A DNA stretch of 64,000 nt from assembly GCA_002929135.1 (NCBI GenBank), contig PESC01000006.1, positions 1-64,000 on the forward strand. Reading direction: 5' to 3'. The notes below the pieces were generated by a model. That model made no database searches, was not told the DNA's origin, and saw only the letters and a program-made list of their open reading frames with translations. The stretch's first letter is position 1, and each line of letters opens with the position of its first letter. The position numbers and the translations under genes are program-made. This document shows, in pieces, positions 1-64,000 of the stretch. Origin of the DNA: Methylomonas sp. Its GTDB lineage: Bacteria > Pseudomonadota > Gammaproteobacteria > Methylococcales > Methylomonadaceae.

Positions 1-2
1 CG

Positions 3-1067
3 CTGATCCGCTGGCTGCACCCCGAACGGGGCATGATTCCACCCCTGGAGTTCCTGCCGACGGTGCAAGGTACGCCACTGGAAATCGCCATCGGCCAATG
101 GGTGGTGGAACACGCTTGGCAACAGTTGTGTAGTTGGCACGGCCAGGGGCGCTTGCTGGAAATCAGCGTCAACATCGCCGCCCATCATTTGCTGGCGCCG
201 GATTTCATCGAACACTTGACGGAGACGCTGGCGAAAAATCCGCAGGTGGAATCGCGTTTCCTGCAACTGGAAATTCTCGAAAGCAGTGCGCTCGACGATT
301 TGTCGGCGGTCGACCGGGTGATCGGTTATTGCCGCGATGCCCTGGGGGTGACGACGGCGCTCGACGATTTCGGCACCGGTTATTCATCGCTGGCGCATTT
401 GCGGCATTTGTCGGTGGATACCGTCAAAATCGACAAAGGCTTCGTGCGCGACATGCTGGACGATGCCGACGATTACGCCATCGTCGAGAGCGTGATCGGC
501 CTTAGCCACGCTTTCCGTCGCACCGTGATCGCCGAAGGTGTCGAAAATCAGCAACATGCCAGCGTGTTGGCGCTGCTGGGTTGTAATGTGTTGCAGGGGT
601 ATCTGATCGCCAAACCTTTACCGGTGGCTGCGTTCGAGAATTGGCTGGCGGCTTTTCGGTCTTATCCGGTGTTGAGGCATTATTCCGGCAACGACTTCAC
701 TGTCGCGCAAGCCCGGATCGAGATTCATCGCATCGGCCTGCGGCACTGGTTGCAGCAGATCGAACAGCGTCTGACCCAGCCCACTGTTTCCGTCCGCTGG
801 CCGGTCATGGTGTCGGAAAAAAGCCACTTCGGTCGCTGGCTCAAGCTGGCCAGGCAGCAGCGGCTTTACGATAGTCAATGGCTGGATGACATGACCGGCT
901 TGCACACCCGGCTTTTCGGACAAGGCCAGCACATCATGCAGCATACACTGGCAAACCCCGGCAGCGAGATGGAGCAGGCCTATCAAGCGTTGTGCGAGCT
1001 TCAGCAGCAGATCGACCAGCAGCTTGAGGGTGCATTACGGACGGGGCGTTCTTTGAAAACAGGGTAG
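3..1067 (+). CDS. EAL-domain cyclic-di-GMP phosphodiesterase, 5' truncated by window edge
   Basis: The open frame runs in from the left edge, so the N-terminus (including the EAL signature itself, normally just upstream of the visible RWLHPERG) is outside the window. Visible EAL-family landmarks in order are VNIAAHHL, EILESSAL, the DDFGTGYSSL loop, KIDKGF, IAEGVEN and QGYLIAKPL, so the catalytic half looks intact; the expected role is hydrolysis of c-di-GMP to pGpG. After the EAL domain come about 110 extra residues with HRIGLRHW, HFGRWL and LHTRLF. These follow the spacing of a chemoreceptor zinc-binding (CZB) domain, but the usual Cys is His and the last His is Phe, so zinc binding is doubtful. 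EAL assignment is firm; the CZB-like tail is an inference. Confidence 0.88.
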   Translation: MIRWLHPERGMIPPLEFLPTVQGTPLEIAIGQWVVEHAWQQLCSWHGQGRLLEISVNIAAHHLLAPDFIEHLTETLAKNPQVESRFLQLEILESSALDDLSAVDRVIGYCRDALGVTTALDDFGTGYSSLAHLRHLSVDTVKIDKGFVRDMLDDADDYAIVESVIGLSHAFRRTVIAEGVENQQHASVLALLGCNVLQGYLIAKPLPVAAFENWLAAFRSYPVLRHYSGNDFTVAQARIEIHRIGLRHWLQQIEQRLTQPTVSVRWPVMVSEKSHFGRWLKLARQQRLYDSQWLDDMTGLHTRLFGQGQHIMQHTLANPGSEMEQAYQALCELQQQIDQQLEGALRTGRSLKTG

Positions 1068-1129
1068 GGTAGGTGGGAACGATCGGCAGGATGCGGTAAG
1101 CAACGCGCGCCGCAGCCTACGGTTCTCTC

Positions 1130-1152
1130 ATTCCCGCGCTCTGCGTGGGAAT
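1130..1152. repeat. REP-like hairpin, TTCCC family
   Basis: Ten base pairs (one G-U) around a TCT loop; core ATTCCCGCGC / TGCGTGGGAAT. It lies between the convergent EAL gene and gyrA and belongs to the same dispersed family as 1202-1226, 26355-26379, 39392-39423, 45450-45470 and 51559-51592. Confidence 0.7.
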
Positions 1153-1201
1153 GCATACGGACGCTGCATCAGGGGCTGGTCTGTGTAGAAAAGCCGGTAT
1201 G

Positions 1202-1226
1202 GGTTCCCACGGAGACCGTGGGAACC
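1202..1226. repeat. REP-like hairpin downstream of gyrA
   Basis: A perfect 11-bp stem (GGTTCCCACGG / CCGTGGGAACC) with an AGA loop, 26 bp beyond the gyrA stop codon. It has no U-tract on either strand but could still help end or protect the gyrA transcript. Member of the dispersed TTCCCAC family. Confidence 0.75.
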
Positions 1227-1252
1227 AGAAACAAGGTTCTTGCCGATTGGTT

Positions 1253-3853
1253 TTATAGAACCGGCTCATTACCGCTGTCGGTTACCAAATTGTCGTCGTT
1301 GGTCAATTCGCCATCGCCATCGTCATCGCCCAGGCCTTCTATTTTATCCACGCCGACCACTTTCTCGCCCTTGTCGAGCCGAATGACGGTTACGCCCTGG
1401 GTGTTGCGGCCTACGACCGAGATTTCGTTGACGCGGGTGCGTACCAGAATGCCGCCGTCGGTAATCAGCATGATTTCGTCGTTATCGTTGACCAGAACGG
1501 CACCGACCACCGAGCCATTGCGCTCTGAGGTCTGAATCGCGATCAAACCTTGGCCACCCCGTTTGTGCTGGGTGAATTCCTCGATGCGGGTGCGTTTGCC
1601 GTAACCGTTTTCGGTGATGTTGAGCACGGTGCCGTCCGTCGAAATAATCAGCGAAATCACCTTGTCGCCGTCTTGCAAGCGGATGCCGCGGACACCGCTG
1701 GCGGTGCGACCCATGGAGCGAACGTCGGTTTCGTTGAAGCACACCGCCTTGCCGTCGCTGCTGAACAGCAGGACGTTTTGCTGGCCATCGGTGAGGGCGA
1801 CGCCGACCAGCGTGTCGTTTTCACGCAAATCGATGGCGATTTTGCCCTTGGCAAGCTGGAAGGCGAACTCGGTGAGCGGCGTTTTCTTGACGGTGCCGGA
1901 TGCGGTTGCCATGAAGACGAAGCGGTCTTCGGCGTAATCGCGTACCGGCAGTATGGCGTTGATTTTTTCATCGCTGTCCAGCGGCAGCAGGTTGACGAAG
2001 GGTTTGCCCCGCGATGCACGGCTGGCCAGCGGCAGTTCATAGACTTTCAGCCAGTACACCTTGCCGCGCGATGAGAAGCACAAAATGGTGTCATGGGTGT
2101 TGGCGATGATGAGTTTTTCGACGAAGTCGTTTTCCTTGGTGGCCGTCGCCGACTTGCCGCGTCCGCCCCGGCGTTGCGCTTTGTAGTCGCTTAAGGGCTG
2201 GGTTTTGACGTAGCCTTCATGCGACATGGTGACCACCATGTCTTCTTCGGTGATGAGGTCTTCGGCAGAGAGGTTGGAATAGTCTTCGATGATTTCGGTG
2301 CGGCGGGCATCGGCGTATTCGATTTTGATGGCTTCCAGTTCTTCCTTGATGACCTCCATCAGCCGCGTATCACTGCCGAGGATGTGCAGATATTCGTCGA
2401 TCAGTTCCAGCAACTGCCTGTATTCATTGACGATTTTTTCCTGTTCCAGGCCGGTCAGTCGATGCAGGCGTAAATCCAGAATGGCTTGCGCCTGGGCGTC
2501 CGACAGACGGTAGTAACCTTCCACCAAGCCGAATTCCAGGCCGAGGTCATCAGGCCGCGAACGGTCGGCATCGGCCCTGTCCAGCAGCGATGCCACCAAA
2601 CCCGCGTTCCAGGTGCGTGCCAGCAAGCCTGCCCTGGCTTCTTGCGGATTGGCCGAGGTTTTTATCAGCTCTATCATCTCGTCGATGTTGGCCAGGGCAA
2701 CGGCCAGGCCTTCCAGGATGTGGGCGCGCTCACGGGCTTTGCGCAGATTGAAAAGGGTTCTGCGGGTGACGATTTCGCGGCGGTGGTCGATGAAGGCGGC
2801 CAGTATGTCCTTGAGGTTCAGACAATGCGGCCTGCCGTCGTGCAGCGCCACCATGTTGATGCCGAATACGGTCTGCATCTGGGTTTGTTTGTACAGATTG
2901 TTCAGCACTACGTCGGCCACTTCACCCCGGCGCAGTTCGATCACCATGCGCATGCCGTCTTTGTCGGACTCATCGCGCAAACCTGAAATGCCATCGATTT
3001 TGCCTTCCTTGACCAGTTCGGCGATTTTCTCCAGCAGCTTGGCTTTGTTGACCTGATACGGCAGTTCGGTGGTGATGATGGCTTGACGGCTGCTGTCGGC
3101 CATGTTTTCGAAATGGCAGCGTGCGCGCAGGTAAATGCGGCCACGCCCGGTGGCGTAAGCCTCGCGGATGCCGGCCGCGCCGTTGATGATGGCGGCGGTT
3201 GGAAAATCCGGCCCTGGCACCAGGTTCATCAAATCGGCCAGCGTCAAATCCGGGTTGGCGATCAATGCCAGACAGGCGCTGACGACCTCGCCCAGATTGT
3301 GCGGCGGAATGTTGGTTGCCATGCCGACGGCTATCCCGGCGGAACCGTTGATGAGCAGATTGGGCACCCGCGTTGGTAGAACCCTGGGTTCGGATTCCGA
3401 TTCGTCATAGTTGGGCGCGAAATCGACGGTTTCCTTGTCGATGTCGGCCAGCAGTTCATGGGCAATTTTTGCCATGCGGACTTCGGTGTACCGCATCGCG
3501 GCGGGTGAGTCGCCATCGACCGAGCCGAAATTGCCTTGGCCGTCGATCAGCATGTAACGCAGTGAAAACGGCTGAGCCATGCGGACGATGGTGTCGTACA
3601 CCGCCGTGTCGCCATGCGGATGGTATTTACCGATGACGTCACCGACGACGCGGGCCGACTTTTTGTAAGGTTTGTTCCAGTCGTTGCCCAGTTCGCTCAT
3701 CGCGTAGAGAACCCGGCGATGCACCGGCTTGAGACCGTCCCGGACGTCAGGAAGCGCCCTGCCGACGATCACGCTCATGGCGTAATCGAGATAGGACTGT
3801 TTCATCTCGTCTTCGAGATTGACCGGGATGATTTCTTTGGCGAAGTCTGACAT
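1253..3853 (-). CDS. gyrA: DNA gyrase subunit A
   Basis: Breakage-reunion subunit of DNA gyrase, which with GyrB introduces negative supercoils. The protein is 866 residues (E. coli 875). The catalytic tyrosine is Tyr122 in MRYTEVRM. The quinolone-resistance region reads [10 protein letters not shown], with Thr83 and Asp87; Thr83 is the natural residue in Pseudomonas aeruginosa, whereas E. coli has Ser. The GyrA box QRRGGRGK lies near residue 560 and the beta-pinwheel C-terminal domain is complete. The tail is acidic (GDDDGDGE). The start at 3853 gives the conserved [12 protein letters not shown] opening, and an AACCTCC complement (GGAGGTT-like on the sense strand is absent, but CCTCC at 3854-3860 reads as GGAGG-type upstream) supports it. 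Monocistronic: neighbours are convergent or separated. Confidence 0.98.
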
Positions 3854-3957
3854 GGAGGTTTAAGAGGAAGGCGGTTGGCGTCATACCCGCAGGGTGCGCG
3901 GTCCGGGATGATCGGTGGCAAATCTGCTTGGCAACCGGTCGATTTGAAAAGCCCGGA

Positions 3958-3963
3958 AGTATA
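3958..3963 (-). promoter_or_regulatory. Possible gyrA -10 element
   Basis: TATACT on the minus strand, about 95 bp upstream of the gyrA start. No good -35 hexamer is seen at 17 bp, so this is only a candidate. Confidence 0.3.
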
Positions 3964-4047
3964 ACAAACGCCTGTTGCGATCGTTAGGCGAACATTAATT
4001 TCCCATCAGTTCTTGCATGGAATGCTCATGGCGCTGTTGCCAAGCAT

Positions 4048-4773
4048 TTATGAAACAACCAATATCTCGTCGAGAAAGTTCAAGGCTGCTTGCCACGATC
4101 GGCGATCCGCCACTGGGTTGTAAACCGTGCCGAAACCCGGGTCGTTGGCCGCCGGATTGGTAAAAGCGTGCATCGTATGGCCGTAACTGTGCATCTGCCA
4201 GTCTGCCCTGGCGCGGGTCAGTTCCTGCTGTAAGGCGACGACCTGGTCGATGCTGACCATGGGGTCATCAGCGCCATGCAGCACCAGGATTTTGGCTTTG
4301 ATGTCGGGCGCGGGGAGGTTGTCTGCTGGTAGCAGTAAGCCATGAAACGATACGACGCCACGAATGGCCGCGCCGCTGCGGGCAAGATCGAGTGCGCACA
4401 GACCGCCAAAACAAAAGCCGATGGCGGCGATGCGTTCGTCATCCGCCCATGGCATGACGCGAGCCGCATTCAACGCAGCCAGCAAGCGCTGTTGCAGCAT
4501 GGCCCGGTTCTGCATGAAGGGCTGCATCAGTGCGGCATTTTCCGCTGTGTTGTTGCCGCGAATGCCTTTGCCGTAGACGTCGGCAGCGAACGCCAGGTAG
4601 CCCAGCGAGGCCAGTTTTCTGGCTTTTTCGGCGACGAACTCGTCGCGGCCAGCCCAGGCGTGATGAATCAGCACCACGGGTCTTTGGCCCTGAAGGCTGT
4701 CGTCATAGGCGAAAAAGCCTTGCAGAACGGTGTCGCCGTCCAGGTAATCGACCGTGTTGCTTACGATTGCCAT
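4048..4773 (-). CDS. Dienelactone hydrolase family protein
   Basis: A 241-residue alpha/beta hydrolase of the dienelactone hydrolase family. The triad is visible: Cys121 in IGFCFGGLC as nucleophile, Asp170 in HGADDPMV, and His202 in GHTMHAF. Cysteine rather than serine as nucleophile is typical of this family. The substrate cannot be read from sequence; no aromatic catabolic genes lie nearby, so chloroaromatic degradation is unlikely to be the job. It starts 2 bp after the stop of the phosphatase gene upstream, with an AGGAG ribosome site inside that gene's end, so the two are co-transcribed. Confidence 0.85.
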   Translation of the reverse strand: MAIVSNTVDYLDGDTVLQGFFAYDDSLQGQRPVVLIHHAWAGRDEFVAEKARKLASLGYLAFAADVYGKGIRGNNTAENAALMQPFMQNRAMLQQRLLAALNAARVMPWADDERIAAIGFCFGGLCALDLARSGAAIRGVVSFHGLLLPADNLPAPDIKAKILVLHGADDPMVSIDQVVALQQELTRARADWQMHSYGHTMHAFTNPAANDPGFGTVYNPVADRRSWQAALNFLDEILVVS

Positions 4774-4775
4774 GT

Positions 4776-5264
4776 CTAATCTCCTGTCGACTGGTTACCC
4801 AGGGTTGCTTTCAAAAATCCTTCGGAAGCGGCTTCCACCAAATCCAGCACCCGCTCGAAGCCATAACTGCCGCCGTAGTAAGGATCGGGCACCTCACGCT
4901 CATTCAGATGGGGCGCGTAGTCGAGAAAATGTCTGACTTTGGGCTGGTGATCGTCCGGGCAAATTTCCATGACATGGCTGTAATTTTCGTCGTCCATGAC
5001 CAGAATGTGATCGTAGACGTCGAAATCGGCGGGTGCGATTTTCCGTGCCCGGATGTGTTTTATCTCGACGCCTCTGTCCCGGGCAGCGCGTTGTGCCCTG
5101 AGATCGGGCGCGTCACCGATGTGATAGGCATGGGTGCCTGCCGAGTCGATGTCGAAACGATGCGCAAGCTGTCTGGATCCTGCTAAATGGGAAAAAACGC
5201 CTTCAGCCGTGGGCGAGCGGCAGATGTTGCCCATGCAAACGAAAAGAATCTTAATTTTATTCAT
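4776..5264 (-). CDS. Low-molecular-weight protein-tyrosine phosphatase
   Basis: A 162-residue cytoplasmic phosphatase. The P-loop is at the very N-terminus, CMGNICRS (Cys10, Arg16, Ser17, the CX5RS motif), and the general-acid Asp sits in DPYYGG near residue 123. The family dephosphorylates protein tyrosines, often of bacterial tyrosine kinases that control polysaccharide export. The next gene upstream is galE, which makes sugar nucleotides, but it is divergent and no BY-kinase is present here. Start chosen at 5264 (MNKIKILFVC) because the P-loop must lie close to the N-terminus; a start at 5297 would add 11 residues not seen in the family. Confidence 0.92.
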   Translation of the reverse strand: MNKIKILFVCMGNICRSPTAEGVFSHLAGSRQLAHRFDIDSAGTHAYHIGDAPDLRAQRAARDRGVEIKHIRARKIAPADFDVYDHILVMDDENYSHVMEICPDDHQPKVRHFLDYAPHLNEREVPDPYYGGSYGFERVLDLVEAASEGFLKATLGNQSTGD

Positions 5265-5584
5265 AAAAATTAGTAAGTTATAACAATTATCATCCAAGAG
5301 GCATGTTCTGAAACAGACAAAAGCGACCTGATTTTAGGTAAAAACGCATAACCCATTTGAATTTTATACACTAAGATCATTAATTTTCCACGGGCTTATA
5401 GCACGTCACGCATAGGCTCGATACCACTGCGGTCGTGCAGGTTCTGAGCTTGCCCGGTTATCCATCTTACGGACTGGCGCGATGGCTGGCAGTCCACAGG
5501 ATGCGGTTCTCAGATTAGGTTAAATCGGGAAATTATTTAAGGCCAGAACCATAGCTACATCTGACTCAATCACAAGGAACGAAC
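5265..5584. other. Divergent intergenic region, LMW phosphatase / galE
   Basis: About 320 bp between two divergent genes. AT-rich at the phosphatase side (5264-5395) and more GC-rich from 5400 to 5515. No ORF, tRNA or convincing promoter hexamer pair was recognised. An AAGGAA ribosome site at 5574-5579 precedes galE. Confidence 0.5.
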
Positions 5585-6631
5585 ATGACACAAACCATAT
5601 TGGTCACCGGCGGTGCAGGTTACATTGGCAGTCATACCTGTGTGGCGCTGCTGGACAGTGGCTACGAGGTCGTCATCATCGACAACCTCAGCAACAGCAA
5701 GATCGAATCGGTTCGCCGCATCGAGCGTATCAGCGGCCGGAAAATTGCCTTTCATCAGACCGACATCAACGACAGACCCGGCCTGACCGAGATTTTCGTC
5801 CGTTACCCCATCAGCGCGGTGATTCACTTCGCTGGCCTGAAAGCAGTGGGTGAGTCCTGCCAGCTACCGCTGGCGTATTACCACAACAACATTAGCGGTA
5901 CGCTGACCTTGCTGGAGGTGATGAGCGCACACGATGTCAAACAACTGGTGTTCAGCTCCTCGGCCACGGTGTACGGCGACCCGCACTGCGTGCCGATTGT
6001 CGAAGATTTCCCGCTGCAAGCGACCAACCCTTATGGCCGCACCAAGCTGTTCATCGAAGACATCCTGCGTGACGCGCAAAATTCCGACCACTTCAGCCCC
6101 GGCAAAACACCCTGGCAAATTGCCATATTGCGCTATTTCAACCCGATAGGTGCCCATCACAGCGGGCTGATAGGTGAAGACCCCAACGGCATTCCTAACA
6201 ACCTGATGCCTTATCTGTCGCAGGTTGCCATCGGCAAACTGGAGATTTTGTCGGTGTTCGGCAGCGACTACGCCACCCACGACGGCACCGGCGTCCGCGA
6301 TTACATCCATGTCGTCGATCTGGCCCAGGGCCACATCAAAGCGTTGGCCTGGCTGATGCGACAAGAGCACGATGCCAGTCTGTGCGAGGCTTTCAACCTG
6401 GGCACCGGCAACGGTTACAGTGTGCTCGACATGGTGAAGACATTTTCCGCTGTGATAGGTCGCCCGCTGCCTTACCGCATGACCGAACGGCGGCCAGGCG
6501 ATGTTGCCGCCTGCTACGCCGATCCATCACGGGCGAAACAGGCGCTGGGCTGGCAGGCTGAACGGGATTTGAATCAGATGATGACGGACACCTGGCGCTG
6601 GCAAAGCCAGAATCCCGACGGTTACGACTGA
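5585..6631 (+). CDS. galE: UDP-glucose 4-epimerase
   Basis: Interconverts UDP-glucose and UDP-galactose for lipopolysaccharide and exopolysaccharide. 348 residues, a short-chain dehydrogenase fold: the NAD+ loop GGAGYIGSH (residues 9-17), NN motif HNNISGT, catalytic Ser124-126, and Tyr150-x3-Lys154 in NPYGRTK. Length and motifs match bacterial GalE closely. An AAGGAA ribosome site precedes the ATG. The 3' end overlaps the convergent diguanylate cyclase gene by 10 bp, so transcription of each runs into the other. Confidence 0.96.
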   Translation: MTQTILVTGGAGYIGSHTCVALLDSGYEVVIIDNLSNSKIESVRRIERISGRKIAFHQTDINDRPGLTEIFVRYPISAVIHFAGLKAVGESCQLPLAYYHNNISGTLTLLEVMSAHDVKQLVFSSSATVYGDPHCVPIVEDFPLQATNPYGRTKLFIEDILRDAQNSDHFSPGKTPWQIAILRYFNPIGAHHSGLIGEDPNGIPNNLMPYLSQVAIGKLEILSVFGSDYATHDGTGVRDYIHVVDLAQGHIKALAWLMRQEHDASLCEAFNLGTGNGYSVLDMVKTFSAVIGRPLPYRMTERRPGDVAACYADPSRAKQALGWQAERDLNQMMTDTWRWQSQNPDGYD

Positions 6632-7773
6632 ACGGCGACTGTCACCGCAGCAGCAGCATCGTCGATCAAACCATGGTTCTCGACCCGGTTGCGGCCATTG
6701 TTTTTGGCCCGGTACAAGGCCTCGTCGGCGGCCTGGATCAATTCTTTGGCCAGTTCCGCCGCCGCTTTCCTGCCGCTGCTCTGTTCGGGTTTGAATGTGG
6801 CGATACCGATGGACAGTGTGGCCGGAATCCCCCGCTCATCAACCGTTATTCGTAAGCGTTCAACTGTCGCCCGGATACGTTCGGCAACATCGGCACTGAT
6901 GTTCTCGTCACTTTGCGATAACAGCGCGACGAACTCTTCGCCACCGTAACGTGCCAGCACGTCGTTGCTGCGCAACTGTTTTTTGATCGAGCCGGCTACT
7001 GTAACCAGTACGTGATCGCCGGCCTGATGGCCATGGCCATCGTTGATGCGCTTGAAGAAGTCGATATCGAGAAACAGGCAGGACAAGGCTTCGCGATTGC
7101 GTACACTGCGATCCAGCTCCTCTTCGATGCGCTGTTCCAGAAAACGCCGGTTGTTGACACCGGTTAGCGGGTCGACCAGGCTGGTGCGGCGCATGGTTTC
7201 GAAGTTGAGGATGTTTTCCAGGCAGACGCCGATCACCGAAGCCAGGTGCTCGATGAAATCGGTGCCCATGCTGTGTAAAAAGCGTTCGGGCTTCAGGCTG
7301 CCAAAATTGACAGACCCCAAAAAACGCCCGCGCCGGATGACAGGTGCCAATACCACCGATGCCGGTGGCGAGGGCAGCGATGCGAAAAAGCACTGATGAC
7401 TGGCCGGTTGGTAAGCGCCGAGCAAGGGCCGCCCGGAAAACATGAATAGGGTTTTGAATATTTGTTCGTCCTTGAGCAACAGCAGGCCGGGACGTGTGGC
7501 GTAGCGGTAATGATCGCCGGACAAATAATCGGCCACCTCGTTTTTCGGATCGAGCAGCGTCAGGCTGACGATGTCGAGATCGAACAGGGTTTTCGACTCT
7601 TCGAGTATGAACTCGATCAACTCCACCAGCGAGTTGACTCCCAGCATGCGCATCTCAAACGATTGCAGCCGCTTCAACGTCAGGCTGTTTTGTTGAACCC
7701 GGTCCAGCATGCCATCCAGATGTCTTTGCAAGACACACAAGTCGGTGGTTAAGTCTTGTTCCAATGATGGCAC
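6622..7773 (-). CDS. GAF-like sensor diguanylate cyclase (GGDEF)
   Basis: A 383-residue predicted cytoplasmic cyclase making c-di-GMP from two GTP. The N-terminal ~45 residues are helical; residues ~50-190 resemble a GAF/DUF484 sensor fold (SLVELIEFIL, SLTLLD); the GGDEF domain fills ~205-365. The active site is GGEEF in LARYGGEEFVALL, and the product-inhibition I-site RSND lies five residues before it, so both catalysis and feedback are predicted. LDIDFFKRIND matches the metal-binding aspartate motif. No membrane segment is seen. Convergent with galE with a 10-bp overlap. Confidence 0.93.
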   Translation of the reverse strand: MPSLEQDLTTDLCVLQRHLDGMLDRVQQNSLTLKRLQSFEMRMLGVNSLVELIEFILEESKTLFDLDIVSLTLLDPKNEVADYLSGDHYRYATRPGLLLLKDEQIFKTLFMFSGRPLLGAYQPASHQCFFASLPSPPASVVLAPVIRRGRFLGSVNFGSLKPERFLHSMGTDFIEHLASVIGVCLENILNFETMRRTSLVDPLTGVNNRRFLEQRIEEELDRSVRNREALSCLFLDIDFFKRINDGHGHQAGDHVLVTVAGSIKKQLRSNDVLARYGGEEFVALLSQSDENISADVAERIRATVERLRITVDERGIPATLSIGIATFKPEQSSGRKAAAELAKELIQAADEALYRAKNNGRNRVENHGLIDDAAAAVTVAVQS

Positions 7774-7873
7774 TCTGGCAAATTATTTGGCGGCAAGCCT
7801 AGCAGTTATCGGGCAAAATGTAATCGTTTAACCCGCGCCTTAAATCTCCCTTCCTGCTTGTCCGGGAAACAAC

Positions 7874-8611
7874 TCACCTCGACACAGTCTTTGTCGCCAA
7901 AGGCGTTTGATCCTGGTTTTTTCGTCGTGGCACCAGGGCGTCGAGGTCGATGACGGCGATCAGCTCTTCGATCACCGTGCCGATCAGCCAGGGCCTTTTT
8001 TGCCTGCCGGTACGCCAGCGGACTTTGTCTGGCGTCAGGTGGCCTATGGTCAACAATTCGTCGCAGGCAAGGCCCCAGCGGTTGTCTTTGGTCACCAGAA
8101 TCTGTTTGAACGGCGTCGCGGCAAGATCGCGAGCACCACGGCTTTTGCCCAGCATGAGCTGCGCCGTGTCCAGTACGCCGATACGGCTGCCGTCATCGTC
8201 CAGCAGGCCGATGAACCACGACGGCTGGCCGGGAATCGTGGCAGGGCTGCGCACTATGCTCAGTGCTCTGGACAGTTCGACCAGCGGTGTTGCCAGCGTC
8301 AAATGCCCCACCTTGAAAAACAGGGCCTGAAACTCCCGGCGCGACCAATCGGGCATGATGGACAGCGGGTGCAGCTTGGTGCCGTTTGTCGGTGCGACAA
8401 GTGGCGTTGTTGCTCGTACTACGGTTTTTTTGTCTTCCAATTGAATCGGCGGGACGATTTCAGTTTTGGCCACCAAACCCGTCGCTGCGTCAACCGGAAG
8501 GTGGCGAACGACTTCCTCGGCCTCCGCTACCTCATCGAGCAGGGTGCCAAGATACACATCCAGCGCCAGCTCTTGCTGCATCACCCGTTGCTGTGGTTTG
8601 TGCTGACTCAT
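7874..8611 (-). CDS. CheW-domain protein, probable ParP
   Basis: A 245-residue protein whose C-terminal ~140 residues (from FQALFFKVGHLTLATPL) form a CheW-like fold, after a poorly conserved N-terminal ~95 residues. In Vibrio and Pseudomonas polar chemotaxis operons the gene after parC is parP, whose C-terminal domain is CheW-related and which ties ParC to the chemoreceptor array. Position (its ATG overlaps the parC stop, ATGA) and domain order fit ParP better than CheW, which is usually ~160 residues and lacks the long N-terminus. No separate cheW gene follows; the next gene is a diguanylate cyclase. A CheW role cannot be excluded. Confidence 0.75.
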   Translation of the reverse strand: MSQHKPQQRVMQQELALDVYLGTLLDEVAEAEEVVRHLPVDAATGLVAKTEIVPPIQLEDKKTVVRATTPLVAPTNGTKLHPLSIMPDWSRREFQALFFKVGHLTLATPLVELSRALSIVRSPATIPGQPSWFIGLLDDDGSRIGVLDTAQLMLGKSRGARDLAATPFKQILVTKDNRWGLACDELLTIGHLTPDKVRWRTGRQKRPWLIGTVIEELIAVIDLDALVPRRKNQDQTPLATKTVSR

Positions 8612-9411
8612 GTTCGCAGCGCCGTTTTAGTATTGCTTGGTTGTTCAAGCAACAAGGATTCCAGCAAATAGCCGTAGGCTTCGACTGCCTTGGCGTTTTT
8701 GTCGAATAGTGATAACGGCACGCCCATACGGCTGGCTTCCCTGATGCGGGTATCGACCGGAATCACCGAATCCCAGGCGTTGTCGGCATATTGCTGATGC
8801 AGCGCGACCAGGCTGTCTTTGGCGGCCTTGGTGCGCTTGTCGAACATGGTGGGCACGATGATGAACCGGGGCGGGGTTTTGCGGGAGTGGAACACCATTT
8901 GCAGGGTTCGTACCATGCGTTCCAGCCCTTTCAGCGCCAGGAATTCGGCCAGAACCGGAATGATTAGATGATCGCAGGCCGCCAGGGCGTTGATCATCAA
9001 CACGCCCAGCATGGGCGGGCTGTCGATGATGACGTGGTCGTAGCGGTGGGCCATTTTGGTCAGCGCCATAGATACCACCAGGCCCATACCGCCCATTTGG
9101 GCGACTTGCCGATCCAGCGTGGCAATCGCCGTCGATGCCGGGAGCACCGACAAGCCGTCGAACTCGGTCGGCGCGACATAACTGTGCGGGTCTATCGTTT
9201 TCTTTTTTTCGCTGGCATCGCGGAACAGGTTGTACACGCCCATCTCGACGTCATCGGGATTCATTTTGAAATAACTGGTGAGCGAGCCGTGCGGGTCGAG
9301 ATCGACCAGCAAGGTTCTGTAGCCTTGTGACGACAGCAGGCCACCTAGCGTCACCACCGTCGTGGTTTTGCCGACGCCACCTTTTTGATTGGAGACAGAC
9401 CAGATTTTCAT
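8608..9411 (-). CDS. parC: ParA-family ATPase, ParC of polar chemotaxis cluster
   Basis: A 267-residue MinD/ParA ATPase. The deviant Walker A is KGGVGKTT at residues 10-17, switch regions DLDPHGSLT and IIDSPPMLG follow, and no DNA-binding N-terminal extension is present, which separates it from plasmid ParA. In Vibrio and Pseudomonas this orphan ParA positions chemotaxis arrays at the cell pole. Its start overlaps the motD stop and its stop overlaps the parP start, so the three are translationally coupled. Assignment as ParC rests on context as much as sequence. Confidence 0.85.
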   Translation of the reverse strand: MKIWSVSNQKGGVGKTTTVVTLGGLLSSQGYRTLLVDLDPHGSLTSYFKMNPDDVEMGVYNLFRDASEKKKTIDPHSYVAPTEFDGLSVLPASTAIATLDRQVAQMGGMGLVVSMALTKMAHRYDHVIIDSPPMLGVLMINALAACDHLIIPVLAEFLALKGLERMVRTLQMVFHSRKTPPRFIIVPTMFDKRTKAAKDSLVALHQQYADNAWDSVIPVDTRIREASRMGVPLSLFDKNAKAVEAYGYLLESLLLEQPSNTKTALRT

Positions 9412-10277
9412 GGATTCGGCTGGGCCGCAGGCGGTGTACCGGGCTGTGGCGACTCGGCTTCGGACTTGAAATTAAGCACTTTGGCGCGTTCGGCGTCGCT
9501 CATGCCATAGCGGGCGAAGGCTTGCGACATCAACACCAGCACGACGCGGCGATTCTTGAAGCGGCCTTCCTCGGTGGCGTTGTCGGCGATCGGGTGAAAC
9601 TCGCCGTAGCCAACCGCCGACAAACGCTCGGGTGGGATACCGTTTTTCACCAGCGCCTTGACCACGCTGGTGGCTCGCGCCGAGGACAAATCCCAGTTGG
9701 ACGGGTAGAGGCCGGTGGCGATGGGTATGTTGTCGGTGTAGCCCTCGACATTGATGACATTCGGCACATCGCGCACCACTTCTGCCACTTTCTGCAAAAC
9801 CGGCGACGCCTTGCTGGACAGTTCGGCCTTGCCGCTGGCGAACAACAGCTCGCTGTTCATTTCCAGTTCAACCCAGAAATCGTGTTTCTTGATGCCGACC
9901 AGCTCACTTTCGACGAAGGGCTTGAGTGCGCGCTGAAATTCCTCTGAAACCTCGCTCAGGCGGCGCTTTTCCTGCATGATTTCTTCGCCCAGTTCGCGCT
10001 CTTCCACGGTCAGCAGATTGGGCAGTTCGATGGGTTGTACCGTGGTGGGTATCTGGCCTACCTGAATGGGTTCGGCTTCTTTCTGGATTTTTTCGTTGTG
10101 AAACAGGGCCTTGTCCAGCGATTCGGAAAATGTCTCGTATTTGCCTTTGTTGACTGACGAAATCGAATACATGACGACGAAAAAAGCAAACAGCAGGGTG
10201 ATGAAGTCGGCATACGACACCATCCAGCGTTCATGCTGTTCAGCTTCGATCGGGTTGCGTCGTTTGCGTCTTGCCAT
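9408..10277 (-). CDS. motD: Flagellar motor stator protein MotD (MotB-like)
   Basis: A 289-residue inner-membrane stator subunit. A basic N-terminus (MARRKRR) is followed by one transmembrane helix, SYADFITLLFAFFVV, with the proton-binding Asp24. A periplasmic linker leads to an OmpA/MotB peptidoglycan-binding domain (SNWDLSSARATSV, VGYGEFHPIA, NRRVVL). The partner MotC is encoded 2 bp upstream. The name MotD rather than MotB follows the operon order seen in Pseudomonas, where MotCD is the second stator set. Confidence 0.92.
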   Translation of the reverse strand: MARRKRRNPIEAEQHERWMVSYADFITLLFAFFVVMYSISSVNKGKYETFSESLDKALFHNEKIQKEAEPIQVGQIPTTVQPIELPNLLTVEERELGEEIMQEKRRLSEVSEEFQRALKPFVESELVGIKKHDFWVELEMNSELLFASGKAELSSKASPVLQKVAEVVRDVPNVINVEGYTDNIPIATGLYPSNWDLSSARATSVVKALVKNGIPPERLSAVGYGEFHPIADNATEEGRFKNRRVVLVLMSQAFARYGMSDAERAKVLNFKSEAESPQPGTPPAAQPNP

Positions 10278-10279
10278 AG

Positions 10280-11026
10280 TTATTTGCTCAACAGAAAGCC
10301 GGACAGCTTGAGTTCGATATTGCGCGGATTTTCACCTTCGGCAATCGACGATATGCCTTCGATCAACATTTCTTTGGCTTGCGATGCCCGGTGAATGTGG
10401 GTTTTCAGCTTGTTGGCCACCGGAATGAACAACAGATTGGCCAGCCCGACGCCGTAAATCGTCGCGACGAAAGCAGTGGCGATACCGGCACCCAGCATTT
10501 CCGGCTTCGCCAGATTCTGCATGACGTGAATCAGGCCGATCACCGCGCCGAGAATGCCTATGGTGGGTGCGAAACCGCCCATGGCATCGAAAACCCGCGC
10601 GGCCTGCATGTCCAGATGCTCGCGGGTATCGAGTTCGACTCCCAGGCAATCGCGAATCACGCCGGGTTCGTTGCCATCCACCAGCAGTTGCAGGCCTTTC
10701 TTGGCAAAACCGTCCTTTTCGCTATCGATGACGTTTTCCAGGCCCAACAGCCCTTCCTTGCGGGCCAGCGTGCTCCAGCGCACGATTTTTTCGATCTGTT
10801 TGTTGAGAAACAGTTTCTCCGGCACGACGATCCATCGGAGGATACGCAAACTGCGCCAGAACACTTGTGGTGGAAATTGCAGCAAGGTGGCGCCCAAGGT
10901 GCCACCCGCCACGATGACGAAGGCATGCAGGTTGATCAATGCGCCCATGTCTCCACCTGCCATCAGATTGCCGCCGATGATGGCGGAAAACCCCAGCAGA
11001 ACGCCGACGATGCTTAGTATGTCCAT
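10280..11026 (-). CDS. motC: Flagellar motor stator protein MotC (MotA-like)
   Basis: A 248-residue MotA/PomA-family channel subunit with four hydrophobic segments: two near the N-terminus (IVGVLLGFSAIIGG and LHAFVIVAGGTLGATLL) and two in the C-terminal half (APTIGILGAVIGLIHVM and IATAFVATIYGVGLANLLF). The cytoplasmic loop between them carries the charged residues that contact FliG. Located between cheA (75 bp upstream) and motD. Confidence 0.93.
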   Translation of the reverse strand: MDILSIVGVLLGFSAIIGGNLMAGGDMGALINLHAFVIVAGGTLGATLLQFPPQVFWRSLRILRWIVVPEKLFLNKQIEKIVRWSTLARKEGLLGLENVIDSEKDGFAKKGLQLLVDGNEPGVIRDCLGVELDTREHLDMQAARVFDAMGGFAPTIGILGAVIGLIHVMQNLAKPEMLGAGIATAFVATIYGVGLANLLFIPVANKLKTHIHRASQAKEMLIEGISSIAEGENPRNIELKLSGFLLSK

Positions 11027-11101
11027 TTGCCAAACCAGACCTTGTAGAAAACCGCGTGCATTGAAATGTCCGATAAAAACCGGGTGGCCAGGTCTTACGT
11101 G

Positions 11102-13264
11102 TCAAGACCCGGCATAGCGTTTCATCAAGCCGGGTACATCCAGTATCAGCGCGATTTTGCCATCGCCGGTGATCGTCGCGCCCGACAAGCCGTCCAGTCC
11201 TTGCAGCTTGGCACCCAGCGCCTTGATGACGACTTCTTCCTGACCGACCAACTGATCGACCACGAAACCGACCTGTCTGCCGCCCGCGTTGACCACCACC
11301 ACATGGGCGTTGCTGTCGGACTTCTGGTTTTGGTAAGCATTATCCCTGGCCAGCCAGTCGCTCAAATGAAACAAGGGCAACGCCTTGTTTCTGACCATGA
11401 TGACCAACTGGTTGTCGACCTTGTTGGTCTTCGACAAGTCGAGATCGAGAATTTCCAGCACACTGGCCAAGGGTAACGCAAACGCCTGGCCAGCCAGCTT
11501 GACCATCAGCGTCGGCATGATGGCCAGTGTCAGCGGCACCTTGATGATGATGGTGCTGCCTTTGCCTTCCCTGGAATCGATTTCGACGATGCCGTTCATT
11601 TGTGCAATGCGGGTTTTGACCACATCCATACCGACACCGCGCCCGGAAACATCGGATATTTCGGTTTTGGTCGAAAAGCCGGGCATGAAGATCAGGTTGT
11701 AGCACTCCTTGTCGTCGAGACGCGCCGCCGATTCCTCATCCATCAAGCCTTTTTCGACCACTTTGGCCCGCAGTACATCGGGGTTCATGCCCTTGCCGTC
11801 GTCCTGGATCGACAACTGGATGTGATCGCCTTCCTGCGACGCCTTGAGTACCACCACGCCTTCACGCGGCTTGCCTTTGGCTTCGCGCTCATCTGGCATT
11901 TCGATGCCGTGATCGACGGCATTGCGTACCAGATGCACTAGCGGATCGGCCAAGGCTTCGACCAGGTTTTTGTCGAGATCGGTTTCCTCGCCGATCAGAT
12001 CCAGCCGGATGTCTTTTTTCAGGCTGCGTGCCAGGTCGCGAACCACACGCGGAAAGCGGCCAAACACTTTTTTGATCGGCTGCATCCGGGTTTTCATGAC
12101 GGCCAATTGCAAATCGGCGGTCACGACATCGAGATTGGCGATGGCTTGGGCTAAGGGCTCGTTGGTTTCCGCCGAGGCTTTCAGCGTCTGAAAGCGGTTA
12201 CGTACCAGCACCAGTTCGCCGACCATGTTCATGATGTCGTCGAGCACTTGGGTATCGACCCGTACCGTGGTATCGGCCTGGGGCGGCGGTGCTTTAGTTT
12301 TTTCTGCGGCGGGCGGAGGGTCTGCTCGGGTGGCTCGTTCGCTTGCTTTGGCGGCTGTCGATGACGCCTCTGCCGGTTTTGGGGTGGGCCCCGCCGCAGC
12401 ATGGTCTTCAGGTTGGGCGGATTCTGTTGGTGGAATGGTTAGTTTGCGGGCATCGAATTTGCCCTTGCCGTGCAATTGATCGAGCAAGGCATCGAACTCG
12501 TCCTCGGTAATATCGCCAGAGGCGGGCGTTTGCGCCGCGCTTGCCGGTGTCTTGAAACGACCTTTGCCGTGCAATTCGTCCAGCAGGTTTTCGAATTCGG
12601 CTTCGCTGATGGCATCGTCTGCCGTGTTCGGTGCGCCCGTTTTGGGCGTGGGCGAGCCACCCTGGCCGTGCAGCGCATCCAGCAGGTCTTCGAACTCGGC
12701 CTCGGTGATGTCGTCGGCATTGTCATCCGATTCCGCCAGCGCGTTCAATTCGTCGGCGTCCAGCATGGCGTCGAACTCCCGCATGACACTATCATGCTGG
12801 CTGATGGCGTTGGCCGCAGTTGCGTCATGATGACCGGTTGCCGTTTCTTCCTGGGCTGCCGCTGATTCATGCGCATCGGCGCTGGCATACGCCTTCAACC
12901 GATTCAACAGGGTTTCCGGTGCAGGCTGGGGTTCACGGCCCTGCCGCACTAGGCCAAACATGTCGTTGACGAGGTCGACGACTTGCAGAATGACATCCAT
13001 CAGGTCGGCGGTCACTTTACGATCGCCCTGTCGCAAGACATTGAACACGTCTTCGGCGCTATGACATAGTTCGACCAAGGGATGAATGGCCAGAAAGCCG
13101 GCGCCGCCTTTCACGGTATGGAAGCCGCGAAAAATGGCATTGAGCAAGTCGAAATCGTCTGGGGCCTGTTCCAGTTCGACCAGTTGTTCTCCCAGCTTAT
13201 CGAGGATTTCGCCGGCCTCGATCAGAAAATCCTGAAGAATTTCGTCATCCAAATCGATCGCCAT
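11102..13264 (-). CDS. cheA: Chemotaxis histidine kinase CheA
   Basis: A 720-residue soluble kinase that phosphorylates CheY. The P1 Hpt domain carries His49 in FHTVKGGAGF. No P2 domain is recognisable; instead residues 186-268 hold three copies of a short motif, ITEAEFEDLLDALHGQG-type, at exactly 33-residue spacing (186, 219, 252), followed by a Pro/Ala-rich linker. The P3 dimerisation helices begin near 340, P4 has LVHLVRNAVDHGIE and GRGVGMDVVKT, and the P5 CheW-like domain ends the protein. Follows cheZ by 13 bp. See the finding on the repeated motif. Confidence 0.96.
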   Translation of the reverse strand: MAIDLDDEILQDFLIEAGEILDKLGEQLVELEQAPDDFDLLNAIFRGFHTVKGGAGFLAIHPLVELCHSAEDVFNVLRQGDRKVTADLMDVILQVVDLVNDMFGLVRQGREPQPAPETLLNRLKAYASADAHESAAAQEETATGHHDATAANAISQHDSVMREFDAMLDADELNALAESDDNADDITEAEFEDLLDALHGQGGSPTPKTGAPNTADDAISEAEFENLLDELHGKGRFKTPASAAQTPASGDITEDEFDALLDQLHGKGKFDARKLTIPPTESAQPEDHAAAGPTPKPAEASSTAAKASERATRADPPPAAEKTKAPPPQADTTVRVDTQVLDDIMNMVGELVLVRNRFQTLKASAETNEPLAQAIANLDVVTADLQLAVMKTRMQPIKKVFGRFPRVVRDLARSLKKDIRLDLIGEETDLDKNLVEALADPLVHLVRNAVDHGIEMPDEREAKGKPREGVVVLKASQEGDHIQLSIQDDGKGMNPDVLRAKVVEKGLMDEESAARLDDKECYNLIFMPGFSTKTEISDVSGRGVGMDVVKTRIAQMNGIVEIDSREGKGSTIIIKVPLTLAIMPTLMVKLAGQAFALPLASVLEILDLDLSKTNKVDNQLVIMVRNKALPLFHLSDWLARDNAYQNQKSDSNAHVVVVNAGGRQVGFVVDQLVGQEEVVIKALGAKLQGLDGLSGATITGDGKIALILDVPGLMKRYAGS

Positions 13265-13277
13265 AGTCTAAAGCCCT

Positions 13278-14000
13278 CTAAAAACCCAAACTGGACAACA
13301 AATCATCGACATCATCCTGGCTGCGGGCGACATCGCCCGCCTTGTCGTCGATACCCGGTACAACGGGGCCGGGCAGTTCAGGCTGGGTTGCCATAGCATC
13401 CGACGGTTTGAATTTGCGCCCAGAAATGCGGATAAGATCGACCATGCTGGTTTCAAGTTCGTGTACCAGATCGATCACGCGGCGGATGATCTGGCCGGTG
13501 ATGTCTTGAAAGCCTTGGGCCATCAGGATGTCGTTCAAACCACCCTGTATTTTGTCCAAGCCTTGTGTGGCGTATTGGAAGTGCCCGGCGATTTCCGCCG
13601 TCATTGTCTTGAATTCGTCCAGTGGCATTTCTCGATCAAGAAAACGCGACCACTGGGCCGAAAGCTGTGTCGATTGCTCTGTCAGTGCCTGGGCAATCGG
13701 CAGCGCGGTTTCAACGGCAGTCAGGGTTTGGTCGGCGGCCTGCTCGGTCATGGTGATGACATGATTCAGCCGCTCTTTGGCGTCGGGTATGTCGTACGCT
13801 GTCATGTCGGCAATTCTGGCATCGAGCGTGAAACTGGCCAAGGTGTCGTGCAGTTGCCGCGTCAAGCGGCCCACTTCCTGAAACAGTTGGGCTTCTCTGG
13901 CACCGGCCACACGATCGAGCAACTCATCCGCTTTTGCTTCGTCGCCCATTTCCAGAGCCGCAACCAGTTGTCGGGCCAAATCCAGGTGTTCACTCGTCAT
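13278..14000 (-). CDS. cheZ: CheY-P phosphatase CheZ
   Basis: A 240-residue protein that accelerates CheY-P dephosphorylation. The catalytic segment is GFQDITGQIIRRVIDL, containing the D-x3-Q pair that inserts into the CheY active site. The C-terminal tail DDVDDLLSSLGF is the CheY-binding amphipathic helix. The rest is predominantly helical, as expected for a long hairpin dimer. Starts 16 bp after cheY. Confidence 0.95.
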   Translation of the reverse strand: MTSEHLDLARQLVAALEMGDEAKADELLDRVAGAREAQLFQEVGRLTRQLHDTLASFTLDARIADMTAYDIPDAKERLNHVITMTEQAADQTLTAVETALPIAQALTEQSTQLSAQWSRFLDREMPLDEFKTMTAEIAGHFQYATQGLDKIQGGLNDILMAQGFQDITGQIIRRVIDLVHELETSMVDLIRISGRKFKPSDAMATQPELPGPVVPGIDDKAGDVARSQDDVDDLLSSLGF

Positions 14001-14016
14001 GGTCGTGTCTCCTGAA

Positions 14017-14403
14017 TCAGCCGTCGATGCGTTCGAAAATTTTCTCGATTTTTTCCTTGAGCGTTGCGGCGGTGAACGGCTTGATGACGTAACCGTTGAC
14101 GCCTGCCTGCGCCGCCATAATGATTTGTTCGCGCTTGGCTTCGGCAGTTACCATCAATACCGGCAGGTGCGCGAGATTCGGGTTGGCGCGGACGGCTTTC
14201 AAAAGATCGATGCCGGTCATGCCGGGCATGTTCCAGTCGGTAACCAGAAAATCGATGCCGCCTTTTTCCAGTATGGGTAAGGCGGTCTTGCCATCGTCGG
14301 CTTCCACGGTGTTGGTGAAGCCGAGGTCTTTCAGCAGGTTTTTGACGATTCTTCGCATGGTCGAAAAATCATCGACAATCAAAATTTTCATGTTCTTGTT
14401 CAA
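14017..14403 (-). CDS. cheY: Chemotaxis response regulator CheY
   Basis: A 128-residue single receiver domain. Acid pocket Asp11-Asp12 ([10 protein letters not shown]), phosphoacceptor Asp56 in VTDWNMPGM, the Thr in MVTAEA and Lys in VIKPF are all present. The DFSTMRRI and WNMPGM motifs are typical of flagellar CheY rather than other receivers. First gene of the cluster; upstream is a repeat element rather than the flagellar genes usually found there, so its promoter must lie close to or within 14404-14470. ATG at 14403 is used; the in-frame ATG four codons later is an alternative. Confidence 0.95.
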
Positions 14404-14472
14404 AGATCGTCTCCAGGCAGATCATTGGTTAAAAAAAAGAGGTAGCTATTCAGCGATATAGGGGGCAACCCT

Positions 14473-14684
14473 GTAGGGGCAACCCTTGTGGTTGCCCAAA
14501 TCGCTTGGGCTGAATGGCTTGGGCAACCACAAGGATTACCCAAGCTTGGGGCAACCACAAGGATTACCCAAGCTTGGGGCAACCACAAGGATTACCCAAG
14601 CTTGGGGCAACCACAAGGATTACCCAAGCTTGGGGCAACCACAAGGATTACCCAAGCTCGGGCAACCACAAGGGTTGCCCCTAC
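14473..14684. mobile_element. MITE-like element: 25-bp terminal inverted repeats around a 28-bp tandem array
   Basis: Two exact 25-bp inverted repeats, 14473-14497 and 14660-14684, begin and end with GTAGGGGCAACCC / GGGTTGCCCCTAC. Between them is a tandem array of GCTTGGGGCAACCACAAGGA-type units: one of 27 bp (14517-14543), then four identical 28-bp units (14544-14571, -14599, -14627, -14655) running into the right terminus. Each unit holds CTTGGG...CCCAAG and resembles the terminal repeat, so the array looks derived from it. Short reading frames across it are artefacts of the 28-bp period. It separates cheY from the lipid-transport operon. Confidence 0.8.
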
Positions 14685-14739
14685 TGCCTACGGTTTGCGA
14701 TCAGCCAATGCGTAGCATCCAGTAGCTGCTGGATCGAGG

Positions 14740-15351
14740 TTAGCGAGCCTTGGTTATCGCCAAGTTTAGTGCATCGGCAATGTCTCGGTTGAGCTGGCTC
14801 AGGCAATCGTTCAAAGCCGCCACCCGTGCGGTGGCATCGTTTCCTGCCACCGGGGCGCGATAGGCCGCATGGCGCTTTGCGATGACCTCCTCGCCCTGGC
14901 TGATTCGCCACTGTACGTCGAAATTGGCCCGCGACTCGGCGGCATCGACATGAAATGCCAGCACGGTCACACTCAGACGGAATCGTGCGTCGGCTACCGG
15001 TGAGCCGCGGTCGGAAACGATGTGCGCCGGTACCTGTGCCGACAGTTCCTGGATCATGACCCGGGTGATATTGTCGTCCAGAGATTCCGCCCAGCGGTGA
15101 AATTCGTCCAGCCGGTAACTACCGCTACCTTCGGCAATCACCATGTGCGGGCGCTCCAGATAACGCGGGATGCGCACTGGCGCCACTATCACCGTGGGCC
15201 ATGACGTAGCGGCGTCTTCCCGGCCCTGGCCCAGGGGCGTTGCAGGTTCCAGCAGATAGAACGCTGCCGGTGGCGTGGTGCCCGCACAGCCGATCTGTCC
15301 CAGGAGCGTGGCGGCTAACAATAACCGTGTCGCGATAGTCATTACAGTCAT
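14740..15351 (-). CDS. PqiC/DUF330-type lipoprotein of Mla-like ABC transporter
   Basis: A 203-residue predicted lipoprotein: a hydrophobic leader ends in a lipobox LGQIGC with Cys22, followed by FYLLEP, a common start of the mature ABC-transport auxiliary lipoprotein family (PqiC/DUF330). It is the last gene of a four-gene cassette (permease, ATPase, MCE protein, lipoprotein). In PqiABC the lipoprotein sits at the outer membrane and receives the MCE tunnel, and a similar role in phospholipid traffic is inferred. Ten bp after the MCE gene. Confidence 0.83.
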   Translation of the reverse strand: MTVMTIATRLLLAATLLGQIGCAGTTPPAAFYLLEPATPLGQGREDAATSWPTVIVAPVRIPRYLERPHMVIAEGSGSYRLDEFHRWAESLDDNITRVMIQELSAQVPAHIVSDRGSPVADARFRLSVTVLAFHVDAAESRANFDVQWRISQGEEVIAKRHAAYRAPVAGNDATARVAALNDCLSQLNRDIADALNLAITKAR

Positions 15352-15361
15352 GGCAAGGTTC

Positions 15362-16384
15362 TCACTGCTGTTTGCCGGACAGCACGGCTTCCGGGTGGCG
15401 TTCCAGATAATCGGTCAGGTCGCGGATCGAGCGCGATGCCTGTCTCATGGCATCCAGGGTATCGGTCAGGGCTGAATCCGGGCCAACGGCATCACCCATT
15501 TTTTGCAGCGAGCCTTCGGCTCTATTCAACGCTGAGATGGCAGCCAGCAGTGTTTTGTCGGTGTTGGACAACAATTGCGGCATCTGCCGTTGCAGCTCGC
15601 TAACCAGCAAATGGGTATCGCGCACCAGCGCCGAGGTGTCGACGACGGTACGGTCGGCACTTTTCATCAGCGGTGCGAGGTTGCTGTTCAAGGTTTGGCT
15701 CGATTGCTCCAGCGACCGTAGCGTTGCCAGCAGCGCTTCGCGCGACTGTTTCATGTCATCCGACGCCAGCATGGTTCTGATTTCACGCAAACTGCCTGCC
15801 AAATCCTGCACGATTTCGTCCAGTGGCAACGCCCGTAGTGCCCGCGCAAATTCTTCCGCTGTGCTGCGCAACTCATCGGCAGTGGCCAGTACGCTGGGAA
15901 ATTCCAGCAAGCCCTTGTATTCCAGCCCGGTGAAAACCGGTGGGCGGTTGGGGTGAAAGTTGAAATCGACGTACAACAGGCCGGTCAGCAGGCTTTGGGT
16001 TTCAAGACGTGCCCGCATACCGCTGGCGACCAGTCTGTCACGGCTTTCTTTCAGATGCTCGTGTTCGAGTTCGGCAGGCAAGGCCGTGGCGCCGGTGCCG
16101 GTCAGCAGGCTGCGCTCGATTTCCAGTACCACGGGTTTGTACAGAACGCCACTCTTGTTGTCGAAATGCAGTGCAATTTCGACAACCTGGCCGATATTGA
16201 CCCCCTGCATTTTGACCGGTGCGCCAATTTCCAGCCCGTTCAGCGACGATTCGAAAAACACCACGAAACGAATCCGGTCGGCGCCGAATTTACCGGCGCC
16301 GAAAATCAGCAGCGCAGCGACCAGCAACAGCACTGCGCCTAACGTAAAACCGCCTATCACGGCGGGATTCACGGATTTACTCAT
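15362..16384 (-). CDS. MlaD-family MCE protein
   Basis: A 340-residue periplasmic lipid-binding component. One N-terminal membrane anchor (GGFTLGAVLLLVAALLIFGA) is followed by a single MCE domain at ~40-120 (FFESSLNGLEIGAPVKMQGV), then a long helical, Gln/Ser-rich region to the end. The helical tail is longer than in E. coli MlaD (183 residues) and is typical of MlaD-like proteins that form a needle or tunnel toward the outer membrane. Overlaps the ATPase gene by 4 bp. Confidence 0.9.
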   Translation of the reverse strand: MSKSVNPAVIGGFTLGAVLLLVAALLIFGAGKFGADRIRFVVFFESSLNGLEIGAPVKMQGVNIGQVVEIALHFDNKSGVLYKPVVLEIERSLLTGTGATALPAELEHEHLKESRDRLVASGMRARLETQSLLTGLLYVDFNFHPNRPPVFTGLEYKGLLEFPSVLATADELRSTAEEFARALRALPLDEIVQDLAGSLREIRTMLASDDMKQSREALLATLRSLEQSSQTLNSNLAPLMKSADRTVVDTSALVRDTHLLVSELQRQMPQLLSNTDKTLLAAISALNRAEGSLQKMGDAVGPDSALTDTLDAMRQASRSIRDLTDYLERHPEAVLSGKQQ

Positions 16385-17163
16385 GGTACTTGAACTCCAG
16401 CGACAGGGGCGGCGGACATTTCGCCGCGTGTCAGAAAACGAAGGATGCGCGGATCGCGCGATTCAGCCAGCAGGGTTTTTGGTGCGCCGGTGGCCAGCAG
16501 GGTTTTGCTGTCAGAATCAAGAAACACCGCGTTGGTTCCAATGGCAAAAATGCTGGCGAGTTCGTGGGTGACGACGACAATGGTGGTGCCCAGCGTCTGG
16601 TTCAGACTGACGATCAAATCGTCGAGCAGGCGTGCGCTGACAGGATCCAGACCGGCCGACGGCTCGTCGAAAAACAGAATCTCCGGATCCAGTGCCATGG
16701 CGCGCGCCAGCCCGGCCCGCTTCTGCATGCCGCCGCTGATCTCGGACGGGTAATAATCCTCGAAACCGGCCAGACCGACCAGGGCCAGCTTATACGCCAC
16801 CATGGCCCTGATTTCGCTGCGGCTGAAGCCGGTGAACTCTGTCAGCGGCAGGGCGACGTTTTCCGCCAGCGTCATCGAGCTGAACAGGGCACCGCTTTGA
16901 TACAGTACACCGACCCGCCGCATGACGGCCTGGCGTTGTGCATCGTCGGCCTGCCAGAAATTGCGGTTGCCATACAGCACGTCACCGACGACAGGCCGCT
17001 GCAAACCGATCAAATGTTTCAGCAAGGTGCTTTTGCCGCAGCCGCTGCCGCCCATGATGATGAACACGTCACCCCGGGCTATGGTGAAATCGAGCTTGCG
17101 CTGGATGACGAAACTGCCATAGGCCATGGTGAGGTTTTTGACGACGATATGCGCTTCTTTCAT
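16381..17163 (-). CDS. ABC transporter ATPase, MlaF-like
   Basis: A 260-residue nucleotide-binding subunit. Walker A GGSGCGKST, Q-loop YQSGALF, signature ISGGMQKRAGLARA, Walker B ILFFDEPSAGLDP and switch His in VVVTHELAS are complete. The SGGMQKR signature and YQSGALFSS are characteristic of the Mla/Mkl (lipid-transport) branch. Sits between the permease (10 bp) and MCE genes (4-bp overlap). Confidence 0.93.
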   Translation of the reverse strand: MKEAHIVVKNLTMAYGSFVIQRKLDFTIARGDVFIIMGGSGCGKSTLLKHLIGLQRPVVGDVLYGNRNFWQADDAQRQAVMRRVGVLYQSGALFSSMTLAENVALPLTEFTGFSRSEIRAMVAYKLALVGLAGFEDYYPSEISGGMQKRAGLARAMALDPEILFFDEPSAGLDPVSARLLDDLIVSLNQTLGTTIVVVTHELASIFAIGTNAVFLDSDSKTLLATGAPKTLLAESRDPRILRFLTRGEMSAAPVAGVQVP

Positions 17164-17173
17164 GAGGGGGGGA

Positions 17174-18313
17174 TCAGATACCGAGGGCGTTGCAGATCAG
17201 CGTCATGATGGAGTCGGCAACCACCAGGTAAATGATGCTGTCGACCACCGAGGCCGTCGCCGCATCGCCCACCGCCGATGCGCTGCGACCGCATTGCATA
17301 CCTCGTCGGCAACCGGCAATGGCAATCAGCACGGCAAACACGGCGCTTTTGAAAAATCCGATGGAAACATCGTACAAATCAACGGCTTTGATGATCTGGT
17401 TGTAATACTGGATCAGCGTGATGTTGAACGCCAGATTGCTGACCAGGCCACCGCCAACAATACCCATCAGGCAGGCATACAGCGTCAGCAGCGGCATCAT
17501 CAATACCAGGGCCAACGTGCGCGGCAACACCAGAAATTCCATCGGCGAAATGCCCATGGTGCGCAGGGCGTCGATTTCGCTGTTGACAGTCATCGTACCC
17601 AGTTGCGCGGCATAGGCGGCACCGGTGCGGCCCGACATGATGATGGCCGTCATCAACGGCCCCATTTCGCGCACGGTGCCGAGCGCCACCAGGTCGGCAA
17701 TGTAAATCTGGGCGCCGAACATGGCCAGTTGCAAGGCACCGACGAAAGCCAGAATCAGACCGACCAGCAAGCTGATGATCGAAACGATGACGAAGCCGCC
17801 GGGACCGGCATCCTGTATGAAAATTGCCAGGTCAACGCCACGAAACCGTGCCCGGCCACACAGCAAGGTGGCCAGCGCAAGTACCAGCTCGCCGATGAAC
17901 ACGACCAGATGGCGACCGTCGTTGACAAGACCAAAAACATAGCGGCTAAACCCATGAAAAAACGCTGGGCTTTTCCCGCTGCGTCTGGCTCCGGCGCGTT
18001 CGGGTACAGCCAGCGCCAGTTGCAGCAAGTCGTGAGCGCCTGCGGGTATTTGCTGGAAATCGCACGGAATGTCGCGTTTGCCGCATTCGCGAATGACATG
18101 GAGCAGGAAACTGGGCAAACGGCTGTCCCAATCGGTCAAACCCTCGGTCTGAACCACCAGGCGCGAGCACGGTGTATCGCGCAATTGCGTCAAAATCCGC
18201 TCGCTACGCTCAATGCGGGAATGCTTCAGCCATTCGCCCTCGATCACAAGGCAGGCAACGCCGTCGTCTTGCCAGTCGATGCGGGCGTCGCTTGCGCTAG
18301 GTTTTGAATTCAT
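17174..18313 (-). CDS. MlaE-family permease with N-terminal STAS domain
   Basis: A 379-residue inner-membrane permease for lipid transport. Residues ~10-100 form a STAS-like domain (CLVIEGEWL, SRLVVQTEGLTDWDS); the MlaE permease fold follows with about five hydrophobic helices, including the conserved VREMGPLMTAIIMSGRTGAA and the EIDALRTMGISP coupling loop. E. coli encodes the STAS protein separately (MlaB), so this is a fused MlaB-MlaE. A TTG codon 23 residues upstream (18382) keeps the frame open, but the ATG at 18313 gives the usual length; neither has a strong ribosome site. Confidence 0.9.
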   Translation of the reverse strand: MNSKPSASDARIDWQDDGVACLVIEGEWLKHSRIERSERILTQLRDTPCSRLVVQTEGLTDWDSRLPSFLLHVIRECGKRDIPCDFQQIPAGAHDLLQLALAVPERAGARRSGKSPAFFHGFSRYVFGLVNDGRHLVVFIGELVLALATLLCGRARFRGVDLAIFIQDAGPGGFVIVSIISLLVGLILAFVGALQLAMFGAQIYIADLVALGTVREMGPLMTAIIMSGRTGAAYAAQLGTMTVNSEIDALRTMGISPMEFLVLPRTLALVLMMPLLTLYACLMGIVGGGLVSNLAFNITLIQYYNQIIKAVDLYDVSIGFFKSAVFAVLIAIAGCRRGMQCGRSASAVGDAATASVVDSIIYLVVADSIMTLICNALGI

Positions 18314-18542
18314 CTTGGTCGAATTTATCTTGGTGGGGTCGACAGGGCTGTGATAAAGGGATGTGCTGTGCTTGGTCAGCAATGCGGTTCATTCAATGCC
18401 GAAATATCCCGACGAAAGAGCCGCCACAAACGCTTTGGTTCCGCATCTCATGCGTCTCGGACTATCGAGGCATCGTATCGAAAACGGGTTGCCACCGCTA
18501 TAAACTATTGTTCGAGTGCAGATGTAGGTAAACCAGCCAGCC

Positions 18543-20183
18543 TCACAGCCTGAATTGCGTAACCATGTGCTTCATTCTGGATGACAGATCGGCCAGTTCA
18601 ACGGCGGCTTTGGCGGTTCGCTCTATGGCTACCGTATTGTCTTGCGTCATTCGGGCAACCTGTTCGACATTGTCGTGTATGGAATGGCTGGTTTCATTCT
18701 GACTGTCCAGCGCCCTGGATATGCCATTGACGACTTCAACCACATTGCTGGAACCGGTTTTTATCCGGTTGATCGCATCACCGGCTTGATGGGCAATCAC
18801 GGCGCCGCCGTTGGCTTTGCTGACGGCGGCGGCAATTTCATTGATGGCCACCTGGGCGCTGAATTGCATGGCTTCGATCATCTGTGAAATTTCTTCGGTG
18901 GCTCGTGTCGTCCGTTTGGCGAGGTTTCTGACTTCGTCGGCCACGACGGCAAACCCACGGCCTTGCTCGCCGGCACGGGCGGCTTCGATGGCGGCATTCA
19001 GTGCCAGCAAGTTGGTTTGATCGGCCACATCCTGAATCACCTTGACCACCGACGATATTTTTTGGGATTGCTGACCCAGGGCTTCCAGACTGCCGGAGGT
19101 TTGTTGCACGGTTTCGGCAATCAACAGCATGGTGTTGGCGGCATTTTGAATGATCTCGCCGCCATCGTTGGACAGCTTGCCGGACTCATGCGCCAGATTC
19201 AAGGCACGGTGCGCATTGCCAGACAGGGTCTGAATGTTGCTGTTGAGTTGCGCTATCTGACCAACCATGCTGGCCACGGCGGTGCTTTGCCCACCACTGC
19301 TGGCCAAAAGTTGCGCCGAGGATGCCGACAGCCTGGTTGCGGTTTCCGCCAAGGCCAGTGCATTACCCGAGATGTTCAGCAGTATGGTCTGCAATTCGGT
19401 GATGAGGGTGTTCAGCATGGTTGCCATTTGCCCGACTTCATCATCGAAGCGGTCATCGAGTCGTATCTGAAAATCCTTGTTGACGCTGATGGCGCGGAGC
19501 TTGTCGCGCATGGCCAGTAACGGCTGGGTCAGTGAACGCGATAGCAAGAAGCCCAGTACCAGCACCAGTCCTACCGAGCCGATAAGCACCCCCAGCATGA
19601 CGAGGGTTGCCGAGCGGATGGTGTCATGGGCAGCAGCCTCGTTCTTGCCGATTTGGGCATTGGCGAGTATCACCACGTTGTCGATGGCTTTGCGGTGTTG
19701 TTCATAAGCTGCCGTCATCGTCGCCAATGCAGCAAGCGCCGCTTGGCGGTCATCGCGTTGCAGCGCCGGGATAAGCTCATTGAATGCCAGCTCATAAAAT
19801 CGCTGGGCGGGTATGAAAGCGTCTTCGAGCAGTGTTCTGCGTAATTCGGCGGGCAGGTTTTTTTGTTGCCAGAATTGATGGCGTTCGGTGTATTGCTGGT
19901 TCAGGCTGTGCAAGCGTTCGATCAGGCCGGGGCGTTGGCTGATGTCGTCGTGAACCAGCAGCAATGCCACCAGGTAGGATTCGATGATGTATTCAGGTGG
20001 CGGCAGCACGTCCGCCACGATGTCTTTGTCCTGAATGATGGTTTCGTATAGCGGCCCGCTGACATTCAGTTGCGCCAGCGTTCTGAAAGACCAGATGCCG
20101 TAAATGGCGAATCCTGCAAACACGCAAGCCGTCAGCAGGGCGAAGCGTTGCGTCAATTTGAACCTACGTAATGCCATAGTCAT
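18543..20183 (-). CDS. Methyl-accepting chemotaxis protein
   Basis: A 546-residue chemoreceptor. TM1 is near residues 10-32 ([16 protein letters not shown]) and TM2 near 190-215 ([19 protein letters not shown]), enclosing a ~150-residue all-helical periplasmic sensor of the four-helix-bundle type; the ligand is unknown. A HAMP domain and the cytoplasmic hairpin follow, with the kinase-control tip [20 protein letters not shown]. No C-terminal CheR/CheB tether pentapeptide is present. The start at 20183 follows GGATGG; an upstream in-frame ATG at 20222 lacks a ribosome site. It lies a few kb from the che operon and may feed the same array. Confidence 0.93.
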
Positions 20184-20241
20184 GTTCCATCCAGATAAAG
20201 AAAACTGCCCCTGATAAGCCATTGCGCTGGCATCGATCGCG

Positions 20242-21792
20242 CTACGCCCTTGGGCCGTGCGCTGTCGATTGTCTCGCCTGGGTTATCAGGTAATCGCCCA
20301 GGCGCGACATCCAGTAACCACTTCTGAGCATTTGTCGCCGCAGCATTCGGCGTTTGGCTTCGTGCTGGTAATCATGCAGGCTGCGCAGATATTTGCGCTG
20401 GCTGGCCTGTTCGAGTTGCTGCACCATCAAGGCGACGAACTGTTCCTGACAGTTGTAAATCCGCTCCGGGTGCAAGCATAGCGGCACAATAAACTCGACG
20501 CCAATATCCAGGCAGCGGGCGAGTTCGGTCATGGTCAGTTTGATGGCTTCGGCTTTGGCTGACGCGGGCTTGGCCCAGTTGTAAGGCGGGTTCCATTCCC
20601 GCAAGGGTCGCAGTTTGTCGATGTGGGTCAGGGCCACGATGATGCGCGGGGCGTTGGGCAATTGGCGCAAATGCTGGAGCATAGTCTTGTCCAGTTGCCT
20701 GGCCGGGTCGACCGACGAAACGACGATGATGGCCAGGTCGCTATTGCCTGCTTTTTCCAGCAGCGCCTGGAACTCCTCGTTGGTCTGAGCTTCATGGTAG
20801 CGCCAGCGTTGCAGTATCAGTGGCGACGGGAATTGCTTGTCGCGCACAAAATGCGACGCCTTGTCCAGCGGATGGGGCAGGGTGTCGGCTACGGCCAGCG
20901 ATTGTCCCGCCAGTGCATTGATGAGGCTGGCTTTGCCGCTATTGGCTTTGCCCGCCAGCAAAATCTGGAATGGTTCGGCGTTGCGCTGGCTCTGCCGTTG
21001 TCGCTGCCGAATCGTGTTTATTTCGCGCTGTGTGCGCCGGGTGGGTTTGCGCAAATCGTCATCGTCGAGCACCATGTTGCCGCTATAGAGTTCGATGGCG
21101 TAAAAGCCAACTTTCTTGATGTAGGCGTCGATCAGCCAGCGTTTGAGGTCATCGGTCGAGCTGGCCAGCAACTGGCTGTTGGCAAACACCCGCAGCTCCC
21201 GGATGAGCGTCGTCACCGGATCGAAACCCGCTGTGACCACCCGGAACAGACGGTACAGCTCACGCCCCTTGCTGGCAATCCTGCGGCCTTTGGCCAGATC
21301 GTTGATCGAAAACACATGGCTGCCGGGTATGTTTTCGCTGAACGCTAGGCGTAATTCGCGGGCGAATACTTCGATGACTTTCAGCAGATAGGGGATTTTG
21401 ACTTCCAGAATCGCCTGTTTTTGCTGCGGATGATAAACCTCGGCAACCGCATTCATGACTTGAGTCAATGTCTGCAGGTAAAAGCTGCTATCGCCCAGGT
21501 CGTGGTCTTGTTTGCGTACTTCGGCGGAAATTGCCGCTACGCGCTGCCAGGCCAGCTCGCTTTGCGGGGTGTTGACCAGCGATGGCGAGATGTCCAGCCA
21601 TTGCGGTTCGGGCTTGAGTTTTTCCAGAATCCGGCTGACACCCCACCAGATCAGGGCCAGAGCCGCCGATGCAGCAACCCAGCCCAGCAGCCAGTGGTTC
21701 AACCACAACCAGTAGACACCCGCCAGCAATGGCACCATCAGCGGTAGCGCAACCGAGATCGCCAGCATGCGCCAGCGGTGTTTGAGGTTCAT
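20242..21792 (-). CDS. Membrane-anchored P-loop GTPase (twin-GTPase locus, second gene)
   Basis: A 516-residue protein with two hydrophobic helices at residues ~8-55 ([17 protein letters not shown] and [16 protein letters not shown]), a helical middle region, and a GTPase domain from ~290: P-loop [11 protein letters not shown], a VVSSVDP switch region and THIDKL in the NKxD position. It belongs broadly to the Era/TrmE-like GTPases seen with DUF697/YcjX-type proteins. The start is the ATG at 21792 overlapping the stop of the upstream GTPase (ATGA); a longer open frame reaching to 22317 runs through that gene and is not coding. Function unknown; an envelope-stress or membrane-remodelling role would be a guess. 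Confidence 0.75.
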
Positions 21793-22988
21793 GACGAAGG
21801 CTGGCTCGACTGATCGAGGTAACTCTTCATCAAGGTCTTGCCTGCATCGTACTCCCGCGCGTAAATCGACTGAAAATGCCGTTTGCCCAATGCCAGGCCA
21901 TCGCGTCGGCTCTGGAAATAGATAATCAAGGTTTTGCCCAGTGCGAAGGTGGTTGCAGCCGTCAGCAGTGCGGAAACCGGGGCACCGAACACCGGCACCA
22001 GCTTGACCAGTTTGCGCCGTCCCCAGTTGGTCAACAAACTGATGCCCAAGGCACCGGCGATTTCGCTCAAATGCTTGCCATCGAGCGGATAACGGTAAAT
22101 CGATGCCAGTGTGTGCAGCATTTTCATCTGCAACAGGGTTACCAGCGGAATGTCGACCAAGGGCAACGGAATGGCACCCGCCGCCCCGGACAACACGGTA
22201 TAGGCCATGATGTGCGGCATGGCGGCATCCTGGTAAATATCGAATAGCTCGTGGCGCAGATCGCGCATGTGGTGCAGCAAGCCCGCCATGCCGTTCGGTA
22301 CGGTGGTTTCCAGACACTGCCAGAGGGCTTCCAGACCGTAATGCACCGGTGGATACTGGTCTTCCGGCAGGGTGAAATCGACGGCGACGAAGCGGGCATC
22401 CATGCCCTTGAACAACTCGCGCTGCGCCAGCAGCGAACGCCGCAGATTTTCCGGCACCGACGCAGGCCAGTGTTCGTCCTGGTAGGGGTAAGGCTGGATA
22501 TGCTCGAAGGCGTAGTCGGGGTAAGCTTCGTGCAGGGCGGTCTGCACCACGATCACCGGCCAGTGCGGCCGGTTTTTCAGGATTTTTTGCAAGGCGGCGA
22601 TCACGCCATGCTGGGCATGATCCATCGCCTTCATCACCACGATCAACACCTGGGTTTGTTCCTGAAAGACTTCCAGATCGGCCTGAGGATCGTAATCGGC
22701 CTCACCCAAGCCCCGGGTGTCGAGAAACTTCAGAATACAGTTGTTGCTGTCAGGGAAGTCGTAGACGAAAGCCGAGCGGGTGCAGGGCTGCATACCGTTG
22801 CCGATCTGGGCACGGCTGTCGCCGGTCAGGGCGCGGATCAGCGAAGTTTTGCCGGATTGGCTTTTACCCAGCAACCAGAATACCGGGGCAGGCAGGGTCG
22901 AGCGAATAGACGCCAGCCAGTTGTCGATTTTGTCGTCGTCGACCTGGGGGGACACTACCGAGGTGTAGTATTTGTGCCAGATCGACAT
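21789..22988 (-). CDS. GTPase with C-terminal DUF697-like membrane domain
   Basis: A 399-residue protein: P-loop GKSQSGKTSL at residues 41-50, G3 FLDTRGLGEADYD, and then after ~240 a hydrophobic region (YTVLSGAAGAIPLPLVDIP, KLVPVFGAPVSALLTAATTF) that matches the DUF697 pattern found in E. coli YcjF and related proteins. Translationally coupled to a second GTPase downstream, so a hetero-GTPase pair at the inner membrane is plausible. A small 83-residue gene precedes it by 13 bp. Specific function not known. Confidence 0.78.
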   Translation of the reverse strand: MSIWHKYYTSVVSPQVDDDKIDNWLASIRSTLPAPVFWLLGKSQSGKTSLIRALTGDSRAQIGNGMQPCTRSAFVYDFPDSNNCILKFLDTRGLGEADYDPQADLEVFQEQTQVLIVVMKAMDHAQHGVIAALQKILKNRPHWPVIVVQTALHEAYPDYAFEHIQPYPYQDEHWPASVPENLRRSLLAQRELFKGMDARFVAVDFTLPEDQYPPVHYGLEALWQCLETTVPNGMAGLLHHMRDLRHELFDIYQDAAMPHIMAYTVLSGAAGAIPLPLVDIPLVTLLQMKMLHTLASIYRYPLDGKHLSEIAGALGISLLTNWGRRKLVKLVPVFGAPVSALLTAATTFALGKTLIIYFQSRRDGLALGKRHFQSIYAREYDAGKTLMKSYLDQSSQPSS

Positions 22989-23001
22989 GGTAATCAGCTC
23001 G

Positions 23002-23253
23002 TCATTCCGTCAGAAAACTTAACAGCCGTTGTTCGACAGCCTGCCATGACAACAAGGCCGGTTTGTCCTGAATGGTCAGGATGATCGCATGGTGACCGCT
23101 GAACTTGTAACTGGCTTTGACGCTGGCACCCGAGATCGTACCGTGACTGGCATCGCCAACAAGTTGGTAGCCTTGCTCGACAGCGGCTTTTTGCGCCTTG
23201 GCGAACAAAGCGTCCGGCGTCTGGCGGATTTTTACCACGAGGGTTTTGGACAT
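23002..23253 (-). CDS. Small conserved-looking hypothetical protein
   Basis: An 83-residue protein (MSKTLVVKIRQTPDAL...) with alternating polar/hydrophobic pattern, no signal peptide and no membrane helix; it looks like a small alpha/beta fold (GTISGASVKASYKF, HHAIILTIQDKP). Not recognised. The start at 23253 is used because upstream in-frame residues overlap the divergent gene region and are proline-rich and non-coding in character. It leads the twin-GTPase operon, 13 bp ahead. Confidence 0.6.
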   Translation of the reverse strand: MSKTLVVKIRQTPDALFAKAQKAAVEQGYQLVGDASHGTISGASVKASYKFSGHHAIILTIQDKPALLSWQAVEQRLLSFLTE

Positions 23254-23411
23254 GGCGACAGGATGGCAGGATGGTTGATGCGGGCCGAACGGCACGGGCA
23301 AAATTATAGCCACAAACGTTACAGGCGTGTAAGCGCCAGGCACAAGGCGTGCCGAATATTATTCAAACTCGCGGCATCGCGGGTCATGGCATCACACTGG
23401 GAGCAGATACG

Positions 23412-24917
23412 ATGAATACCCCCCAACACGACCGTCACCCCAACAAACTCGCTCACTTTCTGCGCACACCGCTCGATACCCTGCTGGATGAACATGCGCG
23501 CACCGATCCACAGCAAAACCTGCTGGCGTTGTTCGCGCGTTGCGTTCGTGATGTTCCGGCGTATCGCCCGTTTCTGGCCCGTCACGGCATCGATCCCGCG
23601 ACGATAGCCAGCTATCAGGATTTCGCCCGCCTGCCGCTGATGAACAAAGCCAATTACATGCAGGCTTTTGCGCTGGCCGAACGCTGTTTCGGTGGCAGTC
23701 TGGCCGGTGCCGACCGCATTGCCGTGTCGTCGGGTTCGACCGGTGTGCCGACGTTCTGGCCGCGCTCGGCGCACCATGAAGCCGACGTTGCCATTCGCTT
23801 CGAACAGGTTTTCCGCGACAGTTTTTCCTCGCATCAGCGATCCACTCTGGCCGTGGTCTGCTTTGCGCTGGGCAATTGGGTGGGCGGTATGTTCACGACC
23901 TCGTGCTGCTGGCATCTCGCCAACAAGGGCTACCCGCTGCTGGTGGCTACGCCCGGCAACAGCAAGCCGGAGATTTTGCGCATCGTGCGGGAACTGGCAG
24001 GCCATTTCGAACAAACCGTGCTGCTGGGTTACCCGCCGTTCGTGAAAGACGTCATCGATGCGGGCCTGGCAGAGGGCCTGGACTGGTCGCGCTGCAATCT
24101 CAAACTGGTTTTTGCAGGCGAAGTGTTCAGCGAAGAGTGGCGCAGCCTGGTCGGGCAACGCACCGGTTCCCGCGCACCGTGTTTCGATTCCGCATCGCTG
24201 TATGGCACGGCCGACGGCGGGGTGCTTGGCAACGAAACGCCGTTGAGCATTGCCATCCGCCGCTGGCTGGCGCAACAGCCACAGGCGGCGCGTGAACTGT
24301 TTGGCGAGTCGCGCCTACCGACGCTGGTGCAATACGATCCGTGCAACCGCTTCTTCGAAGTCGATAACGGCACACTGGTGCTGTCGGGCGAAAGCAGCGT
24401 GCCGCTGTTGCGTTACCACATCGCCGACCAGGGTGGCGTGTCGAGCTATGACGAACTATGGCAATTCTTGCGTGACCATGGCATCAACGGGCTGGCCGAT
24501 CTCGATCTGCCACCGACCTACCAGCCCAGACACCTGCCGTTCGTCCATGTGTTTGGCCGCGCCGATTTCACCGTGTCGTTCTATGGCGCCAACATTTATC
24601 CGGAAAACATCACCATCGGGCTGGAGCGCCCGGCGTTTGCCTCATGGCTCACCGGCAAGTTCGTGTTACGGGTCGATGAGAACCAGGGCGGCGACAAGGT
24701 GTTGGCCATTGCGGTCGAGCTGCTGCCAGGTGTCGGCCCGGCACCCGACATGGCCGCGATGATCGCCGATTCGGTGCGTCACCATCTGCTGCGGCTGAAC
24801 AGCGAATTTGCCCACTACACACCACCAGAGCGGCAAACACCGGTCATCAGCCTGCATGACTTTGGCGATCCGAATTTTTTCCCGGTCGGTGTCAAGCACC
24901 GCTATACCCGGCAGTGA
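23412..24917 (+). CDS. Phenylacetate-CoA ligase-like adenylate-forming enzyme (PaaK/CapK family)
   Basis: A 501-residue member of the PaaK/CapK branch of the AMP-binding superfamily. The ATP-binding loop is SSGSTGVPTFWPRS near residue 105; the middle of the fold holds ASLYGTADGG and the C-terminal part has FVHVFGRADFTVSFYGANIYPE. Such enzymes adenylate a carboxylate and usually load it onto CoA. No paa genes or other aromatic catabolic genes are nearby, so the true substrate is unknown. Start chosen at 23412, which has GGGAG eight bases before it; an earlier in-frame start at 23349 has none. Confidence 0.82.
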   Translation: MNTPQHDRHPNKLAHFLRTPLDTLLDEHARTDPQQNLLALFARCVRDVPAYRPFLARHGIDPATIASYQDFARLPLMNKANYMQAFALAERCFGGSLAGADRIAVSSGSTGVPTFWPRSAHHEADVAIRFEQVFRDSFSSHQRSTLAVVCFALGNWVGGMFTTSCCWHLANKGYPLLVATPGNSKPEILRIVRELAGHFEQTVLLGYPPFVKDVIDAGLAEGLDWSRCNLKLVFAGEVFSEEWRSLVGQRTGSRAPCFDSASLYGTADGGVLGNETPLSIAIRRWLAQQPQAARELFGESRLPTLVQYDPCNRFFEVDNGTLVLSGESSVPLLRYHIADQGGVSSYDELWQFLRDHGINGLADLDLPPTYQPRHLPFVHVFGRADFTVSFYGANIYPENITIGLERPAFASWLTGKFVLRVDENQGGDKVLAIAVELLPGVGPAPDMAAMIADSVRHHLLRLNSEFAHYTPPERQTPVISLHDFGDPNFFPVGVKHRYTRQ

Positions 24918-25178
24918 TGCCAACCCTTTCCCTGTAGCAAAAAATTCAGGGGTAAATTGTTCAACGGGATTTGTCTGGATTGCGCTTTCACCCGCCCTGG
25001 TAGATCGTGGAAATTCATATCTACCATCGAACAGACATGACGTGCAGTGGCTGAAAAATGGTTTTGCGGGTATTGGTCGCCGTCGTATTCGGGCTTGAAT
25101 TACCCGAGATATTGGCTATTGATGCTTGGCATCGATTACGCCTCATACTCGTTCCCGCCTGAGAGCGTGGAACGAGTT

Positions 25179-26063
25179 TCAAGGTCGGCGCAACCAGTCA
25201 GTGACTGTGCTGGTTGCCAGCCTGCAAGCTTGCAGGCTGGTTCCCCGCAACTTATTCCAGAAATGGCGTGCCTGCTCCCCAGTAAAGCAAGTTTGCAGGT
25301 AGGTTGTGCCAAGGTTTTTAGCCATGGCCACTGCGTCGTGATAATACGAAGTCGGCAGCCACATTTGATACAGGCTGAGGCCAATCTGAAAATTCAGCGA
25401 CAACCCCATCAGCCCCCCGCTAATCACCAGCAAATAGGCAAAGACTGGCGTTTCGCGTGTCAAGTACCAGGCAAAAATGTCGGTCAACATGCTCAGGAAT
25501 GGGATGCCGATGGTCAGTCGCTTCAGCCATACCGGCATGTCGCAAAGCACGAAAAGTTTGCCGACAAAGAACAGGATCATGGCAATCCCGAACAGGTGAA
25601 TGTGCGATACCCGAACCAGCGCAGGGATGGACGCACCGCGATCGGCTTCGGTGAGTTTGACCACCTCTGCATAACGGGTCAATGGCGGTACGCTCATGCC
25701 ACTGGCAGGTGAATGACAACCCAGACAATCGCGCTGCAGGATGGGGGCCACTTGGGTATCGTAAACGGCTTGTTGGGCGCCGCCGTCTATCCAGTCAAGT
25801 ATCACGGTTTTGTCTGCTGACGACTTGAGGTTACCGGCCATCGGCCCATTGATGGCCGAACTCAACCGGGTTTGATCGGGGCTGCCATGGTAAGCAATCA
25901 CCACATCGTCTATCGATAGTCCGGGTCGACCATCGCGACCCTGGTGGCTGAAATAGATTTGCCCCAGGGAAAACGCATAACCTATCGCAATGCTCAACAG
26001 AAACATGCTGCTGAGTATGCGCTCCGAAACCGAAATGTCGGTGAATCGTTGGCAGTTTTGCAT
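25179..26063 (-). CDS. Membrane protein with single haem-c motif
   Basis: A 294-residue inner-membrane protein. TM1 near residues 18-38 is followed by a ~110-residue periplasmic region with a covalent-haem motif CLGCH (ILQRDCLGCHSPASGM), then about four further helices (HLFGIAMILFFVGKLFV, IGIPFLSMLTDIFAWYL, FAYLLVISGGLMGLSL). Loss of an electron-transfer partner or a sensing role cannot be distinguished by sequence. A GAGG ribosome site precedes the ATG at 26063. The last ~20 residues are encoded by a palindromic repeat (25217-25240), so the original C-terminus has probably been replaced. Not part of a recognisable respiratory operon. Confidence 0.7.
   Translation of the reverse strand: MQNCQRFTDISVSERILSSMFLLSIAIGYAFSLGQIYFSHQGRDGRPGLSIDDVVIAYHGSPDQTRLSSAINGPMAGNLKSSADKTVILDWIDGGAQQAVYDTQVAPILQRDCLGCHSPASGMSVPPLTRYAEVVKLTEADRGASIPALVRVSHIHLFGIAMILFFVGKLFVLCDMPVWLKRLTIGIPFLSMLTDIFAWYLTRETPVFAYLLVISGGLMGLSLNFQIGLSLYQMWLPTSYYHDAVAMAKNLGTTYLQTCFTGEQARHFWNKLRGTSLQACRLATSTVTDWLRRP
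25217..25240. repeat. Perfect 24-bp palindrome
   Basis: CCAGCCTGCAAG followed directly by its exact reverse complement, centred on an AAGCTT. It lies inside the 3' end of the haem-c membrane protein gene. Palindromes of this type are common repeat elements in proteobacteria; no second copy was noticed in the window. Confidence 0.85.
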
Positions 26064-26448
26064 TGCACACCTCGCAAATCGTGAAAGGCGATTTTCAAGC
26101 AAGCAATATGTGCGCCATGGCTTGACCAGTTACTGTGATCGACAGAAAGTTTTGCGCATTATTCTTATTAACAATCAATAGCATGCGGTATTTTGCTTAA
26201 GGCCGGATTGGCGTCGATATACGCCGACAGTGGGCTTCCGCAAGCCGCACTGAGACTGGTTCGGCATGGCTGTGGTGCGATCTGCACCGATGTGTGTGAT
26301 TCTCTCACCATTGCAGTACCAGTCCTGTAATCGGGCGGCATTTCCTCGTTTCCTCGTTCCCACGCTCCGCGTGGGAACGCAGACCGGGCGCAATCGACTC
26401 GGTATGCGCTTTGGGCTAACGCAGTTCCCCCCTACAGATTCTGCTTTT
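26064..26448. other. Intergenic region with one REP-like hairpin
   Basis: 385 bp between the haem-c protein gene and hpnN, both on the minus strand. The only structure seen is the hairpin at 26355-26379; the rest holds no ORF or RNA that I recognise. Confidence 0.5.
26355..26379. repeat. REP-like hairpin, TTCCCAC family
   Basis: A perfect 11-bp stem CGTTCCCACGC / GCGTGGGAACG with a TCC loop. It is the cleanest member of the dispersed family and lies downstream of hpnN. Confidence 0.8.
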
Positions 26449-29067
26449 TTATTCCACCGGTTTTCCCGCCATGGCTGGCAATACCAGCAGGCTGCAAATA
26501 ACAGTCAGCGAAATGCCGATGGCCAGCAGCAAGCCCATGCTGGCGGTACCGGCGTGGTTGTTGAATGCCAGGCTGGAAAAACTGCAAAATGTGGTCAATG
26601 CACTGAAAAACACGCCTCGCGCCGAGCTGGATTGCAGCAGGGCATGGTGGTCATCGTGGTGCTGCATTCTGTGTACGATGTGAATTGCACTGTCCACTCC
26701 CATACCCAGCAGCAAGGGCAGCACGATGATGTTGGCAAAATTGAACGGGTTGCTCAGCCAGACATTCACCGCCGCCGTCAGCAACGCCGCCAGCAACAGC
26801 GGCAGCAGGATGAGGCATGTGGTTTTGCCGCTTCGGGTTTGTAGCAACAGAAACACCACGATCATCACCAGCGCAGCGCTGAAGGCCTGGACGAAGGCGG
26901 TCACTACGGCCTGTCCCGTGGTGACATCGCCTATCGGCAGACCGAACGAGTTGGGTTCCGTTGCCAGAATCTGCTCGACGAATACTTTAAGGTTTTGCGT
27001 GTCATTCAAATCCTGCGCTGGCATGGCCAGTACACGGTACTCGCCGTGTTTACCTACCCAATGCTCGCGCACCTCGGGCGGAATGTCGTCGATAGTGAAA
27101 GCCGTTGCCGTCAGCCCGTCACGCAGCATCAGCATGGTGTGCGGCAACAGCTTCAATACGCTGTTTTCCAGCCGCGCATACTGTGCGGCGGGCTGGGCTT
27201 GGGCATCGGCATGTTGCACGAAGTCGGCAATGGTTTTGCTCAAACGGTTGAGTATCTCGACATTTACTGCGCCATCCGGCCTTGCGGCGGCCACTTGCAG
27301 GGTTTGCTGCAAGCTCAGCAGCGCGGCACGGACATCCGACGATGCAGGTTCGGCAGCGAAACGGTTCAGTTGCACCGGCATGATGAGGTTCAGGTGGTCG
27401 AGAATTTCCAGCTTTGCCTCCTGCTGTTCGGCCACCAGGCTGCTTAAGGTCATGGCTTCATGAACGCTGGATAGTTGGCCGAATTTCGCCGCCAGCGCAT
27501 CGGCTTCCGCCAGGCTGCCGGTCAGCGCCGAGGTGGCGAATGGTGAATCGGTCTGGCTTTTCAGCAATTGTTTGAAGGCGATGACCGATGGCGCATTGGG
27601 GTAGCGCAGATTGATCGGGCTGGAATCAAAGGTCAGGTGTGTCAACGAGAAACCGGCGGCAATGGTGACAGCAACCGCGCCGATGAGAATGGCCCGTGAA
27701 TGGCGAAACGGCAATAAATAGACCTGTTGCGGCAGCAAGCGGTCGCTGTTCCTGGGCAAAGGCTGAATCGGCAGCCATTTCAGAATGGCAGGCAGCAAAG
27801 TCAACGATACGACCAGGCCGATCAGGATGCCGCCGCTGGAAATAATGCCCAGTTCGGAAACTCCCCGGAAATCGGTGGGTACGAAAGCCAGAAAACCCAG
27901 CATGGTGGTCATGGCGCACATGAACAGCGATTTGCCCATGCTGTTCATGCTGTCGATCAGGGCCGCGTCGGTCGATTCGCCCTGCTGACGGCATTCCTGG
28001 TAACGCAGACAGAAATGCGTCGCAAAATCCACTCCCAGGCCGATGTACAGCACGGCAAAGGCAATCGAAATCAGGTTCAAATGGCCGACGGCAACGGTGG
28101 CGAATCCAGCCGTCAAAATCAGGCCGACTACCAGACAGACAAAGGTGGCGAACAAAAGACGCAGCGAACGCAAGCCAATGAACAAGGCTATCAGCACCAG
28201 TACCAGCGATACGGCGCCGGAGATCAGCATGTCCTGGTTGACGGTTTCCATTTCCTCGTGCTCCAGCGCAACTTCGCCGGTAAGGTTCAAGCTTACGCCG
28301 GGAAACTGCGTGGCGGCTTCCTGTTGCAGGTTGCGCAGATAGCCCATGGGCTTTTGCGCAGGCAGCAATTCCTGGAAATCCAGATGCGGTCTGGCAACGA
28401 CCAGGCGACGGGTTTGTTCGGCACCGAAACCGTCTGCCGCCAGCAAGGTTTGCCACGACAGCAAATGCTGGTGATTGCCTGCCCTGACCGCATTCATCGA
28501 TGTCGCGAAGGCATCGAGCAATGGATCCAGCGGCATGGCCAAATCCCGCTCCTTGCCTTCGACGGCCAGGCCGATGATGTCGGTCAAACCGGCAAAATGA
28601 TAATGCGCCGACAGATAGCCGATGAAGGGCTGGGCATCGATCAGCCTGTTCGATAGCGCTTCCAGCTCATCCAAGGCCAGAAACAGCAAGCCTTGTTGGC
28701 GAAAAAAACCGTTGTCGACCGGAATGTAACTGGACTGAAACAAGGCCTGTTCAGCGTTCAGACGCCGGTTGACCCATTGCGCCGCCATGGCCGTCTGCTC
28801 TGGCGTCGGCGATTCCACCACCACCAGAAAAGCCCCGGCATCCTTAGGGAAAGCTCTGTCCAGTTCGGCACGTATCCTGACGAAAGGCAAGTCATCCGCC
28901 AGCAAATCGCTGGTATTGGTGTTCATCACCAAATGGTTGGCGGTGTAATACCCGCTGGCAACGCTCAGCAGCAGAAACAAAGCGATGATCCAGCCGGGGA
29001 AACGTACCGGGCCGTTGTTCAGGTGCGCAAGCAATCGGGTTTTCAATGAAGCAGGGTTTGAGGTCAT
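26449..29067 (-). CDS. hpnN: HpnN-like hopanoid RND/MMPL-family exporter
   Basis: An 872-residue RND-superfamily transporter with the internal duplication of the family: each half has one N-terminal helix, a large periplasmic domain and a five-helix bundle. The proton-relay signatures are LYIGLGVDFATHFC in the first half and LLLGMGVDSAIHIVHR in the second. Length and the N-terminal NHLVMNTNTSDLLADDLP pattern match HpnN, which moves hopanoids to the outer membrane in bacteria that make them. No squalene-hopene cyclase or other hpn gene is nearby, so the substrate is inferred from family only; a generic MMPL lipid exporter is the alternative. Confidence 0.78.
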   Translation of the reverse strand: MTSNPASLKTRLLAHLNNGPVRFPGWIIALFLLLSVASGYYTANHLVMNTNTSDLLADDLPFVRIRAELDRAFPKDAGAFLVVVESPTPEQTAMAAQWVNRRLNAEQALFQSSYIPVDNGFFRQQGLLFLALDELEALSNRLIDAQPFIGYLSAHYHFAGLTDIIGLAVEGKERDLAMPLDPLLDAFATSMNAVRAGNHQHLLSWQTLLAADGFGAEQTRRLVVARPHLDFQELLPAQKPMGYLRNLQQEAATQFPGVSLNLTGEVALEHEEMETVNQDMLISGAVSLVLVLIALFIGLRSLRLLFATFVCLVVGLILTAGFATVAVGHLNLISIAFAVLYIGLGVDFATHFCLRYQECRQQGESTDAALIDSMNSMGKSLFMCAMTTMLGFLAFVPTDFRGVSELGIISSGGILIGLVVSLTLLPAILKWLPIQPLPRNSDRLLPQQVYLLPFRHSRAILIGAVAVTIAAGFSLTHLTFDSSPINLRYPNAPSVIAFKQLLKSQTDSPFATSALTGSLAEADALAAKFGQLSSVHEAMTLSSLVAEQQEAKLEILDHLNLIMPVQLNRFAAEPASSDVRAALLSLQQTLQVAAARPDGAVNVEILNRLSKTIADFVQHADAQAQPAAQYARLENSVLKLLPHTMLMLRDGLTATAFTIDDIPPEVREHWVGKHGEYRVLAMPAQDLNDTQNLKVFVEQILATEPNSFGLPIGDVTTGQAVVTAFVQAFSAALVMIVVFLLLQTRSGKTTCLILLPLLLAALLTAAVNVWLSNPFNFANIIVLPLLLGMGVDSAIHIVHRMQHHDDHHALLQSSSARGVFFSALTTFCSFSSLAFNNHAGTASMGLLLAIGISLTVICSLLVLPAMAGKPVE

Positions 29068-29151
29068 GTTTTAGGAGAAATCAGGCTGAACGCGGAGGAG
29101 GCAGGCAGCAGGGTCGTGAAATGGATGGGATGATTTTTGGGACTACCGGGA

Positions 29152-29176
29152 ATTTTCGATTTTCAAAAATCGAAAT
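29152..29176. promoter_or_regulatory. AT-rich near-palindrome between divergent hpnN and oxidoreductase genes
   Basis: ATTTTCGATTTT and AAAAATCGAAAT face each other with almost perfect dyad symmetry in the shared upstream region (29068-29339). Position and symmetry suit a repressor operator, but no regulator is nearby and the function is not shown. Confidence 0.35.
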
Positions 29177-29339
29177 GCAAGCGGCTTGGTCACTATTCAG
29201 CGTAAGCGGTTTCGCTGCCCCTCATTACAGCACAGGGGTTTTAAAATAGCGCCGTATAGCGAATCACTCTGGTTTGACTCGTTCGCTGCATCGCTGCAAA
29301 CTGGGCGCGTCGCTTTTCCATTTTGAAGAGGTATATGCC

Positions 29340-30350
29340 ATGAGTCGAACCACACCTTTGCGTTGGGGCATCGTCGGCGCCGCGCGCATCAACGAACGGT
29401 TGCTGCCGGCGATCGTGCAAGCCAGCAATGCCGAATTGGTCGCCATCGCCAGCCGTCGTCCGGGCGCGGCGCAAGCAACCCTGGACAAATACGCGCCCGG
29501 TCAGCCTGGCGTTCAAACCTATGATGATCTCGATGCGGTACTAACCCACCCCGATGTAGAGGCCGTCTATCTGCCCATGGCCAATCACGAACATGCCGAA
29601 TGGGCCTTACGCGCCATTGCCCAGCGCAAGCATGTGCTGGTCGAGAAGCCGATGGCGCTGACCGTGGCCGACATCGATGCCATAGCAACCGCCGCGCGGC
29701 GTCATAACGTCAAAATCATGGAAGGCTTTATGTACCGCTTTCACCCACAACATGCCCGGGTACGGGAAATCCTCGACTCTGGCGTCATCGGCGACATTCG
29801 TTCGGTACGTGCCAGCTACTCGTTCATGATGCGGCCTGCCCGTATGTACCGTTTGAGCGAATCGGTCGAACGCGGTGGCGGTGCAATGTGGGACATCGGC
29901 TGTTACGCCATACATTCGTTGCGCCTGTTCTTCGACGAATTGCCGACATCGGTCACGGCCATGGCTAACTATGTTGCCAGCGGTGCCGATAGTTCAACCA
30001 GTGGCGTACTGGATTACGGCAATGGCCGCTACGCGCAATTCGATTTCAGCTTTGAACGTGCACGTCGCTGCGAGTATGAAATCGTGGGTACGCAAGGTGG
30101 CCTGAAATGTCATGTCGTCTGGCAATTGCCAGGCGATGTGCCGGTCATTTCCTGGTGGAGCGAAAACGGTAGGCAAGGCGAGGAGCGTTTGCCAGCGTCC
30201 AATCATTTTCTGCTGGAAGTCGAGCATTTCAGCGACTGCGTACTCAATGACAGAGCACCGTCCCTGTCGCTGGACGATGCTCGCGACAACTGCCGCGTCA
30301 TCGTCGCGGCACTGAAATCGGCCGCCGAAGGTAGAACTATCGCCCTCTGA
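29340..30350 (+). CDS. Gfo/Idh/MocA-family NAD(P)-dependent oxidoreductase
   Basis: A 336-residue two-domain oxidoreductase. The N-terminal Rossmann fold opens with WGIVGAARINERL and carries the family EKP motif in VEKPMALT; the C-terminal sheet domain holds MWDIGCYAIHSLRLFF, which corresponds to the DxGxxxxH substrate-site motif. Typical substrates are sugars or cyclitols. GAAGAGG precedes the ATG at 29340; the frame open upstream has no ribosome site. Monocistronic, ended by a strong hairpin at 30366-30397. Confidence 0.9.
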   Translation: MSRTTPLRWGIVGAARINERLLPAIVQASNAELVAIASRRPGAAQATLDKYAPGQPGVQTYDDLDAVLTHPDVEAVYLPMANHEHAEWALRAIAQRKHVLVEKPMALTVADIDAIATAARRHNVKIMEGFMYRFHPQHARVREILDSGVIGDIRSVRASYSFMMRPARMYRLSESVERGGGAMWDIGCYAIHSLRLFFDELPTSVTAMANYVASGADSSTSGVLDYGNGRYAQFDFSFERARRCEYEIVGTQGGLKCHVVWQLPGDVPVISWWSENGRQGEERLPASNHFLLEVEHFSDCVLNDRAPSLSLDDARDNCRVIVAALKSAAEGRTIAL

Positions 30351-30365
30351 GTCACACGCCAGGAT

Positions 30366-30397
30366 GCGATTGCCCTGTACCGGCTCAGGGCAATCGC
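30366..30397 (+). terminator. Probable transcription terminator after the oxidoreductase gene
   Basis: A perfect 12-bp stem GCGATTGCCCTG / CAGGGCAATCGC with an eight-base loop, 15 bp after the stop. No U-tract follows, so its action as an intrinsic terminator is uncertain. Confidence 0.5.
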
Positions 30398-30582
30398 GCC
30401 CTGGCTGCCTGGTCGAAACGCCGATTCAACCGTCAGGTTCTGACGCTGCGGAAGGCACCAGGGATGCAGGCAAAATACCCGGTGACGCCTGAAAATCAGA
30501 TGAATCCGGGCGACACAATTCTGTAATACTGCGCACCTAGACTCCGGCCCTATCTCTACAACGACCCCCCAAAGACACCTCC

Positions 30583-32328
30583 ATGATTGATGACACCCCC
30601 GTAATCGATGCGGAACGAATCCTACACGAGACTTACCCTGATTTTCCGATGGGTAAGCAGAATAAACTCGCGACCAAGGCCTTGAAAAAACTGCTGCATG
30701 AGGACGATTTAAACGAATTTATCCTAAAAAACAAGCATTTGCGCGGCTTTGTTTTTCTCGACAAGTTGTTGGGTTATTTCAACTTCAGTTACCAGGTCAG
30801 CAGTCAATCGTTCAACAACATTCCGTCGGAAGGGCGGCTGTTGATTATCGCCAATCATCCGATCGGTACGCTGGACGGTCTTGCCCTGTTGAAGCTGATC
30901 CGCACGGTGCGCCCGGATGTGCGCATCGTTGCCAACCGTGTGCTGTCGCATATGGAGCCGTTGCAGTCGGTTTTCCTGCCGGTCGATGTGTTGTCGGGTG
31001 GCAAACAGCTCAGGGAAAGCTACAAGGCCATGCTGGCGGCGTTGGAAAACGAGGAGGCTGTCATCATTTTTCCGGCGGGCGAAGTTTCTCGCATCACGCC
31101 GAAAGGTGTGCGCGATGGCAAATGGCAATCGGGCTTCATCAAGCTGGCTTTCAGGGCGCACTGCCCCATTTTGCCGGTCAACATCAAGGCCAAGAATTCG
31201 GCCTTGTTTTACGGTTTGTCGACCATCTACAAGCCGCTCGGTACGCTAATGCTGGTCAAGGAAATGTTCAACAAGAACGGCCAGGAAATCAGATTCAATG
31301 TCGGGGCGCCGATTTCTTTCAGCGTTGTGGAAAATAGTGAGTTGTCGAACAAGCAACTGGCACAGCGCTTTCGCAAACATGTGTTGAATCTGGGCAGAAA
31401 AGGCAAACCTTTGTTGTTCGATACCTTCGAGACGGTGATCCACCCGGTCGATGCCAAGGCGGTCAAGAAGGGCTTGCTGCAATCGCGGTTACTCGGCGAG
31501 ACGCGCGATGGCAAGAAAATTTTTCTGTACCGGTTTCAGGACGATTGTCCGGTGATGCGGGAAATTGCCCGCCTGCGCGAACTGACATTCCGGACGGTGG
31601 AAGAAGGCACGGGCGCCGCGCTCGACCTCGATCCGTTCGATATGTATTACAGCCATATCGTGCTGTGGGACGACAATGATCTGGAAATCGTCGGTGCCTA
31701 CCGGGTGGGGGAAGGCCCGACCATCATGAAAGAACGCGGTATCGACGGTTTTTACACCAGTACGCTGTTCGATCTGAGCGGTGCCTTTTCCGCTTATCTG
31801 CCGCACAGCATCGAGCTGGGTCGCTCGTTCGTGCAGCCGCGCTACTGGGGCCAGCACAGTCTGGATTATCTGTGGTACGGCATAGGCGCTTATTTGCGCG
31901 AGCAAACCGACATCAAATATCTGTTTGGGCCAGTCAGCCTCAGTAATGCCTATCCACAAACGGCGAAGGAGTTGATTATCGGCTTTTATCAGCAGCAATT
32001 TGGTGATGATCAGCTCACCGCCAAAGCCAAGCAGCCGTTCGAAATTTCCGAACAAGGGCTGGCTTTTGCCCGCGAAACTTTTAGTAGCGACTACTCGACC
32101 AGTTTCAAACTATTGAACAGCGAACTGCGGAAACTGGGCGTCAAGGTGCCCACGCTGTACAAGCAATATGTCGAGCTTTGTGTCGATCGCGGTTGCCACT
32201 TCATCGACTTCAATGTCGATCCGACCTTCAACAATTGTGTCGACAGCCTGATCATGGTCGAACTCGACAAGATTGCGCCGAAAAAGCGCCAACGCTATAT
32301 CGAAAATTCATTGACGCAAGTCCATTGA
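30583..32328 (+). CDS. olsF: OlsF-like bifunctional acyltransferase (PlsC-like + OlsB-like)
   Basis: A 581-residue two-domain protein. Residues ~70-290 are a PlsC-type acyltransferase with the H-x5-D variant NHPIGTLD (His92, Asp98) and IIFPAGEVSR as the second motif. Residues ~320-520 resemble the GNAT-like OlsB domain that N-acylates ornithine (MREIARLRELTFRTVEEGTG, ELGRSFVQPRYWG, LFGPVSLSN). This is the arrangement of OlsF, the single-protein ornithine-lipid synthase of Serratia and Flavobacterium, which yields a phosphorus-free membrane lipid. It leads an operon with an M14-type amidohydrolase (27 bp on) and an alpha/beta hydrolase. Other amino-acid head groups are possible. Confidence 0.75.
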   Translation: MIDDTPVIDAERILHETYPDFPMGKQNKLATKALKKLLHEDDLNEFILKNKHLRGFVFLDKLLGYFNFSYQVSSQSFNNIPSEGRLLIIANHPIGTLDGLALLKLIRTVRPDVRIVANRVLSHMEPLQSVFLPVDVLSGGKQLRESYKAMLAALENEEAVIIFPAGEVSRITPKGVRDGKWQSGFIKLAFRAHCPILPVNIKAKNSALFYGLSTIYKPLGTLMLVKEMFNKNGQEIRFNVGAPISFSVVENSELSNKQLAQRFRKHVLNLGRKGKPLLFDTFETVIHPVDAKAVKKGLLQSRLLGETRDGKKIFLYRFQDDCPVMREIARLRELTFRTVEEGTGAALDLDPFDMYYSHIVLWDDNDLEIVGAYRVGEGPTIMKERGIDGFYTSTLFDLSGAFSAYLPHSIELGRSFVQPRYWGQHSLDYLWYGIGAYLREQTDIKYLFGPVSLSNAYPQTAKELIIGFYQQQFGDDQLTAKAKQPFEISEQGLAFARETFSSDYSTSFKLLNSELRKLGVKVPTLYKQYVELCVDRGCHFIDFNVDPTFNNCVDSLIMVELDKIAPKKRQRYIENSLTQVH

Positions 32329-32355
32329 CATAAAACCCATCGACCCACTCATTCA

Positions 32356-33378
32356 ATGTCGCAAAAGGCATTCGACGAACTCGATCATTTGCAGGCCTTG
32401 ATCGCGCAAGCCGGTCATCGGATCGAGGTCGATATCCTGCTCGATGTGCGCTACCACAACCAGGTATTTCCGGTGCATTGCATTACGCTGGGTTCGAAGC
32501 GAGTCGACGCACCGGTACTGGCCTTTTTTGGTGGCGTGCATGGCCTGGAAAAAATCGGCACCGAGGTGATTCTGGCTTATCTGACCACCTTGATCGAGTC
32601 GCTGGACTGGGATTACGAGCTGATGACACGGCTGGAACAGTGCCGCCTGGTGTTCGTACCCATCGTCAATCCGGTCGGCGTTTACCGGGGCACCCGCAGC
32701 AACGCTAATGGCGTCGATCTGATGCGTAACGCCCCCGTCGACGGCACCGGTCGATTCAGGCTGTACAGTGGCCACCGGCTGACGCGGCGCTTGCCCTGGT
32801 ATCGTGGTGACGAATCGCAAATGGAGGCGGAAGCCGAGGCCTTGTGCCGCGTCGTTCGCCAGCACTTGTTTTCCGCACCGGTGGCGATGGCCATCGACCT
32901 GCATTCCGGTTTCGGCATCCAGGACAGGTTGTGGTTTCCCTACGCATCGAAGCGGGCGCCGTTCCCTCATCTTGCCGAAACCTTCGCCTTGAAAGCGTTG
33001 TTCGACCGCACTTACCCGCAGCACGTTTACCGCATTGAACCCACCAGCAATGAATATGTCATTCACGGCGACTTGTGGGATTACCTGTACGACGAATTCA
33101 ATCTGAATCGCAGCGATGACCAGTTTTTTTTGCCGTTGACGCTGGAAATGGGGTCCTGGCTGTGGCTGAGGAAAAGCCCGCTGCATCTTTTTTATCGACA
33201 TGGCTGGTTTCATCCGCTGCTGCCACACCGGCGGCAACGGATTTTACGCCGCCACCTGATCTTGTTCGATTTCCTCATCCGCGCCTTGCTGAATCCTGCG
33301 GCATGGGCGCGTTCCAGCGCGTCACTCAGAAAAACCCACCACGAACAGGCAATGAGACTTTGGTATGGCCATGACTGA
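32356..33378 (+). CDS. M14-family zinc carboxypeptidase / aspartoacylase-like hydrolase
   Basis: A 340-residue cytoplasmic M14-type metallohydrolase without signal peptide. Zinc ligands are His62 and Glu65 in VHGLEKIGTE and a third His near residue 182 in AIDLHSGFG; the catalytic Glu is probably in LTLEMGSW near 264; NPVGVYRGTRSN gives the arginine/asparagine substrate-binding motif. Members range from carboxypeptidases to succinylglutamate desuccinylase and aspartoacylase, all acting on N-acyl or C-terminal amino-acid amides. Placed between an ornithine-lipid synthase and a lipase-like hydrolase, removal of an acyl group from an acyl-amino acid is an attractive but unproven function. Confidence 0.8.
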   Translation: MSQKAFDELDHLQALIAQAGHRIEVDILLDVRYHNQVFPVHCITLGSKRVDAPVLAFFGGVHGLEKIGTEVILAYLTTLIESLDWDYELMTRLEQCRLVFVPIVNPVGVYRGTRSNANGVDLMRNAPVDGTGRFRLYSGHRLTRRLPWYRGDESQMEAEAEALCRVVRQHLFSAPVAMAIDLHSGFGIQDRLWFPYASKRAPFPHLAETFALKALFDRTYPQHVYRIEPTSNEYVIHGDLWDYLYDEFNLNRSDDQFFLPLTLEMGSWLWLRKSPLHLFYRHGWFHPLLPHRRQRILRRHLILFDFLIRALLNPAAWARSSASLRKTHHEQAMRLWYGHD

Positions 33379-34144
33379 TACTCACCCGAAAAATTGGCTG
33401 CTTCTGCGCGGCCTGGGCCGACAATCTGCGCATTGGGGTCAATTTCCCGAGCTGTTGGCGCAGGCTTTTGCGCCCGCTTCGGTTCACACCATCGATTTGC
33501 CGGGCACCGGTATCTATCATCGTGAGACCAGTCCCAAAACCATTCCCGGCATCATGACGAAAACTAGGGCACGCGCCCTGGAAAAAGGCCTGCTATCCCA
33601 GCCGACCTGGCTGATAGGGTTTTCTTTGGGGGGTATGGTGGCTTGGGAGTGGCTGCATCGGCAGCCTGATGATATTGCCGGTGTTGTTTTAATCAACACC
33701 AGCCTGGCCAGTATCAGCCCGTTTTATAAGCGCTTGTGCTGGCAGAATTACCCGGATGTGCTGCGCATTTTGTTACAAGGCAATGTATTGCAACGCGAAA
33801 CCGAGCTGTTGAAACTGGTTTCGAATCTGCATCGTCATTCCGAAACCGTGGCGCAGGAGTGGACATCGATCCAGATAGCCCGGCCCATGAGCTTGCAAAA
33901 TGCCTTGCACCAGATGATGGCAGCCGCCCGATACCGGCCCGAACTGGCTGCGCCAACCTTGCCGGTTCTGCTGTTGGCTAGCCGGGAAGATCGATTGGTA
34001 TCCAGCGAATGCTCGACGAAAATTGCCGAACAGTTGAATTTGCCACTCATGCAACACCCATCGGCAGGCCACGATTTGACGCTGGATGACAGCCCATGGG
34101 TATTGACGAGCGTGAAGCAGTGGCTTAATACAAGGCCTTACTGA
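33365..34144 (+). CDS. Alpha/beta hydrolase
   Basis: A 259-residue hydrolase with nucleophile Ser in GFSLGGMVAW (near residue 86), acid in LLLASREDRLV, and His in SAGHDLTLDD near the C-terminus. The family includes lipases, esterases and BioH-like carboxylesterases. It overlaps the preceding gene by 14 bp, so it is co-translated with the OlsF-like and M14-like proteins. The true start could be the ATG at 33371. Its 3' end overlaps the convergent H-NS gene by 7 bp. Confidence 0.85.
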   Translation: MAMTDTHPKNWLLLRGLGRQSAHWGQFPELLAQAFAPASVHTIDLPGTGIYHRETSPKTIPGIMTKTRARALEKGLLSQPTWLIGFSLGGMVAWEWLHRQPDDIAGVVLINTSLASISPFYKRLCWQNYPDVLRILLQGNVLQRETELLKLVSNLHRHSETVAQEWTSIQIARPMSLQNALHQMMAAARYRPELAAPTLPVLLLASREDRLVSSECSTKIAEQLNLPLMQHPSAGHDLTLDDSPWVLTSVKQWLNTRPY

Positions 34145-34458
34145 ATTTCAAAGTCAGCCTTGGTTTTGCCCGCCGCCAGCAAATCACGCATCCACCGGGG
34201 CGCCAGGCCTCTGCCCGTCCAGATTTGTGATGGATCATTCGGGTTACGGTATTTCGCCGACACTTTCCCTTGCCTGCGTTCAACCGTCTTTTTGTCAGTA
34301 TCGATGATTTCAATGGTTACACCAATCGATGCAGCCAGTTCCTTGATTTGCGCAATCACTTCCTTGCGCTTGCCCGTTTGTTTTTCCTTCAGTGCTCTTT
34401 CAGCGCTTTCAATGAGCGATTGAATTTCATTTTCCGAAAGATTGGTAAAGTCAGTCAT
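34138..34458 (-). CDS. H-NS family nucleoid-associated protein
   Basis: A 106-residue DNA-binding protein. The N-terminal ~50 residues are a charged oligomerisation coiled coil (ENEIQSLIESAERALKEKQ); the C-terminal domain carries KYRNPNDPSQIWTGRGLAPRW, the core of the Bph3/HvrA-type H-NS DNA-binding motif in which TGRG contacts the AT-rich minor groove. It silences AT-rich genes and bends DNA. Monocistronic with its own upstream AT-rich region. Confidence 0.92.
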   Translation of the reverse strand: MTDFTNLSENEIQSLIESAERALKEKQTGKRKEVIAQIKELAASIGVTIEIIDTDKKTVERRQGKVSAKYRNPNDPSQIWTGRGLAPRWMRDLLAAGKTKADFEIQ

Positions 34459-34511
34459 GTTTTTCCTCGTAGTTTAAAAAAGCGGCGCGATTATATCATT
34501 TGAAAAAGGTA

Positions 34512-35186
34512 TTACTGTGAATCAATATAAAAATTCACTTCGCTGAGCAGTTTACCTTCTTTATCAACTAATACAACCTTCCATTGCCCAATATCTTTGA
34601 TGGTAAAAACACGGCTCGATACCAATTTTCTCCGTCCTTTCTTGACATCAAACGGTTGTTTTTGAATAAGCCGACCTTCCTTCAGCCAATGATGAGAAAG
34701 TATTTTGTCTTTTGAATTCTTTGGTTCGCTGAAATAAAACAATTCTGTCTTGTCGGCTTGGGTAAGGCTGACAGGCGAATCAACCGGCAATCCTGGCTCA
34801 CCGCTTACCGGTGCCTTGCCCAATGCAGCCCGAATCACCCGTTTGTCAAAAATGACGGCGGATAAGGTTTTTTGTTTATACGATACTGTGGCCACAGTAT
34901 CGACAGCCTTGACACCCGCTTTTGCTTGTCCGGTATCATGGGTAACGGGCGCTGCAATATTTTGTGAATCGGATTGAACCTGCTCGGAGACCGGGTTGTC
35001 GGATGGCGCCAATTCATCGGTAAAAAGCCATTTACCCATAAAAAACAGGATAATTAAAACAAGTGCCAGCGCACAGACTATGCGCTGAGTATGCCAAACC
35101 GTGATCATCTTGGGGTCGATCAATGCTTTTCGGCGCCGATTTTCGCTACCGTAGTTGACTTTAACGACCAATCTGTTTTCCGACAT
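34512..35186 (-). CDS. DUF2914 membrane protein
   Basis: A 224-residue protein with a basic cytoplasmic N-terminus, one transmembrane helix at ~37-55 (IVCALALVLIILFFMGKWLF), a Ser/Thr/Asp-rich linker and a C-terminal domain (~135-224) in the DUF2914 pattern: TELFYFSEP, HHWLKEGRLIQ, and GQWKVVLVDKEGKLL. The domain is predicted to be periplasmic and beta-rich. No biochemical function is established. Divergent from sucA across 145 bp. Confidence 0.75.
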   Translation of the reverse strand: MSENRLVVKVNYGSENRRRKALIDPKMITVWHTQRIVCALALVLIILFFMGKWLFTDELAPSDNPVSEQVQSDSQNIAAPVTHDTGQAKAGVKAVDTVATVSYKQKTLSAVIFDKRVIRAALGKAPVSGEPGLPVDSPVSLTQADKTELFYFSEPKNSKDKILSHHWLKEGRLIQKQPFDVKKGRRKLVSSRVFTIKDIGQWKVVLVDKEGKLLSEVNFYIDSQ

Positions 35187-35331
35187 GAGTTCTCTCTGGA
35201 TAATAAATCTGCCCGAATGCCGGATGACATCAACGGGGCATCTTGGTGTTGCCTGTATTTTTTGCCTTGGTAATATACCATCTTGCTTCTACCCTACTAG
35301 CCACCACTTTTATTAGGAACCAGGACGTCGC

Positions 35332-38172
35332 ATGAGCACGCTGTTAGAGCAGTTTCAAGACACTTCGGCACTATACGGTGGAAACGCCAGCTATATTGAG
35401 TTTCTCTACGAACAGTATCTACAAGATCCGAATCGGGTCATAGCCGAATGGCGACAGCGATTCGACGAGGTTCACACTGGCGCCACCGACGACACACCGC
35501 ACAGCGTCATTATCGAGCGCTTCGAGAAACTCGCCATTGCAGAACCCGGCAAGCTGGCGAAAATGCAGGGGTTTACCGAACAAAGCATCAAGAAGCAATC
35601 GGCTGTCGCCCGGCTCATTAACCATTACCGGGTAAAAGGCCATCAAATAGCCGACAACAATCCGCTCGGTCAAAAAAGGGTCATCCCTGACGACCTGCAA
35701 CCTATCTATTACGGCCTGACCGAGGCCGACATGAATACCGTCTTCGATACCGGCGGCTTGTGCGGCACCGACCGTCTGCCCCTAAAAGACATCCTGCAAA
35801 CCCTGCGTGAAATCTACTGTGGCAGCATAGGCAGCGAATTCATGCACATCGTCGATGCCGAGGCCAAAAGCTGGATACGCCACAAGCTCGAAGGTGCCAA
35901 ACCCGATTACGCCAGTCATGCCGAAAAGCGATTATGGCTGCTCAAACTGCTGACGGCAGCCGAAGGACTGGAGAAGTACCTGCACCGCAAATACGTTGGC
36001 CAGAAGCGTTTTTCGCTGGAAGGCGGCGAATCGCTGATACCCATACTCGATGAACTGATACAGCGCGCCGGTGAGTACAAAGTCAGCGAAATGGTCATCG
36101 GCATGGCGCATCGCGGCCGCTTGAACGTACTGGTCAACATTCTGGGCAAAAGCCCGGCCGCGTTGTTTGGCGAATTCGAAGGCACTCACACATCCGCTCC
36201 GGGCGCATTGACCGGCGACGTCAAATACCACATGGGCTTTTCGTCGAACATTGCCACACCGGGCGGCCCGATTCATCTGACGCTGGCATTCAACCCGTCG
36301 CACCTCGAAATCATCAACCCCGTGGTCGAAGGCTCGGTCAAGGCAAGGCAGGACAGACGGGGCATAGCCGGTGTCAATGCCATCGTGCCGGTTCTGATTC
36401 ACGGCGATGCCGCCTTTGCCGGCCAGGGCATCATCATGGAAACCCTGAACATGTCGGAAACCCGGGCGTTTCATACCGGCGGAACGATACACATCGTCAT
36501 CAACAACCAGATTGGCTTCACCACCAGCAACCCGTTCGATGCGCGCTCCACGCTGTACTGCACCGATGTTGCCAACATGATTCAGGCGCCGGTGTTCCAC
36601 GTCAATGGCGACGACCCGGAAGCCGTCACCTTCATCACCCAGTTGGCACTGGAATACCGCATGGCATTCAACAAGGATGTCGTCATCGACCTGATCTGCT
36701 ACCGCAGGCTAGGCCACAACGAAGCCGACGAACCGGCGGCCACCCAGCCCATGATGTACAAGGCCATACGCAACTTGATGCCGACGCGCCAACTCTACGC
36801 GCAGAAACTGATCGCCGAGGGCGTCATCAGCGAAGAAGCCGTCAACGCCATCGAGCAGGACTATTACCAACGGCTGGGTGCCGGTGAAGTCGTATCAAGA
36901 CCCATCATCGAGAACAAGAACTACTCCTACTCGGCGCGCTGGGAAAAGTATTTGCACAAGGAATGGAACCAGCCTACCGATACCACGGCATCGTTTGAAA
37001 CCATCCGGTTCTGCAACCAGCGCCTGCAAGCCTTGCCCGACGGTTTCGAGCTGCATCCGCGCGTCGCCAAGGTCATGGAAGACCGTAACAAAATGGCGGC
37101 AGGCGACCTGTCGATGGACTGGGGGTTTGCCGAAATCATGGCTTACGCCACGCTGCTGGTCGAAGGCTACGACATCCGCCTGACCGGACAAGACGTCGGT
37201 CGGGGTACCTTCTCGCACCGTCACGCCATACTGCTGAATCAGATCAATGGCGACAATTACATACCGCTGAAGCATCTCAGCGAAAATCAAGGTCGTCCGC
37301 AGATTTTCAACTCCTTGCTGTCGGAAGCCGGTGTGCTGGGCTTCGAATACGGCTACAGCTCGACCGTTCCTGACAAACTGGTGATCTGGGAAGCCCAATT
37401 CGGCGACTTCGCCAACGGCGCTCAGGTCGTCATCGACCAGTTCATCAGCTCGGGTGAAACCAAATGGGGCAAGCTCAGCGGCCTGGTGATGCTGTTGCCG
37501 CATGGCTTCGAAGGCCAGGGGCCGGAACACTCCTCGGCGCGGCTCGAACGTTATTTGCAGCTCTGCGCCGATCACAACATCCAGGTGTGCTACCCCACCA
37601 CACCGGCGCAGATTTTCCATTTGCTGCGTCGGCAACTGCTGCGTGAATACCGCAAACCCCTGATCGTCATGAGTCCGAAAAGCCTGTTGCGCCACAAACT
37701 GGCGGTTTCGACGCTGGAGGAACTAACCAGCGGTGGCTTCCAGACCGTCATCGGCGAAATCGACGACATCGATCCTTTCCACGTCACCCGTCTGGTACTG
37801 TGCAGTGGCAAGGTCTATTACGACCTGCTGGAAACCCGGCGGCAAGACGACCTCAAACACGTCGCCATCATCCGCGTCGAACAGCTTTACCCGTTTCCCA
37901 ATGACGCCTTCAAATGCGAGATCGACAAGTATCCCAATCTGGAACTCGCGGTCTGGTGCCAGGAAGAACCCAAGAATCAGGGCGCCTGGTACCAAAGCAA
38001 GCATCATTTTCATGACATCATTGCCGACAGGATACCCATACTGTACGCCGGTCGGGTGCCATCAGCCGCACCGGCGGTTGGCAGTTACAAAACCCATTTA
38101 AGCGAACAAAAGCATGTCGTTCACACCGCACTCTACGGCCATAAAACGCAAGGAAACCAACATGAGTTTTGA
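35332..38172 (+). CDS. sucA: 2-oxoglutarate dehydrogenase E1 component
   Basis: Thiamine-diphosphate-dependent decarboxylase of the TCA cycle complex. 946 residues. The ThDP/Mg site is [11 protein letters not shown] followed ~45 residues later by [16 protein letters not shown] and GMAHRGR (substrate and cofactor loops), and [13 protein letters not shown] with EYGYS in the pyrimidine-binding domain are present. AGGA precedes the ATG. The stop overlaps the sucB start by 11 bp, so E1 and E2 are made in a fixed ratio. No sdh genes precede it, unlike in E. coli. Confidence 0.98.
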
Positions 38173-39373
38173 CATTCTGACCCCCAGCCTGCCCGAATCC
38201 GTCAGCGACGCAACCCTGGTCAAGTGGCATAAACAGCCCGGCGAGCGCGTCAATGCTGGCGACAATCTGGCCGACCTTGAAACCGACAAGGTCATACTGG
38301 AGGTTCCTGCCCCCACCAACGGCATACTGCACAGCGTCGTGCGTAGCGAGGGCGACATCGTAAAAAGCGGCGAACTGCTAGGGCATTTCGAGGCCATCGC
38401 TCATGGCGGCGTCGTACCGCAAACACAATCGACTGAGCCAACGCCAATCGGTGCCCCCCTCAGCCCGTCGGTTCGCAAACTGGTGGCCGAAACCCAGATA
38501 GACCCTGCTCACATCGCCGGTACCGGCAAGCATGGCCGCGTCACCAAAACCGATGTACTGGGCTTCATCCATCAACAGGAACAACAACACGCCACCCCGG
38601 CACCGGCACTGGAAAAACCACGGCCCGATGACAGCAGTCACTCGCCGCTGTCGGCCACCGCCATCGCCAGTCTGCGACCGGAGCAGCGGGTACCGATGAC
38701 ACGGCTGCGCGCCAAAGTCGCCGAACGCTTGCTGCAAGCCCAGCAGAATGCCGCCATGCTGACGACGTTCAACGAAGTCAACCTGAAAGCGGTGATCGAT
38801 CTGAGAAACCAATATAAAGACCGCTTCGAGAAGAAACACAGCGTCAAACTGGGCTTCATGTCGTTTTTCGTCAAAGCCTCGATCGAAGCCCTGAAACGCT
38901 TTCCCGCAGTCAACGCATCGATCGACGGCAGCGACATCATCTATCACGGCTATTACGACATCGGCATCGCCGTCACCACCCCGCGCGGCCTGATCGTGCC
39001 CATACTGCGCGATGCCGATCAGCTCGATTTTGCCGGTATCGAAAAAGGCATACACGATTTCGGCGAAAAAGCCCGCAACGGTTCGATCAGCGTCGAAGAC
39101 CTCAGTGGCGGCACCTTCACCATCACCAATGGCGGCATTTTTGGCTCCATGCTGTCCACGCCGATACTCAACCCGCCGCAATGCGCCATCCTCGGCATGC
39201 ACGCCATCAAAGAACGTCCTGTCGTCGAAAACGGCGAAATCGTCATCAGACCCATCATGTACGTCGCCCTGTCGTACGATCACCGTCTGGTCGACGGCAA
39301 GGAAGCCGTGCAATTCCTGGGTATCATCAAGGAAAGCCTGGAAGCGCCCGCCCATCTGCTGCTGAATATCTGA
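38162..39373 (+). CDS. sucB: 2-oxoglutarate dehydrogenase E2 (dihydrolipoyl succinyltransferase)
   Basis: Core of the complex, transferring succinyl to CoA. 403 residues: one lipoyl domain with the modified Lys in ETDKVILEV (residue ~43), the E1/E3-binding domain [15 protein letters not shown], and the catalytic domain ending in [13 protein letters not shown] with the active His and Asp. The start at 38162 has AAGGAA upstream; a longer frame from 38114 lies within sucA. The lipoamide dehydrogenase gene (lpdA) is not next to it here, so E3 must be encoded elsewhere. Confidence 0.97.
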
Positions 39374-39391
39374 TCGCCCCGCCCCTCTTGT

Positions 39392-39423
39392 CCTCGCTCC
39401 CACAGCCTTCCGTGGGAACGAGG
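39392..39423. repeat. REP-like hairpin downstream of sucB
   Basis: CCTCGCTCCCAC ... CGTGGGAACGAGG forms a stem with one mismatch around an AGCCTTC-type loop, 18 bp after the sucB stop. Member of the dispersed TTCCCAC family; probably marks the end of the sucAB transcript. Confidence 0.7.
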
Positions 39424-39461
39424 GCATCAATACACCCCATCACAAGCCAGCGTCCACACAC

Positions 39462-39478
39462 TGCACCAGCACTGTGCA
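39462..39478 (+). promoter_or_regulatory. Candidate NtrC-binding site
   Basis: TGCACCAGCACTGTGCA: TGCAC-N7-GTGCA with the spacing and half-sites of NtrC enhancers such as those at glnAp2. It lies about 150 bp upstream of the predicted sigma-54 transcription start of the nrt operon, a normal enhancer distance. Confidence 0.6.
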
Positions 39479-39608
39479 ATCGACCGGGTTTGTTGGCTCA
39501 ATGAAGTGCATCCGCACCCATCCAATTCACACGCATATGCTGAGATGCCACGCTGAACATAACGGTAAAGCATTGATAGTATTTATAAAAAATCAATAAA
39601 ACTCAAAC

Positions 39609-39624
39609 TGGCATCTTAGTTGCT
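39609..39624 (+). promoter_or_regulatory. Sigma-54 promoter of nrt operon
   Basis: TGGCATCTTAGTTGCT matches the TGGCACG-N4-TTGCW consensus with the exact GG-GC spacing; only two of the less-conserved bases differ. Transcription would begin near 39635, just before the antitermination leader. Confidence 0.7.
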
Positions 39625-39662
39625 AATAGATAATCAGTACTCCATCGCAGGAGTCTGAATCG

Positions 39663-39740
39663 TTGCTCAGCGTTGAGCAAACCAGACAAAGGCGTCTGTC
39701 GTGCATTGCATCGGGCAATGGCACGCAGACGCCTTTTTTA
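39663..39740 (+). promoter_or_regulatory. ANTAR-type antitermination leader with intrinsic terminator, nrt operon
   Basis: Hairpin 1: TTGCTC [AGCGTT] GAGCAA at 39663-39680. Hairpin 2: CAGAC [AAAGGC] GTCTG at 39683-39698. Both loops are six bases with A at position 1 and G at position 4, the defining pattern for ANTAR regulators such as NasR and NasT. A terminator uses the right arm of hairpin 2: GGCGTCTG (39691-39698) pairs with CAGACGCC (39726-39733), with an inner stem CGTGC/GCACG and ATTGC/GCAAT, then six U. The two folds exclude each other. The nrtA ATG is 31 bp downstream. Confidence 0.85.
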
Positions 39741-39770
39741 TTTTCCGCCGTTTTTTGTTTGGGACGTGTC

Positions 39771-41165
39771 ATGAAAACCATCATTCAATCAAGCTCGAAG
39801 ACATTATCGATTGCACTGTCGGCTGCGCTGGCCATTTCGGGGCTGGCACTGAGCAGCGATGTGAGCGCCGCAGGCAAACTGGAAAAGGAGGACCTGAAAT
39901 TCGGCTTCATCAAGCTCACCGACATGGCGCCATTGGCCGTGGCGGCCGAGAAAGGCTTTTTCGAGGAGGAGGGCCTGTTCGTGCAACTGGAAGCACAAGC
40001 CAACTGGAAAGTGGTGATGGATCGCGTGATCAACGGCGAACTGGACGGCTCGCACATGCTTGCTCCGGCGCCATTGGCGGCCAGTGTCGGCTTCGGCACC
40101 AAGGCCGACATCGTGACCGCGTTCAGCATGGGCTTCAACGGCAACGCCATCACTGTGTCCAACGACATCTGGCAACAAATGAAACCGAACGTGCCAATGG
40201 ACGGTGGCAAACCGGTACACCCGATCAAGGCCGATGCGCTGAAACCCGTCGTCGAAAAATATAACGCCGGGGGCAAGCCGTTCAACATGGCGATGACCTT
40301 CCCGGCCGGCAGTCATAACATCAAATTACGTTACTGGCTGGCCGCCGGTGGCATTCACCCCGGTTTCTACGCGCCGCCGCAAGACATTTCCGGCCAGATC
40401 GGTTCCGACGTGCTGTTGTCGGTGACGCCACCGCCGCAAATGCCGGCGACGCTGGAATCCGGCACCATCTTTGGTTACTGCGTCGGCGAACCCTGGAACC
40501 AGCAAGCCGTATTCAAGGGTATTGGTGTACCGCTGATTACCGATGAAGAGCTGTGGAAAGACACGCCGGAAAAAGTTTTCGGTGTGACCCAGGCATGGGC
40601 GGAGAAACACCCCAACACCTATCTGGCCATTACCAAGGCATTGATTCGCGCCGCCATCTGGCTGGATGCCGACAGCAACAAAAACCGCAAGGAAGCCGTC
40701 GAAATGCTGTCGCAAAAGCAATACGTCGGTGCCGATGTCGAGGTGTTGGCGGCCAGCATGAACGGCACCTTCGAATATGAAAAAGGCGACAAGCGTCCGC
40801 TGCCCGACTTCAACACCTTCTTCCGCCACAACGCCAGCTACCCGTCCTGGAGCAGCGCGGTGTGGTACCTGACCCAGTTACGCCGCTGGGGCATGATCGC
40901 CGAGTACAAACCCGACAATTGGTATCTGGAAACCGCGAAAAAAGTCTACCGCCCGGACATCTACCTGGCTGCGGCGAAAGAGCTGGTCGCCGAGGGCAAG
41001 GCCAAGGCTGAAGATTTTCCAGCCGATACCCGTATCCAGCCGTCACAAAATTTCTTCATCGACAAAATTCCATTCGACGCCAATAAAGCCAACGACTATC
41101 TGGCCAAGTTTGCGATTGGCCTGAGAGGCAAGCAAACCATCGCAGGCGGCAAGGTTGTCGAATAA
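39771..41165 (+). CDS. nrtA: Nitrate ABC transporter substrate-binding protein
   Basis: A 464-residue periplasmic binding protein of the NrtA/CmpA family, much longer than SsuA/TauA relatives (~320), which argues for nitrate (or nitrite/cyanate) rather than sulphonates. An N-terminal Sec signal peptide ends near SSDVSAAG; there is no lipobox, unlike cyanobacterial NrtA. Family landmarks include [33 protein letters not shown], and the [10 protein letters not shown] region. The true start is the ATG at 39771 (GGGA ten bases before); the open frame upstream belongs to the leader RNA. First gene of nrtA-nrtB-nrtCD-porin. Confidence 0.93.
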
Positions 41166-41194
41166 CCCGTGCTCTGAGTGCGCCGAAGGGGGCT

Positions 41195-41219
41195 GGATGC
41201 AAGGACGCATCCTTTTTTT
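41195..41219 (+). terminator. Intercistronic hairpin with U-tract between nrtA and nrtB
   Basis: GGATGC [AAGGAC] GCATCC followed by seven T, 29 bp after the nrtA stop. It has the form of an intrinsic terminator and would lower nrtBCD expression relative to the abundant binding protein. The hexaloop also has A1 and G4, but no partner hairpin is seen before it. Confidence 0.65.
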
Positions 41220-41305
41220 GAATGCCCTCGATCAGGCTCATTCCCCTGTGGGGAGCCTGGGAGCGAACGAGCAAACCCACTTACACCGTTCTGGAGCTGA
41301 TTACG

Positions 41306-42319
41306 ATGACTCACACACTCATCAAATTCTTCAACATCACCGGCCTGACCTGGTTCGTACCTCTGGCCAAGATCGCCGCTGGCGAAAACCCTGCTCAACA
41401 ATTGCGCCAACTGTTTCTGGTCATGGGCGTCCCCATCATTGCTTTCGTGCTGTTCTTAGGTCTGTGGAGCGTATCGGCATCTGGCGTCAACACCAGCCTG
41501 GGCGCGATTCCGGGGCCGGTCGCGGTGTGGAGCGAAGTCGGTGGTCTGATGGCCGAACATGTGGCGGAACAGGCCAAAAAGGCCGAGTTCTACCAACGCC
41601 AGGCCGAGCGCAACAAAGCGAAACTGGCTGAAGATCCGAAGGCCGAAATCAAGCTTCGCCCTTACACCGGTGCTCCGACCTATCTCGATAAAATCCTGAC
41701 CAGCCTGCGCACCGTGTTCGCCGGTTTCCTGATTGCCACCCTGATCGCGGTGCCGATCGGCATCTTGTGCGGCATGAGTCCTGTCATCAACACCGCGTTC
41801 AATCCGCTGATCCAGATTTTCAAGCCGGTATCGCCCCTGGCCTGGCTGCCCATCGTCACCCTGGTGGTCAGCGCGGCCTACATCACCGGCGATGACGCCT
41901 GGTTCGAGAAATCCTTCATCACCTCGGCCATCACCGTCACCCTGTGTTCGCTATGGCCGACGCTCATCAACACCGCCGTCGGCGTGTCATCGATCGACCG
42001 CGATCTGGTCAACGTCGGCAAGGTATTGCGCCTGGACTGGGCCACCGAGATCAAACGCATCATTCTGCCGTCGGCACTGCCGTTCATCTTTACCGGCATG
42101 CGTCTGTCACTGGGCGTGGGCTGGATGGTGCTGATTGCCGCCGAGATGCTGGCGCAAAACCCCGGGCTGGGCAAATTCGTCTGGGACGAATTCCAGAACG
42201 GCAGCGCCAACTCGCTGAGCCGCATCATGGTGGCCGTGTTCACCATCGGCATCATCGGCTTCGTACTCGACCGCATCATGCACTCGCTGCAAAACCTGTT
42301 CTCGTTCCAGAAAGCTTAA
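41306..42319 (+). CDS. nrtB: Nitrate ABC transporter permease
   Basis: A 337-residue inner-membrane permease, BPD_transp_1 (binding-protein-dependent) fold. TM1 (VMGVPIIAFVLFLGLWSV) is followed by a charged ~75-residue loop and then about five helices with the coupling motif near RTVFAGFLIATLIAVPIG and the EAA-type loop in GKVLRLDWATEIKRIILPSALP. NrtB homodimerises and couples to the NrtCD ATPase. The start at 41306 has GGAG upstream; an earlier frame from 41222 is untranslated. Confidence 0.93.
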   Translation: MTHTLIKFFNITGLTWFVPLAKIAAGENPAQQLRQLFLVMGVPIIAFVLFLGLWSVSASGVNTSLGAIPGPVAVWSEVGGLMAEHVAEQAKKAEFYQRQAERNKAKLAEDPKAEIKLRPYTGAPTYLDKILTSLRTVFAGFLIATLIAVPIGILCGMSPVINTAFNPLIQIFKPVSPLAWLPIVTLVVSAAYITGDDAWFEKSFITSAITVTLCSLWPTLINTAVGVSSIDRDLVNVGKVLRLDWATEIKRIILPSALPFIFTGMRLSLGVGWMVLIAAEMLAQNPGLGKFVWDEFQNGSANSLSRIMVAVFTIGIIGFVLDRIMHSLQNLFSFQKA

Positions 42320-42329
42320 GGACGCCGCC

Positions 42330-44096
42330 ATGATCGCCACCGCCAAAATCATCGAAATCTCCATGCAAAAATCAACCAGGCAAGAATCAACCCGGCTTGC
42401 ACCCGCCAACGATGCCGCGAACCCTTTGGTGGAGCTGAAAAACGTCTGCAAATCCTACGGCGAAGGCAAACATAGAACCTCTATCCTGAAAGACATATCG
42501 CTGGACATCCGCGACGGCGAATTCATCGCCATCGTCGGTTTTTCCGGCAGTGGCAAAACCACGCTGGTATCACTGCTAGCCGGGCTGATACACCCTGACA
42601 GCGGCGAATTGCTGAAAAACGGCCAGCCCATCACCCAGCCCGGCCCGGATCGTGGCGTCGTGTTTCAAAACTATTCGTTGATACCCTGGCTGACGGTATA
42701 CGAAAACGTCGCGCTGGCGGTGGATGCCTTGTTCAAGGACTGGACACCCGCACAGCGCCGCGCCCACACCGAAAAATACGTGAAGATGGTGAATCTGGGT
42801 CGGGCGATGGACAAGAAACCGGCCGAACTGTCCGGCGGCATGCGCCAGCGTGTCAATGTTGCCCGCGCCCTGGCGGCCAACCCCGACATCCTGCTGCTCG
42901 ACGAACCGCTCAGTGCGCTGGACGCCCTGACCCGGGGTAACTTGCAGGACGAAATCCTGCAAATCTGGGATCAGGATAAAAAGACGGTGATTCTGATTAC
43001 CAACGATGTCGATGAGGCCATCTACATGGCTGACCGGGTGATTCCGCTGAAACCCGGCCCCGATGCCAGCTTTGGGCCGGATTTCGTCATCGATCTTGAG
43101 CGTCCGCGCGACCGCACCGCGCTGAACCACGACCCAAAATTCAAACGTCTGCGTACCGACATCACCCGTTATCTGATGGACATCGGCATGCAAAAAACCC
43201 AGGCTGAAATCGGCGACAGACTCAAGCTGCCGGATGTGCGGCCCAACACCAGCAACGACTGGAAACTGGACACCTCGGCGTTGAAACCCGGCCAACGCGA
43301 TTTGGGCAAACCGCGTTACCTGGAGTTTGCCAATCTGGCGAAAATCTACCCGACGCCCGATGGCAACAGCACCGTCAAAGTGGTGGAAGGCTTCGATCTG
43401 AAAATGAAGAAAGGCGAGTTCATTTCCATCATCGGTCACTCCGGCTGCGGCAAATCGACGGTGCTGTCGATGACCGCCGGTCTCAATAGCATTTCCGAAG
43501 GCGGCATTATTCTCGACAACCGCGAAATCGACGGCGCCGGGCCTGATCGTGGCGTGGTGTTCCAGGCGCCGAGTTTGTTTCCATGGCTGACCGCCTTCGA
43601 CAACGTCATGCTCGGCGTCGACAAGGTGTATCCCCATGCCAGCAAGGACGAACGCTGCGACATCGTCGAATACTACCTGACCCGGGTCGGCTTGGCCGAT
43701 GCTATGTACAAGAAGGCCGCCGACCTATCCAACGGCATGAAACAGCGCGTCGGCATTGCCCGCGCCTTTGCCCTGTCACCCAAGCTGCTGCTGCTCGACG
43801 AGCCCTTCGGCATGCTGGATTCCCTGACCCGATGGGAATTGCAGGAAGTGCTGATGGAAGTCTGGGAACGCACCCATGTCACCGCCATCGTCGTCACCCA
43901 CGACGTCGATGAAGCCATCCTGCTGGCCGACCGCGTGGTGATGATGACCAACGGGCCGCACGCCAGAATCGGCAAGATTCAAGAAATAAACCTGCCCCGG
44001 CCGCGCAGTCGCAAGGCCTTGCTGGCACACCCGGACTACTACCACTACCGCGAGAGCCTGCTGACGTTTCTCAACGAATGCGAGCACACGCACTGA
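42330..44096 (+). CDS. nrtCD: Fused double-ATPase subunit of nitrate transporter (NrtC-NrtD)
   Basis: A 588-residue protein with two complete ABC ATPase domains in tandem. NBD1 (~33-290): Walker A GFSGSGKTT, signature LSGGMRQR, Walker B LLLDEPLSALD, but Asn225 replaces the switch histidine (ITNDVDEA). NBD2 (~330-585): Walker A GHSGCGKST, signature LSNGMKQR with Asn468 in place of Gly, Walker B DEPFGMLD, and a normal switch His524 (VTHDVDEA). In cyanobacteria NrtC and NrtD are separate and NrtC carries an extra NrtA-like domain; here that domain is absent. AAGGA precedes the ATG. Confidence 0.92.
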   Translation: MIATAKIIEISMQKSTRQESTRLAPANDAANPLVELKNVCKSYGEGKHRTSILKDISLDIRDGEFIAIVGFSGSGKTTLVSLLAGLIHPDSGELLKNGQPITQPGPDRGVVFQNYSLIPWLTVYENVALAVDALFKDWTPAQRRAHTEKYVKMVNLGRAMDKKPAELSGGMRQRVNVARALAANPDILLLDEPLSALDALTRGNLQDEILQIWDQDKKTVILITNDVDEAIYMADRVIPLKPGPDASFGPDFVIDLERPRDRTALNHDPKFKRLRTDITRYLMDIGMQKTQAEIGDRLKLPDVRPNTSNDWKLDTSALKPGQRDLGKPRYLEFANLAKIYPTPDGNSTVKVVEGFDLKMKKGEFISIIGHSGCGKSTVLSMTAGLNSISEGGIILDNREIDGAGPDRGVVFQAPSLFPWLTAFDNVMLGVDKVYPHASKDERCDIVEYYLTRVGLADAMYKKAADLSNGMKQRVGIARAFALSPKLLLLDEPFGMLDSLTRWELQEVLMEVWERTHVTAIVVTHDVDEAILLADRVVMMTNGPHARIGKIQEINLPRPRSRKALLAHPDYYHYRESLLTFLNECEHTH

Positions 44097-44145
44097 GTCA
44101 TTCCGAAGCGAGCATTTTTCTTATCAACCAAACGAGGGATCTACC

Positions 44146-45426
44146 ATGACGACATCCTACCGCACACTATCCGTCGGCTTGCTGGCCATGGCGACTTGTC
44201 TACCGGCCCAGGCCAATCTCACCAAAGAGATCGAAGACGCGCTCAATTTTTACCACTACGGCAGCAAGGGCGCGGTAAAGCTGGACGTGAACTATCGCTG
44301 GGAGAATGTCAATGAATACGCGGGTCAGCGCATTCCCGGCTCGGTGCCACCCAGAACGGTCGAAACCGGCAATGCCAACACCATAAGAATGCGTCTCGGC
44401 CTGCTGTCGCCAACGTTTTACGGTATTCAGGCTTACGCCGAGTACGAAGGCAACCATGCGATGCAGGAGGATTACAACAGCACGCGCAACAACCTCAGGC
44501 AGTATTCAGTCGTTGCCGACCCCGACAAGGACGAACTCAACCAGGCCTGGCTGAGCTACAAAGGCATTCCGGACACCTTGGTCAAGGTGGGCCGTCAGCG
44601 CATCAAATTCGATGACGACCGCTTCATCGGTAACGTTGGCTGGCGGCAACTGGAGATGACTTACGATTCGGTCCTGTTCACCCACAACAACCAAACCTTG
44701 TTCGGTTTGACGGCGAATGTCGGTTACATCGACAGCGTGCGCAGCATCTTTTCAACCAAGCAATCAATGAACTCGCCCATCCTCAACCTGAATTACAAGG
44801 TGGGCGACTGGGGCAACCTGATTGGCTACGGCTACTGGCTGGATTACCGCGAGCCGGAGAACTTTCATTTGTCGTCGCAAACCTACGGCTTGCGCTTCAA
44901 TGGCAAATCACCGCAGTTTTTCGACCATTTCAGCACCGTTTACACCGCCGAATGGGGGCATCAGGCCGATTACAGCGACAACCCCAACCGTTATGACGCC
45001 GACCGCATCAATTTGATGGGCGGCCTGAGCGCCTACGGCCTGACCGTATCCGGAGCGGTCGAACAGCTCAATGGTTATGGTCGCAACCGCACCTTCAACA
45101 CGCCGCTCGGCACCAACCACGCCTTCCAGGGCTGGGCGGATTTGTTCATCAACCCGATGAACAACGACACCTTGGGTCAAGGTATTCGCGACGTATTCGC
45201 CACGGTGACCTACAAATTGATGAATGACACGCTGACGCTGGTCGGCGCCTACCACGACTTCAGCGACGACACCGGCAAAATGCAGTTCGGCAAGGAATGG
45301 AACTTCTCGGCGCAAAAGAAATTCGGCAAGCATTACACCCTGCTGGCCAAGTACGCCAATTACAACGCCGACAGCTATGCCACCGACACGCAAAGAATCT
45401 GGATGGAGGCCAACGTCAGTTTCTGA
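44146..45426 (+). CDS. Alginate-export-family outer-membrane porin
   Basis: A 426-residue outer-membrane beta-barrel. A signal peptide is cleaved after QA near residue 23; the mature chain starts NLTKEIEDALNFYHYG and alternates through to a C-terminal aromatic, WMEANVSF, recognised by the BAM machinery. The family includes AlgE-like barrels, but no alginate genes are present and it is 49 bp after nrtCD with a GAGG ribosome site, so uptake of nitrate or another anion across the outer membrane is the likely task. Ended by the hairpin at 45450-45470. Confidence 0.82.
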   Translation: MTTSYRTLSVGLLAMATCLPAQANLTKEIEDALNFYHYGSKGAVKLDVNYRWENVNEYAGQRIPGSVPPRTVETGNANTIRMRLGLLSPTFYGIQAYAEYEGNHAMQEDYNSTRNNLRQYSVVADPDKDELNQAWLSYKGIPDTLVKVGRQRIKFDDDRFIGNVGWRQLEMTYDSVLFTHNNQTLFGLTANVGYIDSVRSIFSTKQSMNSPILNLNYKVGDWGNLIGYGYWLDYREPENFHLSSQTYGLRFNGKSPQFFDHFSTVYTAEWGHQADYSDNPNRYDADRINLMGGLSAYGLTVSGAVEQLNGYGRNRTFNTPLGTNHAFQGWADLFINPMNNDTLGQGIRDVFATVTYKLMNDTLTLVGAYHDFSDDTGKMQFGKEWNFSAQKKFGKHYTLLAKYANYNADSYATDTQRIWMEANVSF

Positions 45427-45449
45427 AGCACGCTGTTCGGGTTTTCTTG

Positions 45450-45470
45450 TTCCCACGCTCCGCGTGGGAA
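45450..45470. repeat. REP-like hairpin at end of nrt operon
   Basis: Nine-bp perfect stem TTCCCACGC / GCGTGGGAA with a TCC loop. Same family as 26355-26379. Confidence 0.78.
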
Positions 45471-45558
45471 TCCAGACCAGCCCCGATGCACAGGGCCGCG
45501 CATGGTTAACGCCGACAATGCCAGCGGCAAATATCAGAAAAGCCCGATATGAGCGTAG

Positions 45559-46611
<1,053 letters not shown>

Positions 46612-46645
46612 TGCGGGCACGCCTGCGCAAACCCGAAAAAGCCCG

Positions 46646-47338
46646 ATGGCCTTACGCATCCTGGATGCTGGCAATCCAAACCAGGCCTTCCCCGATTGCG
46701 AGCAGGCGTTGTCTGAACCGGACGGCTTGCTGGCCATCGGTGGCTGTTTGTCGCCCGAGCGATTGATCAACGCCTATCGCAGCGGCCTGTTTCCCTGGTA
46801 CAACCCCGGCGAGCCGATTTTGTGGTGGTCGCCTGATCCGCGTCTTGTTTTGCTGCCAGCGCATTTGGTTGTGTCAAAAAGTCTGCGAAAAACCCTGCGC
46901 AAACGGCTGTTCGACCTGAGTTTCGACCGGGCCTTCAACGAGGTGATCGATGCCTGTTCGTCGCCGCGCAGCTATGCCAGCGAAACCTGGATCAGTCAGG
47001 AGATGCAACAGGCTTATCAGACGCTCCACGGGATGGGTATCGCCCACAGCGTCGAAGCCTGGCAAGACGGCAAACTGGTCGGCGGCCTTTACGGCGTTGC
47101 CATCGGCAGGGTGTTTTTCGGTGAGTCGATGTTTCATCGGGTGACCGACGCCTCCAAGGTGGCATTCATCCATGCCGTTGAGCAGCTTGTCGACTGGGGT
47201 TATGAACTGATCGACTGCCAGGTGTCGACCGAACATCTGTTGAGCCTGGGCGCGGAAGAAATGCCACGCACCCATTTCATTCAACGCATTGGCTCATTGT
47301 GTGGCCAATCCCCCAAACCAACGGCATGGACGCTATGA
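46646..47338 (+). CDS. aat: Leucyl/phenylalanyl-tRNA-protein transferase
   Basis: N-end-rule enzyme that adds Leu or Phe to N-terminal Lys/Arg of substrate proteins for ClpS-ClpAP degradation. 230 residues with the family signature FPWYNPGEPILWWSPDPRLV and the conserved IDCQVSTEHLLSLGA near the C-terminus. Start at 46646 (MALRILDAG); an earlier start lies inside trxB. Its stop overlaps the bpt start (ATGA). Confidence 0.95.
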   Translation: MALRILDAGNPNQAFPDCEQALSEPDGLLAIGGCLSPERLINAYRSGLFPWYNPGEPILWWSPDPRLVLLPAHLVVSKSLRKTLRKRLFDLSFDRAFNEVIDACSSPRSYASETWISQEMQQAYQTLHGMGIAHSVEAWQDGKLVGGLYGVAIGRVFFGESMFHRVTDASKVAFIHAVEQLVDWGYELIDCQVSTEHLLSLGAEEMPRTHFIQRIGSLCGQSPKPTAWTL

Positions 47339-48051
47339 CCTCGATTCCTCTGTGGCTGACCGATGAACAAGCTTGCGGCTATCTGCCAGGGCGCATGGCA
47401 CGTTCCGCCGCCATTTTTCCGGGCATTGCGCTGGATACGTCGCTGTACGCAGCGCTGTTGCCGCAAGGCTTTCGTCGTTCCGGCGACCAGGTTTATCGCC
47501 CGCATTGTCAGACCTGCCACGCCTGCACACCAACCCGGGTGCTCGTCCATCACTTCAAGCCGGATCGCAGGCAAAAACGCTGCTGGCAGCGCAACCTAAG
47601 GACGCAGATCATCATCAAGCCCGCGCGATTCGACGCCGAGCATTTCGAACTGTATCGCCGCTACCAGTTGGCCCGCCATGATGAAGCGCAAAACCGGGTT
47701 ATCGGGCGTGACGATTACGTGGAATTTCTGACCAGCACCTGGTGCGACACCTGGTTTGTGGAATTCAGAATCGACGACCAGCTGATGGCGGTTGCCGTCG
47801 TCGATGTGCTGGACACAGCCTTGTCGGCGGTTTACACCTTTTTCGATCCGCTTTGCGACAAGCCAAGCCCTGGTGTGTTCGCCATACTTTGGCAAATCGA
47901 AAAGGCCAGAACTCTGGGCCTGCCTCATGTGTACCTGGGTTATTGGATAGAGGACTGCCGTAAAATGGCCTACAAAATTCAATATCAACCTCTGGAAGGC
48001 CTGATCGATAGCCAATGGCAGCCGCTCCCCTGCCACATCCTCAACCGCTGA
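47335..48051 (+). CDS. bpt: Aspartate/glutamate leucyltransferase (bacterial arginyltransferase family)
   Basis: A 238-residue ATE-family transferase that attaches Leu to N-terminal Asp/Glu, completing the N-end rule with Aat. The Cys cluster CQTCHACTPTRV, the RRQKRCWQRN segment and LGYWIEDCRKMAYK near the C-terminus are diagnostic. Length fits Bpt rather than eukaryotic-type ATE1. Translationally coupled to aat. In many relatives infA follows; here a SirB2 gene does. Confidence 0.93.
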   Translation: MTSIPLWLTDEQACGYLPGRMARSAAIFPGIALDTSLYAALLPQGFRRSGDQVYRPHCQTCHACTPTRVLVHHFKPDRRQKRCWQRNLRTQIIIKPARFDAEHFELYRRYQLARHDEAQNRVIGRDDYVEFLTSTWCDTWFVEFRIDDQLMAVAVVDVLDTALSAVYTFFDPLCDKPSPGVFAILWQIEKARTLGLPHVYLGYWIEDCRKMAYKIQYQPLEGLIDSQWQPLPCHILNR

Positions 48052-48178
48052 ACCAGGTTGAGGATTTGAGGCGGGCGAATCCTTACCATCCCCCCAACCG
48101 ACTTCGCCCCTTGGCTCTCCCGGAGGGAGGAAACGGGAGCGAGACTTGAAAACCCTTGAAATCTGGAGCTTGCATCGT

Positions 48179-48586
48179 ATGAAACACTTGCATTTATTGT
48201 TTGTCGCCCTGGCGTTCGCCAGTTTTGCCGGTCGTTTGGCGCTGGCCGAATTCAAGCCGGACATGCTGGCGCAGAAATGGCTGAAAATTGCCCCCCACGT
48301 CATTGCCGCCTTGTTGCTGCTCAGTGGCATCGCACTGGTTTTTCAAGGCCGCTGGCTGGAAGGCGACTATGGCTGGATCGTTGCCAAAGTTGTGGTTTTA
48401 CCGATCTTCATCGTTCTGGGCTTGCTGGCGATGAAGCGCGAGGGAACCGCTCGCTGGGGCTTTGCAGGCGGTGCTCTGCTGTGCTTTTTGTACATCGCCA
48501 AGGTTGCCGTCAGCAAAACGGTTTTTCCGCTTTCCAAGGTCTCCGTGGGAACCCATGCCGAGCTTGATACACAGCGCAGCGCATGA
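48179..48586 (+). CDS. SirB2 family membrane protein
   Basis: A 135-residue inner-membrane protein with about four helices (HLLFVALAFASFAGRL, VIAALLLLSGIALVF, VVLPIFIVLGLLAM, GGALLCFLYIAKVAV) in the SirB2 pattern. Function is not established. The start at 48179 follows GGAG; an earlier in-frame start at 48146 gives a non-hydrophobic lead. The last ~20 residues (SVGTHAELDTQRSA) are encoded by a TTCCCAC-family repeat remnant. Confidence 0.82.
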   Translation: MKHLHLLFVALAFASFAGRLALAEFKPDMLAQKWLKIAPHVIAALLLLSGIALVFQGRWLEGDYGWIVAKVVVLPIFIVLGLLAMKREGTARWGFAGGALLCFLYIAKVAVSKTVFPLSKVSVGTHAELDTQRSA

Positions 48587-48660
48587 TGACGGGGGCAAGC
48601 GCAAAACAGACGCGCTCGTAGCGGTATCATGCTGCCTTTTCAACACAGTCGGAAAAATCT

Positions 48661-51555
48661 ATGAGCCTTTATGCGTCGCTGTCCGGGCAGGGTGTGCATC
48701 TGCCGCCCGCCTTGCAAGCCTGGGCGAACGGTTTTTGCCAGCAGCTCGACGACACACTGTCGCCTGCCGATCGGTCTGCGCTCGATAACCCGGCGTTTCG
48801 TGCTGCGGCGCTGAAAGTCTGTGCCTGTAGCCAGTTTGTTGCCGACAACTGGCTGCGTCATCCGTCTGTACTGACCGATCTCGTCGCCTCGGGCGATTTA
48901 TTTTCCAGCGAATACCGCGCGGCCTATGCCGATGTCATGTCGGGGTGGTCGTGCGAAACCGAGCCGGACATGGCGCGGCACTTGCGGTTATTGCGGCGGC
49001 GGGAAATGCTGCGTATCGCTTGGCGCGATCTGGCGGGTTGGGCCGATCTCGACGAAACCTTGCGCGATTTGACCGCACTGGCAGAAGTCTGCATACAGAC
49101 CGCGCTGGATTTCCTCTACCGCCAGGCCTGCCAACGCTGGGGAACGCCAACACTGGCCGACGGTACGCCGTTCAATCTGGTGGTGCTAGGCATGGGCAAG
49201 CTCGGTGCCTGGGAGCTGAATTATTCATCCGACATCGACCTGATTTTTGCCTATGCCGAAGACGGTTTGTTGACCGGCAAAAAAGACATCAGTCATGGCG
49301 AATTTTTCACCCGCATCTGCCGCTCGCTGGTGAAAATGCTGGATGAAACCACGGTAGACGGTTTCGTGTTTCGTACCGACATCCGACTGCGACCCTTCGG
49401 TGACAGCGGCCCGCTCATCATGAATTTCGACGGCATGGAGCAGTACTACCTGACCCAGGCCCGCGAATGGGAACGCTACGCCATGATTAAAGCCCGGCAG
49501 GTGGCGGGCGACATTGAAACCGGCAAGCTGCTGGTTGACACCATCAAGCCCTTCGTCTACCGCCGCTACCTCGATTACGGCGCCTTCGAGGAGCTGCGCG
49601 CGCTCAAGTTTCAGATTACCCAGGAACTCAGGCGCAAGGATCGCATGGACAACGTCAAACTCGGCCCCGGCGGCATCCGCGAAGTCGAATTCATCGGCCA
49701 GGCCTTCCAGTTGATTCGCGGCGGTCACGAAAGCGCACTGCGCCAGCGCGAGATTCAAGCCGTTCTGCAAACCCTGGGCGAACTGGGTTTGATGACCCAC
49801 GACGACGTGGCGACGCTGCAATTTGCCTACCGCTTTTTGCGCCGCGTCGAAAACCACATTCAGCAATATCAGGACAAACAAACCCACGATTTGCCCAGCG
49901 ATGCCCAGGTGCGGCTGATTCTGGCCTATTCACTGGATTTCGATGACTGGGACAGCTTCAAGCGCGAACTCGATGACATCCGCGCCCGCGTCCATGACAT
50001 TTTCGAGCAGGTGTTTTCACTCAACGACCAAGACAGGCAGCGCATGGCGGCCCGCATGATCTGGCTCGGCGCCGATGATGATCAAGCACTGGACGCTCTG
50101 GCGACCTATGGTTTCAGCGATCCCGTCGCCTGTTTGGCGGCGATGGCCGATTTCAAAACCTCGCATTCAGTCAAACGCATGAGCGCCAAAGGTGCCGGTG
50201 TGCTCGACCGGCTGATGCCGCTGCTGCTCGACAGCCTTGCGGACATCGAGGCCCGCGATGTCACGCTCAAGCGTCTGCTGACCTTGTTCCAGGCCGTGGC
50301 CGGGCGCAGTGTTTATCTGGCGCTGCTGGCGGAAAACCCCGGCGCCCTGGCGCAATTGCTCAAGCTGGCCTCGCTCAGCCCGTGGCTGTGCGACTACCTG
50401 GCGCAGTACCCGATTCTGTTCGACGAACTGCTACACCCCGCCACACTGTACGAACCGCTGAAAAAATCCCAGCTGATTGCCGATCTGACGCGCGAGCTTC
50501 AGGGAGTGGACAGCCAGGACAGTGAGCGCTTGATGGTTGTTCTGCGCCAGTTCAAGCACCAGAACGTGCTGCGTGTTGCGGCGGCCGACCTGATGGGCGT
50601 CATCCCGGTCATGGTGGTCAGCGACTACCTCACCTGGATTGCCGAGGCCATTCTGCACCATGTGCTGCAACGCGCCTGGCACATGCTGGCCGATAGACAC
50701 GGTTGCCCGCCCGGCAGCCACTACGACCCGCCGGGCGGCCTGGCCATCATCGCCTTTGGCAAATTCGGCGGTATCGAACTGGGCTACGGTTCCGATCTGG
50801 ATATGGTCTTCGTTTACGACTGCGACGACGACAATGCTCTCACCGACGGCGACAAACCCATCAACTGCGGCCAGTTTTATCTGCGCCTGGGGCAAAAGAT
50901 TCGCCACATTCTCGACACCAAACTACTGTCCGGCGTGTTGTACGACATTGATCTGCGTTTGCGCCCCAACGGCGACTCCGGCGTGTTGGTCACTCACATC
51001 GCTTCTTACGAACAGTATTTGCGCGAATCGGCCTGGACCTGGGAACACCAGGCACTGGTGCGGGCGCGATTCGTTGCCGGTGATGAAGCGCTGAAACAGG
51101 CATTCGAAGCCATACGCCAACGCATACTGGCGCTGCCGCGCGATGTCGCCGTGCTCAGGCGCGACGTGCGCGACATGCGCCAGAAGATGCGTGACAGCCA
51201 GAAGACAGGCGGCACCCAGGCTAACAAAAACGCCCCGGTGTTCGATCTCAAGCAGGGCAAGGGCGGCATCGCCGACATCGAATTCATCGTGCAATTCGGT
51301 GTCTTGGCCGAAGCTCAGCACAATCCGGCGCTGGCGCAGTGGACCGACAACGTCCGCCTGCTGGAATCGCTGGCAGCACATGGCTTCATGAGCAGCGAAG
51401 ACGCCGCCATGCTGAAGCAGGCCTACTGCCATTACCGCGATGTTGGCCATCATCGGCTATTGCAAGGCGAAAGCGGCGTGACCGACGCTGCCGATTTCGC
51501 CAATTTGCGTCGCGGTGTCGAGGCGTTGTGGAACCAGTTTATCGGCGCGGCGTAA
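48661..51555 (+). CDS. glnE: Glutamine synthetase adenylyltransferase / deadenylase
   Basis: Bifunctional regulator of glutamine synthetase: adenylylates it in nitrogen excess and deadenylylates it in limitation, under PII control. 964 residues, two nucleotidyltransferase domains: MGKLGAWELNYSSDIDLIF near 177-195 and FGKFGGIELGYGSDLDMVF near 698-716, each with the G-S/D-x-D-L-D pattern, plus helical linker domains. The ribosome site is weak. It is 75 bp after SirB2 and is followed by a hairpin (51559-51592). Confidence 0.96.
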   Translation: MSLYASLSGQGVHLPPALQAWANGFCQQLDDTLSPADRSALDNPAFRAAALKVCACSQFVADNWLRHPSVLTDLVASGDLFSSEYRAAYADVMSGWSCETEPDMARHLRLLRRREMLRIAWRDLAGWADLDETLRDLTALAEVCIQTALDFLYRQACQRWGTPTLADGTPFNLVVLGMGKLGAWELNYSSDIDLIFAYAEDGLLTGKKDISHGEFFTRICRSLVKMLDETTVDGFVFRTDIRLRPFGDSGPLIMNFDGMEQYYLTQAREWERYAMIKARQVAGDIETGKLLVDTIKPFVYRRYLDYGAFEELRALKFQITQELRRKDRMDNVKLGPGGIREVEFIGQAFQLIRGGHESALRQREIQAVLQTLGELGLMTHDDVATLQFAYRFLRRVENHIQQYQDKQTHDLPSDAQVRLILAYSLDFDDWDSFKRELDDIRARVHDIFEQVFSLNDQDRQRMAARMIWLGADDDQALDALATYGFSDPVACLAAMADFKTSHSVKRMSAKGAGVLDRLMPLLLDSLADIEARDVTLKRLLTLFQAVAGRSVYLALLAENPGALAQLLKLASLSPWLCDYLAQYPILFDELLHPATLYEPLKKSQLIADLTRELQGVDSQDSERLMVVLRQFKHQNVLRVAAADLMGVIPVMVVSDYLTWIAEAILHHVLQRAWHMLADRHGCPPGSHYDPPGGLAIIAFGKFGGIELGYGSDLDMVFVYDCDDDNALTDGDKPINCGQFYLRLGQKIRHILDTKLLSGVLYDIDLRLRPNGDSGVLVTHIASYEQYLRESAWTWEHQALVRARFVAGDEALKQAFEAIRQRILALPRDVAVLRRDVRDMRQKMRDSQKTGGTQANKNAPVFDLKQGKGGIADIEFIVQFGVLAEAQHNPALAQWTDNVRLLESLAAHGFMSSEDAAMLKQAYCHYRDVGHHRLLQGESGVTDAADFANLRRGVEALWNQFIGAA

Positions 51556-51558
51556 GTG

Positions 51559-51592
51559 TTCCCACGCAGAGCGTTTCGCGCTGCGTGCGGGA
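51559..51592. repeat. REP-like hairpin after glnE
   Basis: TTCCCACGCAGAGCG / GCGCTGCGTGCGGGAA, an imperfect long stem four bases after the glnE stop; the divergent member of the family. May act as bidirectional terminator with the convergent hydrolase gene. Confidence 0.6.
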
Positions 51593-51629
51593 AAGAGGCC
51601 GACCGCAGTCGGCGTCTGTTCCTCCAGAT

Positions 51630-52412
51630 TCAGGCCGCTAAAAACCGCATGACTTCTTGCCACCATGGCTGTTGGGCGCCCATGGGCAAGGTATTGTGTC
51701 TTGCGTTTTCAAAACGCCAGAGTTTTTTCCGCCCAGGAAAAGCCTCAAATAAAGCCAGTGTGCGCTGATTGGGCACAATTTCATCCTGTCCGGCCAAGAC
51801 TACCGCAATTGAACCTTGATAGTTTTGAAGATGGGAAACCGAGTCATACCGATCCAACAGCAACCAGCCAGCCAGAAAATACCAATAATGGTGTTGGGCA
51901 ACCTTGGCCATGGAATCGAATGGGGTAATCAGAAGCAAGCCTTTTGCCGACACTTCGCCTGAGGCCACAATGCCGGATACCACACCACTGCCAAGCGATT
52001 CGCCGCATAGAAACAAAGGCCCGTCAAAGTCGCGCAAGGCCTGTTTGGCGGTAGCGATGCCGTCCTGGATTAGCACGGTTTCTGAAGGGCTTCCGCTACG
52101 GGTGCCGTATCCCGGGTATTCGGCGAGAATGACGCGGTATCCCAATCGTTGCAATGCATCCATGTAATACGTCCGATCCATTGCGCTACCTGCATTGCCA
52201 TGAAAAACCAGGATGGTGCCTTGCGGATTAGTCAGTTTTTCTTCGCGTATAAACCCGCGTAACTCGCCAGAAGACGGCCAAGGTTGCAAGTTGGCCGATG
52301 CCATTCGGTTTTCCATTTCGCTCTGGGTAAGCCTGTCGGGAAAATAGATCAACTGGCGCTGTAGCAAAAAAACCGCGAGAACAATGAGCAGGTAGTTCAG
52401 TAACAAAGACAT
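51630..52412 (-). CDS. BEM46-type alpha/beta hydrolase
   Basis: A 260-residue hydrolase with an N-terminal membrane anchor (LLNYLLIVLAVFLLQ). HGNAGSAMDR is the oxyanion region, the nucleophile is Ser in GESLGSGV, the acid Asp in LAGQDEIVP and the His in NARHNTLP. This is the BEM46/YfhR group of predicted membrane-associated esterases; substrate unknown. Start uncertain between 52412 and 52430, neither with a strong ribosome site. Divergent from recJ with only ~27 bp between starts. Confidence 0.82.
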   Translation of the reverse strand: MSLLLNYLLIVLAVFLLQRQLIYFPDRLTQSEMENRMASANLQPWPSSGELRGFIREEKLTNPQGTILVFHGNAGSAMDRTYYMDALQRLGYRVILAEYPGYGTRSGSPSETVLIQDGIATAKQALRDFDGPLFLCGESLGSGVVSGIVASGEVSAKGLLLITPFDSMAKVAQHHYWYFLAGWLLLDRYDSVSHLQNYQGSIAVVLAGQDEIVPNQRTLALFEAFPGRKKLWRFENARHNTLPMGAQQPWWQEVMRFLAA

Positions 52413-52439
52413 GATGCACCGTAATTTCATTAGACAGAC

Positions 52440-54182
52440 ATGTATCTTCAAAGCGTTAAAAAAACCATTCAGCAACGGCCTGCGCTCGAAGCGTCGGCAT
52501 TAAGCATAACCGACCCGGTGCTGCGGCGTATTTTCGCCAGCCGGGGCGTGCGTTCGGACGACGAACTGGATCGTGCGCTGACCCGTCTGCCGTCGCCGTG
52601 GCTGCTGAGCGGGATGCAGGCCATGGTCGACCATCTGGTTGCTGCGCTCAACGCGCAAAAAGCCATTACCGTCGTCGCCGATTTCGATGCCGACGGCGCC
52701 ACTGCGTGTGCGCTGGCCATCAAGGGCCTGACCTTGCTGGGCGCGCAGCGGCTGAATTTCATCGTGCCCAACCGCTTCGAGTATGGTTATGGCCTGACGC
52801 CGGAAATCGTCGAATTAACCAAACTGCAACAGGCGCAAGTCATCATCACCGTCGATAACGGCATTTCCAGTCTCGATGGTGTGCAGGCCGCCAACGCCGC
52901 CGGTATTCAGGTGCTGGTGACCGATCATCACTTGCCGGGCGATACGCTGCCCGCCGCCGATGCCATCGTCAACCCCAATCTGCCGGGCGACAAGTTTCCC
53001 AGTCGCAACATCGCCGGTGTCGGTGTGATGTTTTACGTGCTGATGGCACTACGGATACGCTTGCGCGAGCGGCACTGGTTCGAGAAGCATGGCATTACCG
53101 AACCCAATCTGGCGCAATTATTGGATTATGTTGCGCTGGGCACGGTGGCCGACGTGGTGACGCTGGATCGGGTCAACCGCATTCTGGTGCATCAGGGCTT
53201 GTCGCGGATACGCGCTGGGCGTTGTCAGCCAGGCATACGCGCTTTGGCGCAGGTTGCTGGCCGGTCGCTGGCGCAGCTCGCTAGCGCCGACCTGGGTTTT
53301 GCCATTGCGCCGCGCCTCAATGCTGCTGGGCGCATGGATGATATGGCGCTGGGCATACGCTGTCTGTTGACCGATGACGATGCCTTGGCGAGCGACATGG
53401 CGGTTCAGCTCGATGCACTGAATCAGGATCGCAAGACCGTCGAAGGTCAGATGAGAACCCAAGCTTTGGCGCTGTTGGCCGACATGCGGGCACTGGACGA
53501 GAAGCATCTGTCGGCGGGCGTCTGTTTGTACGATGCCGATTGGCATCAGGGGGTGATCGGCATTCTGGCGGCACGCATCAAAGACCGGTTGCATCGGCCC
53601 GTGATCGCATTCGCACCGGCTGACAACGGTGACATCAAAGGTTCAGCGCGTTCTATACCGGGCGTGCATATCCGCGATGTGCTGGCCGACATCGCCGCCC
53701 GGTATCCCAAATTGCTGTCGAAATTCGGCGGTCATGCCATGGCGGCGGGCCTGAGCCTGAAATTGCACGATTACCCGCCGTTTGCGCTGGCGTTTGCCGA
53801 GGCAGTGGCGGCCCGGCTGGATCAGGCCGATCTCGATCAGAAAGTCTGGTCCGACGGCCAGCTCACCGAGAACGAAATGACACTGGATTTTGCCGACAGC
53901 GTACAGAATGCCGCCACCTGGGGCCAGGGGTTTCCCGAGCCGGTATTCGATGGTGTGTTCGATGTCATTCAATGCCGCATCGTCGGTCGGCAGCATCTGA
54001 AATTCGTGCTGCGCCTGCCGTTCAGTGCGTTGTTGATCGACGCCATCGCGTTTTTTGCCGACCAGCCGGAAAACTGGCTGGGTTGCCGCAAAATTGTTTG
54101 CGCCTACAGGCTGGACGCCAACGAATTCCGTAACCAACGCAATCTGCAATTGCAGTTGCACTATGTCGAACGATGGGAGTGA
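52440..54182 (+). CDS. recJ: Single-stranded-DNA-specific exonuclease RecJ
   Basis: A 5'-3' ssDNA exonuclease in RecFOR recombination and mismatch/base-excision repair. 580 residues (E. coli 577). DHH-family motifs: VADFDADGATA (~79-89), ITVDNGISS, the namesake DHH in VTDHHLPG (~160) and the DHHA1 domain with RSIPGVHIRDVL and SKFGGHAMAAGL. LNAAGRMDDMALG matches the conserved GRMxxA motif. The 3' end overlaps the next gene by 10 bp. Confidence 0.96.
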   Translation: MYLQSVKKTIQQRPALEASALSITDPVLRRIFASRGVRSDDELDRALTRLPSPWLLSGMQAMVDHLVAALNAQKAITVVADFDADGATACALAIKGLTLLGAQRLNFIVPNRFEYGYGLTPEIVELTKLQQAQVIITVDNGISSLDGVQAANAAGIQVLVTDHHLPGDTLPAADAIVNPNLPGDKFPSRNIAGVGVMFYVLMALRIRLRERHWFEKHGITEPNLAQLLDYVALGTVADVVTLDRVNRILVHQGLSRIRAGRCQPGIRALAQVAGRSLAQLASADLGFAIAPRLNAAGRMDDMALGIRCLLTDDDALASDMAVQLDALNQDRKTVEGQMRTQALALLADMRALDEKHLSAGVCLYDADWHQGVIGILAARIKDRLHRPVIAFAPADNGDIKGSARSIPGVHIRDVLADIAARYPKLLSKFGGHAMAAGLSLKLHDYPPFALAFAEAVAARLDQADLDQKVWSDGQLTENEMTLDFADSVQNAATWGQGFPEPVFDGVFDVIQCRIVGRQHLKFVLRLPFSALLIDAIAFFADQPENWLGCRKIVCAYRLDANEFRNQRNLQLQLHYVERWE

Positions 54183-55729
54183 GCGTGTTTTATTTCGACC
54201 AACTGTTGCACGGCATCGAACGCCGCAGCCTCTGGCTGATACCCGCCGTGGCGCTGTTGCGGCTGGTGTTCGTCGCCAGCAGCGAGCTGGACTTGATCGG
54301 CGATGAAGCCTATTACTGGGAATGGTCGCGGCGGCCCGATTGGTGTTACTTCAGCAAGCCGCCGATGGTGGCCTGGCTGATCGGCGGCTTTACCTGGCTG
54401 CTGGGCGATGAAACCTGGGTGGTGCGCTTGCCCGCCGTGGTATTGGGCGCCGTGTCCTTGTGGTTTTTGCAGGCAACGGCGCGCGGATTTTTCGGCCCGC
54501 GTGCCAGCGTCTTGTGTCTGTTGCTGATACTGGCGACACCGGCCCAAGTGCTGGCCAATTTTCTGATGACCATAGACCCGCCGCTGTACTGCTTCTGGAT
54601 CATGACGCTGTATTTTCTGCGACGTGCGCTGTTCGCTGATGACAGCCGCGCTTGGTGGTGGGCGGGTTTCAGCGCGGCGGCAGCCCTGCTCAGCAAGCAG
54701 GCGGCCTTGCTGCTTCCGCTGATGCTGGCGGTATTTCTGCTGCTGGATGCGCAGCGCCGACACTATCTGCGCCGCGAATTTTGCTGGTTTTTGCTGCCGG
54801 TGGTGTTGGTCGTTGTACAGATCGTGGTGTGGAATCATGCCCATGATTGGGTGATGTTCGGCCACAGCAAAAGCCATTTCACCCCGCACGACGCCATCGA
54901 CGGCTGGCAGCGCCTCAAGCACGGTCTTGAGTTCATTGCGTATCAGTTACTGCTGCTATCGCCGCTGATCTGGCTAATGACGCTGGGGGTAACGCTGCAA
55001 GGACTGGTTCAATTCAAGACCTTGAGCGCCGAACGGCGTTTCCTGTGGCTGTTCGGGCCGGTGCTGATTCTGGCGGTGATCGCATTGAGCCTGCTGCAAA
55101 AAGTCCAGGGTAACTGGCCCATGCCGTTTTACCTGTCGGCGCTGATTCTGCTGGCGGGCGACTGGCTGGACGGGCATTGGTCGCGGTTGATGAAGCCTGC
55201 CCTGGCGTTCGGTGCGATGCTGGTCGTCATCACTTATGCCTTGCCGCTGGCGCTGAAACTGCTGCACTTGCAGGGTACGCCGCTGGATCCGACCAAACGC
55301 TTCAATCAATGGCGGACGATGGCGGCCAGTATCGATGCCGGGCGGCGCAAAACCGGCGTCGATCTGGCCGACAGTTTCGTGATCGCTACCGGTCATCGCT
55401 ATCTTGCCAGCGGGCTGGCGTTTTATCTGGCGGGTCATCCGCCCGTGTTTCGCTTTGAAACCTCGGGCATGGTGCAATCACAGTACGAATTATGGTCCGC
55501 ACCCGATGCGGGTTTTTCCGGCAAGGACGCTTTCGTCGTCAGCGAAGACGGGCCGGACAGGTTTTCGCCCAAGCTGGCGGCGGCATTCCAGTCGCTGACG
55601 TGGATTGCCCGCATCAACAATCCGGCCAGGCCACAACACCCTTATCATCTTTATCTAGGCAGGCAGTTGACGCACTGGCCCGGCTTTTTCCTTGATGCAC
55701 ACCATGAATACGCCAATACCGCACCGTAA
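54173..55729 (+). CDS. GT39-family polyprenyl-phosphate-sugar glycosyltransferase
   Basis: A 518-residue multipass enzyme of the ArnT/PMT (GT39) fold. The first periplasmic loop carries the catalytic acidic motif in LIGDEAYYWEWS (Asp-Glu near 43-44), and about eleven hydrophobic helices follow. Such enzymes transfer sugar from a polyprenyl phosphate to lipid A, glycan or protein. Coupled to recJ by overlap and to the following PAP2 phosphatase gene; together these suggest lipid A or lipid-carrier metabolism. Acceptor unknown. Confidence 0.83.
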   Translation: MGVSVFYFDQLLHGIERRSLWLIPAVALLRLVFVASSELDLIGDEAYYWEWSRRPDWCYFSKPPMVAWLIGGFTWLLGDETWVVRLPAVVLGAVSLWFLQATARGFFGPRASVLCLLLILATPAQVLANFLMTIDPPLYCFWIMTLYFLRRALFADDSRAWWWAGFSAAAALLSKQAALLLPLMLAVFLLLDAQRRHYLRREFCWFLLPVVLVVVQIVVWNHAHDWVMFGHSKSHFTPHDAIDGWQRLKHGLEFIAYQLLLLSPLIWLMTLGVTLQGLVQFKTLSAERRFLWLFGPVLILAVIALSLLQKVQGNWPMPFYLSALILLAGDWLDGHWSRLMKPALAFGAMLVVITYALPLALKLLHLQGTPLDPTKRFNQWRTMAASIDAGRRKTGVDLADSFVIATGHRYLASGLAFYLAGHPPVFRFETSGMVQSQYELWSAPDAGFSGKDAFVVSEDGPDRFSPKLAAAFQSLTWIARINNPARPQHPYHLYLGRQLTHWPGFFLDAHHEYANTAP

Positions 55730-56450
55730 ACTGAGACGCGCCCGCAGGGAGCTGACGATCTTGATCTTGCTGGCCACCGTGTCGAGCTGGGTGATCTGGC
55801 AATTTGACATCGACCTGAAACTAGCCGACTGGTTTTATCGTCCCGGCGAACCGCATGGCCCATGGCCGCTGCATCGCTGGGGCATCGTCAAATTGCTGTA
55901 TGACTTTGCCTTCCCGTTCACCGTGATTGCGGGCCTGTCGGCGCTCACCATCTGCATCGTCGGTCATTTCTATGAATACACCCGGCGGTTTCGGCGGCGG
56001 GCACTCTATATTTTGCTGGTGATACTGCTGGGGCCGGGCGTGCTGGTGAATCTGATCGTCAAAGATCATTGGGGGCGACCCAGGCCAGTGCATACCCTGG
56101 AATTCGGCGGCAAAGAGGACTTCGTACCGGCGGGCAGGATAGGATCGAGCGAGGGCAAGTCGTTTGTTTGTGGACATTGTTCGGTCGGTTACGCCTTTTT
56201 CGTGCTGTATTTTTTGTCGCAGAATCACAAGGTGTTGTATTTCCTGATGACACTGGCTTTGGCGTTGACTATGGGCTTCACCCGCATGGCGGCGGGCGGG
56301 CACTACCTGTCGGACATCCTCTGGTCGGGTTATCTGGTGTTTCTGGTGGCCTACGTACTGTATTACGGCTGGTTCATTGAGGTCCCATTGTTTCGCAAGC
56401 CCAAGCCTGAAACATTGCCTGCCGAGCGGTCGTCGGCGTCAGTGAAATGA
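55695..56450 (+). CDS. PAP2-family membrane phosphatase
   Basis: A 251-residue membrane phosphatase with six hydrophobic segments. The three PAP2 motifs are visible: KDHWGRPRP, VCGHCS in place of PSGHS, and RMAAGGHYLSD. The family dephosphorylates undecaprenyl pyrophosphate, phosphatidate or lipid A 1-phosphate. The start overlaps the GT39 gene by 35 bp; ATGs at 55695 and 55704 are both possible and neither has a good ribosome site. Paired with GT39, a role in lipid A or lipid-carrier modification is the best guess. Confidence 0.85.
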   Translation: MHTMNTPIPHRKLRRARRELTILILLATVSSWVIWQFDIDLKLADWFYRPGEPHGPWPLHRWGIVKLLYDFAFPFTVIAGLSALTICIVGHFYEYTRRFRRRALYILLVILLGPGVLVNLIVKDHWGRPRPVHTLEFGGKEDFVPAGRIGSSEGKSFVCGHCSVGYAFFVLYFLSQNHKVLYFLMTLALALTMGFTRMAAGGHYLSDILWSGYLVFLVAYVLYYGWFIEVPLFRKPKPETLPAERSSASVK

Positions 56451-56699
56451 CAGGACAGGAGGTTGTGTAAAACCCGTGTTGCAACGACTGCCGCCTGCAA
56501 TAGAGCGGATAGCACAGCCATTGAATCCGCAACCCTGGCCGTACCTTGGCCGCGCGGGGTATGTCTTCTCGTCTACAATGCCCATCTCCCGCAATACGCA
56601 TGCCCCTTGTTTCCTCACAAGACAAATGAAAAATGGTGAGCCGAAAAGCCGGATTGGTTTGCTGAATCGGCTTGCAAACGGGCGTCACTTGACCCTCCT

Positions 56700-58334
56700 A
56701 TGTTTATGCCGATGACAGCCAACGACACCCTCTACCCGTGCCCGTTTTCCAGAGCCTATGGCATGCCTGCTGCGCAGGCCTGGTCGTTGTTGAACATTTT
56801 TTGCGTTTACCGGCTGGTCAGCGCCGTGTCGTTTGTCATGCTGTTTTACATGCGATTTGGCGCGTTGTCGCTGGGCGATCATGACGTCGAGTTGTATCAG
56901 TTTGCCAGTCTCGGTTATCTGGCGATCTCGCTGTTTCTGGTCGCGCTGATACACCTGCGACTACTGGCTTACGGTCATTTGGCGCAGTTGCTGATTTTTA
57001 CCGATATTGTGTTCATCACGCTGCTGATGCATGCCAGCGGCGGCGTGAGTAGTGGCGTCGGTGCCTTGCTGGCGGTGTCGATTGCCGCTGCCAGTGTGTT
57101 GATCGGTGGTCTGTGTGCCCTGGTGTTTGCTGCGTTGGCCAGCCTGGCGGTGTTGGCCGAACAGCTTTATGCCATGCAGACTCATGCCTTCGATGCGGCG
57201 ACACTGAATTATTCCGGCCTGCTTGGGCTGTCGTTTTTTGCGATTGCGGTGGTGTCGATGATGCTGGCAACGCGCGTCGAGCAATCGGCGTTGCTGGCGC
57301 GTCAACATGCGGCAACGATAGTCCGCCTCGAAGAGCTGAACCGCTACATCATCCAGCATTTGCAGTCGGGCATTCTGATTGCCGACGAGGCCGGGGCTAT
57401 CGTGCTGTGCAATCATGCAGCACTGGCTCTGCTGGGCGGTATCCAGCATCCCGTGAGCCTGAACGATTTGTCGCCGCTATTGCAGGCTGCGCTCAAACAT
57501 TGGCGTGATAATCCGCAGCACGATTTCGCCATCGTGGCGGTGGCCGATCGCGATGAGGTGCAGGTGCGGTTTTCGGCATTGCAATTAGGTGGCGATACGC
57601 TACACATGCTGTTGTTCGAGGATGTCGCGCTTTACAACCAGCGTTTGCAACAGGACAAACTGGCGTCGCTGGGCCACTTGACGGCCAGCATTGCTCATGA
57701 AATCCGCAATCCTTTGAGCGCCATCAGCCACGCCGGGCAGTTGTTGGCGGAGTCGCCAGCCTTGTCGGCTCAGGACAAGCGGCTGACGGACATCATCCAG
57801 CATCATTGCCGACGGGTGAACACCATCATCGAGGACATTCTGCGCCTGTCTCGTCGCCAGCCGTCGAACAAACAGAAAATTGCCCTGAACCCATGGCTGG
57901 CCAATTACGTACTGGAAATCAACCCGTTGCATCGCCAGCCGTATGGCGACGTTTTTCGCCTGCGTTCCCTGAACGGGGAGTTGAACGCCCTGATCGACCC
58001 CGGCCATCTGAAGCAGATCGTCGATAACCTGTGCTCGAATGCGCTCAAATACGGCCAGCCCGACCGGGGGACGATCTGGATCGAAACCGCAAAACAGGGC
58101 GACAAACCCGTCATCCGGGTCATCGACAACGGGCCAGGCCTGGATGCCGAACACAAGCAGCGCTTGTTCGAGCCGTTTTTTACCACCTCGCACAATGGCA
58201 CCGGGCTGGGGCTGTACATTTCCCGTGAGCTGGCCCAGCTCAATCAGGCCGAGTTAAGTTATGCTGACCACCTCGACAATCACGGTTTCATGTTGACGCT
58301 GGTCAACGCCGATCGAACACTCATAGCCTCATGA
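56700..58334 (+). CDS. pilS: Type IV pilus sensor histidine kinase PilS
   Basis: A 544-residue histidine kinase. Six hydrophobic helices occupy ~30-200 (NIFCVYRLVSAVSFVMLFYM, VFITLLMHASGG), a PAS-like region follows, then HisKA with His333 in SIAHEIRNPLSAI and HATPase_c with NLCSNALKY, DNGPGLD and GTGLGLYIS. The six-helix sensor plus the adjacent pilR identify PilS, which senses pilin levels in the membrane. Ends with an ATGA overlap with pilR. The start lacks a clear ribosome site; ATGs at 56700, 56706 and 56712 are possible. Confidence 0.93.
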   Translation: MFMPMTANDTLYPCPFSRAYGMPAAQAWSLLNIFCVYRLVSAVSFVMLFYMRFGALSLGDHDVELYQFASLGYLAISLFLVALIHLRLLAYGHLAQLLIFTDIVFITLLMHASGGVSSGVGALLAVSIAAASVLIGGLCALVFAALASLAVLAEQLYAMQTHAFDAATLNYSGLLGLSFFAIAVVSMMLATRVEQSALLARQHAATIVRLEELNRYIIQHLQSGILIADEAGAIVLCNHAALALLGGIQHPVSLNDLSPLLQAALKHWRDNPQHDFAIVAVADRDEVQVRFSALQLGGDTLHMLLFEDVALYNQRLQQDKLASLGHLTASIAHEIRNPLSAISHAGQLLAESPALSAQDKRLTDIIQHHCRRVNTIIEDILRLSRRQPSNKQKIALNPWLANYVLEINPLHRQPYGDVFRLRSLNGELNALIDPGHLKQIVDNLCSNALKYGQPDRGTIWIETAKQGDKPVIRVIDNGPGLDAEHKQRLFEPFFTTSHNGTGLGLYISRELAQLNQAELSYADHLDNHGFMLTLVNADRTLIAS

Positions 58335-59710
58335 ATAATCCCATCACCTTAGTGGTAGACGACGAACCCGACATCCGGGAATTGCTGGAAATCACCCTCA
58401 ATCGCATGGATATTCGAACCTGCTGTGCCGACAGCGTCGAATCCGCGCGCCGCCTGCTGGCCAAGCAGAGCTTCGACCTGTGTCTGACCGATATGCGGTT
58501 GCCCGACGGTGACGGCCTGGAGCTGGTCGATTACATCCAGGAAAAAGGCCTGACCCTGCCTGTTGCGGTGATTACCGCCCACGGCAGCATGGATGCCGCC
58601 ATCAAGGCCATGAAAAAAGGGGCATTCGATTTCCTGGCTAAGCCTGTCGACTTGAACGCCCTGCGCCAACTGGTTGGCAATGCCCTGCATGTTTCGCATC
58701 AGCGCGTGGCCTTGCGCGAACGGCGGACGCGCGACACCTTGCTGGGCGATTCCGACCTGATGTGCGGCATTCGCTCCAAAATCGAAAAAGTCGCACGTAA
58801 CCAGGCACCGATTTACATCAGCGGCGAATCGGGTTCCGGCAAGGAGCTGGTTGCCAAACTGATTCACCAGCAAAGCCCCAGAGCCGATAAGCCTTTCGTC
58901 GCCATCAACTGCGGCGCTATTCCGCACGAATTGATGGAAAGCGAGTTTTTTGGCCACAAAAAAGGCAGTTTCACCGGCGCGATTGCCGACAAACAGGGTT
59001 TTTTCCAGGCAGCCCATGGTGGAACCCTGTTTCTGGACGAAGTGGCCGATCTGCCACTGGCCTTGCAGGTCAAATTGCTGCGCGCCATTCAGGAAAAAAA
59101 AGTCCGGCCCGTGGGGGCTTACGACGAAGTGGCGGTCGATGTGCGCTTACTCAGCGCAACCCACAAAGACCTGGCCAGAATGGTTCAGGACGGCAGTTTT
59201 CGCCAGGATTTGTATTACCGCATCAATGTCATCGAGCTGAATCTGCCGCCCTTGCGTAAACGGGTCGAGGATATTGCGCAAATCACCCACTTTTTGTTGC
59301 AGCGCCTGGCGAAAAACAATGGCATTACGCCTCCCGATCTGTCGAACTCGGCCTTGGATGCGCTGAAACGTTACGCCTTTCCCGGCAATGTCCGCGAGCT
59401 GGAAAATATACTCGAGCGGGCGCTGGCGCTGCATGAAGGCCGGATGATCGATGCCGGAGACCTGGATTTGTCGGTTTGTCCGTCCGCTGGCGACCTGCCA
59501 GCGCTGACGGCCACGGCTGATGTCAGCGTTAGTGTTGACGATTACGACGCCGACAAAATGTCGCTGGAAAGTTACCTGGAAGACATCGAGAAAAAAGCCC
59601 TGACGGCGGCGCTGGAGGAAAACCGCTGGAACAAAACCGCCGCCGCCAAACAACTGGGCATGACCTTTCGCTCGTTTCGCTATCGCTTGAAAAAACTGGG
59701 GCTGGAGTAG
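58331..59710 (+). CDS. pilR: Sigma-54-dependent response regulator PilR
   Basis: A 459-residue NtrC-family activator. Receiver with phosphoacceptor Asp54 (LCLTDMRLPDG), central AAA+ domain with Walker A GESGSGKEL, the sigma-54 contact loop GSFTGA, Walker B GGTLFLDEV, and a C-terminal Fis-type helix-turn-helix (NKTAAAKQLGMTFRSFRYRLKKLG). PilR activates pilA transcription from a sigma-54 promoter; pilA is not in this window. Confidence 0.96.
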   Translation: MNNPITLVVDDEPDIRELLEITLNRMDIRTCCADSVESARRLLAKQSFDLCLTDMRLPDGDGLELVDYIQEKGLTLPVAVITAHGSMDAAIKAMKKGAFDFLAKPVDLNALRQLVGNALHVSHQRVALRERRTRDTLLGDSDLMCGIRSKIEKVARNQAPIYISGESGSGKELVAKLIHQQSPRADKPFVAINCGAIPHELMESEFFGHKKGSFTGAIADKQGFFQAAHGGTLFLDEVADLPLALQVKLLRAIQEKKVRPVGAYDEVAVDVRLLSATHKDLARMVQDGSFRQDLYYRINVIELNLPPLRKRVEDIAQITHFLLQRLAKNNGITPPDLSNSALDALKRYAFPGNVRELENILERALALHEGRMIDAGDLDLSVCPSAGDLPALTATADVSVSVDDYDADKMSLESYLEDIEKKALTAALEENRWNKTAAAKQLGMTFRSFRYRLKKLGLE

Positions 59711-60243
59711 CGTAGGGGCTGGGTTGCAACAACATCTGCATTACGTTCCACACCCTCAGGGAAACAGTCTGCAAAGCAAAGTCTGCTGGATTATTTGGAA
59801 AATGTGGTTGGGCAAGTGTCCAGTTTTAGTTGACCAATTACACAGTCCCCTCAAAATGGATAGACGATGAGATCGTTGAACGTCGTGTATTGAATGTGTT
59901 CACGTATTTCTTTAAAATGGCCCGATCAATTTGAGCATTGTGTCTTGCATGACGAGACAGGTGATGAAGCTGATTTTCGATAATGCCATTTAAAGATGGA
60001 TTCCGCCTTCGCGAGAGTTGCAGCGGAACGATTCAACACTAGCTAGCTGCTTGTCTCGGTGGCGAAATAGGTAGGCGCACGAGACTTAAAGTCTGTTTTG
60101 TCAAGCCTTTTCTTCCGCAGACGCTGAGCCGGAAGGCCAGCAGTGGCAACGGTTTGAGAGCATCCGAGATGTAGCATCGTGGCTCGTCTTGGTAGTTAGG
60201 TTCCAACTAGGAACCAGTAGAGAAAAAAGTACAGATCACTCAC
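59711..60243. other. Gene-poor region after pilR
   Basis: About 530 bp, more AT-rich than its neighbours, with no credible ORF. It contains a tRNA-Leu-like remnant (60053-60104) and two small hairpins: CTTCCG/CGGAAG near 60111-60144 and GGTTCC/GGAACC near 60199-60215. With the intron-bearing tRNA and the decayed integrase it looks like the remains of an integration site. Confidence 0.5.
60053..60104 (+). pseudogene. tRNA-Leu(UAA)-like 5'-half remnant
   Basis: GTGGCGAAATAGGTAGGCGC and CGAGACTTAAAGTCTG resemble the D-arm and anticodon arm of a tRNA-Leu(UAA), parallel to the intact gene 190 bp downstream. The anticodon stem pairs for only three bases and no T-arm or CCA follows at the expected distance, so it is not a functional tRNA. 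Confidence 0.4.
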
Positions 60244-60558
60244 GCCCGAGTGGTGAAATTGGTAGACACAAGGGACTTAGACAATTTGAGCCTTCGGCGG
60301 GAAACCCTCGAAGTGACGCCCGTCAAAGTCGGCGAAAGCCCTGGATGCTTCGGCATCCGAGTCAATGCCGAGCCAAGCCCAACCTTCATGGTTGGGAAGG
60401 TGTAGAGAGCAGACGGCGGGCACCTACGGCCGCAAGGCTATGGTGAAGGCGTGCTCCAGACCACGAACAGTGCATCTGCACTGGCGGCGAAAGTCGAAGT
60501 GGTAAGAAAATCCCTCGACCTAACGGTCGTGCCGGTTCGATTCCGGCCTCGGGCACCA
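60244..60558 (+). tRNA. tRNA-Leu(UAA), split by a group I intron
   Basis: Exon 1 is 60244-60278 and exon 2 is 60507-60558; joined they give an 87-nt class II tRNA with encoded CCA. The acceptor GCCCGAG pairs exactly with CTCGGGC, the anticodon stem is AGGGA/TCCCT, and the loop CTTAAAA reads UAA at 34-36. The T-arm is GCCGGTTCGATTCCGGC. The intron follows U34, the same site as in cyanobacterial and plastid tRNA-Leu(UAA). The gene is followed by a strong terminator. Confidence 0.92.
60279..60506 (+). ncRNA. Group I intron (IC3-like) in tRNA-Leu(UAA)
   Basis: A 228-nt intron, without an ORF, beginning after exon U (-1) and ending in the obligatory G. P1 pairs exon CUU with internal GAG, placing a U-G wobble at the 5' splice site. 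P4 pairs TCGGC with GCCGA; P8 is CACC...GGTG (60421-60445); P7, the guanosine-binding helix, is GAGCA (60407-60411) with TGCTC (60452-60456). The Azoarcus tRNA-Ile intron has GACUA/UAGUC at P7, a compensated change. GAAGGTGTAGAGA and GGGAAACC are shared with that intron. Predicted to self-splice. Confidence 0.9.
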
Positions 60559-60563
60559 TCCAG

Positions 60564-60595
60564 AGCCGCCCCTGTTTATGCAGGAGCGGCTTTTT
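60564..60595 (+). terminator. Intrinsic terminator of tRNA-Leu gene
   Basis: AGCCGC-C-CCTG ... CAGG-A-GCGGCT followed by TTTTT, starting five bases after the CCA end. A strong classical terminator. Confidence 0.85.
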
Positions 60596-60770
60596 CATTT
60601 CACCATGACCCAGCACCAAATTCGTTGGACTACGCCGAAGCTAGATACGGCAGGTTTATCAATGGCTTAGGTTGGTTCAGCGTATGCCGATGCTTTCCGA
60701 AACCTGATCTGACTTCTCTGCTGGTGGCCCCTATGAGGCTCTTGGGAATCAGGTCTTTCCGAGGAGAAAA

Positions 60771-61338
60771 ATCAAGTTCACCAAGTCCGCAGTCGATGCG
60801 GCACAACCTCAGGCGCAGGCCGTCGAACTTCGGGACACGCTGGTGCCCGGCTTCCTGTGCAAGGTTAGGCAAGCTGTTTCGGCGACTGGAGCACATCGAG
60901 GCCGAGGGCCTGGAGAACTACGTCATCCCGCTGGCGATCCGCCTGCAATTCGAGTTCGCTAGTCGGCGATCCGAAATCGTGACACTCCAATGGGAGTGGG
61001 TGGACCTGGACAACCGCCGCGTGGTCTGGCCGGACAGCAAGACTGGCGGCATGTCCAAGCCCATCAATGAACAAGCCTATCGGCTGCTCTCGACGGTGCC
61101 GCGGCACGAAGGCATCCCCTACGTGCTGCCGTCCTCGCGCCATCCCGGCAAGCACCTGACCACGGACGAGTATTACAACGGCTGGAGCTGCGCCCTCAAG
61201 GCGGCGGGCGCCACGCACGGCATCCGCCAGCGTTCGACCACCGACATTGCCGACTCGGGCATCCCGGTCAAGGTCGGCATGGCGCTAACAGCGCACAAGA
61301 CCGTGGCGATGTTCATGCGCTACGTCCACACCGGTTGA
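60771..61338 (+). pseudogene. Decayed phage/island tyrosine-recombinase integrase
   Basis: Two pieces in different frames. The N-terminal piece (60771 to about 60866) reads IKFTKSAVDAAQPQAQ...LVPGFLCKV, the start of a P4-type integrase, and follows AGGAG, but the expected ATG is ATC. After a deletion of the central part, the C-terminal catalytic domain continues in another frame to 61338 with Arg in FASRRSEI, Lys in DSKTGG, HGIRQRST, AHKTVAMF and the final Tyr in RYVHTG all intact. Integrases of this type insert at tRNA genes and this one lies just beyond tRNA-Leu, so it marks a lost genomic island. Not functional as it stands. Confidence 0.85.
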
Positions 61339-61785
61339 TGATCAACCGGGCCGAGGTTTTGTCGGCCAAGCCAGCCGAACATGTGCTGTCGGAAGGCTTT
61401 TTGGATAAAAAGTCGTCGGCAGGATGAGAAAAACAGCGTAACGATGGTTCGGCAGTCGAAAAAAATGCGCTCATGCGCTTTCGGAGGGCGTTTAAACTAG
61501 CGAGCGCACGGATTCAGGTGAATAAGTTGAGTGGCCAACTGCATCTCACGCAGAAAATCTGAAGAGGTCGTTTTACTGGATATACGATACATAGACGATC
61601 ACTGCTCCGCAGAACCCGAGTGGATTAGCAAAGCCCCATGCAGACTGGGCGCCAAATGTGCCGACGTTTGCAAAGGCAATAGACTAACAACGACTCTACT
61701 GGTACAAGCCACTGCATTCCTTTTTTGCGCGTGGGAACCAGCATGTGCGCACTCGTAGCATTGTCGAATCTGTGCATGACGGCGC
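61339..61785. other. Intergenic region, integrase remnant / tsaB
   Basis: About 450 bp without a convincing gene. A 75-residue open frame at 61531-61758 has no ribosome site or recognisable features. A CGTGGGAACC fragment near 61728-61740 echoes the REP-like family. No attachment-site duplicate of the tRNA 3' end was found by eye. Confidence 0.45.
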
Positions 61786-62469
61786 CTAACGCTCGCCGGG
61801 TTTTTTCGCTACCTTGTCGCGCAGATAAACGGGTTGTGCCTGTTCGGCGGTAACGGTCAGGCCGTTGGCATGAGCGTAAGCGCCGAGTTGGGCGACGCAT
61901 GAGGCTTTGGGCCAGATGTTGGTGTCGCTGCCTTGCAGACAATGGCCCAGACGTTCGCGCAAAGCGTCGTGTTGTGCGGCCCAGCCGGAGCCGATGCCAT
62001 GGCCTGGCAAGTCGGGATGGATGACTTGCGAGGCGGGCGCGACGGCTTCGTCGCCGACCAATTCTGCCAGGCCAAGTTCGCTGCGGCGGTAAACCCCCCA
62101 GAATACTTCGTCCATGCGGGCGTCCAGCGCGGTGAACGCCAGGTCTGCCGTGCTGTGATTGAAGAAGTCCTGCGCCATGGCGGCCAACGTCGACACCATC
62201 GCCACCGGCAAACCGGCAGCGAAGGCGATGCCATGGGCCACGCCAGTGGCAATCCGCACCCCGGTGAACGATCCCGGCCCCCGGCTGAGGGCGATGGCGT
62301 CGAGCTGCTGCGGTCTCAGATCGGCTTGCTGCATCAGCTCGTCGATCATGCGCATAATCAGGTGGGTATGTTCCCGAGGCGCGATTTCAAAGCGTTCACG
62401 GATGTCACCGTCAATGAACAGGGCGGCCGAGCAGGCGTCGGTCGAGGTATCGAGGGCGAGCAGTTTCAT
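61786..62469 (-). CDS. tsaB: tRNA threonylcarbamoyladenosine biosynthesis protein TsaB
   Basis: Partner of TsaD in forming t6A37 on ANN-decoding tRNAs. A 227-residue ASKHA-fold protein opening with MKLLALDTSTDACSAAL and carrying ALSRGPGSFTGVRIA and the GLPVAMVSTL region, all diagnostic of TsaB. It lacks the metal-binding HxxxH found in TsaD. The start overlaps the stop of the helicase gene upstream by 4 bp, an arrangement also common in relatives (yoaA-tsaB). Confidence 0.95.
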   Translation of the reverse strand: MKLLALDTSTDACSAALFIDGDIRERFEIAPREHTHLIMRMIDELMQQADLRPQQLDAIALSRGPGSFTGVRIATGVAHGIAFAAGLPVAMVSTLAAMAQDFFNHSTADLAFTALDARMDEVFWGVYRRSELGLAELVGDEAVAPASQVIHPDLPGHGIGSGWAAQHDALRERLGHCLQGSDTNIWPKASCVAQLGAYAHANGLTVTAEQAQPVYLRDKVAKKPGER

Positions 62470-64000
62470 GGGTTTGCAGCGGGGCTGGATTGGGTTGGTG
62501 AGGGAAGGTCGTCGGCAAAAAACCGGCGGACGTCTTCAATGTCGCGGCTGCGCTGCATGGCGGGCACGCTGTCTAGGAATATCTGGCCGTAGGCGCGTTT
62601 GAGCAGACGCGGATCGCAGACCATCAATACGCCACGGTCATCGACATCGCGAATCAAACGGCCTACGCCCTGGCGCAGCATGATGACCGCGCTGGGCAAC
62701 TGGTGTTCAAAAAACGGATTGCGCCCCTGCTTTTCGATGGCTGCCATGCGTGCCTTCAGCACCGGATCGCCGGGTGATGCGAACGGCAGTTTGTCGATGA
62801 TGACGCACGACAAGGCATCACCGCGAACGTCTATTCCTTCCCAAAAACTGGCGGTGGCCAGCAACACGGCGTTGCCCAGCGTCTTGAACTGGTCGAGCAA
62901 CGCGGCTTTGGAGCGCGTACCCTGCACCAGCAGCGGGTGATCGATTTTGCCGGTCAGCAACTGCGCCGCGCGTTGCAGGGCGCGGTGGCTGGTAAACAGG
63001 AAAAACGCCCGGCCCCGGCTGGCTTCCAGCACCGGCAGTACGAAAGCGATGACTTTATCGGTGAAATCAGGATCGCTGGGTTGCGGCAGGCCGCGCGGGT
63101 GGTAGAACAGCGATTGGCTGGCGAAGTCGAACGGGCTGTCCCAACGCTGGCTGGCGGCGGCATCCAGGCCTAAGTTGCGTGAAAAATGCGTGAAGTTGCC
63201 GCCCACGCTCAGTGTTGCCGAGGTGAAAATCCAGGCGGCCTTGTGGCGAGCCATGAAGCCGCGAAACTCCTTGGCGATGTCGAGCGGTGTGCGGTTCAGG
63301 CTGAACGATTTGCCGTAGGTTTCATACCATTTGATCCATAAGCCATCGTTGTCGTGAAGCAGGGTTTCCAGTTGGGCATCCAGGGCTTCGGCGCGGTCGA
63401 AACAGGCTTCCAGGCCTTTGCTGCGTATCGATGCGCGTTCGAGTTGGTTGGTCAGGCTGGCCAGTTGTTTTTGCAGGGATTCCAGGGCGCCAACGAGTTT
63501 GGGGCTGGTTTCGATGTCACGCCACTCGCCGCGTCGCAGTTCCAGGCCAAAGGCCAGACGCACATCCTTGACTTCGATTTGCAGATTTTCACAGGCGGCG
63601 CGTAAATCCGGCATGTCTTTGGCATCAGTCAGATACTCAGCCAGGGTGTCGTCGCACAAGTCGGTGATTTGCTTGCCGCTCAGGCTGACACCGAGAAAAT
63701 TCGAGGCGGTGTCGGCAAGCTGGTGGGCCTCGTCGATGACGACGACGTCGGCATCGGGCAGCAGTTCGCCGAAACCGATTTCACGAATCGACCAATCGGC
63801 GCACAGCAGATGGTGGTTGACGACGACGACATCGGCTTCCTGCGCCTGTTTGCGCGCCTTCACCAAAAAACAGTCGGCATAAGCCGGGCAATCCTGGCCC
63901 AGGCAGTTGTCGGTGGTCGAGGTGGCATGAAACCAGATGGGGTCGCCGTCCTGCACATCGGCGACTTCCGACACATCGCCGGTTTTGCTGCGCTGCGCCC
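62466..64000 (-). CDS. ATP-dependent DNA helicase, DinG/YoaA family, 5' part outside window
   Basis: A superfamily 2 XPD-like helicase; about 511 C-terminal residues are visible and the frame continues past the right edge. CLGQDCPAYADCF gives three of the four Fe-S-cluster cysteines, followed by VVNHHLL and the DEAH box VVIDEAHQLAD. Helicase domain 2 has TATSFWEGIDVRG and QGVGRLIRDVDDRGVL. The Fe-S motif and position next to tsaB favour YoaA over DinG. Such helicases act on replication-blocking structures, and YoaA partners HolC. Confidence 0.92.
   Translation of the reverse strand, partial: AQRSKTGDVSEVADVQDGDPIWFHATSTTDNCLGQDCPAYADCFLVKARKQAQEADVVVVNHHLLCADWSIREIGFGELLPDADVVVIDEAHQLADTASNFLGVSLSGKQITDLCDDTLAEYLTDAKDMPDLRAACENLQIEVKDVRLAFGLELRRGEWRDIETSPKLVGALESLQKQLASLTNQLERASIRSKGLEACFDRAEALDAQLETLLHDNDGLWIKWYETYGKSFSLNRTPLDIAKEFRGFMARHKAAWIFTSATLSVGGNFTHFSRNLGLDAAASQRWDSPFDFASQSLFYHPRGLPQPSDPDFTDKVIAFVLPVLEASRGRAFFLFTSHRALQRAAQLLTGKIDHPLLVQGTRSKAALLDQFKTLGNAVLLATASFWEGIDVRGDALSCVIIDKLPFASPGDPVLKARMAAIEKQGRNPFFEHQLPSAVIMLRQGVGRLIRDVDDRGVLMVCDPRLLKRAYGQIFLDSVPAMQRSRDIEDVRRFFADDLPSPTQSSPAANP

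Follow-up and report, generated by a model that had tools for sequence, protein, structure and literature searches.

Group I introns are known in the tRNA-Leu(UAA) genes of cyanobacteria and plastids, they are also carried by Azoarcus tRNA-Ile(CAU) and Agrobacterium tRNA-Arg, and the small introns of this type in bacterial tRNA genes are usually regarded as neutral passengers. The position of the cyanobacterial tRNA-Leu(UAA) intron, which we take to be U34, is the one occupied in the gene described here. Gammaproteobacterial group I introns in tRNA-Leu(UAA) have been reported for Thiomargarita and Beggiatoa (PMC4853749).

Some mobile elements break a tRNA gene and bring a copy of their own. 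Guerrero-Bustamante and Hatfull (2024; PMC10865867) described such a case as tRNA-dependent lysogeny: phages bring with them the tRNA whose host gene they split at a core in the anticodon loop. For Gordonia phage Daredevil the same paper reports a tRNA-Lys-TTT that is not rebuilt, no tRNA encoded by the phage itself, and clear plaques (PMC10865867).

The window analysed here, a 64-kb stretch of Methylomonas DNA, contains a tRNA-Leu(UAA) gene interrupted by a group I intron and, upstream of it, one half of a second such gene. The explanation that best accommodates the window and its relatives, to which we give a probability of about 0.78, is that an ICE splits the tRNA-Leu(UAA) gene of its host and carries an intron-split replacement, that the window holds a remnant of such an element, and that the intron would both splice from the transcript and, perhaps, shield the replacement from integration.

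The intron-bearing tRNA gene of the window

With introns allowed, ARAGORN reports a tRNA-Leu(taa) at 60244-60558, i(36,228), whose exons, once joined, can be folded into a tRNA-Leu(UAA) of 87 nt; without introns it returns zero tRNAs across the whole window, so elements that carry such genes may be under-counted. When the boundaries are set by group I rules (U at the 3' end of the exon, G at the 3' end of the intron), exon 1 occupies 60244-60278 and ends at U34, the intron occupies 60279-60506, and exon 2, in which CCA is encoded, occupies 60507-60558, all on the forward strand. The first-pass annotation had held that the tRNA is complete only after removal of 228 nt following U34, had drawn the same exon and intron limits, and had suggested tRNA prediction on the joined exons as a check; both statements are confirmed. 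A terminator-like hairpin with a T tract, read from the sequence, follows on the forward strand at 60563-60595, and a comparable hairpin lies 3' of the tRNA in most of 19 related loci. The same ARAGORN run also proposed a tRNA-Leu(caa) with a 703-nt intron at 50513-51309, which is doubtful, lying within a coding gene, and was disregarded.

A survey of tRNA-Leu(UAA) loci in related genomes, also suggested at first pass, was carried out by blast against 60 relatives and the window's own genome; 46 of these 61 gave matches, the exon blocks were contiguous in many, and the interior of the intron was matched in only one of the 60 relatives, G044. Exon 1 is 97% identical to the tRNA-Leu of another family within the order, and exon 2 is 96% identical to the tRNA-Leu of G049 and G043, where both exon blocks are contiguous at 96-97% identity, whereas the exons are ~83-85% identical to those of congeners (~85% for exon 2). 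G044, which belongs to the window's order, has on its contig 82 (L064, 401-708) a related intron whose exons read as tRNA-Arg(CCU) by eye and as Leu aag in ARAGORN.

A second intact tRNA-Leu(UAA), which the first-pass annotation had named as a point against its reading, was not found in the window's own assembly, a 63-contig draft of 95.86% completeness. The tRNA list of this assembly is also without Asp, Trp and Ile(GAT), so the missing second copy is only moderate evidence.

By its sequence and its covarying fold, the insert at 60279-60506 is a group I intron, and at 228 nt it is too short for a homing-endonuclease gene. The covariance-model check proposed at first pass gave a divided result: Rfam RF00028 aligns P1 to P9 at 29.5 bits (E 2e-5, in a search of 901 bases), but this is below the gathering score of 50, a detection threshold rather than a structural feature, at which the window intron is unlisted, and its place is likewise not listed in the RF00028 profile search of its own genome.

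For covariation analysis, 154 script-delimited introns were reduced to 51, one per group of ~90% similarity; the removal of three with doubtful ends (L237, L292, L301) and the addition of one Bradyrhizobium plasmid intron left 49 aligned sequences. Across these, 90.8% of cells are paired in the P2-P9 structure and 30-43% in slid controls, a comparison that favours the structure because it was drawn on the window's own sequence. Double-sided changes occur at 45 of the 60 pairs, against 30.6 (sd 2.0) in shuffles, with 0 of 500 shuffles as high. P3, formed by 60318-60324 and 60415-60421, is paired in 93.6% of cells with double changes at 5 of its 7 pairs, and P7, formed by GAGCA at 60407-60411 and TGCTC at 60452-60456, is paired in 49/49 (all strands being read in the forward direction). 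Two pairs of P7 are GC/CG in 34 sequences, the window among this type, and CG/UA in 15, which is a compensated change inside the intron family. All 49 sequences have the internal GAG to which exon CUU pairs, and the window intron ends in GGTAAG. Covariation thus supports a P2-P9 fold with a P3/P7 pseudoknot; the helices recognised at first pass, P7 included, are borne out across the family, and the exon U before the intron, the G at its end and the pairing of CUU with GAG are present in the window.

Severed native genes and element ends

Upstream of the intron-bearing gene, at approximately 60053-60093 on the forward strand, lies the 5' half of a native-type tRNA-Leu(UAA) that was cut in the anticodon loop; 60055-60094 is 95% identical (38/40) to positions 3-42 of the congeners' intact gene. 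The half ends in an att core, CTTAAAGTC at 60085-60093 (forward strand), one base different from the CTTAAAATC seen elsewhere; the core occupies the same place in 29 named loci and 8 leader-survey loci, and elsewhere it recurs as a direct repeat at the far end. The leader that runs from the core to the replacement tRNA, 60094-60243 on the same strand, is read as the element end.

Blast of the window against fetched loci placed this leader within a unit of 521-557 bp that is common to 17 of them at 79-84% identity and comprises the half tRNA, the leader, the intron-bearing tRNA and, in most, the terminator. Because the leader is conserved and the half tRNA varies from one host to the next, we assign the leader to the element and the half to the host; in two Cupriavidus plasmids, truncated copies start at the core/leader junction. 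In the window, a complete foreign-type tRNA gene, intron included, adjoins this element end. The lateral movement suggested by the first-pass annotation is therefore supported, but the intron did not invade a resident gene, since the native type survives only as a 5' half.

No native-type 3' half was found elsewhere in the window's assembly and TrbI gave no match at E 0.01 in its genome (an empty result that shows nothing by itself), so the window's element is reconstructed from its left end alone. Beside the neighbouring regulator gene in 27 congener loci, a search that reached at most 1.5 kb turned up no tRNA, so these loci do not confirm that place as the ancestral position of the native gene. 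To judge from its sequence, the window holds a decayed remnant that retains only the left end of an element and the replacement tRNA.

A second element appears to have left its own trace. At 60768-61332 (forward strand) there is a Tn4371-type tyrosine integrase remnant with an internal deletion (PF00589; 91% over 33 aa and 77% over 164 aa to the Enterobacter asburiae integrase), and the T tract of the tRNA's terminator contains, at 60591-60598 on the forward strand, the Tn4371-type attachment sequence TTTTTCAT, with the first 17 bases of primer intFor1 readable at 60593-60609, both as given in PMC2789088. The conserved flank of the integrase fragment starts at this TTTTTCAT, and the fragment points into the region expected to hold the body of the first element. 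Its orientation and the attachment sequence in the terminator lead us to read the fragment as a second insertion and to reject it as the bringer of the tRNA. In the window and in three plasmids (L190, L191 and L192, near 8000), a hairpin is followed, by eye, by a T tract that immediately adjoins the end of a Tn4371-type integrase; intrinsic terminators may be preferred sites for this integrase family.

At least 117 close relatives were recovered when genomes were scanned for the core of the intron subfamily, and CTTAAAATC was found upstream of the intron core in 29 of the 117 loci listed. Among the matches listed, a tRNA-Leu 5' half ends in the core at 28 of these 29, and trbI or trbG lies downstream at 19. 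Three of the other ten have <400 bp of downstream sequence and seven have 1.5-6.5 kb, so not every element need be such an ICE. The leaders of 11 of the 28 fall outside the exact 20-nt end pattern (as read from the listed loci), which indicates that the layout is not restricted to a single leader type. The exception among the 29 is L323, where the core is present with no upstream tRNA half; together with L354 it belongs to G076, where an intact tRNA-Leu(UAA) and an extra 3' half are present besides, and this copy is possibly a secondary-site insertion.

The layout was also recovered by a search blind to the intron, in which a 20-nt element-end pattern was used with its reversed form as control. 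Within the window's class it matched 1 of 369 genomes, that of the window itself; in the order of Lysobacter concretionis it matched 4 of 398, and in that of Ottowia beijingensis 3 of 399. The reversed pattern had no match in any of these three sets. Four of the eight genomes were new, three were known from the intron scan and one was that of the window, and each of the eight loci is flanked upstream by a native half and downstream by an intron-bearing tRNA-Leu(UAA).

At the opposite side of these elements, a 3'-half pattern of tRNA-Leu(UAA), applied to 16 genomes with such elements, found nine places in eight genomes. Six of the nine are element ends, in which element sequence is followed by the core TTAAAATC and then by the native 3' half, and at five of these six an integrase in the same locus is 66-68% identical (aa) to the Enterobacter asburiae Tn4371-type enzyme. 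Two of the 16 genomes, G066 and G076 (L346, L348), keep an intact second tRNA-Leu(UAA), and G076 has one further 3' half; these are exceptions to a simple replacement picture. A far-end search of 396 genomes with one mismatch allowed gave four exact matches, each with a native 3' half next to it and an integrase alongside, while the control matched once (G613). One genome (G793) has a far end with no matching left end in its assembly, and another (G759) has a left end and an unmatched far-end pattern. A tyrosine integrase is present in the same locus at 8 of the 9 far ends seen.

The native 5' and 3' halves rejoin as a tRNA-Leu(UAA) in every genome tried (6/6, and 2/2 later, or 8/8). A single contig of Lysobacter concretionis has the two cores at a distance of 41,027 bp, and in G502 the distance is ~43.7 kb. 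For the Ottowia beijingensis and L330 copies, Pfam searches identified TrbI, CagX (TrbG-like), VirB8 and TrbL; for the Lysobacter copy they identified a TrbE-like protein, a TraG-like coupling protein, LysR, a ParA-like protein, efflux-type cargo and an arm-binding tyrosine integrase. In the eight genomes, then, the native tRNA is split and is rebuilt at neither junction, as in tRNA-dependent integration; in the window this can be seen for the left half. The severed halves, their rejoining and the trb neighbours together point to an ICE that splits tRNA-Leu(UAA) and carries a replacement.

Sequence comparison in the relatives shows that the ICE inserts into the host tRNA-Leu(UAA) at a 9-bp anticodon-loop core, CTTAAAATC, which splits the gene, and that it brings a complete intron-bearing tRNA-Leu(UAA) ~170 bp inside its trb-side end, with the group I intron placed exactly within the core (CTT, intron, AAAATC). 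The intron is predicted to self-splice after transcription, and the replacement would then supply the UUA decoding lost with the broken native gene. The window holds a decayed version of that trb-side end, made up of the native 5' half, the element end, the intron-bearing tRNA, the terminator and the second, Tn4371-type integrase fragment; the element would have decayed and the tRNA been kept, presumably because it was needed.

A possible role for the intron

A less certain part of this picture is that the intron hides the replacement tRNA from the integrase. The core is absent from the unspliced replacement and present in the spliced one at all 22 readable loci, the window included (23 were given for this test, one of them truncated at the end of its contig); since the copies are related by descent, these do not amount to 22 independent trials. 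In Uliginosibacterium (L266/L349), the native site that was used and the spliced replacement are identical for 29 nt across the anticodon arm, from which it follows that an intron-free replacement would be a target of a kind known to be in use. With its core split by the intron at the DNA level, the replacement might offer no target to the element's own integrase or to those of its relatives, and splicing would restore a normal anticodon loop in the RNA. We regard it as an even bet that the intron serves its carrier in this manner, and that the arrangement has perhaps arisen twice, once in ICEs that carry tRNA-Leu(UAA) and once in a Gordonia phage, there with tRNA-Lys(TTT).

That phage is Daredevil. 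At 1340-1651 of its locus (L068) there is a tRNA-Lys(TTT) with a 238-nt group I intron relative at the same position, after U34; its exons, once spliced, adopt a tRNA-Lys fold, and 167 bp upstream of the intron-split tRNA, near the integrase, stands the unsplit core GGACTTTTAATCCGC. The clear plaques of this phage argue that its tRNA-Lys copy is insufficient, and the T-loop and 3' end of that tRNA look unusual, so the Daredevil layout is a lead and not a proof. Among 84 viral loci, Daredevil (two records of one phage) is the only one with its spliced junction within 3 kb, where shuffles expect 0.34. Because ~20 of the 84 viral boundaries were misplaced by ARAGORN, the 76 Leu-type viral loci were re-checked for CTTAAAATC, with one match, nearly 3 kb off; a cyanobacterial core pattern had no match in viral contigs. 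A general rule by which phage tRNA introns shield a nearby core was rejected, as it applies to no phage but Daredevil among the 84 loci.

The intron core itself is widespread in viruses, being found in at least 120 viral stretches (L070-L189). For the 120 listed, ARAGORN calls tRNA-Leu(UAA) in 49, none in 28 and various others in the rest, including 20 apparent misreadings as tRNA-Tyr(ata) of what looks like tRNA-Leu(UAA). An uncultured huge phage (LR756511.1; L069, 903-1602) has a 700-nt intron of the same family, missed by ARAGORN with introns of up to 600 nt, whose exons read as tRNA-Leu(UAA) by rule and which by eye holds an HNH-like reading frame; it is a candidate homing form.

The distribution of the subfamily in bacteria bears directly on the leading alternative, which is that the intron is a neutral passenger drawn from intron-rich tRNA-Leu(UAA) donors and that only the replacement of a broken tRNA matters. 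Among the matches listed, ARAGORN assigned the 117 loci to tRNA-Leu(UAA) in 76 cases, tRNA-Leu(CAA) in 35 and tRNA-Phe in three, with three uncalled; the boundaries of the three tRNA-Phe calls look misplaced. The hosts named in 80 listed record titles are mostly beta- and gammaproteobacteria, with a few others. The first-pass annotation had limited known hosts to cyanobacterial tRNA-Leu, Azoarcus tRNA-Ile and Agrobacterium tRNA-Arg, a list that proves too short, since at least 111 relatives lie in tRNA-Leu(UAA) or tRNA-Leu(CAA), mostly of beta- and gammaproteobacteria. Many of these genes have no severed gene upstream: the core is missing there from 51 of the 80 UAA-type loci among the matches listed, a few of which have too little upstream sequence. 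Since this is so, and since phage introns generally have no unsplit core nearby, shielding cannot explain all such introns.

The intron may indeed be a passenger of a captured tRNA, given that the element copies are related by descent and that a short core may not suffice for self-targeting, tyrosine integrases also requiring flanking arm sequences. What tells against this view is that the intron is kept in all 22 readable element copies, that Daredevil has the same layout around a different tRNA, with its unsplit core 167 bp away, and that the element-borne introns are scattered on the intron tree. This tree has 121 rows, with L237, L292 and L301 (doubtful boundaries) and L001, L138 and L181 (very long) left out. 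The introns nearest to that of the window, both element-borne, are L357, which lies in a tRNA-Leu(UAA) (94/87), and then L242 (92/85); a first tree with narrower element-borne labels (exact-leader loci only) joined the window with L357 (98/88). In the 121-row tree the window falls in no starred set, and the bootstrap was unsettled in both trees. The element-borne introns require 13 label changes on the 121-row tree, at least four of them forced by starred branches, so they are not one group; either the link between intron and element has persisted or been formed again more than once, or tRNAs have moved out of elements. With evidence on both sides, a mere passenger seems to us a serious possibility that nonetheless falls somewhat short of probable.

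Several further observations concern where these introns travel. At the 35 tRNA-Leu(CAA) loci among the matches listed (e.g. L246, L260, L278), C34 stands at the 5' splice site, and the usual U.G there appears as C-G, opposite an invariant G. An Escherichia coli plasmid (CP042640.1; L001, 3995-4295) carries, without annotation, what reads as a tRNA-Leu(UAA) gene containing a 215-nt intron relative (ARAGORN gives Stop, tta), placed between two IS6-family transposase genes and adjoining aac(3)-IId in the one record opened; it may be a marker of the chromosome that donated the captured region. Intron relatives turn up in 1278 plasmid records, and 625 of the 5426 complete E. coli genomes have them as well.

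It could also be supposed that the intron-bearing gene of the window is a dead relic and that the decoding falls to another tRNA-Leu(UAA), which the draft assembly lacks. The 63 contigs lack several expected tRNAs, the Rfam score is under the gathering cut-off, and 2 of the 16 genomes with such elements hold a second intact copy; even so, the exons of the window's gene are intact and the core helices pair although the adjacent integrase has decayed, and no other copy was found in the assembly, all of which makes a relic improbable. The weakest proposal, that a mobile intron homed into an ordinary host tRNA-Leu(UAA) beside an unrelated pseudogene half, can draw on an insertion site known for such introns and on the HNH-like frame of LR756511, by which homing forms may exist, yet it is rejected as highly improbable by the foreign origin of the exons (96-97% to another family, ~83-85% to congeners) and by the severed half, which is of congener type with the same end base as at 28 other loci and whose native counterpart lies at the far end of two-ended elements in eight genomes.

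Comparison with known systems

The elements described here resemble the Tn4371-family ICEs (Ryan, 2009; PMC2789088) in their trb-type transfer genes, their TraG-like, ParA-like and LysR proteins and, in the relatives, an integrase at 66-68% aa identity. By eye, the element end here also resembles the reverse of the Tn4371 right-end primer RE1 (PMC2789088). Tn4371 elements insert at TTTTTCAT or variants of it, whereas the relatives here use CTTAAAATC, in the tRNA-Leu(UAA) anticodon loop, and bring a tRNA gene with them; the word 'tRNA' is absent from the main text of PMC2789088.

The intron resides in the same tRNA as other bacterial tRNA-Leu(UAA) introns, but here it occurs together with a mobile element and the native gene that was severed, and its subfamily is mostly beta- and gammaproteobacterial. 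The Azoarcus tRNA-Ile(CAU) intron is likewise small and in a bacterial tRNA gene, with a different host tRNA. An intron that lies inside the integration sequence of its own carrier, in the replacement for a gene which that carrier destroys, would have a concrete and testable benefit. The elements may also provide one route for the scatter of intron-bearing tRNA-Leu genes across beta- and gammaproteobacteria and, as the window suggests, can leave a likely essential tRNA behind when they decay.

In a search confined to PMC, no earlier account of an intron-split replacement tRNA in an ICE was found. In tRNA-dependent lysogeny the element carries the same tRNA that it splits, as is the case for tRNA-Leu(UAA) in 8 of 8 end-pattern loci here. 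The described cases are actinobacterial phages that use tRNA-Lys, Ile2 or Leu-CAA, in contrast to a proteobacterial conjugative element that uses tRNA-Leu(UAA) (PMC10865867). In that paper, 'intron' appears only in a reference title, while the replacement here is split by a group I intron (PMC10865867). The closest precedent is thus tRNA-dependent lysogeny, to which the present elements add a conjugative setting, extending tRNA-dependent integration beyond phages, and an intron within the replacement tRNA.
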